A program made the position numbers and the translations under genes. 64,000 nucleotides of DNA from Stenocarpella maydis (lineage: Eukaryota; Ascomycota; Sordariomycetes; Diaporthales; Diaporthaceae), in NCBI GenBank assembly GCA_002270565.1, contig NQMI01000015.1, positions 2,250-66,249 on the forward strand, in the 5' to 3' direction. Every line of letters starts with the position of its first letter. Position 1 is the stretch's first letter. Under the pieces are notes generated by a model. The model did not search any database and was not told where the DNA came from. It saw only the letters and a program-made list of their open reading frames with translations. Shown here one piece after another: positions 1-64,000 of the stretch.

Positions 1-234
1 AACCCTAACCCTAACCCTAACCCTAACCCTAACCCTAACCCTAACCCTAACCCTAACCCTAACCCTAACCCTAACCCTAACCCTAACCCTAACCCTAACC
101 CTAACCCTAACCCTAACCCTAACCCTAACCCTAACCCTAACCCTAACCCTAACCCTAACCCTAACCCTAACCCTAACCCTAACCCTAACCCTAACCCTAA
201 CCCTAACCCTAACCCTAACCCTAACCCTAACCCT
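1..234. repeat. Telomeric repeat array, (AACCCT)39
   Basis: Thirty-nine uninterrupted, identical copies of the hexamer AACCCT begin at base 1. Read from the other strand this is TTAGGG, the telomere repeat of most filamentous fungi, with the G-rich strand running toward the chromosome end. There is no degeneration at the inner border (base 234/235), so this is a true chromosome terminus and not an interstitial array. Confidence 0.99.
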
Positions 235-1248
235 GATTCGATAATAATGTATATCCTTCCTCGGTTATCTTTTTAAGTAAGTTCTCTGCCTGTAGCACTA
301 TCTAACGCATCAATATGACTTTGAATTCTTTTTCTGGGTCTGCTTCCTTAAGTATGGGGTTTTTTATAACTTTATTTTTAAGTATTTAAAAAGCTTATTA
401 TTTAGTATTTATTTATCTAAAGGTATAATCCTTCTTAGTAAGGTTTATTAGTAGTTTTGCAATATTGCTATACTATGTAATGAATTATTAATAGAAGTTG
501 GTATATTTAAGGAATGCTCTGATGTTCTTAACGTTTATAAGGGTTGGCTCTTCCTTAATCACTTTAACCTTTCCTTCTTATATCTTCATTTTTCTTGGTT
601 TGATTATGTATTTAAGGTAGTTAACTTTTTATGTATGTTAGTTGCATTTTTCTAGTTTTACTAGGAGATTAGCGTCCTGAAGTTTTTAATGAACCTTTTT
701 AATATATCTCTTATGTATATTAAGGTTTTCAAAAAAAAAATAAGGATATTACTTAGGTAAGTAATAATAAAGATGTTAAGGTATTTGCTTAGGACTTAGT
801 TCATTATTTCCTAGAATAATATAGGTGCATTAGTTAATCTAAAGGGTATAACCATTATCTTATAATATATATAATATATTCTGAATGCTGTTTTTCATTC
901 TTCTCCTTCTTTTATTTAGATAAGGTTATATTTATACTTTAAGTTAAGTATTGCAAAACTATTTTGCTCCCTAAACTTAATCTTATAGTTTTGTAATGAG
1001 TAAGAGAGGATATTAGTTCTTAATTGTAATATTATTAAATCATTAGTAGTTAATATAAAGTTGTAGCTTGCTATTCTTCTCTAGTATAAAGATGATTAAG
1101 TATCCTACTGGTAATTATAATAGTCTTATGAATCCTTTTTTAAGGTTTTCATTAAGGTATTCTCTGAGTACTTTAAGTTATTCCTCATTAAGTCTGTAGA
1201 TAGGTTTTAATAGTATCTTATAGTACTATTATATATATTATAATAATA
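235..1248. other. AT-rich subtelomeric relic DNA, probably RIP-mutated
   Basis: About 1 kb of very AT-rich DNA rich in TA dinucleotides, directly inside the telomere. No open gene survives. On the minus strand near 235-370 a frame interrupted by a single stop still reads like protein (for example a stretch with EADPEKEF and a stretch with LLKKITEEGYTLL), which suggests a repeat-element coding region killed by C-to-T changes. The element family could not be identified. Confidence 0.6.
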
Positions 1249-1250
1249 TA

Positions 1251-1295
1251 AGTCAAAGGGCCCACATTCGGACTACCCCCTGATTCGGACCACCC
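1251..1295 (+). repeat. Left terminal inverted repeat of the Fot1/pogo element
   Basis: This 45-bp repeat is the reverse complement of 3064-3108, with one mismatch. It is preceded by the TA target duplication. Confidence 0.93.
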
Positions 1296-1349
1296 GCCAA
1301 GACCACTACCACCACACATACCTCTTCATTCCAACTTGTCTTCCTCGTT

Positions 1350-2915
1350 GCCATCACCCACCACGATGCAGGAAGCCGTATCTATGGTATTTTCAGACCC
1401 GCTGGATGCATCTATACTATCGTTAAGCTCGCTGGCCTTGATTTTAGCCCTTTGTATATGCTTGATTTGTATGAATGTGGAGTTAGGGCTGGTTTCGACC
1501 CTCCTCCTCTTTTGAGGTATTATGGCCTTTAATTTGTTTTTAAGAGCCTGGTTTTCTCTTATAAGTATTACTACTTCCCACTCTTTCTCATCATATGCTT
1601 TTTATACCTTCCTAAAGAGGACTTATTAAGTTATATCCGAGTGTTCTTGGGTGGGATAATTGGTAAGAATAGCCTGTATCTCTCGGGATACCTGGGGAGT
1701 TAACTACTTTATTACCTCTGGTAAAATTGGTACTAGAGTGATTAATTCAACCCCTCTGATTTGATTTTCCTTATTAGATTTAGTTCTAGTGGTTGATTTA
1801 TTAGAGTTTTCAAGTATAAGAGCACTTAATAGTGGCTTAGCTATATTTATAGGCTATAAACCTATACTATGCTACCCAGATTTAACGTAAAGTAAGTCTA
1901 AACCACTTAGTTGAGCCTTCTGATAGTAGTAAAGGAATAATTATTTACTAGAATGGGTATCTTTAAAGCATAAGTTGATAAGACTAGCCTCTCGTTAATA
2001 AGCAGCCTTTAAGCTTAAGAAGACCCCTAGATCTAGAGGTTGTAAGATGTGTGAGGTATGGGGTGGTAAATAAAGGCAATATATCTTATTTGAGAAGCAT
2101 TCCTATATGAATTTAAAGGTTATATGGCTTTTATGCCCATTCATTACTAGTAAATGCTACTGATTTGAGTCCTTTGGCTTGGTCTAAGGGATAAAGACTT
2201 TTTAAAGCCACTTGAGCGCTATATTATTATTAGTTTATCTATTTAGTATTACTATAAATTCCTAATTCTTAAGACCCTTAAGGGTCTTAAACCATTATTG
2301 TTATATTAATTTCCCCTTAAAAATAATAAGAGGAGGGCATGATTGCCCTGTAGTGGAGATATACTTAAGAAAGGAGGTTTAAGTATGAGAGGCATGGTTT
2401 TTTTAAGTAATAACCTTCCTCCCTTCCGGCCTAAGTATCATTCTATTTATTCCCTTGCCTTTAGCTATACTGTCTTTATTAAGGTTGTGATGATTTTCGG
2501 CTAGAATCTTTTTGATTTCTGGGAGCTGAAGGAGGTTAAATTATTCTTTAATTATAGTTATATTGGCCCTGTTTGCTTGAGAAGAACTTATCTGATGGCT
2601 TCGTATGCTTTGGATCTCAGGATTCTTTATTAGAAAGCCCCTTAGCCATTTGTGGCCGAAGGGTGGTTGGCGATGGTGTGGGCAGGCGACCTGGGCGGTG
2701 AAGGACCTTATTTTAAAATGGGTTACCGGCAGCCCCAACTTAGCCTGGGTAATTGCCTAGCTAGATAGATGTACTTCTTGAGTTCGTGATAGCTTCATTT
2801 GAGGCTTAGTAGTATTAGAATGGCTTTGGGTACTGGCGAGATGATGATGAAGTGTGGTCCTTGGAATGCCCTAATGCTGGGCGACCTCTTGTATACTAGC
2901 GCCTGCTGAGATAGC
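1350..2915 (-). pseudogene. Fot1/pogo transposase relic (HTH + CENP-B + DDE), inactivated
   Basis: Reading the minus strand from about 2915 downward gives, with several stops, the expected order of a pogo-like transposase. First comes a psq-type helix-turn-helix (EVAQH, then GIPRTTLHHHLA). Then comes a linker containing MKLSRTQEVHLA. Next is a CENP-B/Tc5-type HTH with the motif FGHKWLRGFLIKNPEI around 2600-2670. Finally there is a degraded start of the DDE domain (FNLLQLPEIKKILAENHHN, then GKGINRMIL at about 2400-2535), where living relatives have a conserved aspartate. That aspartate is not present here, and stops occur throughout, so the gene cannot make transposase. The rest, down to about 1350, is too eroded to align by eye. 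Confidence 0.8.
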
Positions 2916-3063
2916 CTTAAGGCCTGCAGCTATATCCAACTTAGTATATGGCTTTATTGGTAATTGAAGATGATATATTTAAAGTTTGAAAAGAAGAAAA
3001 AATTTTGTTGTAATGATATTGCGGTATTTATGATAGGGTGGGTCTGATGCGTATGCGGGTGTG

Positions 3064-3108
3064 GGGTGGTCCGAATCAGGGGGTGGTCCGAATGTGGGCC
3101 CTTTGACT
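3064..3108 (-). repeat. Right terminal inverted repeat of the Fot1/pogo element
   Basis: This 45-bp repeat matches the left repeat at 44 of 45 bases. It is followed by TA at 3109-3110. Confidence 0.93.
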
Positions 3109-3110
3109 TA

Positions 3111-3796
3111 GCATTGAGCTAGATTCATGTCGTTAGTCCCCCCCAAACCAAACCTCTGTATCAAGGCTTATTATACAGATAGGCATAAAGTAGAAATGCG
3201 GCCCACCTAGGTACTTAGCCAACCATTGACGGATTGCTAACCATTAAGAATCCAGATTTGGAGTATTCTGATGGGTCTTGTAGTAACTCTGAGGTGCTTG
3301 GTGCCTTTCTTTTTAGTCACACGAGATGGGTTACTCCGGGGCACTGTTTAGAAAGAGGTGTAATGGAAGAGCAGATAACATGGTGGGGACTGATTGGCCA
3401 GGATGAGGCAACTAATGGTTGGCTGACCAATAAGGGTACCCTTCTATGCTAACTATTAAACTGGGCCCCGGTACGCTGCTATGGCAGTATACTTCATGCT
3501 GGGCAGTACTTACAGGAGCGGATTTGAAACCGTGCTGGTGTCTAAAACTCATGAGGCCAGCAGGGCTAGTACGTCGCCAAAGAGCAACTGGTCCTAGGTA
3601 CCCTTACCTATCGTTTATCTACCAAGGTACGAGGGAATTGCCGAGGTCCCGGGTAGCGGCAGTACCTACCTAATAGGGAAGGTTTAGCCACAGACAAGGT
3701 CTGAACTATACCAACCCCCCACAGAGTATTTAAGTGACTTGCTCGAACTGCAGTGACGCGGAACTCTTAACGCCCTCGTTTCCTGTCATGTAAAGC
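3111..3796. other. Spacer between the Fot1/pogo element and the amidase gene
   Basis: About 690 bp of moderate base composition. Two short open frames (72 and 75 codons) show no recognisable protein pattern. The palindrome-like motif CCTAGGTAC/GGTACC recurs (for example near 3207 and 3594). Nothing else is supported. Confidence 0.5.
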
Positions 3797-5967
3797 ATGT
3801 TGAGCTCCAGGTTGAGCCGGCCTATTCTCAACTCATTCATTCGCAGTAGACAAGTTCACAAGATGACGAATTCAAGTCCTAATGCCTGGACGGCTCGAGC
3901 CGCCGAGAAACGAGCACAGTGCCAGAAGGGGATACCAGAGGCCTGGAAATTGCCATCATCGCTCGTACAGAGCCTCTCACATCCACTCGAGTCATCAAAG
4001 AACAACCTTATCGAGCTGAACATTGTCCGCCGCTCAGGTCTGCTCACAGAGAAGGAGCTCAGGATCACGGAAGCGTACGATGTGCGGGGCCTCCTCAATG
4101 CGCTGGCATCGGGAGAACTTACATCGCTCGAGGTGACGGTGGCATTTTGCAAGAGGGCAGCCATTGCTCAGCAGCTGGTCTGTTCGAGCCCCCCTTGCCG
4201 TTGCACTCCCGAATATTCGCAGCTGACGCCGACATGCAGACATCCTGCCTCACGGAGATCTTCTTCCAACAGGCCCAGGAGCGCGCTCGACATCTAGATG
4301 AAGTTAGGGAGAAGGGCGAGGCGCTCGGACCGCTCCATGGACTGCCGGTCAGCCTCAAAGACAGCTTCCAGGTTCGCGGTACCGGCGCCACTCTAGGATT
4401 CATCGCCTACCTCGATAATGGCCCTTCTCAAGAGAATTCAGACATGGTTGACACCTTGCTGAACCTGGGTGCTGTTCTGTATTGCAAGACCAACGTACCG
4501 CAGACACTCATGGTAGGTTTTTCAGCCTTTGTCTCTACTCTCAACGCGCCACGTTTGCTCTATCTCCTTGCTCGCGCTAACTGTGCCGCTTTCAAAGACG
4601 GCCGACTCGCATAACCATGTCTTTGGCCGAACCCTCAACCCTTGGAATACCAGCCTCACTGCAGGAGGCTCCACTGGAGGCGAGGGTGCACTCATCGCGT
4701 TCCGGGGCTCACCGCTGGGTGTGGGGACCGACGTTGCCGGTAAGTAGTTCCTAACCGGGTATTCCGGACGGGGAGGACAATATTCTGATACCCTCAGGTT
4801 CGATCCGTATCCCTTCTCTGTGCTGCGGATTGTACGGCTTCCGGCCTTCTGCAAGCAGAACCCCGTCTGGGAAGCAAGCCCTGTGCGACAACCCAAGCCT
4901 CGAGACTATTCTCGCCACCAGCGGCCCCATGGCAAACGACGTAGGCGCCCTGGAAGTCTTCATGAAATCCGTCATCAACTCCAGGCCTGCCCTAATGGAC
5001 CCAACTCTGACAGACGTGCCCTGGAGGAATGTCGGACCCCCAAAGTTGAAACTCAGGTTTGGAGTCATGGCTGAGGACCCTCTGCTGCCTTGGCATCCTC
5101 CAGTCAAGAAGACTGTTTCTGACACTGTAGATTTGCTCCGAGCACAGGGGCACGAGATTGTGTTGCTGACTGCCGAGGAGTGTCTGACTGCAGCGGTCTA
5201 CGATGTGGCCACCCAAATGTTCGGGCTTGATAAGACGGGGGACGAGATCCTCGCCAAGGGTGGCGAGTCCATCATCCCATCCTTGGTCTTCATTCATAAG
5301 GCGATGAAAGAAGTCAAGTGGGACCGGAACTTCTTTCCCGACACGAGGAATATCAAGGATGGATTGCAGAGACTCTGTGTTCTCAAACAGAAGAGGTTTG
5401 AGATACAAGACCTCTGGAAGAAGATGTGGGTAGCTCGTGGGCTCGATGCCGTCATCGGACCCGGCGCGCCGACCACGGCAGTCGAGCATGATATGTATGC
5501 GCTTGCCCCGTATACCTGCCTGTTCAACTTCCTTGATGTGAGTATCACCCAGTTCCTGGTCTCCTGAGAGGTTGCGTGGCTTACATTCAGACAGTACCCT
5601 GCATGTGTACTCCCTGTGGGCCGGGTTGGGAAACCGAATCCAGCGGAACGTCTGGTAAAGCGCCCGGGTCAGACTGTGCCACCGTGTGAGTGACCCTGAT
5701 GAAACCCCTTATTTGCTTGCCCTTTGCTCTGAGCTCCGCACGCCCAGGCTCTCCTCTTCATTGTTCTTGGCGTTGAAAAGACATGAAATTGAAACTCGGT
5801 TAATTAACGATGCAACAGACAACCCAGAAAATCTGGAGGGTGCGCCGACATCCATTCAGATTATCACCACGACGATGCGAGACGAGGAGCTTTTGGAAAT
5901 TGTCAAACTTGTTGACACATACTTAAAATCAGAAAGGCGGCGTGGCGCTAGCACTCCCAATCTGTAG
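3797..5967 (+). CDS. Amidase-signature family amidase (acetamidase-like)
   Basis: Predicted to hydrolyse a carboxylic amide to acid and ammonia; probably cytosolic, with substrate unknown. Six exons close a single frame of 603 codons: 3797-4177, 4240-4512, 4598-4739, 4798-5537, 5595-5683, 5781-5967. The Ser-cisSer-Lys catalytic set is visible: lysine in LPVSLKDSF, the cis-serine in TAGGSTGGEGAL, and the nucleophile serine in GTDVAGSIRIP, which is assembled across intron 3. The C-terminal GAPTSIQI motif is also typical. Length fits fungal amidases (about 540-600 residues). Intron 1 lacks a consensus GTRNGT donor (GTCTGT), and the last intron needs a GTGTGA donor to keep frame, so that junction is the weakest. 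The N-terminus is uncertain: a second ATG at 3863 would drop a basic 22-residue leader. The gene sits between two dead transposons, yet no catalytic residue is lost. Confidence 0.85.
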
Positions 5968-6051
5968 ACATTTTCGTGTCATGAGGGGCTTTCGATGAGT
6001 TTTAGACTGTTTCGCGCTCGGTTCTAAGACGTATCTGATATTATTAAATAA

Positions 6052-6098
6052 GAGAACGGATATTCGCACCGAGGAAATCGGCTGGTACACCGATACAT
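6052..6098 (+). repeat. Left 47-bp terminal inverted repeat of the MULE
   Basis: This is an exact reverse complement of 8933-8979. The 8-bp target duplication lies immediately outside. Confidence 0.93.
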
Positions 6099-6369
6099 TA
6101 TTTACTTAATCGCTACAGCCAATCAGAGCGCCCCATTCAACCACACTCAACCACGTACACCACCCCAACCAGGTGCTTTTGGTGCCCTCACCTGCAGACC
6201 TGCCAAACCCCCTTCACCTACCAAACAATACTCCCTCGCCAACCACCTATAACTAGTGATATAGACTAAATTCCTCTTGTAATCGATTACTCTGCTATTA
6301 GAAATATATCTTTATCAGTTAGAATTAAGTTTTCTAGTATTATGGTGATATTGCTTATCTCTGATTATA

Positions 6370-8030
6370 CCTACCTTAAGGTGTAGTGGCAGGCGGATTG
6401 TTATACTTGGAATACTAACATTACTGCTGCAAATGGTTGCCGACTAGTACTTTCTAATCCTTCTGCCTTCCTAAAACTTTTCCATAATGGATATGATACC
6501 TTTGCAGACCTTAAGGCAGAATTAGATATTGCTATGAAGTCTGCTGGATTCCTGACTGTAATCCGAAGGTTAGGGCTAACTTGGGTAGTGTTGATGTGCA
6601 GCTGTGGTAGTTAGCGACCCTTAACCGCTACGTCAAACAATGCTACAACGATTAAAGCAGGTTGTGAGTGGCAAGCGCTCGCCTATATAACCAAATCAAC
6701 AGAAGGCAAGTGGCAGCTTGTTCTATAGGAAGAGAAGCATACTTATTACGGTCCCCAGGAAGTTGAGGGCGCCTAGTGTGGCTAGGCTAAGCTGATAGAC
6801 CCCTAACGAGAATTCCTCTCCCATATGGCCTGAGATCCCTCTATAGCTAAGCTGAAGAAGCTGGAATAAGCACTCTGATAATAGTACTTAGATATATAAT
6901 TGGGGCCTAATATGATGAAGAACTAGCTTGCAGACTAGCGGAAGGAGAAGATCGGAATCTATACTCTAACTTAAGCAACGTTAGATCTACTTAAGAAGAA
7001 GAATTACTGGTACCGCTAGGCAACTAACGCTAATGGTAATGTTACGGGTATCTTCTGGTGTATAAAGAAGCAGTTAGCATAGATATAAGAGAATCGCTTT
7101 ATATAGTGCCTATCCATGGACTATATATATATAATAAATAATAAGAAGATGCTATACTTTTAAGGCACTTATATAACCTATATAAGGAAGAACTTGCCCT
7201 TATTTTAAGGCATTATTAATAGCGAGAAGGAACCTAACTTCCGGTGGCTTCTTAAGCAAGTTTATAACCTCCTTTATTATTGCTAAGCTGATAACCCGAT
7301 GGTTTATATAACTAACTATGATATTGCTCTGATTAATGCCCTTATATATGAATTCCTCTAGGCATATTACCAACTATATATCTTCTATATTAATGCGAAT
7401 ATTACCCTGAATATTAAGAAGAAGTGGAAGAAGCTGCCGGTAGTAGTGGGAGAAAAGGAGGATGAGGAAGAGGAGGAAGCTAATGAGGATTTAGAAGCAG
7501 AAGACCCGGTGATGGCTGTACTTAATGTGCCGGGGAGAAATAAGGCCATAATACCTGCTAAGGTCCCTGATTTGGAGGATATCCCCTATACCCGCCAAGC
7601 TTTATTTAACCTCCTTAAGTTTATAGAATACTCTACTAATTATAAGATCTATAATATAGCTTAGCAGCACCTTTAAGAGAAGTTCTTAGACTAGGTAGTG
7701 ATTATTAACTACCTTTAGACCTAGTATATTAATGAAGGAGAGAAGATTATTACTAAATGGGCTGGGTATAAGACCTGCAAGATCCTTAACTTTAGCTTAT
7801 ATGTAACTTTATTAATAGAAGCCACCTATTGCAAATTTAAGGTCTATCTTGGCTATAGGATAGGCAATATTCTCTACTTAGTTAAGGCTGCTAATAAGAT
7901 AATTATGGATAGTTCTTATGCCCTATATTTAGAAGAAGCTTGTTAGAAGACCTTATTACTAGAGAAATTCAATGAGTAGAAGTGGCTAAGAAAGCTTTCA
8001 ACTTAAATCTTATAGGCAGCCCTTAAACTT
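6370..8030 (+). pseudogene. MULE transposase relic, inactivated by RIP-like mutations
   Basis: The plus-strand frame carries many TAG/TAA stops but keeps recognisable islands. Near 6660-6760 is a zinc-finger/FAR1-like segment (CEWQALAYITKSTEGKWQ followed by YYGPQ). Around 6970-7090 comes a segment of the form LDLLKKKNYWYR, ATNANGNVTGIFW, the usual region just before the MULE catalytic core. At 7210-7280 is GIINSEKEPNFRWLLKQ, equivalent to the family motif around SGEKEADYxWxL. The catalytic aspartates cannot be placed with confidence. An acidic stretch (7446-7520) and a second protein-like stretch at 8553-8783 (76 codons, ending LSYEVERPRR) also lie inside the element. The second could be the protein's C-terminal part or a captured segment. 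Confidence 0.75.
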
Positions 8031-8932
8031 CTCTCTATAATGAGGAGTTCCGCAATATATATGCTTAAGAAATAACTCCCATAGGGTAATTACTTGCTAG
8101 TAATATATAATTATCCTATCTATACCTAATATAGCTTGCCTTGCGTAAGCTAAATTACTGATAGAGAGGAAGCTAGTTATCCTCTTTAGAGAGAGGATAT
8201 CCATAAGTCTTACTGGCTGGATTATAACCTTTCAGTTGGAAACCCTCTCTTAGCAGTCCTCTCGCCCCAGAAGGTTACTATAATAAAGGGAAGACCTTGT
8301 AATAAGACTACGTTTGATGTAAACGAAGATGGCATCCTTACAGCCCGTGGGAAGGCCGTAATGGGCAAGAAGACAGCCTTAATAACCACTAGTCTGGGTA
8401 GTAGGGTAGGTAATAAGATAAGGGTGATAACGGCTTCTATATAATATATCAACTTAGCATTTAAGTGGAATAATAAAACCCTCTAGTTGCTCAATAAGGA
8501 GGACTCCTGTAGCAGGAAGAACTAGCGAGAAGCTATCCGACAGGACGAGCAGTTGGCGGCAGGGCTTACGAAGCTACCCACTCGCCAGCTTCTAAAGCGA
8601 CGTTCTGCAGAGACAGCCTTAACACCAGGGCTAGCAGCTAAGAAGCCCCGTATAAGGGCTCATGAGACCATTAACCAGCTGCTACGGGTGGAGTTAACTA
8701 TGGAAGACCTCGTTGGCAATGAGAAGGAGACCCAGGAGGAGATTCAGGTGCTTAGTTATGAGGTGGAACGGCCCAGGCGATAAAAAAAGTAGCAAAACAC
8801 CAAGGCCAGAAGTCACGATAGTAGTGAGTAGAAGCGATGATGATGTGCAATAGATGTGTAGTTAATGACTGTATATTTCTGTTATGTATAGCAGACTGGT
8901 GGTGCAAATTAAGGTTGGCGCACTGGGCCAAC

Positions 8933-8979
8933 ATGTATCGGTGTACCAGCCGATTTCCTCGGTGCGAATATCCGTTCTC
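8933..8979 (-). repeat. Right 47-bp terminal inverted repeat of the MULE
   Basis: This is an exact reverse complement of 6052-6098. It is followed by TTAAATAA at 8980-8987. Confidence 0.93.
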
Positions 8980-8987
8980 TTAAATAA

Positions 8988-9426
8988 TAGCAGTCACTCA
9001 TGCCAATTAAGTATTATATGATCACATTACTAAATTGACAAGGCCGGCTTGATCACAGAGAGATTATCACAACATCAGTATCGCCCGTATTCTACATGAG
9101 ATTCCCGATATGGCACACTTGTGAACTTCAAAGGCCTATGAAAAGCAGGAATGGGGTATGACTGACAACGAGTAAGCATAGATCTTTAATGGATATTACT
9201 TACAAAGCTCAGGAGACACGTGCACCTGTACGTACAATATAGTTTCACAAAGAAGTTTGCTGAGAAGTGATTCTTACTAATTAGAATAATTTGACACGTA
9301 TCTACTTGGCTACCGAGTAAACTATTCAAACCATCAATGTTCGCCATTTGTCAACTGGGATCGCGAAATCCCATACCCGGCGGCGATGGAAAACGCCGCC
9401 ACGTGTAATATACAACACCATTTCAC
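8988..9426. other. Spacer downstream of the MULE
   Basis: About 440 bp with normal composition and no coding signal. It probably includes the 3' end of the monooxygenase transcript. Confidence 0.5.
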
Positions 9427-10680
9427 TCACTGGGGCGGGCCAGCCTCAAAGAAACTCTTCATGAGATCCGCTAGGGCCTGAGCCCCGTCCTCCCCAAACA
9501 TCATCTCAAGGTTCCGCCACGTCTCCTCAGCCTTGCCCTGCGCGCGCGCAAACATGGCCTCCTCGAACCCCCTCAGCAGCGGCGCCAACGACGTGGCGAA
9601 GTGCCGCCCGCCGCCCCCCGGCGCCGCCCACGCCCTTGATACAGCCTCGGCGAGCTCCAGCGCGTCCCGCATTGCGAGGTTGACGCCCTCGCCCGCAAAT
9701 GGCGTCATCAGGTGCGCCGCGTCCCCGATGAGCGTGGCGCCTGGCTTCGCCTTCCACCTGTGGCCCACGGGCAGCATGTACAGGGGCCTGAGCGGGATGG
9801 GAGCCGAGGCGTCGTGCTCGTCAAACGCCGCCGCGATGAGCTCCTTCAGGGCCGGGGCCCAGTCGCCGTAGCTGTCCTGGTCGCTGAGGAAGTGGGCCTT
9901 GAGCTCCGGGGCAGAGAGGCGAGAGAGGGACTCGGCTATTGCGGCCTCGTCGCCGCCGAGCGCGTTTGTGAGCAGGTATATCTGCGCCGAGCCCTGTGCT
10001 GCGCGGTGGCTGTCAAGGCCGTGCTTGTTGCCGAGGGCGAGGAATGTCCCCTTGCCGACCATGGATGCCAGGTGCGGGTAGCGCGTCGCGACGTCCCTGA
10101 TGAGGAGGGTGATGTACTGTAGGCCGCTTGGCTGTGGCTTCACATCGCTGAGGATGGGCCGGACCTTGGACCAGGCTCCGTCTGCGCCGACGACGAGGTC
10201 GTATGTCTCAGCTACGGCAGCACCGCGGCCTGAGTTGGGCTGAAGCCTCAGGGTCACTTCTCCGGTCGTCGAATCTCGGTCCGAAGAGAGCAGTTTTGTG
10301 CCGTACTGGACTGAATCCTCTGGGATCTTGGAAAGGAGAAGCTTGATGATATTGTGCCTGGAGATCTCAGGCCGGTTGGCCACTCCACCCTGATCCGAGT
10401 GCAAGATCTTGCCATGTTTATCTGCAACTATCATCGCCTCTTCGCACTCTCCAGTGAGAGGCAAAAACTGCTCGTAAAGTCCGCACGCGTGGATAGCCGC
10501 GAGGCCCGACTCCTCGTGCAGGTCAAGCATCCCAGACGGCTCGGCAAGCTCCGCTTCTGTTGGACGTGGCCGAATTTCATAGATTGTGAATGGGATTTTG
10601 CGCTGGTGCAGCAGGGCACCAAGGGTGAGTCCACCGGGACCTCCACCGACAATTGCTATTCTTGGTTGCATTTGGGACAT
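9427..10680 (-). CDS. FAD-dependent monooxygenase (UbiH/TetX-like group A)
   Basis: Intronless, 417 codons from the ATG at 10680 (MSQMQPRIAIVGGGPGG). Predicted to use FAD and NAD(P)H to hydroxylate a small, probably aromatic, molecule; no pathway partner lies beside it. The dinucleotide-binding GxGxxG (AIVGGGPGGLTLG) is at residues 8-20, the DG motif (LVVGADGAWSKVRP) is mid-protein, and the GD motif (GATLIGDAAHLMTPFAGEG) follows, which together define the class A flavoprotein fold. Length is typical. The open frame runs 96 codons further upstream, but that extension contains the promoter-like TATA box at 10945-10953 and does not look like protein, so the start at 10680 is preferred. The C-terminus is close to the family end, with no sign of truncation. 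Confidence 0.88.
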   Translation of the reverse strand: MSQMQPRIAIVGGGPGGLTLGALLHQRKIPFTIYEIRPRPTEAELAEPSGMLDLHEESGLAAIHACGLYEQFLPLTGECEEAMIVADKHGKILHSDQGGVANRPEISRHNIIKLLLSKIPEDSVQYGTKLLSSDRDSTTGEVTLRLQPNSGRGAAVAETYDLVVGADGAWSKVRPILSDVKPQPSGLQYITLLIRDVATRYPHLASMVGKGTFLALGNKHGLDSHRAAQGSAQIYLLTNALGGDEAAIAESLSRLSAPELKAHFLSDQDSYGDWAPALKELIAAAFDEHDASAPIPLRPLYMLPVGHRWKAKPGATLIGDAAHLMTPFAGEGVNLAMRDALELAEAVSRAWAAPGGGGRHFATSLAPLLRGFEEAMFARAQGKAEETWRNLEMMFGEDGAQALADLMKSFFEAGPPQ

Positions 10681-10944
10681 GGCGTGTAGTAGTGAGGATT
10701 TGTAGGTGGGAGAAGCAACTCCGTTTTGCCTAGGCACCGAAAGAGGAGGAAGAAGAGCAGTCCCGTGGCTGAAATCTGGCGTATAAATGCTCCTTAGCGT
10801 GTTCTGTGACAGAAGGGCAGTGACTCTACCAATCACCTTGCTAGGAGATAAATAGTCTAGAATCCAAAAATGTGCTATGCTGATAGCAAAGATGGAGGTC
10901 TGAAGACTCCTGAATACACTTCCAAACGAGAGGAAACGCCGTGG

Positions 10945-10953
10945 CTTATATAG
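10945..10953 (-). promoter_or_regulatory. TATA box of the FAD monooxygenase gene
   Basis: The minus strand reads CTATATAAG here, 265 bp before the preferred start codon at 10680. This implies a 5' UTR of roughly 230 nt. The inference rests on the motif alone. Confidence 0.5.
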
Positions 10954-10969
10954 TCGGCCATCAGGCAAG

Positions 10970-11980
10970 ACTATTTGCCTACATTTTCTGCATACCCAAA
11001 TACGGAACGAAACTTGTCCGTAATCTATCCGGCTCCTAGATCTTGACTCTGTCAGGCTGGTAAATCAGCGCGAGGCGGCCTGTGTCACTAGCGACTCGGG
11101 AGATTCGGAGAATTCGGCGCTTCGGACACAAGCGATGCTGACAGAAAGGGATCCAATGTACTCTCGGTCACGAGAACCGCCCGCTGGCAGCTCGACTATG
11201 TGTGGGATGACTGGGTGGCTCCTGCTGAAGAGGAGTTAGGTATTTTGTTTGCCGAGAGCAATTTACAAATCAGAAGCCCAATTGTGTACGGCACTTGACA
11301 TGGGAACGAGGCTGTCACAAGTGCTCGGTCCTCCCGAAGTCTTTGCCATTCTTGAATCAGACGTAATAACCACACCTGGCTCGGCGACGTAGCACAGCTC
11401 AATGCTATTTCTAAACAGAGATCAATCCCTCCATTACGAAATGATACTTATTAGTCATGAATGACTACACTTTTGCGTCCTCAGCGTGGGCATAAAAAGC
11501 TGCCACAACGCCGAGTCACGGGTCTTCCTTCCCAAAGCCTCAGACTGATGGCAATCATTGTCCGGCCAGGCTTGCACACATCTAATCCGAGCTCAGAAAG
11601 GCTGCGCACTCGATTTTGAGGGGCCAGGGAGGATAAATTTGACGGGAGCCTGCCGGCCCAGCATCCATTGGACTGCTCGAATGAAGGCAGACGGGGCCCA
11701 AAGGCCTTGTTGAATGGAGCATACATATGCAGAAATTGTGCGTTCCGTCGTTATTCTTGATGGCCAAACCTCTCCTCTGGAAGACTTTGAATTCGGCACA
11801 GGATCAGCGGCAAACTTGGTAAGGACATAGCGTCCTTAATCTTGCTCGTCAAAGGCCTCAATGAGCATGGCCATGCCGAGTCAGAGGTCGAGACGTGAGC
11901 TGGTGCTGTCTGCAAATTGCAGTTTAATAGTATGATTCCAACTTGGACCATCCACTACAGTGGTCGCTAAACTCCAGGCC
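10970..11980. other. Intergenic, about 1 kb
   Basis: Lies between the monooxygenase promoter side and the 3' end of the coiled-coil gene. Only short shadow frames occur, and no motif is recognised. Confidence 0.5.
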
Positions 11981-14320
11981 TCAACGTTGGCGTCCGGACA
12001 CAGCATCTCTCAGTATCTGGAAGCCGTTCTCCATTATACTGACACGCTTACACAATGAGTTAATGGCAGCAAGAGTATCGTCCTGTTTTCCATTTTGAAG
12101 AGTGTTCCAAGTCGTATGGAAGAGGTTGTCAGGCCCAATGTGGTGTTCAGTTATGTGATTTTTGAACATACTGTCCAGCGTCGCTATCCTTTTGGACAGG
12201 CTCTCTGCCATGTCTCTAAAGGAAGCAAGGGCAACTTTGGTTTCGCCTCTTGGTGAGTTGGGGTTTCTTGCTTGGTTGAGGGCCGTTTGTGCTTGGGATA
12301 AGACCTCGAACTCAGATCTTAGAGTTTCCACGTCCTCGTGACTTGCGAGACTGCGAATTGACGCCTCCAGTGACTGAAGGGATCTGGACACCTCATCGAT
12401 GCGTGATGACTGGTCGTGTAACCTGAGAGCATCTTGGGCCGCCTCTATGTAGTCGAGCCGCTTTGCCGTTTCAATGCCGTGCTCTTCGAGTTCTGCAATC
12501 CCGGTCTCCAACTTGGAAAGACGCTCAGCAGTGGTTTCCAGGAGATCGGGCAGGCGTTCCGCATCAAGTATGTTGAGCCTCTTCAGTGCCCCTCTAATCG
12601 ATTCCCTCAGGGCTATCTGGTCTTGCTCTATTACAGACAATCCAGACTTGACTCGGTATATGTCTTTGGCCATATCATCTCGGCCGTCAAGAGACGTGAT
12701 TCTAGCGTCGTGTACGGTGGCCATGTCTTGGAGAGCGGTAACTCCGTTGGAAACCATGTGGCTCGCTCGCCCTTGCCTCTCGATCTCATCCTCGACGGCT
12801 CTCAGCCTCGTAATTATGCCATCTACGGCTTCATCTTTGGTAGGATCAGGTATAGGAGACGCCACTGCAAGCTTCTGGTCTTTCTGAGCCGTAAGTTCTG
12901 CCCTCAGCTCCCGCACGTCCTGGTCAAGGTCGTTGAGGACGTCGCTTTTTGCTTCCAAAGACTTTATCTTGACGTGAAGCTCGGACACCTCTTTCTTCAT
13001 TGCTAGCGCGTCTTCTCCTGTTCTGGCCTCGGCAGTGGCCGGCCGTGCTCGGTGTCCGAGTTCCTTCTGCAGCGACAAGATTGTGGCCTGCATCTCCTGC
13101 GCAGCCTTATCGCTAAGCTCCAGTTGTTTCTCCATCTTTTGCAGCCTTTCAGCTTGGGTACCGAGCTTGTTTACCAGCTCCCGCACCTCCCGGAGGAGTT
13201 TGTCGTTGACTGATGACTGGGTGGCCGCAGCCGCCGTGGTAACTTTTTCGAAAGTTGCAAATTTGGCCTGTAGCCTCCTAATGGCATCGTCTCTGTCCTT
13301 CTGAGCCCTTGCGGCCTCAAGCCTCTCCTTCTCGAGGAAATACACGCGGTCTCGAAGCTCGGTGTTGGACGGTCCAAGCGCCTGGCCGTCGTCCGTGTCA
13401 GGCGAGTGCTGGCCTCGGTAACCAGGTAAATTGCGGTTGTCATTTTGAGCTTGACCGAGGGTCGTCGTCACCTCAAAATCTGGTTCGTTCAGAGTTCTCT
13501 TGCAGGCTTGACCCCTTTTGGAACGGACACCAGTTGTAGGCGTGCCAAAGTCCGTCTCTTGAGACTTCTGTCCCGGCTGGATCGAGGAGGGCGATACACT
13601 TCGAGTTCGTCCAGATGGTGGGTCATGTGTGGTCTCATCTTTGCCCTTGCAAGTAAATCTTCTCTTTGCATTTGGCGTCCATGGATCAGTTGGGGATGGC
13701 GACCGTTTTCGAGCAGCACGAGTCGCAGATGGAGGGTCCACATCGGCCTCTTTTGAGAGAATGCATGCGAGGTCGCCATTCCTCGACTTTTGTTTGGCGA
13801 AGAACCTATCGACTGCGTCATAGACCATGGAATCCGGTACTCGCACCCGAACATACGGCCTTTTGCGGAAATAAACCCATCTGTCGGCCCAATCCGTAGC
13901 CTCTGTCCTCACTGGATTGGCGTTGTCCACGGTGTTATTGCTAAGATAAACAGTACGTGCCTCAACGAAGAGGTCGGCTACGGATTCGGCAACATCAGGC
14001 CTCACTGAAAAGACACGAGAGATAGCAGCCCAGAAGCAGCGGTGGCCATGGAACATGCAGAGTTCGCAACACGCCTTCAGAAGTAGAGTGATGTTATTTG
14101 CATAGCGGACTTCAGTTAGGCGGCGCTCACGGGCGTCAGGCTCCTCGGCTGCCAAGCGCACCTGGAGAGACGGATCGCCGTCATGGGTAAATGTCCTTCT
14201 GAGCCATCCAGTTGCGAATTCGAGAGTCGAAAATCTCATTTCAAGTTGGGGTTGGCGAGCAAAACCAGGGAGGAGGATGGGCTGCCTCCTGGCTGCTGCT
14301 GCTTCCGTTGGACAAGCCAT
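11981..14320 (-). CDS. Large coiled-coil protein of unknown function
   Basis: Single open frame of 779 codons from the ATG at 14320; the frame opens at a GTG three codons earlier. I do not recognise the family. The N-terminal 160 residues look globular, with a cysteine-rich patch (KACCELCMFHGHRCFW near residue 85). Residues about 200-310 are polar and low in complexity, with basic clusters (AARKRSPSP, NAKRRF) that could be nuclear-localisation signals. From about residue 315 to 770 the sequence is almost continuous heptad-like coiled coil rich in Glu, Leu, Arg and Asp, for example ELRDRVYFLEKERLEAARAQ. The layout suggests a scaffold or structural protein that dimerises through the C-terminal rod. 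The uninterrupted frame and even codon use argue that it is a real gene. Confidence 0.75.
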   Translation of the reverse strand: MACPTEAAAARRQPILLPGFARQPQLEMRFSTLEFATGWLRRTFTHDGDPSLQVRLAAEEPDARERRLTEVRYANNITLLLKACCELCMFHGHRCFWAAISRVFSVRPDVAESVADLFVEARTVYLSNNTVDNANPVRTEATDWADRWVYFRKRPYVRVRVPDSMVYDAVDRFFAKQKSRNGDLACILSKEADVDPPSATRAARKRSPSPTDPWTPNAKRRFTCKGKDETTHDPPSGRTRSVSPSSIQPGQKSQETDFGTPTTGVRSKRGQACKRTLNEPDFEVTTTLGQAQNDNRNLPGYRGQHSPDTDDGQALGPSNTELRDRVYFLEKERLEAARAQKDRDDAIRRLQAKFATFEKVTTAAAATQSSVNDKLLREVRELVNKLGTQAERLQKMEKQLELSDKAAQEMQATILSLQKELGHRARPATAEARTGEDALAMKKEVSELHVKIKSLEAKSDVLNDLDQDVRELRAELTAQKDQKLAVASPIPDPTKDEAVDGIITRLRAVEDEIERQGRASHMVSNGVTALQDMATVHDARITSLDGRDDMAKDIYRVKSGLSVIEQDQIALRESIRGALKRLNILDAERLPDLLETTAERLSKLETGIAELEEHGIETAKRLDYIEAAQDALRLHDQSSRIDEVSRSLQSLEASIRSLASHEDVETLRSEFEVLSQAQTALNQARNPNSPRGETKVALASFRDMAESLSKRIATLDSMFKNHITEHHIGPDNLFHTTWNTLQNGKQDDTLAAINSLCKRVSIMENGFQILRDAVSGRQR

Positions 14321-14330
14321 AGATGACACT

Positions 14331-15908
14331 GTGAGCGAGCACTTAGCTAGATAAAGCGGTTGCCCCGAGGATGTCTGCAGAGGATAGAATGGATTTGGGT
14401 TTGTGGCGTGACATTAATAAGTGGCGGGCAGTGCCACAAAGGTCTTCTGCCCATATGCGCACGCAGGTGACGTGCAAGTTTGCCAGCGAGGTTCAGTGTG
14501 ACACGCTAAAGGGAAAGGAGGGGCAGGCGACAAAGGGGCTTAAGTAGCCAGAATGCTGAAGTTCATTGCCCCACTATTTGTGTCCCTTCGCATCGATTAA
14601 AATGATGGAGCTGCATGGCCAAGGACGGACCAACCATGCACAGGTGGAACACAGACAGACGCTCAGTCCACTACCTAAGCAGTACATGTACATGCAGTCC
14701 AGCTGTAAATAATATTCAACACTCCAGTGTTGGTAGACAGCAGGTGGGCATATTAACACGGATCTGCGTACAGCCAGCAAAAAGCAAACCGATCAGTCAG
14801 CTGACCCAATCGCCAATTGAGCCAAAAGAGTATTGGAAGTTCGTAGCTGCACTAGGTATACTCCGTGTAGAGCCGTCGGTCACACATTTCAAAGCTGACT
14901 GAACGTGTGCCAGAACAAAACCAATCCATTTAAGCTCAGCCCAAGGCAGCTAGAAATCAATCTCCTGGTTGTAGTGTGACTTTTTGGGCTGCATTGCACG
15001 CACTTTATTGTATGCCTGTATCAACTCCGGCACATTATTGCAACTATAGAGCTGTCCCCTGGTGAACCACCCCTTGTTCCTAAGACACAAGAGACCGACC
15101 AAGCCACAGTCACAGATATTCCATGTCCAACGGCAGGACCAATGCATTTGAGATGAAAAAAGTGTTCAATCACCACAGACATGCCAGTATATGATTTGCC
15201 GAGCCTCAATTTTCTAATAAAAATGCCCTGCCTATGATAGATGTTTCTTTACACAGCATCAAGTACACGCCCTCAAATTCGCGCCAGATGTCTCCTCTTC
15301 TCCAGGCTCGTGCCCAAGAGTCTGATCGATTGTCATCACAAACTATATTCCGGAGAAGGCTGGCTTACTAAATATTTCACACAGTTGTTTGTTCTGTTAC
15401 ACTGCAGGCAGCGCAGGGGCATTTTCGGTCCATTGGTACAAGATGCAGTGCTCAAGATGGACAAGCACATCATAAAAAGATACAGGGTGGCCCCGCAGAG
15501 AGAAGGACCCTGACGGCGCTAACATCTCGCGCTAGCGTGAGGGGCAAGGGTTTTGCTCAGATTCAAGGGACCTTGTACACTTTTTTCCTTTCCTTTTTTT
15601 TGGAGTGGTTGACAACGTCTAGACACCGACGTCATTCTCTCATTCTAGGCAGCCCAGCCATCCTCACCCGAAACAAACACACTTGTTGGCTGGGAGAGAA
15701 GGACGACTTGAACTATTCCCCCGACCCTAGGTTTGTCTCTCCCCCGCTGCTGAATATTGCCCACCCCCGTGCTCACCGAGTCGGCTCCAGAATGGCCTGC
15801 GGAAAGCCTGACGACATCCCCACCGACCTCGTCAGAGTCGGCGCGTTGACCGATTTAAGTGCCACAGGCACAGCCACAACAACAACAACAACTATCCCAC
15901 CAACCACC
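14331..15908. other. Divergent intergenic region, about 1.6 kb
   Basis: Lies between two divergently transcribed genes and probably carries both promoters. Short shadow frames only. The open frame of the downstream gene continues back to 15537, but that part has no protein-like pattern; a pyrimidine-rich tract (15575-15600) and a stretch of CAA repeats (15876-15890) precede the preferred start. Confidence 0.5.
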
Positions 15909-16739
15909 ATGGCGCCCTCCAAAGACGGCCAGTCCAATTCCTCCTCCGACCCTCCCCCTCCCCTCCCCAAGAGCCTCGACCAGCCCACCCCGGACGAGGA
16001 CCATGCCCTCGACCAGTGGATCAAGCGCAACACCTCGTACCTCTCCACCATCCCCTGGCACAGGTACGCCAGCCTGCCCGTCCTCGCCTGGGTCTGGGGC
16101 TACTCGGACGCCGAGTTCCGCAACGAGTGCATCTCCACCTACATCTTCTACACGCGCGCCACCGGCCGCAAACTCACCGACGACGAGCGCGACGCCGTCC
16201 TCGAGCCTGTCACGCGCTCCAACGCGGCCGCTAGCTACGACCGCCCCATCGCCCTGGGCCTGGGCTCGTGGCTCATGGCGCGCAGCTGGGCCAAGACCGG
16301 CGCCCGCGAGACGGTCAGGAAGGCCGCCGAGGCTGCGGCCGCGGCTGCCTCGCACCCGGCAATGGTGGGCACGGGCACCCTCGGCGCCGACGGCCACATC
16401 ACCCACTTCTCGACGCCCCAGCACCAGCACCAGCACCACACGGGCACTTCGGGACGGTTCAGCTTCGGGGCCGGGGTCGGGGTCGGCGGCAGCCTCGCCA
16501 CCAGGAGCAAGGCGCTCGGCCAGCTGTTCAGGAGGGCCGGCCGCGCGTCCGTGCCTGGCCTTCTGTGCTTCGTGGGCCTGCAGGTGCTCAGGGAGCCGTA
16601 CATGATGTACCTGAGCGACAACGAGACCTGGTCGATGCACCAGGACCTGCGCCTCATGAGCCAGGCTGAGGACATGGAGAAGAACCTGCACAGCAGGGTT
16701 GGTGATATAGAAGATCTGCTACGCCGGCGGGGCTTCTGA
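15909..16739 (+). CDS. Conserved-looking protein with probable C-terminal membrane segments
   Basis: Intronless, 276 codons from the ATG at 15909, chosen because its context CACCATGG is ideal. The same frame is open upstream to 15537, including another ATG at 15792, so a longer N-terminus is possible. Residues 1-40 are Ser/Pro-rich. Residues about 45-115 form a well-ordered segment (ALDQWIKRNTSYLSTIPWHR, then AWVWGYSDAEFRNECISTYI) that looks like a conserved fungal domain, though I cannot name it. A His/Gln-rich linker (HQHQHHTG) precedes a hydrophobic stretch (SVPGLLCFVGLQVLREPYMM), perhaps one membrane pass. The end is helical (MHQDLRLMSQAEDMEKNLHS). Function unknown. Confidence 0.7.
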   Translation: MAPSKDGQSNSSSDPPPPLPKSLDQPTPDEDHALDQWIKRNTSYLSTIPWHRYASLPVLAWVWGYSDAEFRNECISTYIFYTRATGRKLTDDERDAVLEPVTRSNAAASYDRPIALGLGSWLMARSWAKTGARETVRKAAEAAAAAASHPAMVGTGTLGADGHITHFSTPQHQHQHHTGTSGRFSFGAGVGVGGSLATRSKALGQLFRRAGRASVPGLLCFVGLQVLREPYMMYLSDNETWSMHQDLRLMSQAEDMEKNLHSRVGDIEDLLRRRGF

Positions 16740-17637
16740 AGTGTCCGGCAGCAAGCCGCTGCAGAACAACCACACAGATGTGGGGCGGGACACGTTGCCA
16801 ATTGCAACCTGGGTGGTGTTGGCTGCCCATCAGCAACAGCAATTGGATGAATGCAACGCCAGAGGAAGACGGCTGATTGGTGAATTGAGGTGTGCGGACC
16901 TTTGGTTTTGGCTTTGAATATGTACAAATACGGGGGTGGTTGGACATTGTTGTTTTGGTTGAGGGTGCCCGTGAGCATGTGCGTGAGGAAAACTCCCATC
17001 ACCACACGGGCATGTGTACAGTCAAGGTGGCAAATGCGTAAGAGAGATACCCAGCAAAAAAAGACCAGCAAGGAGTCTAGGAAATCAATTTTGCAGATGG
17101 AGGGGAGCTGCACAGGACAGGGAGGGTTTAGAACCACGCCTTGATACTCTGTACAGTAATAACACTAGTCACAACAGTCACCCAGTATCAACTCGTGCAA
17201 TGCAAGCCATTGATGGGAAGCAGCCACCCAAATCGGGCTTCATGTCTTGTTATTCAGTGCCCATCAGGCTCCGTGGCCGCGGATGTGTCCCGTACGGCCA
17301 GGGTGAGGTCTTCCTTCAGCCATCAAGTAGTGTGTCCCAGCCCCAATACATTCCAAGGTTTCCATGACCATGGCATATAGTATAATGGTCCTATTCAGTC
17401 CTGACCTCCGGACCAAAAAAAACGCCGTTTCTCCCAAAAGTCATAAGCCATGTCATAAGTATTCCCAAGCCAGAGGACATTTGTCTAGTCCTCTTTCATC
17501 CAAAATTGCAACGCCAGATGCGGGTAAAAAGTCAGCGGGTGGACGAAACAAAAAAAGATGAGCGCATATACAACGGCAACCAGGCCACCACATCTAGTTA
17601 CGTTTTCGAGATCGCAAGAATGTTAATGAAAAGCACA
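16740..17637. other. Convergent intergenic region, about 900 bp
   Basis: Lies between the 3' ends of two convergent genes. It holds only short shadow frames, and nothing else is recognised. Confidence 0.5.
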
Positions 17638-19103
17638 TTAGATGAAGTCCTTGCCCTGTGCCGGCCTGCCATTCTCAAGGCTGTCGACCTGTCGCAAGGG
17701 ATACCTCGGCGGTGAGGAGTAGCCGGGTGGGCCGTACGAGTCGGATGTGCTGAGGGCCATACCGACGTCGCCCGAGTTATCGCCGTGGTAATATGTGTCC
17801 TGGTCGTAGTGGCCATATGGACCGTGTAGATCGCCGTTCGGTGTCGGCCCGGCGCCGTACGTCTGGTTGGGCTCGGGCCGATACGGCATGTATGCCTGCG
17901 GTTGTTGCGGCTGCGGTACGCTGAAGGACTGCGTCGACGGGTACGAGTGGTAGACGGCGCCGGCGTCGACGCCTGCTGTGGGCATGGGCTCGTGGAGGCT
18001 GCCGCCCATGGCGACGCCAGCGGTGCCGGCCCCCCCGTATCCGCTGTCGTTCCTCAGCAGGCCCAGGCGTTGGGCCTCCTTGTTTGCCTGCCTCTGAGCC
18101 TGCTCCGCCAGCAGCTGTTTCTTGTATTTTGCCATCTTGAACCAGATCCAGACGCCCGCCAGCACGGTGATGACGCCGGCCACGGCAAATAGGGCGTTCT
18201 TGACCGTCGCGCCGTCCTGCTCCTGTACCAGGAGCACGCCGAGGTAGACCAGGATGAGCTGCTTGGGCAGGGTCAGGAATGTCGAGACGGCGAAGTGCCA
18301 GAACTTGACGTCGCAGGTCGAGAAGACAGCGGTGGACAGGTGGGAGGGGATGACGGAGAATCGGATCACGAAGACGATCTAGGTGGTGTGTTAGCCGCTT
18401 TCCTGCGTCAGGTCACGTCAGGGCGGAGCAACATACCCAGAATCCACCATCACGACATAACCTCGCCATGGCGCCATATGTGAGATTGGTCCGCTCCATC
18501 TTCTCGGCCTTCTTCCGCAGGAACTTCTTGAACGCGAACCATGTTCCGACTGCGCTCGATTGTCAGTACTTTTCTTATACGGGACACAAAACAGCCACAA
18601 TACGCCGCGCGCGACAGGACAGGGCAGAACTCACTCTCGCCAAGAAATGTCCCCGCCGAGACGACAGCAAAACCGATCCACAGCCCGTAAACGACACCGG
18701 CCAGCAGCGCGACGACCTCGTGGCCGAACAAGGGCGGGAAGGAGATAATGACCAGGACGGCGACGAAGATGAGCCAGCCGGCGGGGATGTTGCGGACCTT
18801 CTCTGCAAACGGCCGCAGCGCGCTCACGACTTCGTCGTGCTTGAGGGTTATGATGGCGGTCAGGACGGCGACAATGATGAGGATGATCCACATGGGTATG
18901 TATTTGGGGCCGAGGAAGACCCTCTTCCAGTCTATGGGCTGGTAGTTCGGCTCGAGGTCGTCTGGCGCGGTGTTGTCGGGCTCTGTCTTGGCATTTCGTC
19001 GTTTTGGGTCGTTGGCGTTGCTGCTGGCTTCTGATGACGTCGAGTTCCACATTCCTTGGCTCCCCATCTCGATGTCGTCGGTTCTGTCCTTTCTGCCTCC
19101 CAT
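17638..19103 (-). CDS. TVP38: Tvp38/TMEM64-type Golgi membrane protein (VTT/DedA family)
   Basis: Three exons (19103-18635, 18549-18437, 18378-17638) give 440 codons; the introns are GTGAGT-CAG (85 nt) and GTATGT-TAG (58 nt). Residues about 1-65 are a polar cytosolic tail. A first hydrophobic helix (MWIILIIVAVLTAIITL) is followed by the VTT domain. That domain has a helix pair around GHEVVALLAGVVYGLWIGFA, the conserved GTFLGEIGTWFAFKKFLRKK segment spanning intron 1, and VIRFSVIPSHLSTAVFSTCD before the last membrane helices. The C-terminal 150 residues are disordered and rich in Gly, Pro, Tyr and Gln. Yeast Tvp38 is a Golgi/vesicle protein and relatives are phospholipid scramblases. The long tail is typical of filamentous-fungal members. 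Confidence 0.85.
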
Positions 19104-22100
19104 GGCCGCATGTGTGGTGTTGTGTGTTTTGGTGGCTTCGGCACGTTCCTCGAAATCGATGCGCCGGCTTTCTCCTTCCCGGGATCGCTCCTCGTATTAT
19201 TCCCAGCCCAAGCGATGGTTCTCGGTCCCACCAAGGTTGTCCAGTAGCGAGAAGACGTTAGTCGCTGGTTAATTGATGTGGTGTTTGAGGCGGCATGTGT
19301 TGTATATCGAGCGTCGCGGAGTACAGAACGAAGTTGATATGGAGTAGTGCGAGTATGGACGATGGCCAAAGGGAACTCTAGAAGACAAGACGGGTCGGGT
19401 GGGTGAGGGTAAGAGAGAGGGGGGTGGGATAATGTTAATCAGTCTAAATTTGGTAGGCGAATAAATCGAATGCAAAGAAACAAGTGGTTGGCGGTGGTGG
19501 AGGATGAGAAGTCGCAGGAAACAGGCCAGGCTGCCAGGGTGGGCTTGGGAGCGTGGAACCTAATGATATTACATATGTATAGTATGGGGTCGGCTAGCCC
19601 AGGAATCCACAATGCTAGGTATGTGTACACTAGAGGAGGTTGAAACCCTTTCCTCTCTGCTTCGGTGGGGCCAGCAGTGCTGGGCAGAAGTGCAGGACTG
19701 CAGGAGGCGAATGGAACGAGCGTGTATGGATGAATGGATGAACGGATGACTGAATGCAGACTGGGCGACGACGAATGGATCCGGAATTGGGAATTCAAGG
19801 TGGAGCGGTAGAAGGGACATCCTTTTTTTGCCCCCAGTGATGCCGCCACCCCCAAGCAGCCAGGGCCAGAGGGTTTGGGTGGGGTCTGGGAGGACGAGGA
19901 CGGGACAAAGACGGGACCTGAAACTCGAGGTACGCTAACGCTACGCTGCGATGGCTGTGCTGGGCTGAATGGTCCGTTCCGGCTGCTGATCAGTGTACTA
20001 TAGCGTAAATACGTACCTATAGGTAGGTAGCCGGAGGTTGACGACCACTGAATTTGGTTGGGCTCGACGGCTGGGCTGGATGGCTGGGCTGGAATGGCTC
20101 AATGGCTGAGCAAGGCAGCTGATGCACACGCAGAGAGAGACGGTTGAAGCAAGACCGTCGACAACACACATCCCTGCCCCCCACTATAGGTTGCAATGTG
20201 ACGTACACAATGCCTACACTACAATAATGTATCTCTTCCCATTCCTTGCCCCCTGCAGCGCTTATTTCCCTCTTTGATTCGCCTTGGCAGCCGAACTCTC
20301 ATTTCATCCTCCTCCTTTTCGGCACCTCGAGGATGGACGAGGGCATGGAAATTGCAACGCCGAGAACCCAGCTGCAGACACTGTCAATCGCAATCACTAC
20401 GATGGTCATTCTTGGTCACAACCTATGTACACGTAAGAGCTGTATCATGCCCACTAACCAGCACCAGCACCACTACCAGCGCACAACAACGACCAGATCG
20501 CGATGCGATGCACCGCCCACTGACTACTGCTATGTACCATGTGTGTGGGTGTGCCACCTTGGGGGCTGGGACGCCCACCCTCCACGACAGCTCGTGTAAA
20601 ACACCACGAGCAGGCCGCTGTGACGGCAATGACGGTATCACATCAGAGGTTGACTCGGTGTGGCAGCGCGCTTCCGAGTGCTAGTAAGCTGTTTTGGGCT
20701 GGGGCTAGGTGGTCCAGATGGTCCCGTCCGGCTCAGCACTGCCACATCAAAGCGCCAATCCGAATCCCGCAGATCAATGCAAATCAACAGTGTCAGCCAG
20801 AACAGCCCGAACATGCTCGTCCACTCGTCCACGCTCCATCAGGGGGATACACTACAGAGAGCGAATCCACACTCCTCAGCCCGCTTTGTGCTGGGTGTAG
20901 TCTGCGTACAGCACAATTGTGGTTCTCATCGGATATTTTGAGAATTGCAAATGGCCTCCCGTGGGCCGGAATCACGGCCTGGCCAAACCTCTGACAGCCC
21001 AGGGCGGCTCGCTACCATGCCACGATGCCGACTGAAAACCGCTTCTCGCTCTTGTCCCCTATCCGCGACACGCCCAGTTGGTCGCGGCCAGGCCCCGACA
21101 TCACTCCTGCACTCCAGGCCTACCAACGACAGGTCAAGTCCACTGCCGTGCCGCGGCCCCTGAGTCGGCCAAGCAGGCCAAGCAGGCCAAGCTACTGTCC
21201 CTACACGAAGTTCTTGTGTGGGTGGCAGTCAAGACTCAAGACAAGCTCTTGGCCGGCGCCGGACCGGTTCGTGAGCATACCCTGGCCCCCCCCCCAAACA
21301 ATCCGTGAGCAATAAGTGCGAAAGACAAAATCTATGCAAAGGAATAAACAAATACGGCTTGCCAGCCACAGCCAGCTAATGCGCTACGACGTTATCGTCT
21401 CGCCGAAACATATTCTGCGCCAAGCAGCCTGAAATGTGCAGCCATCGCGAGAGTCATCCCAACTCTCGTCCACAGGAGCTATCAAGCTTTGCCGCCAGCG
21501 CCAGTGCCTGTGAAACCCTATGGAAACCAGTCTACGTCGGAGCCTTGGCAACCGGTGATGCTGCAAGTGCACAGCCTGCCTGCGCAACCCAAACAAAACT
21601 TGTGTGCTGCTGACTTAGCAACATATTCAACCAATGTCACAGCAGAGAACCCTGACCAAGCAGGTTCGTCTACTGGCTAACTCACCCATGGATGAAATAA
21701 TCATCCTGCCATTATTATCGAAGCCGTCCAACGATAGCTAGCTAGCTCTTTGAGCTTGGCCGCGAGGCAAAAGCATCGGTTTTTTACGGGGTGGTGGTGC
21801 AAGGGCACTGATGCAACTCCGGCGTCCCGACGGCGGCATCGTGCCGTTGACAGCACTCGGTCGTTTCACATCGGATGCCGGGTGTCCGGCCCCAAACCGC
21901 TCAAATTGCGAACCCTGGGTGGGGTGGGGTCATGATTGCTTTCCCACTTAGCCTTGCGCATGGGCTGCCTGGCAGGCGAGTTCGTGATTGCTCATGTGTG
22001 TTGTGTGCACAGACTCGGACACCCACGTAAGATACTCAGGCCACTGCCAGAGCGAACGGCATTCTGTGCAAGACGCCCATGGTGCCCTCCAGGTCAACCT

Positions 22101-22768
22101 CAAGGGGATTCTTACGGCCCCACCATCGGGTCACACTTTGCCGCCGATCCGATCCTCTGCTTCTTGGTCCTCAGGTCCTATGTATTGACCACCAGCGTCT
22201 ATCTTCCCAGCTCTGCTGGATCTTGGGAGAGATTGGGTATGTTCCAGACTAGTCGTCGCTCAAATACTTCCCAGATGAACTGTTTCACGCAGATTGGTCT
22301 GGTGAGGATCGGTCCTCCAGACCGACAGAAGCGCAACGCTCTCTAAAGATACATAACACCGTGAGTGATGTCACTGACGGCCAGCGTCAAGGGAGCCTGT
22401 TGTTAGTGGACCTGAAACGTCCGAGTTCGCTCTGCTCTCCGAACATCCAGGGCATCCCGCCCCGGGCCGTGATGCAAGAACATGTTGATCTTAAATCTCA
22501 TCTAGGGCGCTAGATACCAAGTCGCTCCCCGGAACGAGGAGGCGCGGTGGTGAAAGGAGTCATTGGCCCAAGTCAGTACGTGTCGCAGGAAGTGACTACA
22601 CTTCAAACCCGCAACCTGCGTGGTAAAGTACTTCAATTCCCCAGGAAAGGGATTAGGGGAAGCAAAGGGCTGGTGGGGAAATGTCGTGATCACCCTTAAT
22701 CCTTGAATGATAATGTATATTGACCTCGAGATATCAAACCCACATTCATCCGACCAGATAAGACGTCT
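19104..22768. other. Long gene-poor interval, about 3.7 kb
   Basis: No convincing coding sequence on either strand: all frames are short, overlap one another and lack protein-like patterns. It is unusually long for this window. Part of it must hold the TVP38 promoter (19104 onward). Near 21170-21192 a 10-bp unit (CCAAGCAGG-like) is repeated three times. A non-coding RNA or a multi-intron gene with small exons cannot be excluded by eye. Confidence 0.5.
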
Positions 22769-23833
22769 TCAGTTCGCCCTCCGCCCGATCAGCATCTTGA
22801 CCTCCGGGCACCACTCCTCGATGTTTGCCATATTGGCCGCCTGCCACCTCTGCGGCTGGTGGTATCCCAGCGGCGTCTCGTAGTACATGGTCTCGACGGC
22901 AAAGGCCATGGCGGCCTCTACGGTGGGCAGCTCGGCGCCGGCCTTGTTGAGCTCGGCGTAGAAGTACTGGTCCTCGAACTTGTGGCCCGACGACGCAAAG
23001 TCGACAGTCCGCGTGATGTTGAGGAACACGCGGGGGTTGCGCACGCTCAGCCCGCCGTTGAAGCCCTGCCCGTACTGCTCCGCAATGGGGGCCCCGACCA
23101 GGTCGTACTTGAAGTAGTCCTCGACCCTCTCCTCGGACCGCCCGCACAAGATGCTGTCGCTCTGGAACAGCAGCACCCGCCGCGCCACCGACACCTGCTC
23201 CCACAACCACGGCGACGTCAGGAACCGCGAAACCGACGCGGAATCGGCCAGATTCGTCCCCTCCGGCAGGAACCTCACTTCGAGCATGCCCTCGTCCTGC
23301 AGCCGCTGGAACGGCGCCGACAGTGGCTCCACCCAGTCCTTCTTGACTGTAAACAGGATCATCCCCCACGCGGGCCCCAGCACCGCCGCGAAGTGCAGCA
23401 TCACCGGGATCAGGTTCGGGATCATGTTGGTCTCGATGATGATGGCCTTGGGACGGTCAGCCGCCGGCCGAGGCGGGCCTTGTTGTTGTTGTTGTTGTTG
23501 TTGTTGTTGCGGCGGTTGTTGCTGTTGTGATATCCCGTCGGACGCCGGGGAGCCGCCACTGCTGCCGGCCATCGGCTGGTTCGGAGACAAGCCGCCGTTA
23601 TCGTCGACCAACGGCGGCGATGTGATCCCCGACACATCATCGGCGGACCCACCGCCCCCCACGGGGGAGAGATGCTGGAAATCCGCCGCCGAGGGGATGC
23701 CGCCACTGTCCCTCCAGAAGAAGAAATAGACGAGAACAACCAGGGCGGCCACGAGCGCGTACGTGTACTCCTTGGAGCGGAGCCTCGGCCAGGCCGGCGG
23801 GGACATGTTGCGGGGTGAGGCAGGCCGCGCCAT
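22769..23833 (-). CDS. DUF5672 protein, glycosyltransferase-like type II membrane protein
   Basis: Intronless, 354 codons. A short basic N-terminus is followed by one membrane helix (residues about 24-41, YALVAALVVLVYFFFW), giving a type II topology with the bulk of the protein in the Golgi/ER lumen. A Ser/Gly/Pro-rich stem (about 42-128) contains a poly-glutamine run of ten residues encoded by CAA repeats. The lumenal domain (about 128-354) shows DUF5672 hallmarks: FQSDSILCGRS, DYFKYDLVGAPI, GFNGGLSVRNPRVFL and FEDQYFYAEL. This family is thought to be glycosyltransferase-like; the conserved SDS and ED pairs could act as metal-binding sites, which is inference. No neighbouring sugar gene points to a substrate. 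Confidence 0.85.
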   Translation of the reverse strand: MARPASPRNMSPPAWPRLRSKEYTYALVAALVVLVYFFFWRDSGGIPSAADFQHLSPVGGGGSADDVSGITSPPLVDDNGGLSPNQPMAGSSGGSPASDGISQQQQPPQQQQQQQQQQGPPRPAADRPKAIIIETNMIPNLIPVMLHFAAVLGPAWGMILFTVKKDWVEPLSAPFQRLQDEGMLEVRFLPEGTNLADSASVSRFLTSPWLWEQVSVARRVLLFQSDSILCGRSEERVEDYFKYDLVGAPIAEQYGQGFNGGLSVRNPRVFLNITRTVDFASSGHKFEDQYFYAELNKAGAELPTVEAAMAFAVETMYYETPLGYHQPQRWQAANMANIEEWCPEVKMLIGRRAN

Positions 23834-25453
23834 CTCGAACGGAGAGGAAGCCTGAGGTGAACTGGTTTTGCTTGGTCCGAGCCCCCCCCGCTTCCGGGTG
23901 CGAAAAGAATGACAAGGAGTGAGAGAAAGGAGGAGCGGTCCAGATTAAGGCTCTGATGCCCACCCACAAAGCCCTGCGCGCCAGACTCGTGTTAGACCTT
24001 GAATGCCAACGCGTCCCTTCTTTTGAGAAATAACGTTCTGACAGGTTGGGCGGGAATCCCCCCTTGCCTCATGCGCGCCAGCTACTATCGTACCTGCAGG
24101 CGCCTGGGAGCTGAGGATGGCGGAGCTAAACAAGGGCATTCACTCAGCTCGGGCCGAGGTGCACTGCTCCCTTCTTTATACTCAGCAATGAAGGGTGCAC
24201 CAATTCCAAGACATGTTCCGCCTGGCAGGCACCCGAGGGAGGAGGGCTGGACAGCTTTACGTTACTCCAAGGCCGCTAGGCCACCTGGCCAGTTGTTAGT
24301 GCATGGTTATCACATGCCTTCTCAGCGTATTCGAGGACAGCTAGAGGGCTGGCTTCACTTTGCATGACCAAACCGATGCAATGCAAGCAGGATTATCAAT
24401 GCGCGCGGCAAAACCCAACAATTATTGTCCTATGCTCGCGCTTTTGAACATTCTAAGTTCCGCGCGCCCGGTCATTCGCGCCTGCAAAAAAAAAAAAAAC
24501 GGTTGGGGGGTACACCGGTACCATGGCGAGAAACTAGGTCAAAATACCGACACCCTACATCCAACAAGCATAACAGGCGATATTGAACCAATCTGCAGAG
24601 TTCTACGGCAGAGCTTGAAGAGACTGAAGGAAATAATCATAAAAAACTTCGCTGGCAGAAGGCAACGAGGCGCGGTAAGGTGAGGGCAGCAGGGAGCCCG
24701 ATTCTGGAGACGTCAATTCCTACCTCATCTGGAGCATTTGAACAACCCACTTTAGGGTTTACTTTAGGATACACTTCGTCGACCTTCTTCATGATTTTCA
24801 CCACGAGTGTTTTCAATTAACTCGTCTAATAGACCAAATGCCGTGGTCTTCGTTCGTACCTACCTAGCTGGCTGCTTTGTTAATCCGATCACGAGATGCG
24901 CATGTCTAGTCAAACCTTTCGCTGGGCGGAATTGGGCCGCTGGTGAGTGGTTCGAAGCCAGTTTTGGAAGAGGTTCAAAGCGGCGGCCTGGGTATCTCCG
25001 TATCAAATCCGTTCTTGGGTTACACAAAATTGCTTTTGGGCCATTACCGGGGCAGTCTTTCCTTCATCAGCTTCAATGACTTGACTTTTCAAGCACGGAA
25101 GCAGCTTTATATTGCTGCTGGACACACTCAAGTCTGGGTGCTTGAGGCCAAACGCCAACATGTTGACACTCTACCGATGTGCCGTCGGAAGTAGTCCGCC
25201 CTGCACATATTGGAGGCTTTCATTCTCTGTAGGTATCAACAAGTGTTCGACAACTGAGGCTCCTGAGTGGCCACTACCTCCGAGTCTCCTTCCGCCGGGG
25301 GATCACTTCCAATCCGTAATATCGAGTTTCGCCGAGGCTTCGCTCCGAGACCCAGAATGACACTCAAGGGTCCAAAACGAGTAGAGCCGCCCATCGTCCT
25401 AATCGGAGAACATACCAACAGCAGCAACCCTTCAACCAAAGAAGCTCGGACCG
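23834..25453. other. Intergenic, about 1.6 kb
   Basis: Contains the upstream region of the DUF5672 gene, an adenine run at 24486-24499 and only short unconvincing frames. Confidence 0.5.
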
Positions 25454-25723
25454 GTGTTGGCCGGTTTTATTGTCCTCCACCCAGTCTTAGCAGTGATCCA
25501 CTGGGGCGCCACTACGTTCTGCTGGTGGACTTGCTCAGGAAAGGCGCCCGTCAGGGGTCGCCGCCGTTTTGCTTACTTCAAAAATCCTCCGTATTCAGGC
25601 AAACCCATTCAGGTCGAGAATTTCGAAGAGCTCAAAGAAATTCAAAGTCAACTAGGACCAATTCCCGAGGAGGTGAGAGGTTTTCATGTACCTTGCGGTC
25701 GCTGCTGGGGTCGGAGACCGTGA
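25454..25723 (+). CDS. Possible small membrane-anchored protein (doubtful)
   Basis: An 89-codon frame beginning with a hydrophobic segment (LAGFIVLHPVLAVIHWGATT). It is followed by a natural-looking polar part (RFAYFKNPPYSGKPIQVENF, then EELKEIQSQLGPIPEE), after which a GTGAGA that could be a splice donor occurs. I do not recognise it. It lies tail-to-tail with the methyltransferase fragment. It may be one exon of a decayed gene or chance. Confidence 0.2.
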   Translation: MLAGFIVLHPVLAVIHWGATTFCWWTCSGKAPVRGRRRFAYFKNPPYSGKPIQVENFEELKEIQSQLGPIPEEVRGFHVPCGRCWGRRP

Positions 25724-25732
25724 TTGGAAGGT

Positions 25733-26110
25733 TTATATCACCCCGAGCCTCGGTCTGTCACGTTCTAATTGAGCAGCGAAGAGGCGGTTGGGCTCAAATG
25801 CCTTGTACTTGGTTATCTCGTTCCTCAGATGTCGTGGGAGGTAGCTGAGCAGACTGACAGGACCTGGGCCGACTTCCAGAACTGACACACCAGTGCGGGA
25901 TTCGAAAAGAGGGCCTAACATCTGTACCATGTGAGGGATGATGAAGTCTTCGTACGTAAGCCACCCCGTGCCTTGCTTGCGGATATCCAGACCTGCGCTG
26001 TACTGTTCATCTGGCAGAGGTTGTCGCTTTAGCTGTGCTATCACTCGCCCTGCTGCCTGAATGAGGGCTAGCTTGAGCACGATCAAGTGTGGCCATTTCG
26101 ATTCGGCCCA
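25733..26110 (-). pseudogene. Fragment of a TdiE-like SAM-dependent methyltransferase
   Basis: About 125 codons of open frame on the minus strand match the N-terminal part of the TdiE-like methyltransferases often found in fungal secondary-metabolite clusters. Visible parts are KLALIQAAGRVIAQL, GTGWLTYEDFIIPHMVQM and the SAM-binding motif I VSVLEVGPGPVSLLSYLP, followed by ITKYKAFEPNRLFAAQLE. The frame then stops, where intact relatives continue for roughly 150-200 more residues. There is also no in-frame ATG ahead of it before an upstream stop. Both ends are therefore missing, and no plausible continuation was seen downstream. I read this as a broken gene copy, not a working enzyme. Confidence 0.65.
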
Positions 26111-26550
26111 GGGTCGGAAACGTCAGCACACAAGTAGCCGTTTCGGTCAAGGAGATAAGAATGGAGTTGACTGTTATGCGTTCCGCGGTGGAATACCATC
26201 GGTAGAAGGGATTCGAAGATGATGAAATGAAGATATTTAATAGCTAATTCCCTGCAATTCATACCCGATATTCCAGGAATAATCTCAGCTGCGAAGTCAC
26301 TATTTCAGGTTCACACGCTGATCTCAGATACGGATGTACAAACAAGAGCACAATGCGGTGGAATTATCTTTATTATTCAAACGATCGCAGCCTGCAAGTG
26401 GAAGAAAACTGTCTATTTCCGTTTTTCTTGCCACAGATCCTGCCTTTCTAGTTAAAACCTTCCCCAGTTTAACAGATACAACCATTATCTCCATGTAAAC
26501 CATAGATAAAAAATAAAATTAAAAAATAGTAAAGAATAACATTAAGCTCG
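26111..26550. other. Spacer between the methyltransferase fragment and tRNA-Pro
   Basis: About 440 bp with no gene. The end nearest the tRNA is AT-rich and contains its oligo-T terminators. Confidence 0.5.
26508..26526 (-). terminator. Pol III oligo-T terminators of tRNA-Pro
   Basis: The minus strand carries TTTTTT at 26526-26521 and again at 26513-26508, about 25 nt beyond the tRNA 3' end. This is standard for Pol III termination. Confidence 0.65.
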
Positions 26551-26577
26551 GGGTCTGGCCGGGGATTGAACCCGGGA

Positions 26578-26633
26578 CTACATGACCGTTAGTTATGGTG
26601 TGAAGACCCAAAGACGGAACAGAAGCAGCTTAC
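26578..26633 (-). other. Spliceosomal-type intron inside a tRNA variable loop, 56 nt
   Basis: The minus strand begins GTAAGC and ends CATGTAG. An ACTAAC branch-site match lies with its branch adenosine 11 nt before the end; all three fit the fungal consensus. Its length equals that of the mRNA introns of this window (47-125 nt mostly). Removing exactly this GT...AG segment restores the five-base variable loop, and no single nearby alternative cut does so as cleanly. See findings. Confidence 0.75.
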
Positions 26634-26642
26634 CCTCGCGCA

Positions 26643-26659
26643 AACTGCTTTAGGGTGCA
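26643..26659 (-). other. Canonical tRNA intron, 17 nt
   Basis: Located between positions 37 and 38 of the tRNA, the site cut by the tRNA-splicing endonuclease. The intron contains CCCTAA, complementary to TTAGGG of the anticodon loop, the usual anticodon-intron pairing. The boundary can shift by one T without changing the product. Confidence 0.85.
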
Positions 26660-26695
26660 CCCTAAGCGCGAATCATACCACTAGACCACCAGACC

Positions 26696-27405
26696 AGCGA
26701 ATCGGATTGAGATGGGGCGAAATCTGGGGCATTATATTGTCACATTTTTTTCAGAGAAATGCACAAACGCTAACTTGTCAATTGGTTACACCTCATCGTT
26801 CCCATTCGTAATCTTGCCCATTCGATACGTGCTTACCTTCGTCTCTGAAACCATGCTAGTGCACCGAACTGGCTTGAATTGCCGCTCGTACGTTCACCAT
26901 GAAGATCATCTGTTAACTTTGCAACTCCCAGTCCTTGTTTGTAACACTACAGCTTGCGAAGACAGAAAACCAAATTTGGACGAAACTGCTTGGAGGAAAT
27001 TCCAGATTCGATTTCATGTTGAAATGGGCTGGCAGGTGAGCCGGATAGAAACAAGTCAAACCTGTCGTTATATACGAAGCATGTGTGTTAATCCAACCCG
27101 GCCGAGAGGTGTCTTACAGCTGCGTATCCTACACTAGGTAGGTATCATAAGGAAGGCCACACTGCATTGAGGTACTTCACACGGTGATATTTCAGTGAAG
27201 GGGATATTGGTTGAGTTCATTCGAATATTGGCGGCACTAATATGTAATGGACAGCACACACATTTCCAATCTGTACAGCGTATGGCTAGACATGTCACGA
27301 TCCAGGCCATAATCGGATGAGTTTCCATGCTTAGGCACATCAAAATAAGGCCCCGCAGTAGCTCGTCACAGGGCACCTCGTGCCCTCTCAGCTCTGTTCT
27401 CCAAA
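26696..27405. other. Intergenic, about 700 bp
   Basis: A 141-codon plus-strand frame (26712-27137) shows no protein-like pattern. Nothing else is recognised. Confidence 0.45.
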
Positions 27406-28771
27406 CTAGAGTATCAATGATGCAAGAGCAACAGCAACAAGCCCCGTCAGAAGACCATTGATACCGACACCCATGTTAGCCTCAGACACCTGGACAGAAG
27501 TCGGTGACCCTGCGCTGCCAGTGGTGCCAGTTGCACTGCCTGCCCCACCGGCACCACCTGCTGGACCTGAGCCAGCCGTCGCACTGGGACCGCTCGTGCT
27601 CCCCATGCCACCCATTCCACCTGAGCCGCCTGTTGCTGTGGCATTCGTGCCTCCCATTGTAGGTGAGGCCGAGGTAGTTGCTTTTTGTGGCTCAACAGCA
27701 GGTTCATACTTCTCACAGACGGCCCCCCCTGCCAAAGGGCACTGCCATTGTAGAAGTTGAAGTTAGTTTGAGTTATAGGTGTGAAGAGGAATTTGACATA
27801 GTTAAACCTGAAGGGAGCATTGGAAACCGGCACACGAAAGTTGCTTACAGTTTCTTCGATGCAAATTGACTGCAGTTGTGGGCCTTGGGCCTCGATGACA
27901 GTCGCTGGGGGCAGGCATCTGTAGTTGAACATCTTGTCAAGGATTCCCGCAACAGTAGTGATATCATCCTTAGAGACTCCAAACGACGAGGCAGCAAGGC
28001 CAACCTGCTGGATGAAGTATGAAACCTCGTAGTGGTTTAGATCCACTGTACCATTTGGAATTAGCTATCAAGGTGCTGAAGTGGTTTGGTACCAGTATGG
28101 GAGGGGATGGTGTCCGCCAGCGTGTTTCCTATGGCCTGTATGACGTCTGCACCTCAAGGAATTCGGGTCAAGGGCTATAAAGAAGTGCACTAGAAAACTG
28201 CTTACTGAACTTGTGGACTTGGTATTGGGACGCGAACCCATCATATGCGGGGAAACCGGGCAGGCCATAGGTCGTGCAGCCCAGAAGAGACCCAAAGTAT
28301 GCGTACAGGTGTGTGAGTAGGAAGTATTGATTCGAAGTATTTGAGTTAGCGGGCTTGCCCATCTTTAGTGGCTCCGCACCACCGCCATCGAGGGAATTGA
28401 TGGCCACTCCCGAGGAACCACCACGGTTGGAGGAGGCAAGAGAACCATCGAAGTATTGCAGGAGGTTTACGTCTACTCCGTCGACTTTCCCTGGGGCCAG
28501 GATCCCAGGAACCTCGATGCCGACGTTCGGGGTGGTGTCTGTTGGATATCGCATCAGCCATCTTTAGTCCCCGACTGACCACAAATCTCTACTGACAGTT
28601 TCCGATCACCACAGTGTTGACAAGTCCCGTCAATATCGCTAACTGATTCTGTGCGGTATTGTTCTTCAATATGGCTGTCGTGTAATAGTCACACATGGGT
28701 ACGTCTGGCGGCCTCTGGGCAGAGACAGCATAGGTCGCCGACAACGCGATGATCGTATTCTTGACTTGCAT
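27406..28771 (-). CDS. Secreted, probably GPI-anchored fungal protein of unknown function
   Basis: Exons 28771-28597, 28538-28206, (28146-28093), 28045-27849 and 27741-27406. With the bracketed 54-nt exon the product is 364 codons, and without it 346; both keep frame. The start is the ATG giving a signal peptide (MQVKNTIIALSATYAVSAQ). The mature part has a conserved-looking body: YYTTAILKNNTAQNQLAIL, NYTTPNVGIEVPGILAPG, GGGAEPLKMGKPANSNTSNQ, YFLLTHLYAYFGSLLGC and YEVSYFIQQVGLAASSFGV. Then comes a Cys-containing stretch (SICIEETCPLAGGAVCEKYE), a Gly/Ser/Thr-rich stalk and a C-terminal hydrophobic tail (GINGLLTGLVAVALASLIL), the layout of a GPI-anchored cell-surface protein. I know such proteins only as uncharacterised in ascomycetes. 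The last intron is 107 nt, the first 58 nt with a GTCAGT donor. Confidence 0.8.
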
Positions 28772-31250
28772 GATGGTAAGAAGGAAGATAAGACTGGAGT
28801 CCAGTAGGCTTCGTGAGGAAGTCAATGCGTGTGAGAAATATGGCAAAGATTCACAACCCACGAGTGGCTTCTTAAATAAATGACACCCGTACAACGCCCA
28901 AGCCACCTAGACACATTGCTTTATCATGTTGATCCACTACAACCTGTAGTCACACTATCTTCGAGAAAGCCTGCAGTCCTTGCTTTAGGTTCAGATTGGA
29001 TAAAATCCCTGACTTCCTGCCGGAAGCCACCACATCCGGGATTTTATTCTGCTGTTTTCCCTGTTTTATTGGGGCTGATCGCGGCGTCATTCCAGAAGAT
29101 GCGCCTGGAATGGCTCACAATATCCCATTGCCGTGCGCTCCACCGTTACTAGGAAATACGCTAGCTGCATATTCCCCTTAGAGTAAGAAATAAACATCAC
29201 GACTAATACCCCTTGCGGGTTGGTTCACTCCATCATCGTTCGCTTCCTTCTGGGGTTGGGATGACGATCCCCACGCGGCTGGTCTCACATCCGGAGCTAA
29301 GACCAATAGAGTTGTCGTGTTCAAGTTGGGGGCGCGGAAAGATACTTGCCAGCCACTCATGGCTCAGCAAGTAGCAAAGCGACAGCATTTCATCATTTGG
29401 AAAACCATGTTAGGCATGTGTGGCAACGCGCGACGAGACCAGTAGGACCAAGGGTGATGGCTGAGAATGGCGGAAAGTCGGAACATATTTAACGGCCCCT
29501 TGCCAAATGATCGGATCATGACCATGCCGAGTACCATGGATCGTCACATGACTCTTCACAATCGGCAACTACAAAGCAGCCAGTGTTGGCGTTGGGCCCC
29601 ATTCGACCGCGTTGCTAATAAACCCGCCCGCCCAAAGCTCCACTAGCGCCGGGGCAGATTTGGTTGACCGTTCCAGGAACAGACAAAGCTCAAAAATAAA
29701 AGTGCCCAAGTGACATCTGCAGGCTGAATTGTCAATCAAAGATACGCAAGCTCCGTTTCCGCGGTGGCTCATTGCGATCATGGAGCTGTCATTAGCTTGC
29801 CAAGGTGGCCTGGTCAGATATCGCAGACAATGGCCTTGATTGTAAATTCCCGGGCGCTCAAGCTTTGAGTTTCCTTTTGCATTACTTGTTTACAACATGC
29901 CCACAAGCCGAGCCGTTCTTACCTTCCTACTGTTCCCTACAAAACTTGCGGGATAAGAAAGGGCTATAAGACGGGCGAACTATCTTTTGGGCAAGCTTCG
30001 GTAAATCGAGATGCAGTACGTCGGTGGATCATCGTCGCTACTGCCATAGGCCATGATGCGTAGCAGACCCTTGTCAGTTGGACTAGACATCACGCCGGTG
30101 CAACGACACGTACTGTAACTCTGAATTGGTATCAACAAGTACCTATTTCACCAACCAGAGGTATAATGGTATTTCAATGGCCCCTTTATATTAGTTTCAT
30201 ATGAATCATCCACTGTCCTCAACCTGATTTAATTTATGGCTATTACTCACCACGGAGGACTGGTCCAAGAGAACGACGCTGGCAGCACGACAATTTTAAA
30301 ACCAAGAATAAACAGGGAAAGATGGGATGCCGAGCAAACTGCTGGGGGATATATGTTGCCACGCTGATGTTCGGAGTTCATGTAGAACGAGCGCGTAAAT
30401 GAAATCCATTACATACTGCTCGTACATATCTAGCTTTTGGTTCCATAGGTCGGCGCGACGGATTGTAAAATACATTATATTAATGTCGAGCTCTTTCCAG
30501 TCGTGAGCCGCGCAGGGTTGATTAGTCGTCCCGATGGTATGGCTTCATTCAACTGTCGGCGTGACTTCAAGATTATTGCGATATCTGAAGCAAGCAGTTT
30601 GAGGGTTGGCTTGGATCAGGAATCATCTCCCGACGTGACCGCAGTCAACATGACTGCCCTAGTCAAGGAGCTGGTCTACTAAATTTAATGTTTAGCATTT
30701 TCCGCGAAGGGAACAATTACAGAGGCGAGTCTCAATTTCATAATATCGCTATACGGAAAATGGCAGCAAATACTCAGATCAGAGCAAGCTGCTAGAAACT
30801 TGGCAATGGATTTTGCGAGTGTGACAGAAAGCGGGGTTTTAGGAGTATAAGAAGGCTAACGAAACAAGCAATTATCAGCACCATCTTGGAAAGTAGATCT
30901 GTTGCGCTCTCGATATTGACCGCCTTTGGGTCCCTCCTGGTCATTGGTTTTGTGGTGGCCCAGCTGGTCAGAAGCTGCCAGTCAGGCCAGCCTACGGGCT
31001 GTGGGCTGTAAGGGTGTGGACGTGTGAGGATGAGGTAATCCCAGCGGGCCACAATTGGCTGGCGGCCCACCAGAGGGAGCGCTGCGGCTGTGCTCGACCC
31101 CGCTGAAACTCGATGCAGGTCCAATTGGACGGAGCGTTTCCGCTCATTTGTATGTAGTCTGGGCAACGTAAAGCGCCTCTCACTCCTCAGCCCATCAGTC
31201 GCAATCTCATTCTCATTCTCAACCGTCACTCCAGATATCAGCCATCCACC
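28772..31250. other. Divergent intergenic region, about 2.5 kb
   Basis: Lies between the start of the GPI-type gene and the start of the phospholipase C gene. A minus-strand frame of 145 codons at 30792-31229 overlaps the expected phospholipase promoter and looks like chance. No RNA gene or repeat seen. Confidence 0.5.
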
Positions 31251-33011
31251 ATGGCTGAAGGCTTGACCTCGACCCTGGCCAGCCTGAACCCCTTCTCCAG
31301 AAAGGGCACCTCACCAGAGGATGACGAGAACGGCGAGGAGGTCGACAACACCACCATTGCTGGTGGGGGCCACGGCGCTCGCCTGACCGACGTGACTCAG
31401 CACCAGCTGCGCGTCAGCCATGCGCTGAAAGCCTTTCTGGTTGACCATGGAGTGCTCTCCAAGCACGATCTCCATGGTGATACAGACGAGGTACAAGGTG
31501 CGGCTCTGCACGCACTGGTCAAGAAGCCGCATATTAGCGTTCCACCGCACGTCACTGACCGGTCGCACCCGCTGCCCGAGTACTTCATCAGTTCCAGCCA
31601 CAACACATATCTCTTGGCGCACCAACTATTTGGCACGTCATCCGCGTCGGCCTACGAGACCGCCCTGAAGGCAGGCGCCAGATGCGTCGAGATCGATGCA
31701 TGGGACGGTGAGGAAGACAAGGACGAGCCAAAGGTCACCCACGGCTACACTCTGGTGTCTCATATCCCATTCCGCCAGGTCTGTGAGACCATCCGCGATG
31801 TGGTCGACCAGGAAGCCGCAGAGGCTGTCAATGAGCAGGGGTACCGGGCTGCTCCGGTCATGATTTCCCTTGAGAACCACTGCGATGCCCACGGCCAGCA
31901 GCGGCTAGTAGATATCATGAAAGAGGTCTGGGGACATCGCCTGCTCAGCAAGGCCATCCGAGAAAAGGGCCACGGAGAGCAGCAGGGCGGCGACCACGTC
32001 ACTCTCCAAGAGCTTGGCTCCAAGATTGTCGTCATAGTCGAGTTCCATCTAGAGGGGGAGAAGGACTCGGACTCTGGCACCAGTGACGACTCATCCGATG
32101 ACGAGAGCAAGGAGGCACGGAAGAAGTACAAGGAAAAGAAGACGACGACCGGCGCAGGCGTAATCATACCAGAGCTCGCCGAGCTCGGCGTCTATGCCCA
32201 GTCGGTCAAGCCCATCGACAACTCATGGTTCGAGCAGCCTCAGATGACCAACGGTCCTCACCATCATCTCATCAATGTTTCCGAGACCGGCCTCCTGAAA
32301 CTCATGCCCAAATTCAACGAGAACATCGCGAAGCACAATGCACATCACCTGATGCGTGTATTCCCCAAAGGAACCCGTATCTCATCCAAGAACCTCAAGC
32401 CGGTGCCCTTTTGGGGCATTGGCGCGCAGATCTGCGCCCTCAACTGGCAGACTTTTGGCATCAGCATGCAACTCAACGAGGCGCTCTTCGCGGGCACAGA
32501 CGGATACGTCCTCAAGCCCGCAGCGCTCCGAAGCGGCGGGGACGGCAACGTTACGACTGGGCAAAAGAAGAGCCTCCGCGTCCACGTCGCGGGAGCCACG
32601 GATCTGCCACTGCCAAAGGGTAAGGAAGCGGACGAAATCAAGCCATATGTGACGGCTTCTCTCTACCACCCTCTTGATTTGAAGAAGGACGACACTGCGT
32701 CCAATAAGCAGAGGACGTCGCCGTATCGGCAGCACAAGCTTGGCTTCCTGCATCGCGGAGAAAACCCGCCGCCGACGGAGCCCCTCTGGGATGAGACTCT
32801 GGAGTTCGAGTACGAAGACAGTGAGCTGGCTTTCCTGAGGATTCTGATCAAGAGCGACGATTCATTCGCCGTCAACCCGATCCTTGCGCTTACTACCGTG
32901 CGGCTTCTTTACGCTGCAGAGGGCTGGAGTTTTATCCGGTTGCTAGATTTGAAGGGGCGGGAGACAAAGTCCTCGCTGCTGGTCAAGTTTGAGATCCAGA
33001 ACGCTGATTAG
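31251..33011 (+). CDS. Phosphoinositide-specific phospholipase C (X-Y-C2 form)
   Basis: Intronless, 586 codons, start ATG at 31251 (context CACCATGG). Cleaves PIP2 to IP3 and diacylglycerol at membranes. The X box (about 108-260) has the full catalytic set: H117 and N118 in SSHNTY, E147 and D149 in CVEIDAWDG, H164 in THGYTLVSHIPF, and the glutamate in MISLENHC. An acidic serine/aspartate-rich linker (EKDSDSGTSDDSSDDESKE, about 268-286) separates X from Y, as in eukaryotic PLCs, where such linkers restrain activity. The Y box contains LMRVFPKGTRISSKNLKP and FWGIGAQICALNWQ. A C2 domain starts near residue 445 (KSLRVHVAGATDLPLPKG). The N-terminus is short (about 105 residues), with no PH domain and no obvious full EF-hand array. 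Yeast Plc1 is longer. Confidence 0.93.
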   Translation: MAEGLTSTLASLNPFSRKGTSPEDDENGEEVDNTTIAGGGHGARLTDVTQHQLRVSHALKAFLVDHGVLSKHDLHGDTDEVQGAALHALVKKPHISVPPHVTDRSHPLPEYFISSSHNTYLLAHQLFGTSSASAYETALKAGARCVEIDAWDGEEDKDEPKVTHGYTLVSHIPFRQVCETIRDVVDQEAAEAVNEQGYRAAPVMISLENHCDAHGQQRLVDIMKEVWGHRLLSKAIREKGHGEQQGGDHVTLQELGSKIVVIVEFHLEGEKDSDSGTSDDSSDDESKEARKKYKEKKTTTGAGVIIPELAELGVYAQSVKPIDNSWFEQPQMTNGPHHHLINVSETGLLKLMPKFNENIAKHNAHHLMRVFPKGTRISSKNLKPVPFWGIGAQICALNWQTFGISMQLNEALFAGTDGYVLKPAALRSGGDGNVTTGQKKSLRVHVAGATDLPLPKGKEADEIKPYVTASLYHPLDLKKDDTASNKQRTSPYRQHKLGFLHRGENPPPTEPLWDETLEFEYEDSELAFLRILIKSDDSFAVNPILALTTVRLLYAAEGWSFIRLLDLKGRETKSSLLVKFEIQNAD

Positions 33012-33378
33012 GGCGCAAAAAGTGCGTTCCAAGACACTGGGCAAGTAGTGACAGAGCGGGCCGGCGGGGCAGTTAATGGGCCTTGACTTCTTCGTAATTG
33101 TTGTATAGTCCTGCGTTCAGGATTCTTGTTACCTGTGGCTCTCGCCCTCTGCTATCTAAGGCGCAACCGGTGATGTTAATACTGCAGTAGCCCTCGTTTT
33201 TCAAGGTTGCTTACTAGCACATCTGATAAGATACACGCAACGCCTTAGGAAATGCTCATGCCTTTTCATAATTTGCGCCGACATGGAAATTTTGAGAATA
33301 TTTTGAGTCTTTGGCTAGGACTACCTAGGTACTCTTGACAGCTCGAGCTAGGAATAGATATGCTTGGTTTGAAGTACA
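33012..33378. other. Convergent spacer
   Basis: About 370 bp between two converging genes, holding their 3' UTRs. Nothing else recognised. Confidence 0.5.
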
Positions 33379-34955
33379 TTAGGCCTGACTCTCCCCATCC
33401 CTCCTCGCTGCAACACCTTCCACTACATTCTCATCATATTCATCGTCACTGTCCTTGATGCCAGTCATCTTTGCGACCACCTTGGCCGCAAAGCAGTCCC
33501 CAGACACATTGACGGCGGTCCTGAAACGATCCAAAAACCAGTCAATAGCTACGACAACAGCATACATCCCAGTGATAGGGACGTTCACGGCCTCACAAAT
33601 CATCACCGTGAGGACAAGTGACGAGCTAGGAATTGGCGAAGCCCCGATTGTTGCCAGGGTAGAGAGCAACATGACGATCACGTACTGCGCTGCGTTTAGG
33701 GTGATTCCCTGAGTGGCAGCCATGAATGTTACCACGACAGGGAAATAAATAGCCGTTCTGCGATCGATTAGCTTTGGAGAGTCCAAAAAAAAGGAAGAAG
33801 AGTTTATGGGGTCAATGAAAGGCTAATTACAAACCCGTCCATATTTACAAGGCATCCAACTGGAACTGCGAACTTGGTCACAACCACTGGAACGCCCTGC
33901 GCCAGTGTTGTTCGCATGGTCACAGGTAGCGTGGCAGCCGAGCTGGCAGAGCCCCAGGCAGTCATCCAAGCAGGCGAAATACGCAGGAAGAATTTATAAG
34001 GGTTTTCCTTCACCAGCACCGCGAAGATCACTGCCAAGGTGATGAACATATGGATGAACATCCCTGACAGGGCTGCCCCGATCAAAACACCGAGATTCTG
34101 CCCAATTTCTGAGATCTCCAACCGGAACATATTAGGCAGGATGAGGAAGAAGACACCAATCGGGGCGAGCTTAATCAGGAAAATTATGATCTTAATGACC
34201 ATCTCCTCGATTTCCTTTACAACCCTAAGGATAGGGCTGTCGCGTTTGAGGAGGTAGCCCACGACGATACTGACAACCATCACGCTCAGCAGAGTGTCTT
34301 CAGCCAAGGCACTGAAAATGTTCTGAGGCACCAGTGTCTCGAACAGGAGTACTACTGCCTCATGGGGTTGAACCTGTTCGGTTTCCGGGTCACTCTCCTC
34401 CCCGTCTTCGCCCTGGACCGGAACCATGAGGCGCGACCAGCCCAGGGAAACGGTTATGATGGAGAAAACAATGGCGATGATAGTAGTGATCAGGTAATAA
34501 CCCAGTGTCCATTTGGCAATTAGTGCTCCGTTTCCGGAGCCCAGGTCACGAAGTGACTGGACAGCGAGGACGAGGGAGGTAATGATCAGGGGAAGTACTG
34601 CGCTGGCTATTAGTTCATGTCACACCGAAGCTCTGCCCGCACTAATGGTCTTCTACCCACCGGTAGCTCTCAGGGCTCTAAGCCACGTGGTCCCTGGGAT
34701 GCCGAGGAGTTCAGGTGCAGCCTCGGGTATGGAGTCGGCATCTGGGACAGTACTGGTAACGGCCAGGCCGATTGCGATAGCGACTACCGCAGAAACGACA
34801 ATCTGAGCTGCAGATCCGGGCTCTTTGATTGGGTGCCACCAGGGCTTCTTGGTCTCGGCCAGTGGGGTTGCTGGAGCATCTCGCACGTCGACTGAGCGGG
34901 ATGAGTCTGTCCGCGAGGCCTCGCGCGTTTGCCCCGTCTCGAGTTCTTTGTCCAT
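33379..34955 (-). CDS. Glutamate/dicarboxylate:cation symporter (DAACS, SLC1-like)
   Basis: Three exons (34955-34661, 34606-33835, 33757-33379), 481 codons. Imports acidic amino acids or C4-dicarboxylates with H+ or Na+ across, most likely, the plasma membrane. The N-terminal 45 residues are polar and cytosolic. Signature elements are present: the serine-rich HP1 loop (GSASSAATLPVTM), the TM7 motif NMDGTAIYFP (joined across intron 2, which proves that splice) and the TM8/HP2 region (MLLSTLATIGASPIPSSSLV). In HP2 the usual SxGxAGxP pattern reads TIGASPIPS, a variant. The first intron has two frame-keeping solutions (GTGGGT...TAG preferred). A 67-nt GTGAGT...CAG intron at 35037-34971 probably lies in the 5' UTR, just ahead of the start codon. 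The family length fits. Confidence 0.87.
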
Positions 34956-36945
34956 CTCGTGGCTGAAAGGCTGTGGGAGTGCCGGGTGAACGCAATGAAG
35001 TCAGTTCATGAGAGCAGAGTGAGAAAAGGACACTCACGAAATCTGTGTCCTCGTGGCACCTCCTGGCACAGGTTTTATCTGAGCGAAGGTGGCGGCCTTG
35101 TGCGACACCGGTGTTGACCGATATCCCTTCCCACAATTCAGCTTATCGGTAGGAAGCTAGGCGCCAATCGTTCCGGACGTCAATGAGAAGCAGAGAGTGG
35201 ATGAAAATCAAGCCAAGTGAAGCCGGTGGCCTGCCTCAAGCTTAAGGATAAGCTTGAGGATGCCACCCAAGGCTGGGCGAGATAACCGCCACCTCTCTCG
35301 ATTTCTGAATTGAGTCCTCCAACAGCTATTTGCCAAGTGATTCCCATCCCTCATGCCCTTCAACTAGGGATTAGTCTCGCTACCAACAGCTTGCTTCTAA
35401 CAGGTACTACCAGCTAAATAGCAATGGCCACTGTTTCTTTTTGCTTCGGCACGTTGTTCCGGACCTGAGTTGTTTCCCAAAACCTGTCTGACCAACTACC
35501 TATGCATACCCGGAACGAACAGTTTCTCCACTCATGTGCTTCCAAGACCTTTGCCCAGGCTGACCACAGGTCTTGGGTCTGTGCCGCCGAGCACCAAAAT
35601 GGGCGGCCAAGGCTTGGACCTTTCCAAAGTGTGCCATTGATTTCGAATTATGATGTTCGAAGCAGACTCTACTGTTGAATTCTGTGGGTGTCCGTTCCGC
35701 TTGAGGAAAAATTTGGTTCTATTTAACAACTTCATTTTCTCGCCTCACAAGCGGCTCATCTGATTCCATGGAACTCGAGGATGGGGCCAGTGTTCAATCC
35801 GACCATTGTTGGGAGAGATGCAACTGCCAGTGAGTATTAACTGCTCGCATGATCTTGCTTGCAACAACGCGCAGCTGATACCTACCAGGGGGAAGGGGGT
35901 TAGTTATAGAGGTTTTGCAATGCAATTATAAATTTACTAATTATTTATTTGATACAACCTCATTTAAACAAGTCTTGGAACAATTATTAGTACTTATGTT
36001 ATAGGAATGAGTGCGTGTTTAATAGGCGTAAGTGTCATGATGAGTGTGATTTAAGTAGGTGTCAAGGTAATGCACTGACGTATGCTCCTTTCCTTTTGAC
36101 TAAACTGGAGGTCCTCGGAAACAATTACGGTTCCTTGGATATCGTATAAAACCTTTCGATCGTTGCCAAAGCACGATGAGACAGACATCTCGTGATATGA
36201 TATACCCAGGTACCCTGAAGATGTCACATTTTTTTCTCTTCTCCCCTAGATGCGCTGTATCCATGACATAATTCTGCGTGTGGATTTTCCATTGTCGTGG
36301 GTTTGAGTTGCTTTATCGGAAAGAGGGTGAACGTTTCCATGCGGGCTGCGGAGCACTTCCGGAGCGGATCGATATGTTTGGGCATGTCTCCATTCACATT
36401 AAATTCCCACAGCAGGGTGCTAGATTCCGAGTTCTCGTACATCGCTGCTGTCATAATCTAAGGCCAAGCTTGCAAATGGCCCACCTCTGAACATTTGGGT
36501 GCCGTGTTGCAACTTCAAGTTCTGTCGCCACATTGGCAGTCGCTCGCAATGGGGGCATAAAAGTGCCAAAGTACCTAGGTAGCCCGGGCATTATATGTCC
36601 ACAGACCTATTATCTGATAAGAATGCCCGCCTTCTTTGGAGCCATATCAGCAGAAACCAACATCAGAAAGGAGATCCGGTGATCGGCCAGTTACGCCGGG
36701 TCGGGATCCCCGCCGGAATGAGGAGTAAGTCGGTGACTGGGAGAAAGGGGCCCGTTCAGTCGGGTCACACTCACCCGCACTGTCGAGCTATAAATCCTGA
36801 CTGACGCGCCAGCATCCGGACAGGTCTGATGAAAAGGACCAAATCGAGTTGTAGCTCCTGGATATTCACATCAGCTCTCAGTGTTAGCACCTGCAGGACG
36901 TATTCTGCCTCAACGACTGCCGTGGCTCCCCCTAAGGTCCAGACC
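34956..36945. other. Divergent intergenic region, about 2 kb
   Basis: Includes the symporter's probable 5' UTR intron (35037-34971, minus strand) and an AT-rich tract around 35900-36060. No gene recognised. Confidence 0.5.
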
Positions 36946-37982
36946 ATGTCGGGTTCCTTCAGTGTTTCCGGGAAAACAGCTATTGTCACTGGTGCAGGGT
37001 CGGGTGAGCGGCGGTTTTTTTCCTACACCAAAAATAGCCACGAGACGATGATGTTCAATGCTTGCTGACTCACTTGATAATCACCGATTAAATAGGGATC
37101 AATCTCTCTTTCGCAGCACTCCTGCTGTCTCGAAACTGCAATGTCGTCTTCGCGGACCTAGCACTGCGGCCAGAAGCTGAGAATCTCGTTGCCAAATACA
37201 GCGATGCAGCAAGCATTCCCCGCGCCGTGTTTGTCAAGACTGATGTCACATCATGGCCTGCTCTCTCAGAAATGTTCAGCACCACCCTGTCAGAGTTCAG
37301 GGGTGTTGACGTTATCTGCCCTGGTGCTGGCGTCTACGAGCCTCACTGGTCCAACTTTTGGCACCCACCGGGATCTTCCGAGAGCAAGGACGATATGAAC
37401 GGAGAGCCAGGCCACTATGCACTCCTGGATATCAACCTAAATCATCCGATCCGCGTGACACAACTTGCGTTATCCCACTGGCTGCACCCCCGGCCAGGAA
37501 AAGCTGCGGTCTCACCATCAAACCCGAAGAGGATTGTACATATTGCCTCAGTGGCTGGGTACTTGCCGAATCTCAACTGCCCGCTCTACGGTGCATCCAA
37601 ATTCGCCATTACAGGTTTTGTGAGGAGCCTGGCGGCTCTGGATGACAAGCACGGCGTGCGAGTAAACGCCGTGGCTCCAGGTGTCGTCAGAACACCGCTG
37701 TGGCTAGAGCACCCGGAGAAAATGACCTACCTCGACACAGCGGATGGATGGGTAACACCGGATGAGGTAGCAGACGCAATGCTTCAGTGTGTAGAGAATA
37801 GTGATCTGGTCGGCGGTACTATTTTCGAGGTTGGAAAGGATAGTACTCGCTGCGTGCAAACCTTCAATGACCCTGGCCCGGACAGTGACCCAAACAAGGG
37901 TCTAGTAGCGAGGAATGCGAAGAACGGCCGCGACATGGTGTGGACGTGGCTCCAGGACAAGAGCATTTGGGGATCGTATTGA
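36946..37982 (+). CDS. Short-chain dehydrogenase/reductase (15-hydroxyprostaglandin dehydrogenase-like)
   Basis: Two exons (36946-37003, 37096-37982), 314 codons; the intron is GTGAGC...TAG, 92 nt. NAD(P)-dependent oxidoreductase of the classical SDR type. The Rossmann motif TGAGSGI is split by the intron. The usual NNAG is replaced by PGAG (VICPGAGVYEP). The catalytic serine lies in HIASVAGY and the YxxxK pair in YGASKFAITGF. The PG motif follows (NAVAPGVVRTPLW), giving a complete active site. Length is slightly above the 250-280 norm because of a C-terminal extension (KGLVARNAKNGRDMVWTW). The frame is open upstream to 36829, but MSGSFSVSGKTAIVTG is the natural start. Substrate unknown; neighbours give no hint. 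Confidence 0.87.
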
Positions 37983-39701
37983 GGAAGATTATGTTGGTGA
38001 ACGATTCGTACGATTGCTCAGTTTCTCTCTCGAGCCGGTGGCATCGCAGGTGGCAATCTGCAGGTTGGGCGTTATCACAATATCATTGCATAGCCTATTA
38101 GACTTTCGATCGAAAGTTCCGGGATACACAAAATTTGTAAACGAACGGGCTGCCTCAATCAATCGAGAATTCATGATATTTTCGAGATAGGATAGATGGT
38201 GTCTCGGTTGCACGCATGTGTTGATGGACGACTTACACCGCGAGGCATTTACCTCCAGTGATACCAGGAAAAATCAATTCCATGACGAAGGCGAATTGAA
38301 GCCAGCCTTCAGTAGCCAACCTTGCAAGCAGGAGCGTTACGTTCGGGTATTGTACCCAGGTTGACTAAACTTGATTTCACGAAAATTGATCGGAAAATCT
38401 GGGCCGCCGAGGGAACATCATGCATCGTGGCGAGGCAAGGGACTTCCCCCGTCTCGTAACTGGCCACATTATGCTGTACCCGTATCGTTTAGCCCGTTTG
38501 AGATCAGCATCAAGTCCGAGGATCGAGTTTCCAGATCATCGATCGCTAGAGAACGCCGAGACACTAAGTCTCCTGAAGTCTCCTTGACACACGACGTGCA
38601 TACGGTTGTTGCCTTCGATTCCCCATGCAGTGAGCCGTTGCCACCAATACGTTCCAATGACCGAACACCAGGCTACGAGAACCCGCAGCTCAGCCCTGTG
38701 AGAATTGACAGGCATTGCACCGGGTACCTCATCCGGAGAGGCAAGTGTCTCTACATGCGGGCTGCTGGTTCCTCCTGAACCAATGCAGCATTCTGAATAG
38801 CCGGCCCTCTCGGATCGAGACCCTTTGCCAACGCTCGCCGCCTTCTCGCAGAATATGCGCCACAGCTAATCAGACTGACAGGGGCTGTCGTGTCAGGGTC
38901 ATCGAGCACAACATCAGTCAGAGGGATCAGGAACCCACACAGGCAGAACAGGGCGTGGTGTCGGTGCCATCATGCCGGGCGTGGGTTCCCAATCCCTCTT
39001 ATTACTGGGCATTCGACATGTATACGCAGCTTCCACGATAATCGGTTTCGTTGTTAATCCGACCATAATCACCTTCTTTATTTTTTTAAATTTAAAAAGT
39101 AAAAATAAAAAGGAGATAGAATAATCGCATTATAATCATAAATTACAGGAGCATGGCTTTATGCCCTTTATCTCTAGACTTTCAATGCTTTATCCCAATT
39201 CGGTGCCTCGCCCGCACAATCCTGGTTACACCGACTGCGTCTATTGGGATGCTTGCAGTCCGTCCTGCAGTTTGTTCTGCCAACATAACACCGAAGGCCG
39301 CAAACCAACGAATCCGATCCTTCTAACCCTTGCTCATCAATGATCATGTATGTTTGCCTGCACTGACACATTCTCCGCCCCAGCATTTTGCCAAATCTGC
39401 CGCAGTGAGGATTTTAATGAGTTCCCAGTCTTCCGGAACTTATGTGATGTTCCACAAGATGCTCAAGAGAGATGTCTAGACCGTCCAGCAGGTGGCAGCA
39501 TTCGAATGCTCCTAAATCGGCGCCCAGCATGTCAGAAACCTTTACTTATGTATCTGCCTTCGTTCTTCTTCACTTAAATTTCTTTCCATCCAGTTCTTCT
39601 CATCGGATCTCATCTATCAGAAACAACGTTGAATCCGTCAACATAACTGCCCCTTTACCCCCAACTCAAATTTTGTCTTTTCTTTACACACTAAGCAACA
39701 A
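37983..39701. other. Intergenic, about 1.7 kb
   Basis: Same-strand spacer without convincing genes. A 135-codon frame at 38371-38778 lacks protein-like patterns. Part is a degenerate dispersed repeat (39043-39230). Confidence 0.5.
39043..39230 (+). repeat. Degenerate dispersed repeat, copy 1
   Basis: Resembles 44179-44310 in the same order. The shared landmarks are TCGGTTTCGTTGTTAATCCG with ACCATAATCACC following, then AAAAAGGAG, then CTTTCAATG, then TGCCTCGCC. Differences are largely C/T and G/A exchanges, as expected for a RIP-aged repeat. Borders and family are unknown. Confidence 0.4.
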
Positions 39702-41193
39702 ATGGCCTTTGTCCTTGCCGCCCTATGGTGAGTAAATTTGCCGATACTTAAAGTGTTGTTGTTCAAATGTCAAATTTGTCACTGCCTGCCTAAGCTGAAT
39801 ATCTTTAAGGCTTTGGGGACGCTTCGAATGTAACATCGAGGCAGCACACGAAAAAGCGTACAAACCTTTGCTTCTCCCGGGAAAACCCTTATACAGCACA
39901 CAAGATGTCAGCGTTGTGGTTGCCACAATAGATACTCCAGATACTTTGCCTGAATCTCTGTGTCAATGGATTAGAAATAATCCTCATGAGATCATCATCG
40001 TCACTATCCAACGAGATCTCCCACTTGTTCGGTTTTTGGTCTCACAAGTTCCCTCGGCGGCAAATATCACCCAGATTGTCACCTGCGGCATCACAAACAA
40101 AAGAGAACAACTTGCTAAGGGAATCCGAATGGCACGAAGCCAAGTGATAGCCCTTGTGGATGATGATGTATTTTGGCCAGCAGGCACGGTGCTACCGTAT
40201 CTATTGGCTGGCCTGGAGGACCCAAAGGTAGGAGGGGTTCAGGGGAAGCAAAGGTACGTCAAATGAGTCTTTGTGTTCTTTCTCTTCAGGTCGTTTAACT
40301 TTTCACTCTCGGCAGAAGGGATAACTGCGGACCTAGGTAATTAATCATTTTGGCTGACCTTGCCACAATATGTAGTGCATATGTCCCAGAGAGCCGACGT
40401 AAGGGCAGTGAAATCACCCCCTGGGAGGTGGCTGCAATTCGCTGCATGGAAGTTCAGAATCGCATCCAAGCGGTGCGATTTGCCGCAGATGAGGGCTGCT
40501 TCTGCCTCATAGGTCGCACTATGCTGTTGCGGTCGAGCATCCTTCAGGACGAGGATTTCCTCCACTCCATGTGCAATGACTATTGGGCAGGCAATAAGCT
40601 CAGCACGGGAGACGATTGCTTTATCTCGCGCTGGATGATGAGCCGAGACTGGAAGTTCTGCATCCAGAACGCTCCTGAGGCCGAGGTTCTGACGTTGATA
40701 CCTAAAGACAGCAAAATGCTGTTACAGAACGTGAGATGGAAAAGGAGTTCATTCCAGTCTTGCCGGGCAGTTCTTTTTCGTTCGCCTGGCTTCTGGCAAT
40801 ATTTTCGGTAATTACGCCTGGAATCCCCTTCCTCGTTTCTTTCGAGCATCCCCAGGCTCAGAAACCCGGGCTGATCTTCTCCCTGTTCGCAGAACTTACC
40901 CTTACACGGCCCGCAAGCTTGTTGAACGCCTTCTCGCCCTCCCTATAACCTGGCTTTACCTCTGGGCATGGATCGAAAGCTTCCGAAAGTGCCCGATACT
41001 GGCGGGGATACTAGTCTTGTGGTACATTAGGACATCGTTAAGAAGCTATGGGGATCTGATGCAAAAGTATCCTTATTTCGGGGCTAAAATTTGGGGTGCA
41101 TTTCTCTTCGACAATTTGTGTCCCCTGTTGGACACTTACTGCTGGTGTACGCTGAACCGTGAGTCCTGGCTGACACGGCGAGACTCTGATTGA
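39702..41193 (+). CDS. Family 2 glycosyltransferase (fungal polysaccharide/hyaluronan-synthase-like)
   Basis: Four exons (39702-39727, 39810-40253, 40376-40807, 40893-41193) give exactly 400 codons. A processive-type GT2 enzyme, predicted to sit in the membrane and build a surface polysaccharide from a UDP-sugar. The nucleotide-binding aspartate lies in VSVVVATIDTP, the DxD-type metal site in IALVDDDVFW, the acceptor/base region in KLSTGDDCFISRWMM, and a QxxRW-equivalent in LLQNVRWKRSSFQS. The C-terminal part holds membrane segments (LLALPITWLYLWAWI; CPILAGILVLWYI). Compared with family members the N-terminal membrane region is very short (one segment at most), and the segment after the QxxRW motif also looks shortened. 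An upstream exon could have been missed. The gene is otherwise undamaged. Confidence 0.8.
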
Positions 41194-42644
41194 TCCAACC
41201 CAGCTCGGCTACTTAAGTACAACTACCAAAAACGACTTGTACAGCGGAAAACGCCTAGGTCGCCCATTGGCCCTTGTGTGACTACCTGAAACTCGAATCT
41301 CCTTCTGCAGGTAGCAGCACCTAGTATAGTATTCATAACACGGATCTCATATCAACTGGTGTTATAATATCTGCCTCCCCGAATCGAACCGGCAAACGAT
41401 AATAGAGTAACTTACTATAATGGTCTGCATTGCATGGCTTGTGGTCCAGTTGGCTTTCCTGGATATTGGAAAGTGGCCTGATGAGGCTCGGTTAGAAATG
41501 GCAGCAAAGCCCTGGAATCAATGACTTATACAAGATCGGTGTACTCCTATCAAGTTACCAGCCCGGGGGGCGGGGGGTTGATGCCTAGCTGGGTAAGAAG
41601 AAAGAGGGCCCTGAGGAAGTACGCCAGGAACAAGCATAGATAGGGATGAGTATAAATATGGATCTGCCAACCGAGCTTTTAGGAACACTTGTTCTTAGCT
41701 GTGGTATCCTGGGGACCCTCTAGGAGCCCTCTAGGAGGGGGAGGGAGGGGGGTTGGGAGACGTATAGGCCCTCATCCCCAACACATATTATGAAATTCAA
41801 TTTCGGGAAACCTTTGCCGCATAAATAGGCACGGCTCAATTCCAGCGAGTCCTTGATCAGTCAAGAGGTACAAGTTCCTTTGCGCGGGCTATGTTTAAGG
41901 TGGGGGCTAAGCACGTTGTTGCGATCGACATCAGCCAAACCATGTTGGTCGCACCTCGGGAGTTAACAAGTCGTGGTGGAGTACGAACTTGGGCATGTAT
42001 TCAAGCCTTTCAAGCTTGCCTCCTGCCCGCTCCTCGTTTAGCCGCGCCTTGACCAGGGGCGTGTGGCATTTAAACTATGCTGTAAATCAAGCCATGATGG
42101 ACGAGGGCTGGCAGAACATCGCTAGGTATCCCAGGCCAGGAGGAAGATTCGTGGGTGACACCCCAAACGATTGTATGCCATGGCTCAAAGAGGATGAAAA
42201 TTACTTTGGTTTCTCGTACAAGAGAATCGATCAGGTCAACGGTGGACATCTCCGTAGGCTTACACTACACACCAAGAACCAGCCCGTCTCAATAAATAGT
42301 TACATAGTAAATCATTCAGTCTTTGAGACGGGCGCGCAAGTCTACTGGCCTAGTTGGTGTGACGTTGCCAGACTTTGGGGGAACCGAAAATTAAGCGTAC
42401 CTAGGTACCGGAAGAAGACTCATCCTCTATTCAAGACCATGGCGGCAACGAAGCCTTGGGTGGACCAACCTGGTGACTAGCTGGGGAGCGTGGCAGAAGG
42501 AACGATGGAATCCGTCTTCGCCCGGCATTCATTTCAGAAGGCTAAAGCCCAAAAGCTGCATAATCCTATTAAAACACCACTCAGCAGAATTGTGGGATTG
42601 GCCGTTGCTATCGCAAGCTGTCGTCCTAAGCTGCAAAACCCTGT
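41194..42644. other. Convergent intergenic region, about 1.45 kb
   Basis: A 163-codon frame at 41989-42480 was considered but shows no recognisable domain. A G-rich motif lies at 41737-41757. Confidence 0.5.
41737..41757 (+). other. G-quadruplex motif
   Basis: Four guanine runs (5, 3, 6 and 3) are separated by loops of 1, 1 and 2 bases, the classical intramolecular G4 pattern. It directly follows two tandem copies of CCCTCTAGGAG (41715-41736). Confidence 0.5.
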
Positions 42645-43994
42645 TTAGCGCCAATAACGTGAATTATAATCAGGGTCTCCAGCCAAATCCCTCAGCCCAT
42701 CTTGCCTAGCCCCTGCCGACGTCGTGATACCAGAGAAGCCTACCAGCTGAGGGCTCCGCTGGGGTCCGGCCCTGAAGAACCTCGAAGTCTCCTGTCCTGG
42801 TCCGTACATGTCTGGATTTTGCCTGCTTCCGAATGTGTCCTGTCGCCTCAGATCATACACAGTCTCCCTGCCAGCCGTGTCGAAAGTCTTCGGCCGCGCG
42901 GCCTCGTACATGTTGTCAAGATCCTGCAGCATGCGGTCATCACTGATCCCCCGCAGCATGTCTTTTCTGTACCGTCGCCTGCACTGCCACATATAGACCG
43001 CCCAAATGGCCACGGCCATCGCACCCAGCCCGCCCGCTACCGAGACACCGATCATTGCGGGCACCGGGAAGCCAGCGTCTTGGCTTTTGGAATCGGCTTG
43101 CGGCTCAATGCCAGCTGGTTCAGTCTTATTGTTGTCCGTGTCGCTCGGCGTGGCCGTTTCCGTCGGCAGGGGAACGGCAACGAAGCTCACGCAGCTGCTG
43201 GCCGTCTCCAGGTTCCCAGTCGGCGAGCTTCCTGCGGATATAGTCTGAGTACCTGAGAGACTTGGCATGTTTGCAGCGGAGGAAACCGAGGGTCCAGTTT
43301 CCACAGGCTGTGACGACGTCGGTGAGGCCACTGGATCAGAAATCTGATCACTGCTCTGCCAGATGATCTGGAACATTGGCGCGAGGAGCGTCACAACGGT
43401 AGCAGTCTGCCTGGGAAGGATTGCGAGCCCGGACTCAGTGTTTTCCTCTGCGCCACATTTGGTTGTCGGTATTGCCAGCGAAGTTGTAGTCTGGACGCAA
43501 ATCTGTCCTCCAATATTATCACAGGAATATCCTCTAATTTGAGTTAGTGTTGGACGATGATGCAGTGAGTCGCCCAGGGCTTACCCAGGACAACAGCCCA
43601 CCGCAGTTTCACTTGCGGACAATGGATACTGCAGAGGCCAGTCACTCTTTCCGAACAGGCCAGCTGTGGCAGAACATGCGCTGGTATAACCCGCAGGGCA
43701 AGATATGCCGGGCGAATAAAAGCCCCATCCCGGAGTTTCCGTTGAGGGGCCAGAGACATCGCCGCTTGTTGCAGGCCAGCATGAAGTATCGACTGCACCG
43801 CTTCCTGACCCGCAAACCTGGGCTAAATGACCGACCAACACCTGCCCAGTAACATCAGCCACGGCTGTCGTGCACTCCGGCGGTTGCGTAAAGGTCGTGG
43901 TCAATGGCCCTAAATTCATGCGTTCCTGACCAGTAATTGCCGGAGACGAGCTACCCAGAAGGCTCCCGATGGCAGGGATGAGACCTCCAGACAT
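42645..43994 (-). CDS. Single-pass surface protein, Ser/Thr-rich (Mid2-like layout)
   Basis: Two exons (43994-43585, 43533-42645), 432 codons; intron GTAAGC...CTAAC...TAG, 51 nt. The first 200 residues contain about nine cysteines (examples: QPPECTTAVADV, CPAGYTSACSATAG, AVGCCPG, SCDNIGGQICVQ), probably an extracellular disulfide-bonded domain. A Ser/Thr/Pro-rich stretch likely to be O-mannosylated follows. One membrane helix (AMIGVSVAGGLGAMAVAIWA) is followed by basic residues (CRRRYRK) and a cytosolic tail of about 110 residues. The layout resembles fungal Mid2/Wsc-type wall-stress sensors, but no signal peptide is evident at the N-terminus (MSGGLIPAIGSLLGSSSP), so the start may be upstream or unconventional. 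Function is inferred from architecture only. Confidence 0.75.
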
Positions 43995-46226
43995 AGTGTT
44001 GAAGTATAAGTGTAATAATAGTACCGGGTACCAGTTAAGTTTGTGGAAATGCCCTGCATCCCATCCAAAGAATTATGAATAAGGGCGGCTCAGAGGCGTC
44101 GAATCTCGAATCCGAGGACGTCGGTGTTGGTAATTAGGAAATGGAGCGTGGTCATGAGGCGGGAAGGCAATCAGAACTTAGTCGGTTTTGTTTGTAATCC
44201 GGCCACAATTCCCTTTAAGAAAAAGAAAAAGGAGCTGCGGCGATCAGAAGGGAACCCCTACGCACCTCTTGTCTTTCAATGTTCTCTTCCTTGCCTCGCC
44301 TATATGCAACCTCAAAGACGAGGAACAAAGCCCCCTGATCTCGCCAATGCGCCGATCACAACATTTGTTCTCGAGTGACGTCGTGATTTGTTCCACCCCC
44401 CAATTGTCACCGTGGACTGTTTCAACCCGAATCACGAAGTTCTTCTCTTGGCCATTCAGTAGGGAGAGATCGACGGGATTGACAGTGTCGATCGGCGACC
44501 AGCCGGCTGGTTCGTCAGCGTGATTGGCTACCCCCTGATCATCCAAGTGGTTTTAAGTTTCAAACTCCACATCGTGCTTCCTTTGGTCAAACATTGTGCT
44601 GTTTCGAGCACATATCATTGCCGGTTTTGACGGCGCAACGCCGTCGGACAGGCAGCCAGATTTTCAATTCACACACACGGGACCCAACTTACACCAAAAC
44701 GCTCAAACTTCACTATCAAATTTCTTGCCAACCATATACTATGCGACGCCATATATTTGTTATAAACCAGCACAGGAGTAAACTATATCATTGCTATCCA
44801 TTAATAGTCAGGGGTTGAGGAGTCAATGTGTTAAGGAAGGGTTATAAGTCAGCTAATTAAGCACGATTTGGGTTGTGGTTTAGTGCCGTGTATGGATTAT
44901 AATTCTGGCTGCCTATCTGGCGAACGCACAAGTGCGAGGTAGGTTGGCGAGAGTCACGGCTGACTACTGGATGATGGCTCGTCATCCAGCAACTACCAGC
45001 CGAGATACGCATCCGGAACTGGGTCTTCTCAAACATTTGCAAAATTTTGGTTATCACAAGGATTCGCGCAAAGCTCGTTAATTCTGAGATAATCTCAGGG
45101 GGTAGTCATGGAGGCCGAAGACTGGCAGTGAATGGACCGACCTCTCAGTTTCATCAACGTTCGGTGCCTCATTCTCAGACCCTGTGGACTTTGCGCCACG
45201 ACACCGCCTGCCCGGAATACAGAGGTACCGCAGCGGCTGGGTGAGGGGTCTGCAACGTGCCATCGGATCAGCAGTACGGAGGACTGAGTGTTGCCTCCGA
45301 GTACATCCATGGATTCATTCCAAGTTAGAAAGCAACGCCCCCTCCCCCGGTCGACAAATCATCAGACCATCACTCAGATCGAACCTACTCTCAAGAACCT
45401 TATGTCTCAGGGCAACCGTGTTACCTTTAAAATACGGTCCCAATTAAATGAACTCTCAAGATAACAATCAAGTTATGAAAGGGCCGGATGGGGCCAGGGC
45501 GGATAACGCTGATAGGCACCGCTACGAACCCCTTGAGGCCCAGCCTGGTACCCTTTTTGGTTCTTAAACATGAGCAAGATCCATTTCTCTGGACGGCTTT
45601 GGGGGTCCGAAAATACCATGAGAAGCCCAGATATTTAATAGGTCCGCTAAACTGCTCTGGGCGACGGTCTGATTGTTTGTCTACAAGGGGGGTTGCTTTT
45701 GCATAGGCTGGCATGGCTGGTTGCCTCCGCTCATAAAAGCTACCGTCGGTCTTCAAGTCAAAGAGTGGGAAAGCAACTAGGTACAAGCAGATTCGGGTTG
45801 CCATCTTTGTTATGGTCAAGAGTTGGAGAAGCTCAGGTTATTTGCCGCGGGGCGGGCCCAGCACAGCAGATCAACTGTGCAATGCAACCTGAGCTGCATA
45901 ATAATAAGACAGGTGACCAGCGCTGAATATCACGAACTGGGGAAAGTTCGTTGAGCTGCATGACCTGCCCTCATTGTGATGGTCGAGGTGCGGGGAAGTG
46001 CGGATCGCAACAAGAGATGATGCATCGTCATTGTTGCGGCTTGGGAAACTGCATAACTGCTTCGTACCTATCTTCACCCGGGCGGACACGACAGAAACTG
46101 GGCCGTAATACTCAGGTTTTCGTCGCCTATTCTGAATAGCTTGATGCAAGTTGAGCCCGTCAAGGTGCAGCTTAAGCAGGATATTGCCGAACAACCCGAT
46201 CGAGAGTGGCGAGCAAAACGCAGAAC
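43995..46226. other. Divergent intergenic region, about 2.2 kb
   Basis: No gene recognised; frames of 60-130 codons overlap on both strands without pattern. It contains repeat copy 2 (44179-44310). Confidence 0.5.
44179..44310 (+). repeat. Degenerate dispersed repeat, copy 2
   Basis: The partner of 39043-39230, sharing TCGGTT, TAATCCG, CCA-AAT, AAAAAGGAG, CTTTCAATG and TGCCTCGCC in the same order. This copy is shorter in the A-rich middle. Confidence 0.4.
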
Positions 46227-49016
46227 ATGAGGTGGCACCCATTGAACAGCGCCACTTGCGTGGCTGCGATCCTGCTCCTCAGGCAGGCCTCGGCGCAGGT
46301 AGACTATTCACAGTATGTGAACCCTCTCATTGGGGGCAGTGGGCCTTTTGAGGGTCAAGCGTGTGAGCAGCTCTCTACACATTTCGCCTAAGCCTCGTTC
46401 ACGTCCACTAACGACTGGTGAAGATGGCGGGGGGGACATTTTCGTGGGTGCCGCCGTCCCTTTCGGCGTTGTCAAGCTTGGTATCGATACATGGGAAGGA
46501 TTCGGCAGAAACTCAGTCACCAATGGAGGATGGACACCAAAGGGCAATGTGACCGCCGTCACGATGCTTCACGAGAGCGGAACAGGTGGAGCCCCGAAAT
46601 ACGGCATCATCCCACAGATGCCCTTGACAACAATCGAATCTCCCGTTAACGTCCTTGACAACAGGACTTATTTCCAGCGCCGCGTGGTGGAAGACACCGC
46701 CCGTGTTGGATACTACAGTACTGAACTGTTGAACGGAGTCAAAGTTGAGCTTGGCGCCTCCAGACACGCCGGGTTCATGCAGTACTCTTTTCCCGATGGA
46801 GAGAAACACATCCTGGTTGACTTGTCTCACTACTTACCTAGCGAGTCGGGAGGTTATACTAGCCAGGTGTATCTTGCTGGTCACATAGAAATTGATGGAG
46901 CCGAGTATCGCGGTTTTGCAACTTACGGCGCCGGCTGGAACGAAGGAGCTCCGTACTCTGTTCACTTCTGTGGAATTTTTGAGACTCCCCCTTCCCAGAT
47001 CAATACGTTCAGAGGAAGAAACACGGACCCGATGATTAGGTATTGTTGACTGCCCAGAGAACAAGGAGCTGATGCTCTGGGCCTAGTTTCATGTTTTAAC
47101 AACGTATTGCGTATCAGGTACCACACCTTTAGCGACGAGAATATTCCTCAAGCAGTGTTCAGCAACAGCACTGCCCAGTACTCCGCGTCAAATACGGACT
47201 CGAACTATCTCGGCGCAATCAATGACCGTGTTGGCGCAGTTTTCACTTTTGAAAGTGGCGCAGCCAGCACAGTCAAATCTCGTGTCGGTGTTTCCTTCAC
47301 CTCGACTGAGCAAGCCTGCAGGTACAGAGACGATGAGATCTCGAGCTGGTCACTCAATGACACCGTTGATGCCGCCGTGAGGGAGTGGAATGAAGATGTT
47401 TTCAGCAGAATTCGCGTCGATACTGATGATAAAATGACCAATCTCACCAATATTCGGCTTTTATACTCATCCCTCTATTTCATGCATCTGATGCCCAGCG
47501 ATAGGACAGGCGACAACCCATTATGGGAGTCCGAGGAGCCATACTGGGACGACTTCTACACCATGTGGGACATTTTTCGTTGCACGGTCAGCCTCTACCA
47601 TTTAATACAACCCGCAAGATACGCCAGCATGATCCGCGCCTTGATCGATATTTGGCGGTTTGAGGGTTTCCTGCCTGATGGGAGGAGTGGAAACTACAAT
47701 GGCCTGACACAAGGGGGGAGCAACGCTGACAACGTATTCGCGGATGCATATGTCAAGGGACTAGGGAGAAACAGTGATAATCCGTCAATGGCCATCAATT
47801 GGACCGCAGCTTACCTGGCCATGGTTAAAGATGCCGAGGTCCAGCCCTACAACACATTCAGTCCCTTGGATCAGACAGGCAGTGTCAAAGAAGGCCGCGG
47901 CTCACTTTATGACTGGATCCCGCTTGGATACGTGTCGAACAACAGCTCCAGGTCCATATCGAAAACAGTCGAGTACGCATTGAACGATTATGCACTCAGT
48001 GTTGTGGCTGCCGGCGAAAGCACGCAGGCTGAAGTCGACAAGTATCTGAATCGTTCTGCGGGGTGGCAGAACCTTTGGAACCACAATGTCACACATGCAG
48101 GCTTTACAGGATTCCTGTCTCCCAAGGACGACCAGGGGAACTGGGTGTCTCCTGAGACCTATAACCCGGCAGTCTGTGGTGGTTGCGAGTGGGACTCTAT
48201 AAGCTATGAGGCCACTCCATTTGAGTACAGCTTCGTGGTCCCACACGATGTGCAGACGCTCATTGAATATATGGGTGGCATGACAGATTTTGAGCGAAGA
48301 CTTGACTATATTGTAAGGCACTTCATGTGTCGCCTCATCTCGTCTCCCGCCCAGTGCAGGTGAGTGTGAGATCAGAGTGCGCACGTTGACTGACACTCTT
48401 GCGCAGTTCATGCCGAACACGTCAGAACAGGACTTGCAAGAGAATGGCGCCGGAATAACTACAATCATGAATATTGGGTATGTGACAAGGTGGTTTTAGA
48501 TCTCATAGTTGACTAACAACGAAAAACAGCAATGAGCCAGATTTTGCGACTCCGTATCTCTACAATTATTTGAATAAGCAGCACAAATCAGTCAATCAAA
48601 CCCGTGTCTTGGCAAACCAGTTCTTCCACGACGACCTGTATGGCGTGCCCGGGAACTCGGATGCTGGCGCGCTCAACTCGTGGCTTATCTGGCAGATGCT
48701 AGGGCTGTATCCAGTTGTTACTCAGCCAGTCTATCTGCTAGAGTCACCGTGGTTCACTGATATCAACATGACGATCAACGGAAATAAGACACTGCGTATC
48801 CAGAGCAATGGAGACAACATATCCCTTGGGCAAAGCGGATATTTCGTTGAATCTGTGAAGATCAACGGGCAGGACTGGGAGAGAAACTGGTTCAACCACG
48901 ACGATATCATGAACGAAGGAGGCACGATCGAGTTCACTGTTGGTGCCGTGGGCAAAGTTTGGGAAACTGGAGACCTGCCTCCAAGTCCGGGGCGCAAGGT
49001 TACCGATGCCACCTGA
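46227..49016 (+). CDS. Secreted GH92 alpha-mannosidase
   Basis: Five exons (46227-46362, 46424-47039, 47118-48312, 48407-48477, 48530-49016), 834 codons. Removes terminal alpha-linked mannose, most likely alpha-1,2, from glycoproteins or wall mannans outside the cell. The start is the ATG that gives a signal peptide (MRWHPLNSATCVAAILLLRQ, cleavage near ASAQ). The N-terminal beta-domain starts YVNPLIGGSGPFEGQAYGGG with DIFVGAAVPFGVVKLGIDT; the YGGG is restored across intron 1. The catalytic (alpha/alpha)6 part has PYWDDFYTMWDIFR, RYASMIRALIDIWRFEGFLP, NIGNEPDFATPYLYNY (calcium site) and the general-base aspartate region GVPGNSDAGALNSWLIWQM. At least ten NxS/T sequons are present. Length fits family norms and no key motif is broken. 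Confidence 0.92.
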
Positions 49017-50373
49017 TGGAGTACCTCCGAGTCCTGAGGTCTTTCGACGTGTCTGTGTATTCAGACCCACACTCGCAAGCCATGTCGCCTCAAGCTGGGT
49101 AGTATGCGGAAGGCACCTTGGAATCATTGGCAGATATTCCTCAAGGGCTGCATTTAATCGCATTCTCCTTCCCCATACTTGCTTCGATCTCAAGTCTGTT
49201 CAAGAAAATGAAAGCCGAGATCCTTTCAATCATTAACCCGTCAACAGTTACAGCCTCCCCGATTCCTCCACCGGGAACTTTGTCGTTCCTTCTGTGCTGC
49301 CTGGCCACTGGCCATAATAGTAGGAGGACGTCGCATACCTAGTTTGGTCCCTACCCAGGTCAACTTGGTCGAGATCTGGGGAAATGGTAAGTGCCTATAA
49401 ACAGGATCACGACAAGCCCCACATGTAGAGCCTGCAATGCCCCGATGATGAGTGCACTGTAGCAATGCAAGATGGTGATGCAAACCGGGCCTCCTTACAA
49501 CTGATCAATCCCTCAAACCTCGGTGTCTATTTCAGCGCATGCATGCAGTGCTATTTTGCGATCAGGTTTTCAGCGGCCAACGGACCGAGACTACTGGATA
49601 CGCTCACCGCTGTAGCGCCGTGACACAATCCTGCATGTCGCCTGCCTGACCGCCGACTGGTCGCTCAGACAGGCGAGGTTGCTGACAGCAGAAAGCACGA
49701 ATTCTCCCGATAATTGTGCAGGGCTACCTCCATGCAGCTACGCTAATCAATGGCAGCTCGACCCAGGCCAGAACGGAAAGGTTGAGACGATCTTGGGAGG
49801 GTACATATGAAGCCTCTTTTTCTTTCTTTTTTTCTGTGCCGATCTCGATGCTATGTCACGGAACAGCAATTTCGGAAATAAATCAGACATTTGCACTCAC
49901 CAGGCAGGAGGGTATACCAATGCATCCCTCGCTCCCGCTATAGCTGGAGTCACAGAGTATCATCTAGGCCACCAATTTATATTCTCATGCATTTGTAAGC
50001 TGCGTAATGCATGCGGGTCCTGATCAGTATGACTGTTGGGTGGCTGTTAGTCTGTGTGAGGATGGTGGGTGATGTGGTGGTCGTGGGTATCCGAACTTGT
50101 CGGTGTGCCCTCCGACTTGGCGGATGCGAGGGTTCAACTCCATCGGGAACTCATGAGACGGCTAGAGTCTCAAGTGCTGTTCATCTCAGTGTAGTTCATT
50201 ACTTTCCTATAGGCCTCGACAAGTGGGTAACTCGAGAACTGAATATCTCGGGTCTTCAAGTTGTAAATTACTATGGATAATCCGTCGCCCACGCGGAGTG
50301 GTCGATGAATTCGTCTTCAAGACACATCTCTTTCGAGAGTCTCTGCTCCAGACAGTTCAATTTAGGCTCAATT
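49017..50373. other. Convergent intergenic region, about 1.36 kb
   Basis: No gene recognised. A B-box-like GGTTCAACTCC at about 50139 was examined for a tRNA and rejected. Confidence 0.5.
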
Positions 50374-51153
50374 TCAAGGTCCTCGTCGGGACTTCAATAC
50401 CTTGACAACCACATCGGCGACTTCTTCAGGCACGCTCATGAAAGCGTTGTGGCCCCCTTTGCAGCGGAACTCACGGACTTCAACGCCCTCACCCCTCAGC
50501 CTTTCAATGCTCATCTCCTGGAACTGGGGCAACATGGCCGTGTCCGCCTCGCAAACCAGATAGCTCGTGGGGATCACCCTAAAGGCTGCCTTGCCTGGTG
50601 CACAGTCAACGGGTGCGAACTGAGCATCCACCTGGTGAGCCACCAGCATGCCCACCGCCTTCTTGGTCTCCTCGTCGGGCAGGTCGTTGAAGAAGTAGTA
50701 CTCCGGGTTGTCCATCTGCAGCGTGCCGTCCGGCTGTGCATGAAACATCGGGGGCAGGACTCCACCGAACATGCTCGCCATGGACTGGCCTTCGTTCGGG
50801 GGACACGTCGTCACGTAGAGGATATCCACGACCCCGCCCTTCTTTGTGTCACCCATGATCGGGTACGCAAACTCTCCCAGGGCGGCGGTTGACACGGCTC
50901 CTCCATAGGAGTGGGCGACGACGGTGAGGCGGGTGCCCTTGGTGATCTCAGACGCCACGATGTCACGGATGAACTTGACGTCGTCCGCAAAGGTCTTGTT
51001 GGGGGGCACGGCGTTGTTATTTGTTGGGAGGGTGGGGCAGATGGTCCGGATGCCTCTCGACTCCAGGCTGTCGATCAGCTTGCGATAGTGAGCCGGGACG
51101 TGCCACGCGCCCGTCACCACGAGCACAGCCTCATGTGCGCGCTTGCGATCCAT
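50374..51153 (-). CDS. Alpha/beta hydrolase (AB hydrolase-1/6, esterase-like)
   Basis: Intronless, 259 codons from the ATG at 51153. Compact alpha/beta hydrolase similar to the plant methyl-salicylate-esterase-like branch common in fungi. The first strand and oxyanion region is AVLVVTGAWHVPAHYRKLI. The nucleophile serine is in VVAHSYGGAVSTAAL, the acid probably the aspartate in YLVCEADTAMLPQFQEM, and the base histidine in CKGGHNAFMSVPEEV. The triad is complete and the order correct. There is no signal peptide, so it should be cytosolic. The substrate cannot be deduced, and the neighbours (a mannosidase and an LPMO) are secreted and probably unrelated. Confidence 0.87.
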   Translation of the reverse strand: MDRKRAHEAVLVVTGAWHVPAHYRKLIDSLESRGIRTICPTLPTNNNAVPPNKTFADDVKFIRDIVASEITKGTRLTVVAHSYGGAVSTAALGEFAYPIMGDTKKGGVVDILYVTTCPPNEGQSMASMFGGVLPPMFHAQPDGTLQMDNPEYYFFNDLPDEETKKAVGMLVAHQVDAQFAPVDCAPGKAAFRVIPTSYLVCEADTAMLPQFQEMSIERLRGEGVEVREFRCKGGHNAFMSVPEEVADVVVKVLKSRRGP

Positions 51154-52274
51154 TTCTTACACGGCAAAACAGGGAGAACATTGGGAAATAACCGAGATTC
51201 CCAATCCAGAATCAACGCCTGCCTACCGACTCTTTATTAACGTCCCCCCCCCCTCCCAACTCTCACGTCCCCCCGAGGTCATACGGTGAGGGGAGGGGAG
51301 ATCCAGGGGTCAAAAGTTTTTTCTACTGCAGCTGTGCTGCACGTTGGACAGCCCCGCCGACATCCCCTGCCCATAAATGGAGTGATACACAGCAGTAAGT
51401 TGACGCAAACTGGGGTTGTGATTGGCAGGCGGGAGTGATTCATGTGCAAATCTGCTTTGCCACGGTAATCACTGGCTGTTGAGATCCTGTCTCGATTGCC
51501 GACATGAATGGCCAAGCAGTGATCCGTGTAGACCCGCAAGGGCCTGTCCTGCATGCTGCAAGACAATGTGATAACTGACGTTGACAAGTTACAAGAGCCA
51601 GCGCGCCCAACTTGCCAGAGTCTTACTAGTTGCTGCACGTGCGGCCCGCGATGCTACCCTCCAAAAGTATTCTCTCCGCTTGCAATGGGGTGACAGGACT
51701 AACTAGAACGTACTTCGTGACCGCGAGTCCGTGACACACAGATATACAAATGTTGGTGCCGCGCAGCACGACGATCCACGGGCGATTTTGTGTTGTCACA
51801 ACACGTCAGGATCAACGCTCGACCAGCTGGACCAGGGACGGACAGGTCATTTATTTAGCGCATCCAACAGGGAAAGGGGGGGGGGACTGCAACAATCTGA
51901 GTCGCTCATCCGAATCAATTTTCTGGCAAGCTCATTAACATCCGTAATTTCTCACCTGCCGATATTCCTTCCTCGCTCTAGAAAACTCGCAACATTAATC
52001 TCAACCTCAACCTCTGCCCCCGTTTTCATCATGCAGACCTGTAGCCATGCATATCTGTACATACTAGCCTCGATTAAAGCACCCAATCTGGTCACCGAAA
52101 CGAGGATTGGATGTCTGGTCAAGTCAAACAAGACGTGTTGATGTGATACCCTGGTGCGGGATTAGATGAGTGCGAGCATGCGAACCAAAGAAATAGGTAG
52201 CAAACTCCAGGTGACTTGGTTACCTACCCAGACTAGAGGAAAGATTTAGCGTATCATTGCAAATGATTTGGGAG
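51154..52274. other. Intergenic, about 1.1 kb
   Basis: Holds the hydrolase promoter (C-rich tract at 51243-51260) and the possible alternative last exon of the LPMO gene (52232-52162). No other gene recognised. Confidence 0.5.
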
Positions 52275-53066
52275 TCAGCAACACTTACGCCTGAGTCCAT
52301 AACTCGTGGAAGAGTTTGGTGGGTTTCCTGGCGCACCCGAGGCACTCGGGAGTGGGCTTGAATCCCCTGGTGCACTGGAAGCAACTGGGTTGGTGCAAGC
52401 AGGCCCTGTTGGTATTTGAGCAGCGGGGTCGTTGACGGAAACATCTGGCCCTGGCTGGGGGAACTTGGTGTCGACTCCCTCTGTGTTCTTGCAACCGTTG
52501 ATGTTGGCAACGAAAAGGGGGGGCCTGTCAGAGAAAGGAGTTGCTTGGGTTCCATCCTGGCCGCCAGAGATGGTGACAACCGCGCAGTTCATGTACATCT
52601 CCCTATTGCCTATCTTGTTGAACCAAGTCCAAGCGAACACAGCTTGATCGGAAGCGGGCGCATCGGAGGGGAGCGTGAAGGGAAATGAGCTCGACGCTGC
52701 ACCGCTGACCGGACAGCCACCCTCCCAGGAATGGATGACGTGGAAGCTTGCCCCAGCATCTGTGGAAATAGCAGCCTGGCAGGAACCCCCGTCGTGTGTT
52801 GATCCTCCTTCAAGTGTGAAGTTGTAAGTCAGTCCAGCGACCCAGTTGGCGACCGGGGTTGCTTCAGAGGTCCCTAGGAGTTTGAGGCTGCCTTTGCACG
52901 GATAGTCCGACCCGTCATCGTGCAGAGGATTCGTGAGAGAATAGTCAGCATCATCTCCAGAATACGGGTTGCCTTTGTACCGAAGTGCTGGCGGGTAAGC
53001 AAGAAGCATGTGAGAGGCCCCCCCTGAGACGAATATGAATGAAGACAATAGCCTCAGGGCGTACAT
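52275..53066 (-). CDS. AA11-like lytic polysaccharide monooxygenase (chitin-active type)
   Basis: 263 codons as a single open frame. Copper enzymes of this family oxidatively cleave chitin outside the cell. A signal peptide (MYALRLLSSFIFVSGGAS) should be cut so that histidine becomes residue 1 (HMLLAYPPALRY), the first half of the copper histidine brace. The second histidine is probably in GGSTHDGGSCQ and the axial tyrosine in NREMYMNCAV. The body YNFTLEGGSTHD, FHVIHSWEGGCPV and FAWTWFNKIGNREMY is typical. A Pro/Ser-rich tail follows. Just before the stop there is a good intron (GTAAGT at 52288, TAG at 52233) that would replace the last residues (RKCC) by a 22-residue tail ending at 52162. 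Which end is used is unknown. Confidence 0.82.
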   Translation of the reverse strand: MYALRLLSSFIFVSGGASHMLLAYPPALRYKGNPYSGDDADYSLTNPLHDDGSDYPCKGSLKLLGTSEATPVANWVAGLTYNFTLEGGSTHDGGSCQAAISTDAGASFHVIHSWEGGCPVSGAASSSFPFTLPSDAPASDQAVFAWTWFNKIGNREMYMNCAVVTISGGQDGTQATPFSDRPPLFVANINGCKNTEGVDTKFPQPGPDVSVNDPAAQIPTGPACTNPVASSAPGDSSPLPSASGAPGNPPNSSTSYGLRRKCC

Positions 53067-54232
53067 TGTAGATAGTAGAAATGAGGATAATGGTGTGTTT
53101 CGCGAAGGAAAGCTCTTGTGAAATGGGAAATGCGAGGGAGCGATCAGAGGAGAATGGAATAGAGCAGGATTTGAGTCCTCCCAGACAAAGTTATTATATT
53201 ATACGGATCAGACTTCGAAGCCCCAGTCACAGAAAGACGTGACAGGACCGGAATTCGCGAGGCATGTGTTTGTCACTTCCACATTCCATATTTTGATTCT
53301 TGTGGAAGTCCACCATCCATCCACGTACGAATGTGCCGCCAGTTGTCATACGGCGTCGGGCGACACCCGTCTTAGTATCACTCGTTGCCCTTAACGATGG
53401 AAGAGCAGGCCCTTCCATTACTCTGCCAATATCTCCATATACAGACAGTTGACCTGTGCGGCGTCTCCCAGCCTAGATGGGGCCCAAGAAAAAGCCAGAT
53501 ACTGTCTGACGGAACTGGGCATTGCAGCCAACTCTGGAAATTGCTCCTGTGTGCTGGCTCCAATACCAATCAAATAGAGGTTCCCTCGATGAGACAATGG
53601 GGGAAGGAGGTAATCAACATCAAGCTGTTGGGTATTAGCCAGGATACCACATGTGACGCAGTCCGAGTCACCCGTGTTCATATGTGTCCACCCTGCGTTG
53701 ATCATGTGGTTTCTGCACAATGACGAGGACTATACAGGAGTACCGAGGTGAGTAGCTGACAATTACACCGCATGCAAATTAAAGAATTCAATGTGATTAT
53801 ATCACAAAATCACCATTCTGGAGAATCTAGATAATAGAGCCTCGCAAGGGTTCGTCTTTGCTGTGACGAGTTGTGCTGGGCAGGGCAGACAGTGGACATT
53901 GAAGTGAACTTTAGAAGACTCCAAGAGTCCTATGCCTTGTGGGCAGCAGAATTTGGCGTTCAATTGCAATTATTTAAAATAATACTACACTGGAGAACTA
54001 TTATGATGAGGCGCGAAGAGGATTTATGAAAAATCTGTTTACTGCCTAGGTACTGAGTATTAATTGATGGTTCGAAGAATAAGGTCCAGCTGGTGGACGC
54101 GACGGGGGCCCCTGACTGCGACACAAAGGTACAAGCTTCAAGTACCGTTCTGACCCCAGGTCTGGACTACTTAATGCGCCACAGTCAAATCGTGCACGGA
54201 GCACCTTGTGACCCGACCAACGACAAGCCACA
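53067..54232. other. Divergent intergenic region, about 1.2 kb
   Basis: Between the LPMO start and the Gtr1 gene. A TATAATATAA-like run near 53190-53200 on the minus strand could belong to the LPMO promoter. No gene recognised. Confidence 0.5.
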
Positions 54233-55946
54233 ATGGACGCCAATTGCCTGGAGTTCCCAACGCTGGTGGAGGGCATCAACCCTCTCACCAGCCGACTGCA
54301 CCAGGACGACGAGGAGCAGCAGCAGCAGCAGCAACAACAACCACCGTTGCCCTCGTCGCCGTCGGCGTCTCCGTTCCTGTCGCCGTCCCCGTCCCCTACT
54401 CTCGTCCCATCCGTCGCCTCCTCGGAGGGAATATTCCCCTTCGAGATGGACGCGCCCTCTCCCCAGCGCGCTCCCATCACCATGAGCTCTGCCCCTGCTC
54501 CCGCCGCCGCCGCGGGCTCCGCGCTGTCTCCGCCGTCGGAGCAGCTCAAGAAGGCCAAGAAGAGAAAGGTCTTGCTCATGGGCAAGAGCGGCTCTGGAAA
54601 GAGCAGCATGAGAAGTATCATCTTCTCAAACTTTCTTGCCGTTGACACCCGGCGCCTGTAAGTACTTCTCACTCCAAATCTCACCCTTCCACCGTTTTTC
54701 CTCTTCATCTTCCTTCTTTCCTCACCCCTCCGCCGTGCTATTGCCTTTTTTGAACTCTGCGTCCCTTCGTCACCACGCGGGATTGTTTTGTTTCTGATGA
54801 GATCCAATGTTTGTTTCGCGTGTCGCGCCCCTCGTTGCTGTCGAGCCTCACAGCCTTGGGCCCCTCACTTGCGATGAAGTCACTGCTGACCAAAACTGCT
54901 CATACAGCGGCGCAACCATCGACGTCGATCTGTCGCACGTCAAGTTCCTCGGCAACCTGACCCTGAACCTATGGGACTGCGGAGGCCAGGAGGCCTTCAT
55001 GGAGAACTACATCAACCAGCAGCGAGCACACGTCTTCAGCCACGTCGGCGTGCTCATCTACGTCTTTGACATCGAGAGCCGCGATGTCGATCGTGACCTC
55101 GCCACTTACGTCTCAATCGTTTCGGCCCTCGCCCAGTACTCCCCGGCCGCAAAGGTCTTCGTCCTGGTCCACAAGATGGACCTCATCATGCCGAACATGA
55201 AGGAGTCAGTCTTCAACGAGCGCGTCCGTCTCGTCCGCAACAAGACCTCCGAGGCCCTGCAGAACATCGCCGGCCTGGTTGGTCCCGCCAGAGTCGACAT
55301 CCAGCCCTTCGCAACTTCCATCTGGGACCAGTCTCTGTACAAGGCTTGGTCTTCCATCATCCACGACCTCATTCCCAACCTCGCCCTCATCGAGCAGGAG
55401 CTGGGCGCACTCGGTCGTGCCATCGAGGCTGAGGAGATCTTCCTGTACGAGCGCACCTCCTTCCTCGTCGTCTCGACCTGGAAGTCCGAGGAGGGCCTGC
55501 GAAACCCGCACAGAGATCGGGAGGAGAAGCTCTCCAACTTCATGAAGACGTTCAAGAACCGACTCGCAATGTGGACAGGCACCTCCCGCAATTCAGACCA
55601 GTTCAAGGAGTTTGAGGTCAAGCTCGGTGTCCTCTTCAGCTTCGTCATCATGACCTTCACGACCAACACATACATCCAGCTGGTCCTCCCCCCTGGTGAT
55701 GCACGCTTCAACGCCGCGAAGCTCAACACGCGCATCGCGGCGTCGCACTTCGAGCGCCTTGACGCGCCGCCGGCCAAGGATGCTAAGGGCTCCAGTACCG
55801 GTTCTGCTAAGGGCAGCGACTCTAAGGGACTCTCTGCGGCTATGAGCGGACTGGAAATCAGCGGCGATGAGCAGGGGCACGCTCAGGACGACGACCGCGA
55901 CTTCGGCGCACAATCTGGTGGCCCATCCACCGCGCCTGCCGCCTGA
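54233..55946 (+). CDS. GTR1: Rag-family GTPase Gtr1 (EGO complex, TORC1 signalling)
   Basis: Two exons (54233-54657, 54908-55946), 487 codons. Gtr1 pairs with Gtr2 at the vacuole and in its GTP form activates TORC1 when amino acids are plentiful. The P-loop [16 protein letters not shown], the switch I region DTRRLGATIDV (joined across the intron), and G3 [15 protein letters not shown] are all clear. LVHKMDL supplies the HKxD form of G4 typical of Rag GTPases. The roadblock-like C-terminal half continues to about residue 425, then a disordered tail rich in Ser, Gly, Lys and Asp. The first ATG gives about 115 residues of poly-Gln and Pro/Ser-rich sequence before the P-loop. Yeast Gtr1 has fewer than ten, so the in-frame ATG at 54482 (404 codons) may be the real start. 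The 250-nt intron is the longest in the window. Confidence 0.93.
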
Positions 55947-56288
55947 GCACATAGCTCGACCGCGTCGTCCCACCACCCTCCTCTACGGTCTCTACGACTG
56001 CGAGTTCTGAACATCACCATCACCCACGAACCCTTCCTGTTACGGCGCAACGATCTCGAATGACCGCACTAGATCGGATCGGATCTTTTCTTATTGCATG
56101 GCGTGGGCATTTCTCGGTTGGCCGGAATTCTACGATACCCCGATTCTCGTTTTTCAGCTCTGCATCACCTCGAAAGCCCCAGCCCACCCCCCAAACACGG
56201 CTTTCGGAGGAAAGATAGAGAGAGCATGTACTGGTACTATTGGTTTTAAGAGCTCCAATCTGAGCCTCTCACACTGCACAGGGGCGGG

Positions 56289-56319
<31 letters not shown>

Positions 56320-57146
56320 ATAGCAGGATCTCTGGATCCTTCTCACTAAGGTCTAACGAATCAAATTGTCTGTTTGTCTTCCGTTCTTGTGCTTCCTCCC
56401 GCTGAGCAAGTTTGATGTCCCACATGTGTTTCTCTGCGTGAATACAATGCCGTTTCGTGCTGCTGAGCTCGCTGGACCCTGTCGGCTGGCTGAAATTGGA
56501 CGGCCAGACAAAGCTGCCAGCCTAGTGGGCCCAGTTTCTCAGACGCACCACTCACTCCCACAACTAATCTCATTAACACTCGCACCTACAACACCCACGA
56601 CTCCAATGGTGAGTAATGTACTTTTGTATCCTCCGTCCCCGCGAGTGCGAATATCCTATTTGAAATAGAAATCTGATTAGTCGTGACACTGACATGCGTG
56701 TGTGGTCGAGTACGGAACAGCTTGCCGTAGGACAACTCGACGGACAATGCGGTAATGGTATCACTGCTTCCTCAGTGGGGCCGTTGTGCACATCGATGAT
56801 GATACAGCCGGGCTTTGACCGGCTCCTGACGTGACGGACGCTCCAGAGACTTTGTGAATGGGGAACAGCTTATCCTCATGGAAGTGGAATGAGGCACGAC
56901 AAGGCGTCAGTCACTCTGCGAGTGTCATTTCAAAGCACTAATCGGGAGAGCGGCCAGGTTATCAATCATGGATCTAGGAGCGAGAGAATGCGCTCGAGGC
57001 AATTCCAAGGCAGCATTTCTCTCCCGAGTTCTCAGTGTCTATTAGACGGTCTATGGAACTGTACCGATGTTTCGCGCCATAACGCCGACCTTGCTTGTCA
57101 TGCTGGTTTTTGTCTCGTTCCAATCCCTGCCGTGGGCCATCAGCAC
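55947..57146. other. Convergent intergenic region, about 1.2 kb
   Basis: 3' flanks of GTR1 and SHP1. It contains the GGCA microsatellite. No gene recognised. Confidence 0.5.
56287..56318 (+). repeat. Microsatellite (GGCA)8
   Basis: Eight perfect tandem copies of the tetranucleotide GGCA in non-coding DNA. Confidence 0.95.
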
Positions 57147-58547
57147 TTAGGCCCACTTGACTACGGCAATGCCACCTCGCTTGAAAGCTTCGACATCCTC
57201 CAACTTCTGGCTGTGGTCTGTGTAGTCCTTGCTCGGGAAGGTTGACTGGACAATGAAGGCACGATTGCGAGTCTCGGCCGATGCATTTCGGGCGAATTGG
57301 TAGAGATCTCCAATGGTGTGGGTCAGATTGAAGCGTGCGGGCAACCTCGAGCCGTCGGGCATTTGAAAGCGGATCGCAAGGGCGGGCTGGCTGGGGTTGA
57401 CATCTGTGGTATGGGTTGGGGCAGCAGCAGGCGCACTACTCGCCGCAGGAGCAGCGGCCGCCTGCGTGGAGACTGGTGCCGCATTGCCGTCACCAGGGAC
57501 TGGGCTTCCCAGCCGGCGTCCCTGTCCTCCGAAAGGCTTGTAGATGCGCGGGAGCTGGTGCCAGTCCTCCTCGTGCTGCTGGAGGCGGACATCACAGCGC
57601 TGACCATGCTCCACCTCCATCAAGTGAAGGGGCGCCCGGCCCGTGCGGATCATCTGCAGGTCCATGGCGTGCTCGGGGTCGTCGTAGCGGCGCAGAGGTC
57701 CGTCCTCAACAGAGAAGCCGTCACGCCATAGGTGTAGGGTGCGGGTCACGACGGGCAGCTCCTCACTTCCGCGGGGATGAGCGCGGGAGCCTGAGGGGTC
57801 GGGGATCGTTCGAGACTCGGTTCCCTCGCCGCCAACCGTGGTACCGGCACCTCGGAAGTTGGACGACCGAGAGGGGCCGGGGGCATCTTCCTCACTCGGG
57901 GGACGCTTCGCGTTCCTGTGCGACTGGAGTTAGTGCCTAAAGGAGGCAACCAAGGGTCGTCGCAATGAAGAAGTGCATTACGTACGCCTTTGCCTTTGCA
58001 AGAATGTCCTTGATGACGTTCTGGGGGTCTGCGGGGTTTCGGCCAGGGTCTTGAACAGCAAGTCCCGACTTCTCACCACCGGCGAACAGGTCTCTAGGGC
58101 CCCTGCGATCAGCGGGGTCGTCCTCCTCGTCGTCATCGTCTTCATCATCGTGATCGTGACCGCCTCCACCTCCGAGCGAACTCAGAGTTGCCAGACCCTT
58201 CTTCTTGGCGGGCTTCTTCGAGGCAGAACTGGAAGAGGGGAGGGCAGATTGAGGGGCGGGCCGGCCATCGAGAGTTCTAGGACCGTTGTATTCAGGCTCC
58301 GGGGCGGGCTGGGAAGAAGGCCCAGCACCACCAGCAGCGTCATCCTCATCGTCGGCGAAGAAGGAACCGACAGCAGCAGAAATGTCCCAGCTACTGGACT
58401 CGAGGTATTGCGCAGCCTATTGGGAGTTGTAGTGTCAGTTTCCATGCCGTGGCCCACCTAAGCAAACACCTATTCAGGACATACCCGGTCGGCACCGGCG
58501 CCGGTGAGCTCGCAGAACTGCATGACGAGTTCGTCATGATCTGCCAT
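57147..58547 (-). CDS. SHP1: UBX-domain Cdc48/p97 cofactor Shp1/p47
   Basis: Three exons (58547-58485, 58416-57986, 57915-57147), 420 codons. p47/Shp1 links the Cdc48 ATPase to ubiquitinated clients and supports membrane fusion, proteasomal degradation and phosphatase-1 control. The N-terminal UBA domain (residues 1-45, DELVMQFCELTGAGADRAAQ, then SSWDISAAVGSFF) is followed by an acidic, Ser/Pro-rich linker with a lysine cluster (KKPAKKKG) and an aspartate/glutamate run. The SEP domain is near 220-290 (RTLHLWRDGFSVEDGPLRRY, then DDPEHAMDLQMIRTGRAP). A linker follows, and the UBX domain closes the protein (LAIRFQMPDGSRLPARFN to GGIAVVKWA). The Cdc48-binding loop, usually FPR, reads FPS here (STFPSKDY). 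Confidence 0.93.
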
Positions 58548-59384
58548 GGTTGCTGTGTCGGGAACGGGTTTGTTGATTTCTGTGGCCTGTCAAGGCTCGG
58601 TGGGGGTGACTGTGTTGGGAGTCTAAGAGCTCGTCAAAGTTGTGGCAAAGGATGGGAAAGAGGTTGCCGACTTACCAGGCAGCTGGAAGCAGTCAGTGTG
58701 GTGTATCGAGGGCGGCGGACCACCCCGCGATTGACCCCGACTCTCCAAGACGTCAAGACTGCAACTGGCAGGGCGCCCCACTATGACGAAGCTTCGAGCC
58801 TGCCTAGCCGTCAGTGGCTTCTACCCACAATAGTACCCCAGGCGGGCTTGACAGGCTACCGTGTAATGAAATGGGATGGAGGCTCACAAGGACGGTCAAT
58901 TAAGTATGGTAACAGTTGCAAGTAGCCGCCTGAAATGCTCTCTAAGAGCCACGCAACAGCCAAGTCATATAGTGTGAGAATATTTCTTGATATCGAATAT
59001 TTATATACTAAGAGAATATTCAGTCCCAGCTCACCACCCCTACTGGCAGGCAGCCAGCAGCCCCAGAGAACGGCAGGTTACATGGCCCGGGAGCTGGGGC
59101 CAGGTCCCCATCAGAGCTCACCTCTCCCGCCCAAGCAGGGCGCCTAGTGTAGGTGCCGGCCGGCTACGCCATTCCAAGGTCGCTCGGCCAGCTTGAGTGC
59201 ATGGAAGCACCGCCAGATATCGACGACACCGCTCGCGCTCTTGCATCTCAAGACCAAAACCAACACTGCCCACATCTCATATCACAACCTGCTGCAGCCA
59301 TCCCACCGTCAGCATCACTCGCTGAAGCATCGCCGAACCGGACAGTCCTGCCCACGCTCGCTTGCCTTGGAAACCCCGCTCGCA
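58548..59384. other. Divergent intergenic region, about 840 bp
   Basis: Carries the SHP1 and MIM1 promoters. A frame open from 59193 into MIM1 has no protein-like pattern upstream of 59385. Confidence 0.5.
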
Positions 59385-59839
59385 ATGGCGTCAGAAGAAG
59401 CCTCAAACCCGATGGCCGAGTCCGGCGTCACCATCCGCTCCGACAGCGAGCAGTACTCAGCAGGCGAGGACATCTCCACGTCGCCACCCTCCTCCAGCTC
59501 CCCCGCGCTGGTCCTCTACCAGCCGCCCACCCTGTTTGGCATCATACGCGGCGCCGCCATCAACCTGGTCCTGCCCTTCATCAACGGCATGATGCTCGGG
59601 TTTGGCGAGCTGTTTGCACACGAGGCGGCTTTCAGGTTAGGATGGAGCGGCACAAGGGTATGTAGATGTGCACCTCAAGCCCTCCCGTGTGCTCTGACCA
59701 TGCAGCAGCTAACCGGATGCTTCTTACCCAGGTCTTCCCATTGTCGAGGCGGCAACAGCACCCCGCCGGTCCAGGCATCGAAGTGCGTGACAGGCCCAAG
59801 GTGCGACCCGGCCTGGACGACCTCACCAGCCTCGAGTGA
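59385..59839 (+). CDS. MIM1: Mitochondrial outer-membrane insertase subunit Mim1/Tom13
   Basis: Two exons (59385-59657, 59732-59839), 126 codons; intron GTATGT...CTAAC...CAG, 74 nt. Mim1 with Mim2 inserts alpha-helical proteins into the mitochondrial outer membrane and helps assemble the TOM complex. The family core is unmistakable: PPTLFGIIRGAAINLVLPF, INGMMLGFGELFAHEAAF, then RLGWSGTRVFPLSRR. It has a single membrane helix rich in glycine (GAAINLVLPFINGMMLGFG) whose GxxxG-like spacing allows oligomerisation. The N-terminal 50 residues are acidic and Ser-rich, as expected for the cytosolic side. The frame closes exactly, and length matches fungal relatives. The gene is followed about 1 kb downstream on the same strand by OXA1. 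Confidence 0.9.
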
Positions 59840-60829
59840 CTAGCAGACCATCAGGACAGCTTCAACCCGGAATATTAGCTGGCGGGCCCGGTGAGCCCAC
59901 AGCCTGGACCCCTCGAACCAGGACAGGTGCGCGATTGGCAGGGTTCGGGCACCCAAGACCAGCGGCACGTCGGATTGGCGGTCACGCCAGCGCAAGCGGC
60001 AGCGGCATGGGCTCGTATGAAACATGTGAGAGAACAATGAGATTGTTATGGTATTTACCGTGCGAGATGTCTCGAGGATCTCGATTCGTTGTACATAACG
60101 CTTCGAAGTCTCAAGCGCGGCGGAGGATATACCTGGTTTGGCTTGCGGCCGGTTTTCCTTGGTCCATCTTTGCATTATCCAACGGGCCTAGAGGTCTGCA
60201 TATAGAGGCGAGCGATCCACAGAGTCCTGAATACCAGTCTTGGGTCGCCAGCAGGCCACGCACCCTTCTATGGGAGAGTTCCTCACACATTGCGACAGCA
60301 AGCCCGGCCCAGAGCGATGCACGCACAGGTTATCTTGACCTCATAAGAGGTGAAGTTTCGAATGCCCTGCCGTAGAAATCGAAAGTCCAGTTTTCTGTCG
60401 CATGCATACTATATAATCACGCTTGCAGCTCCAGAGCTGCCATCCAAGTGTAAATGCAGCTCAGGCGGGCCGCCATGGAGTCAGTCCTCCGTGGGAGCTC
60501 CCCTCTCCTGGGCTTGACTGGCCCCGGTCCAGTCCTTCATGTGGCAATGCAGCCACCAATGTTTACAGCAAGGAAAGGAGTGCTAATCTTGGAATTGGCC
60601 ATGTGCAAATTTGCGGTCTTCTGTGACTGGATTGGCGTTGCTTGAGTCCACACCCGACCAAGTACCGCGGCACCCCAGCACTGGACCACCAGCGTCCTCG
60701 TTGCCGGCCGCGAAACCTTTTGCCAGCCTGGGCCGCGACATCTGCACAAAATTTAATGAGCATCATCGGTCGGGGACCCTGTTGAGCGACACACGCCCAC
60801 CAGAGTTCGACAGAGCTCCAGCGATAGCC
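59840..60829. other. Spacer between MIM1 and OXA1, about 1 kb
   Basis: Same-strand spacer. A 179-codon frame (59836-60375) has no recognisable pattern and overlaps the MIM1 3' end. Confidence 0.5.
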
Positions 60830-62446
60830 ATGATTCCGGCCAGGGGTTTCGCGCGGGTCAGGCCTGGCCTTGTATTTCAAAATCCAGTACGTGTGGCCAA
60901 GCACCCCTCATCAGTCACGGCGCAACTCGAGAGCTAATCCCCGCGCTTGCAGATATCCTCCAGCACTCCGGCTCGCTCAATACCGCGACAGACAGGCCGT
61001 GTCGCAAGCCCGAGGCAATTTGGGACGGGCCTCAGGGCCAGCGGCAGGCCCTGCCACGGCGCGTATCCGACCGGCCTTTCGTCCAGAGGCAGAATAGGAG
61101 CCGCCGCTATCCTCTCCTCCCAGTCAATCCTCCTGTCGTCGGCGCCTCGGGCACGCTTCGCTTCCACTGGCCATGGCCCTTCACCTGCAGAGGCAGCCGC
61201 ATCTTCGCCGTCACCCTTCTCAGACCCTCACTCCCCTCCCTCCGAATTCCCCTCCGACTTCTCCTCGCTCTCGGATCTCGACGGCGCGTCTCTGCTCAAC
61301 ATCCCCGAAACGATCGGCTACCTGCACAACCTCGGTCTTGACTATGGCTGGGGCCCAACCGCTCTCAGCCAGTGGTTCGTTGAGCATCTCCATATATGGG
61401 GTGGCCTCCCCTGGTGGGCCTCCATCGTTGGATTCGCAGTCATAGTGCGTCTCGTCATGGCCCAGCCCGCCCTGGTCGCCCAGCAGGAGACCGTCAAGAT
61501 GAAGAAGATGCGCAAGGACCCGCTGTTCGACTCGCTCAATGAGAAGTGGATGGCAGCTATGGCGGGCGGGTTGGCCCTGCCACGCGCTGAGTTGGTACAG
61601 CTACGTCTACAGATGACCATCGTCCGCGAGCGGTACGGCGTGAAGACGTGGAAGATGTTCCTGCCCATGCTGCAGGCGCCCCTGGCCTTCGGCATGTTCA
61701 GGTTGACCACCGGCATGTCTTCGCTGCCCGTACCGGGCTTCGATACTGCCGGGGTACTCTGGTTCACAGACTTGACTGTTGCGGACCCCTATATGATCCT
61801 GCCGCTTGTGAGCTCTGTCATGATGTATCTCAGCATAAAGGCAAGTCCAGAGCCCTCCCACACGGACCCTGCGGCGTACTGTAAAAAAAGTCTTCGTCAT
61901 ACTAACACGATCGTCCGGTAAAAGCGCGGTATTCCATACATGACCCCCCAGCAGGCATCCTTCATGAGAGTCGTGCCTTTTATCCTTGGCCCTCTCGGCT
62001 TTTTCATCACGTTCAAAATGGCCGCCGCGGTGCAGCTATACTTTGCCATCACCGCCATGCTCCAATACCTTCAGACCACCTTCTTTCACGTCGGCTGGAT
62101 CCGTAAGGTCTGTGGTCTCCCTCCCATGGAGGAGATGATGCAAAACACCGCCGCCGACGCCAGACCGCGCGCCAGCCCATTCTCCAGACAGGGAGGGGTC
62201 CAGTACCAGGCCCCCCGCACCATCAACACCACTGCCACAGAGAACAAGCTGGCGTCCGACAATCCCCTCGAGGCATTCAAGGAGGCTTGGGCAACCATCA
62301 AGGACAAGTCCAAGAAGCGGGGCGAGACAAACGCAGAGAAGAACACAAAGAAGGAAGCGGAACAATACGAGAAGAAGAGGCGTCAGGAGGAGAATGAGCA
62401 GTTCCTGCAGAGACGGGAGGCGAAAAGGAGGAACGTGCGGAAATAA
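60830..62446 (+). CDS. OXA1: Mitochondrial inner-membrane insertase Oxa1
   Basis: Three exons (60830-60886, 60953-61840, 61925-62446), 488 codons. Oxa1 inserts mitochondrially made and some imported proteins into the inner membrane. The N-terminus is a basic, Ser/Arg-rich presequence (MIPARGFARVRPGLVF, then QTGRVASPRQFG). Membrane segments are WASIVGFAVIVRLVMAQPAL, MFLPMLQAPLAFGMFRL, PYMILPLVSSVMMYLSI, RVVPFILGPLGFFITF and MAAAVQLYFAITAMLQYLQT. A matrix coiled-coil tail rich in Lys and Glu (KDKSKKRGETNAEKNTKKEA) is the ribosome-binding part. The second intron has a GC donor (AAG|GCAAGT) with branch site TACTAAC and AAAAG acceptor. Its 84 nt is a multiple of three but holds an in-frame stop, so it must be spliced. 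Confidence 0.92.
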
Positions 62447-63747
62447 GTCCCTTCGAATGTGACACTAGACCGAAGCACAGCAGTCCTGAAAGCCCATGGT
62501 CCGGGTTCTGGTTGAAGCGGGTCGGAGCCCCGTTCCTGGCCCCATGCTGCCGCTCTTGGTCAGTAGGGAGATTATTTCGCAGGTATACTGGCGAGATACT
62601 TGATACATGTAGATTATCATACTCGAAACCCATGTGCAACATGACACGTTGAAAGAGTGCCTGGGCAAGACATCTTTGACCTGTGGCGCCGGCGCCGTAG
62701 GTTTTGCCCTTGTCTCTTGGCCGTTTTTGGTCGGGCTCAGGCAAGATTGCAATAAAAGGACCAGGTCTACAGATGTGGCGGGTTCAATTCTCTCACTTAG
62801 GGAGAGTTTGTACATGGCATCAGAAACTTGCGCCCATAACGGGGAAGGATGCTCCATGGCTCATATACTTGCTATGCGAACGAGGTGTAGAAGATATAGG
62901 TGTCAGGGGCGGTGTAAGGTCCGTATAGGTAAGTATGTGTGTCAGTCGTCATAAGTGTTGGCAAATGTAAGCATCGTAGGTAAAAATGTTGTGGGTGTGG
63001 GCGTTACGGGAGAGCGTGAGACTAGATATCCATCAGAAGCATATCCTCTATATTCTTGACATTGAGTGAGCGCAGTGACCTACCTACATAGTAATGAGGC
63101 CACGAAATTGGCGGGAATCTCGTTACCCTGAGCACCTTGTATGAGGGCGCAGGAGGTTGCACGCGGACCCAAGGGCGTAGTGTCTGAAGGGGGTCATGGA
63201 TCTGGCCCGGGCGGATGGTGTCGTCCCGGAGCATCGAGTCCCAGCGAGAGCGCTGATGAAGGTTGGCGCACTGCTATTCCTCCTCTGCCGTGGCGTTACG
63301 TCTCAGGACTTGTATAGAAATAAAAATAAAAAATAAAAATAAAAAAGACTTCAAGAACCCGCGGTAGCCATTGCGCCCGCCCCCACGTGGTTGGTACAGC
63401 CAGCTGGGACAGCCGCGCTCCCGCAGCAGCCTGTACGCGTACCAAGCCCTGACGATGTAGGCTCCGGTGAAATCCTTACCGTCTATCAAATGCGACGGCA
63501 TATGGTGATTCCGATAGCGGGGACGGCGATTACGGGACTGCCACCCTGGTGAGAGCAGCTCATCACCAACAACCTTCCCCGTTGGTTTCTGCCTGGGATA
63601 TTCCGTGCGCGGTGGCATAAAGTCTCACTGAGCTAGCTTCTGAGCAGTTGGGTGACTTCATAACGCCGAGAGGCCGCTTGAGCTCGTCCTTGTCCTGGGT
63701 GGATAAGCCTTGCTGCCGAGTCCGACCGTCCCAGGAGAGCAGCCTCC
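62447..63747. other. Intergenic, about 1.3 kb
   Basis: Contains the OXA1 3' flank. Adenine-rich repeats (AAAAATAAAAATAAAAAA-like) lie at about 63320-63346. No supported gene. Confidence 0.45.
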
Positions 63748-64000
63748 ATGACCGGGATAGATGTCCAATTTACTTGCGAGCCATCTTGGCCCGTGGCGCA
63801 CACCTTGACATGGATAAGTCCGCGTGATTCCGAAGTAGAGGTAGCCCAAGGCACAAGCACGGACTCTGAAGACGCAACACTAAAGACTTTCTGCTTTCCA
63901 TCATCTCGGGAGATGGCCAAGTTGTACTACGCCTGTGCCCGTCCTTTCCTGGACGAGGGTGATTACCAGGTGAAGATCCATGTATGGACTTACTTGAGCT
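63748..64000 (+). CDS. Possible gene start running off the window (unidentified)
   Basis: An ATG at 63748 opens a frame of 84 codons with no stop to the window end (MTGIDVQFTCEPSWPVAHTL, later KLYYACARPFLDEGDYQVKI). It is not recognised. The composition looks natural, with Cys, aromatic residues and alternating polar and hydrophobic residues. However, the opposite strand is also open for 95 codons over 63633-63920, so this is only tentative. A signal peptide is not evident from this start. Confidence 0.25.
   Translation, partial: MTGIDVQFTCEPSWPVAHTLTWISPRDSEVEVAQGTSTDSEDATLKTFCFPSSREMAKLYYACARPFLDEGDYQVKIHVWTYLS

Follow-up and report, generated by a model that had tools for sequence, protein, structure and literature searches.

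Putative spliceosomal introns interrupt tRNA genes of five families in a fungal genome

Nuclear tRNA genes of this fungus contain, in addition to canonical introns at position 37/38, a second type of insert that has the splice-site and branch-site signals of an mRNA intron. We found such inserts in 12 of the 72 distinct nuclear tRNA genes that we read in one genome, assembly G000 (53.5 Mb in 312 contigs), from which all genome-wide counts given here are taken. Among the genes found, they are present in all five for Pro-AGG/CGG, all three for initiator Met, the one Ser-GCT gene, two of three Lys-CTT genes and one of three elongator Met genes. Judging from the sequence, with a probability of about 0.87, these inserts are U2-type (GT-AG) spliceosomal introns in Pol III tRNA genes that would be removed by the spliceosome, with the 37/38 intron left to the tRNA endonuclease. 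A first-pass annotation of this DNA had described a single gene of this kind; the phenomenon extends beyond it to five tRNA families and several positions in the tRNA, namely 23/24, 32/33, 34/35, 35/36, 46/47, 48/49 and 59/60 (numbered by hand).

The gene described initially, a tRNA-Pro(AGG), lies in the window, which is the whole 64,000-nt stretch of DNA that was analysed (Table 1). On re-reading, the coordinates that the first-pass annotation had given for the gene and for its 56-nt insert proved exact, as did the lengths of the canonical intron (17 nt) and of the joined exons (72 nt). The splice signals of the insert (GTAAGC, ACTAAC and TAG) were confirmed; its presumed branch A, at 26589, precedes the last base of the intron by 11 nt. 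ARAGORN names the gene Leu(tag) when the insert is in place, and Pro(agg) with a 17-nt intron when the insert is absent; in its bacterial setting the program called no tRNA in the window. The annotation had also seen no decay in stems, A and B boxes or terminator. For the Pro gene this holds in that the A and B boxes are intact by eye, Pro(agg) is called after removal and a T6 run is present, whose role as terminator we infer.

Table 1. Positions of the features discussed in the window, and predicted spliced junctions (marked by a slash) in four tRNA families.
Feature	Position	Strand	Description
tRNA-Pro(AGG) gene	26551..26695	-	Two introns; ARAGORN gives Pro(agg) after the 56 nt are taken out
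Pro(AGG) exon 1	26660..26695	-	nt 1-37; anticodon AGG at 26663-26661
Pro(AGG) canonical intron	26643..26659	-	17 nt, at 37/38; CCCTAA complementary to TTAGGG
Pro(AGG) exon 2	26634..26642	-	nt 38-46 (TGCGCGAGG)
Pro(AGG) spliceosomal-type intron	26578..26633	-	56 nt, at 46/47, variable loop; GTAAGC...ACTAAC...TAG
Pro(AGG) branch-site motif	26588..26592	-	CTAAC; presumed branch A 26589
Pro(AGG) exon 3	26551..26577	-	nt 47 to discriminator base; T arm with B box
T6 run	26521..26526	-	Probable Pol III terminator of Pro(AGG)
GtrA intron	54658-54907		250 nt; GTAAGT...CTGAC...CAG
OXA1 intron	61808-61924		117 nt; GTGAGC...ACTAAC...AAG
Predicted junction, Pro			GCGCGAGG/TCCCGGG
Predicted junction, initiator Met			GGGGAAGA/GCGCCGGG
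Predicted junction, Ser-GCT			ATGGCC/TGCTAA
Predicted junction, elongator Met			TTCAAG/TCTCAC

Genome searches with the Pro gene and with its 72-nt joined exons led to the same six places both times, which comprise five distinct loci (L002-L006; four AGG and one CGG) after a duplicate is counted once. Around the Pro gene, contigs C56 and C100 (window start; G000:C100 around 464775) show no difference in the 3145 bp compared, and to judge by this identity the duplicate is probably an unmerged contig overlap and hence a single locus. The same overlap indicates that copy numbers in the assembly may be inflated. All five loci have the insert in the variable loop, each time as GTAAG...CTAAC...YAG, and no intron-free Pro-AGG/CGG copy was present among the loci found with the joined exons. 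Whether every Pro-AGG copy carries the insert was a check put forward in the first-pass annotation, and the answer is yes for four of four distinct AGG loci and for the one CGG locus. Pro-TGG (L049), for its part, is intronless. The intron lies at 46/47 in four of the five loci and at 48/49 in Pro-AGG-4 (L005), a 2-nt shift relative to L002-L004 and L006 that leaves the spliced tRNA unchanged. Pro-CGG differs from Pro-AGG in one acceptor pair, where the change from T-A to C-G is compensated. The annotation had considered a very recent insertion; the insertion in the Pro genes is not recent, because the similarity of their intron interiors is within 2.2 SD of that of shuffled sequences while the exon sets are identical across the four AGG loci.

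Outside the Pro family, the interrupted genes came to light through tRNA models or arm patterns in which no intron motif was used. Two Lys-CTT genes (L027 and L028) were picked up by the Rfam tRNA scan and are named Gln and His by ARAGORN before removal of their inserts, which sit inside the anticodon (GTATGT...CAG at 35/36 and GTTAGT...CAG at 34/35). Once the insert is taken out, each gene has the anticodon CTT and a canonical intron of 22 nt; the two boundaries are 1 nt apart and the product is the same. A third Lys-CTT copy (L022) has a canonical 66-nt intron alone. Ser-GCT (L086), recovered with a D-arm pattern, is split in the anticodon loop at 32/33; it is the sole locus matched by a genome search with its joined exons, which returned no intron-free copy. 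A first D-arm pattern aimed at the initiator gave no match because the initiator D arm is itself interrupted. With an anticodon-arm pattern, three places matched at one mismatch and another four at three mismatches, and the three one-mismatch places (L141-L143) were read and proved to be complete initiator Met genes, all split in the D stem at 23/24, where removal of the insert restores GCTC/GAGC; none of these three initiator loci is an intron-free copy. Elongator Met L132 has a canonical intron together with GTAGGA...GGCTAAC...TAG in the T loop at 59/60, and L013 and L014 lack the second intron. L132 differs from these two genes by compensated changes in the D stem (GCTT/AAGC vs. GCTC/GAGC) and the anticodon stem (TCGG/CCGA vs. 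TTGG/CCAA). Its fold is less clean, with a canonical intron of 9 nt according to ARAGORN and 29 nt by hand, and the new-type intron splits its B box; Pol III initiation should be weaker as a result, such that L132 may be poorly transcribed. Altogether, 8 of the 12 interrupted genes also contain a canonical 37/38 intron (five Pro, two Lys and one Met). The Lys-CTT pair, with its 1-nt offset, and the Pro family, with the 2-nt offset of L005, are clear examples of intron sliding.

The splice signals are constant across the inserts, and the rest of the intron has drifted. All 12 are 53-60 nt long (mean 56), start with GT, have G at +5 and end in YAG, and all contain CTAAC, with 10-13 nt between its second A and the intron end. 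The GT and the AG fall at the boundaries that restore the tRNA product in 12 of 12. When each intron was shuffled by mononucleotide, a GT start, an AG end and CTAAC near the 3' end occurred together at a frequency of 0 to 1.2e-4; copies within a family are not independent, but the 12 inserts represent five families. The interiors of the Lys pair are recognisably alike (z = 4.0), and those within the Pro and initiator families reach z ≤2.3. Among 34 distinct canonical 37/38 introns of this genome, a control that leaves out eight canonical genes (L037 and L144-L150) and in which some boundaries may be one base off, the combination GT...CTAAC...AG was absent; two begin with GT, none ends in AG and none holds CTAAC. 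The nearest miss is Val-CAC L105 (locus positions 1494-1604), whose canonical 38-nt intron begins GTGAGT and has GTGTGCAG near its end; it looks half spliceosomal, and cutting at those sites gives no tRNA.

The tRNA bodies around the inserts are well preserved. ARAGORN reports the expected isotype for all 12 genes after removal of the insert, compared with one of 12 before, and the A and B boxes are intact by eye in the Pro, Lys, Ser and initiator genes. A run of four or more T starts at most 26 nt downstream of each of the 12 genes, a placement that would be fitting for Pol III termination. The first-pass annotation had worried about an assembly error, which is unlikely because the insert recurs at loci where the flanks and the intron sequences differ; we rejected an assembly artefact on this ground.

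Inserts at several positions of a tRNA could also be ectopic introns cut by the tRNA-splicing endonuclease, as in Cyanidioschyzon or archaea, and the accessible portions of PMC4090602 and PMC9602550 do describe multi-position non-canonical tRNA introns in archaea, nucleomorphs and a red alga. Moreover, three of four central pairs can form in one register for elongator Met and initiator 1 (register shifted by one). However, the 4-bp central helix of a bulge-helix-bulge (BHB) is present in 0 of the 12 inserts in any product-keeping register, by a strict motif in which intron nt 2-5 pair with 3' exon nt 2-5 and registers of up to 3 nt were allowed. Nor would the constant GT, G at +5, CTAAC and YAG be expected of a tRNA endonuclease, the boundaries move together with the GT and the AG, and none of the 12 inserts is at 37/38, the eukaryotic position of introns cut by this enzyme. 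Cutting by the endonuclease is therefore highly unlikely. A bulge-helix-bulge in the 56-nt insert, which the first-pass annotation had named as refuting the spliceosome idea, is absent by the strict motif. Self-splicing by a ribozyme-type intron, or an Ire1-like non-spliceosomal event, is extremely unlikely: we found no point in its support, Rfam at E≤0.01 matches no family in the five Pro loci, and the inserts are short. Group I and II introns are far larger than 53-60 nt, and a CTAAC placed at a constant distance before YAG is a hallmark of spliceosomal introns.

A different alternative accepts the inserts as mRNA introns and holds that the tRNA genes that received them are dead, either silent or decaying, an option that the first-pass annotation had left standing. 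Insert-free copies do exist for Lys-CTT (L022) and elongator Met (L013 and L014), as the death of the interrupted copies would allow. We nevertheless consider dead genes very unlikely because intron-free copies of Pro-AGG/CGG, initiator Met and Ser-GCT were not found among the loci recovered. The exons of the four AGG loci have also stayed identical while their introns drifted, stem changes are compensated (L132 vs. L013/L014, and the Pro-CGG acceptor), the boundary shifts in two families keep the product, downstream T runs accompany all 12 genes, and intact tRNA bodies emerge on removal.

Fungal mRNA introns follow a general consensus at both splice sites and at the branch site. That consensus is the main basis for likening the 12 inserts to mRNA introns of this genome, alongside a comparison with two window introns. 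These two, the delimited ones in GtrA and OXA1, have signals compatible with those of the tRNA inserts, but they measure 250 and 117 nt as against 53-60 nt, and a strict GTAAGT...CTAAC...AG pattern had no match in the window. The CTGAC of the intron in GtrA (a Rag GTPase) is its likely branch site, and 250 nt is long for an mRNA intron of a filamentous ascomycete. By its protein matches the window belongs in Diaporthales, close to Diaporthe: GtrA has 90-92% identity to three named Diaporthe species and OXA1 has 82% identity to D. eres, and for PLC the best named match is Cytospora mali (76%).

The 72 genes of the census, compiled by hand with a script and by eye, comprise 42 with canonical introns only, 18 intronless and 12 with the new type; the census is incomplete, as Phe, Asp, Trp, Ala-AGC, Val-AAC, Leu-AAG, Leu-TAG, Ile-TAT, Thr-TGT and Arg-CCG could not be located confidently, and intron-free copies could lie in unassembled DNA. 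The genome-wide Rfam tRNA search scored 63 of 1343 candidates, and an intronless Gly-GCC in L097 was found by accident instead. A B-box pattern gave 432 matches, compared with 469 for a reversed control, and was of no use for the census, and a covariance model built from the tRNAs of this genome proved intolerant of long inserts. Of the Rfam tRNA hits, about a quarter fall on one contig, G000:C312 (>152 kb), all on one strand, and this contig is probably a large mitochondrial genome. Three odd tRNA-like elements, L129 (G000:C106:7260-7490), L130 (G000:C160:900-1120) and L134 (G000:C246:712840-713090), have a good D arm and acceptor, but their T loop is unusual and a long insert follows the anticodon region. 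The sequences of L129 and L130 are nearly the same, and the three elements are possibly Phe-like genes, tRNA relics or tRNA-derived elements.

In some yeasts the spliceosome is known to act on U6, which is a Pol III RNA. For the genes described here, Pol III would make a precursor of the interrupted tRNA, in which U1 would recognise the 5' site (GT...G) and U2 would recognise CTAAC. By taking out 53-60 nt, the spliceosome would restore the D arm in the initiator, the anticodon loop in Ser-GCT, the anticodon in Lys-CTT, the variable loop in Pro and the T loop in elongator Met, and the tRNA endonuclease together with the ligase would separately remove the 37/38 intron in the eight two-intron genes. 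In Lys-CTT the spliceosome probably acts first, because the anticodon is absent until the first intron is gone. In this scheme we infer Pol III transcription, excision, the lariat, the order of the steps and essentiality. The spliceosomal, dual-pathway interpretation offered in the first-pass annotation is favoured by the interruption of all five Pro genes, all three initiator genes and the only Ser-GCT locus found. With somewhat lower confidence than the nature of the introns, it is likely that translation in this fungus needs the spliceosome at the level of tRNA, with all initiator, AGY-serine and Pro-AGG/CGG tRNA produced via mRNA-type splicing and the Lys anticodon (in two of three genes) assembled by the spliceosome before the endonuclease acts. 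This would entail repeated gain of spliceosomal introns by tRNA genes, which would constitute a new tRNA-intron class, and two machines acting in a fixed order.

The introns themselves are of a known kind; it is their siting, in tRNA genes of essential families and at several positions, that is undescribed in the open PMC text searched (without bioRxiv and most subscription journals), where we found no report of spliceosomal introns in tRNA genes. From the tRNA side they would be a new class of intron. Splicing of tRNA and of mRNA are treated as separate pathways, and one transcript set here appears to need both; all located initiator and AGY-serine tRNA genes appear to be spliceosome-dependent. 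If this is true, the spliceosome is able to process Pol III transcripts that are short and highly structured, a capacity for which these genes offer natural test substrates, and tRNA gene finders misname or miss interrupted genes, as ARAGORN did in all but one of the 12 before removal. In the available text of the tRNAscan-SE 2.0 paper (PMC8450103), the noncanonical intron search is described for archaea and the stem 'spliceosom' does not occur; a search directed at archaea could explain how such genes go unseen.

Some yeasts have spliceosomal introns in their U6 snRNA genes, and such introns are also known from the nuclear rRNA genes of ascomycetes. The present introns are similar to these in that an mRNA-type intron lies in a non-coding RNA gene, and U6 is likewise a Pol III transcript; in contrast, the hosts here are tRNA genes of five families, interrupted at several positions, with exons that are very short and structured, and most of them contain, in addition, an intron that is the substrate of a different enzyme. 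A case of a spliceosomal intron in 18S rDNA appears in the reference list of PMC11782384. Canonical 37/38 introns, the substrates of TSEN, also interrupt tRNA genes and are co-present in 8 of the 12, but they are fixed at 37/38, and GT...CTAAC...AG was found in 0 of the 34 compared. With fungal mRNA introns the inserts share the 5', branch and 3' sites (by the general consensus and two in-window examples), whereas they reside in tRNA genes and the two mRNA introns of the window are longer. Non-canonical introns of eukaryotes are rare, and most single insertions are probable pseudogenes, according to the accessible part of a review of tRNA introns (PMC4090602), the main text of which has no occurrence of the stem 'spliceosom'. 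The ectopic introns of archaea, nucleomorphs and Cyanidioschyzon, as presented in the accessible parts of PMC4090602, PMC9602550 and PMC3978253, resemble the present ones in occupying D-arm, anticodon, variable-region or T-loop sites, with several per gene. Those of archaea and Cyanidioschyzon are described there with BHB-type motifs, whereas the strict motif is found in none of the 12 introns here, which are instead characterised by spliceosomal signals and a uniform length.
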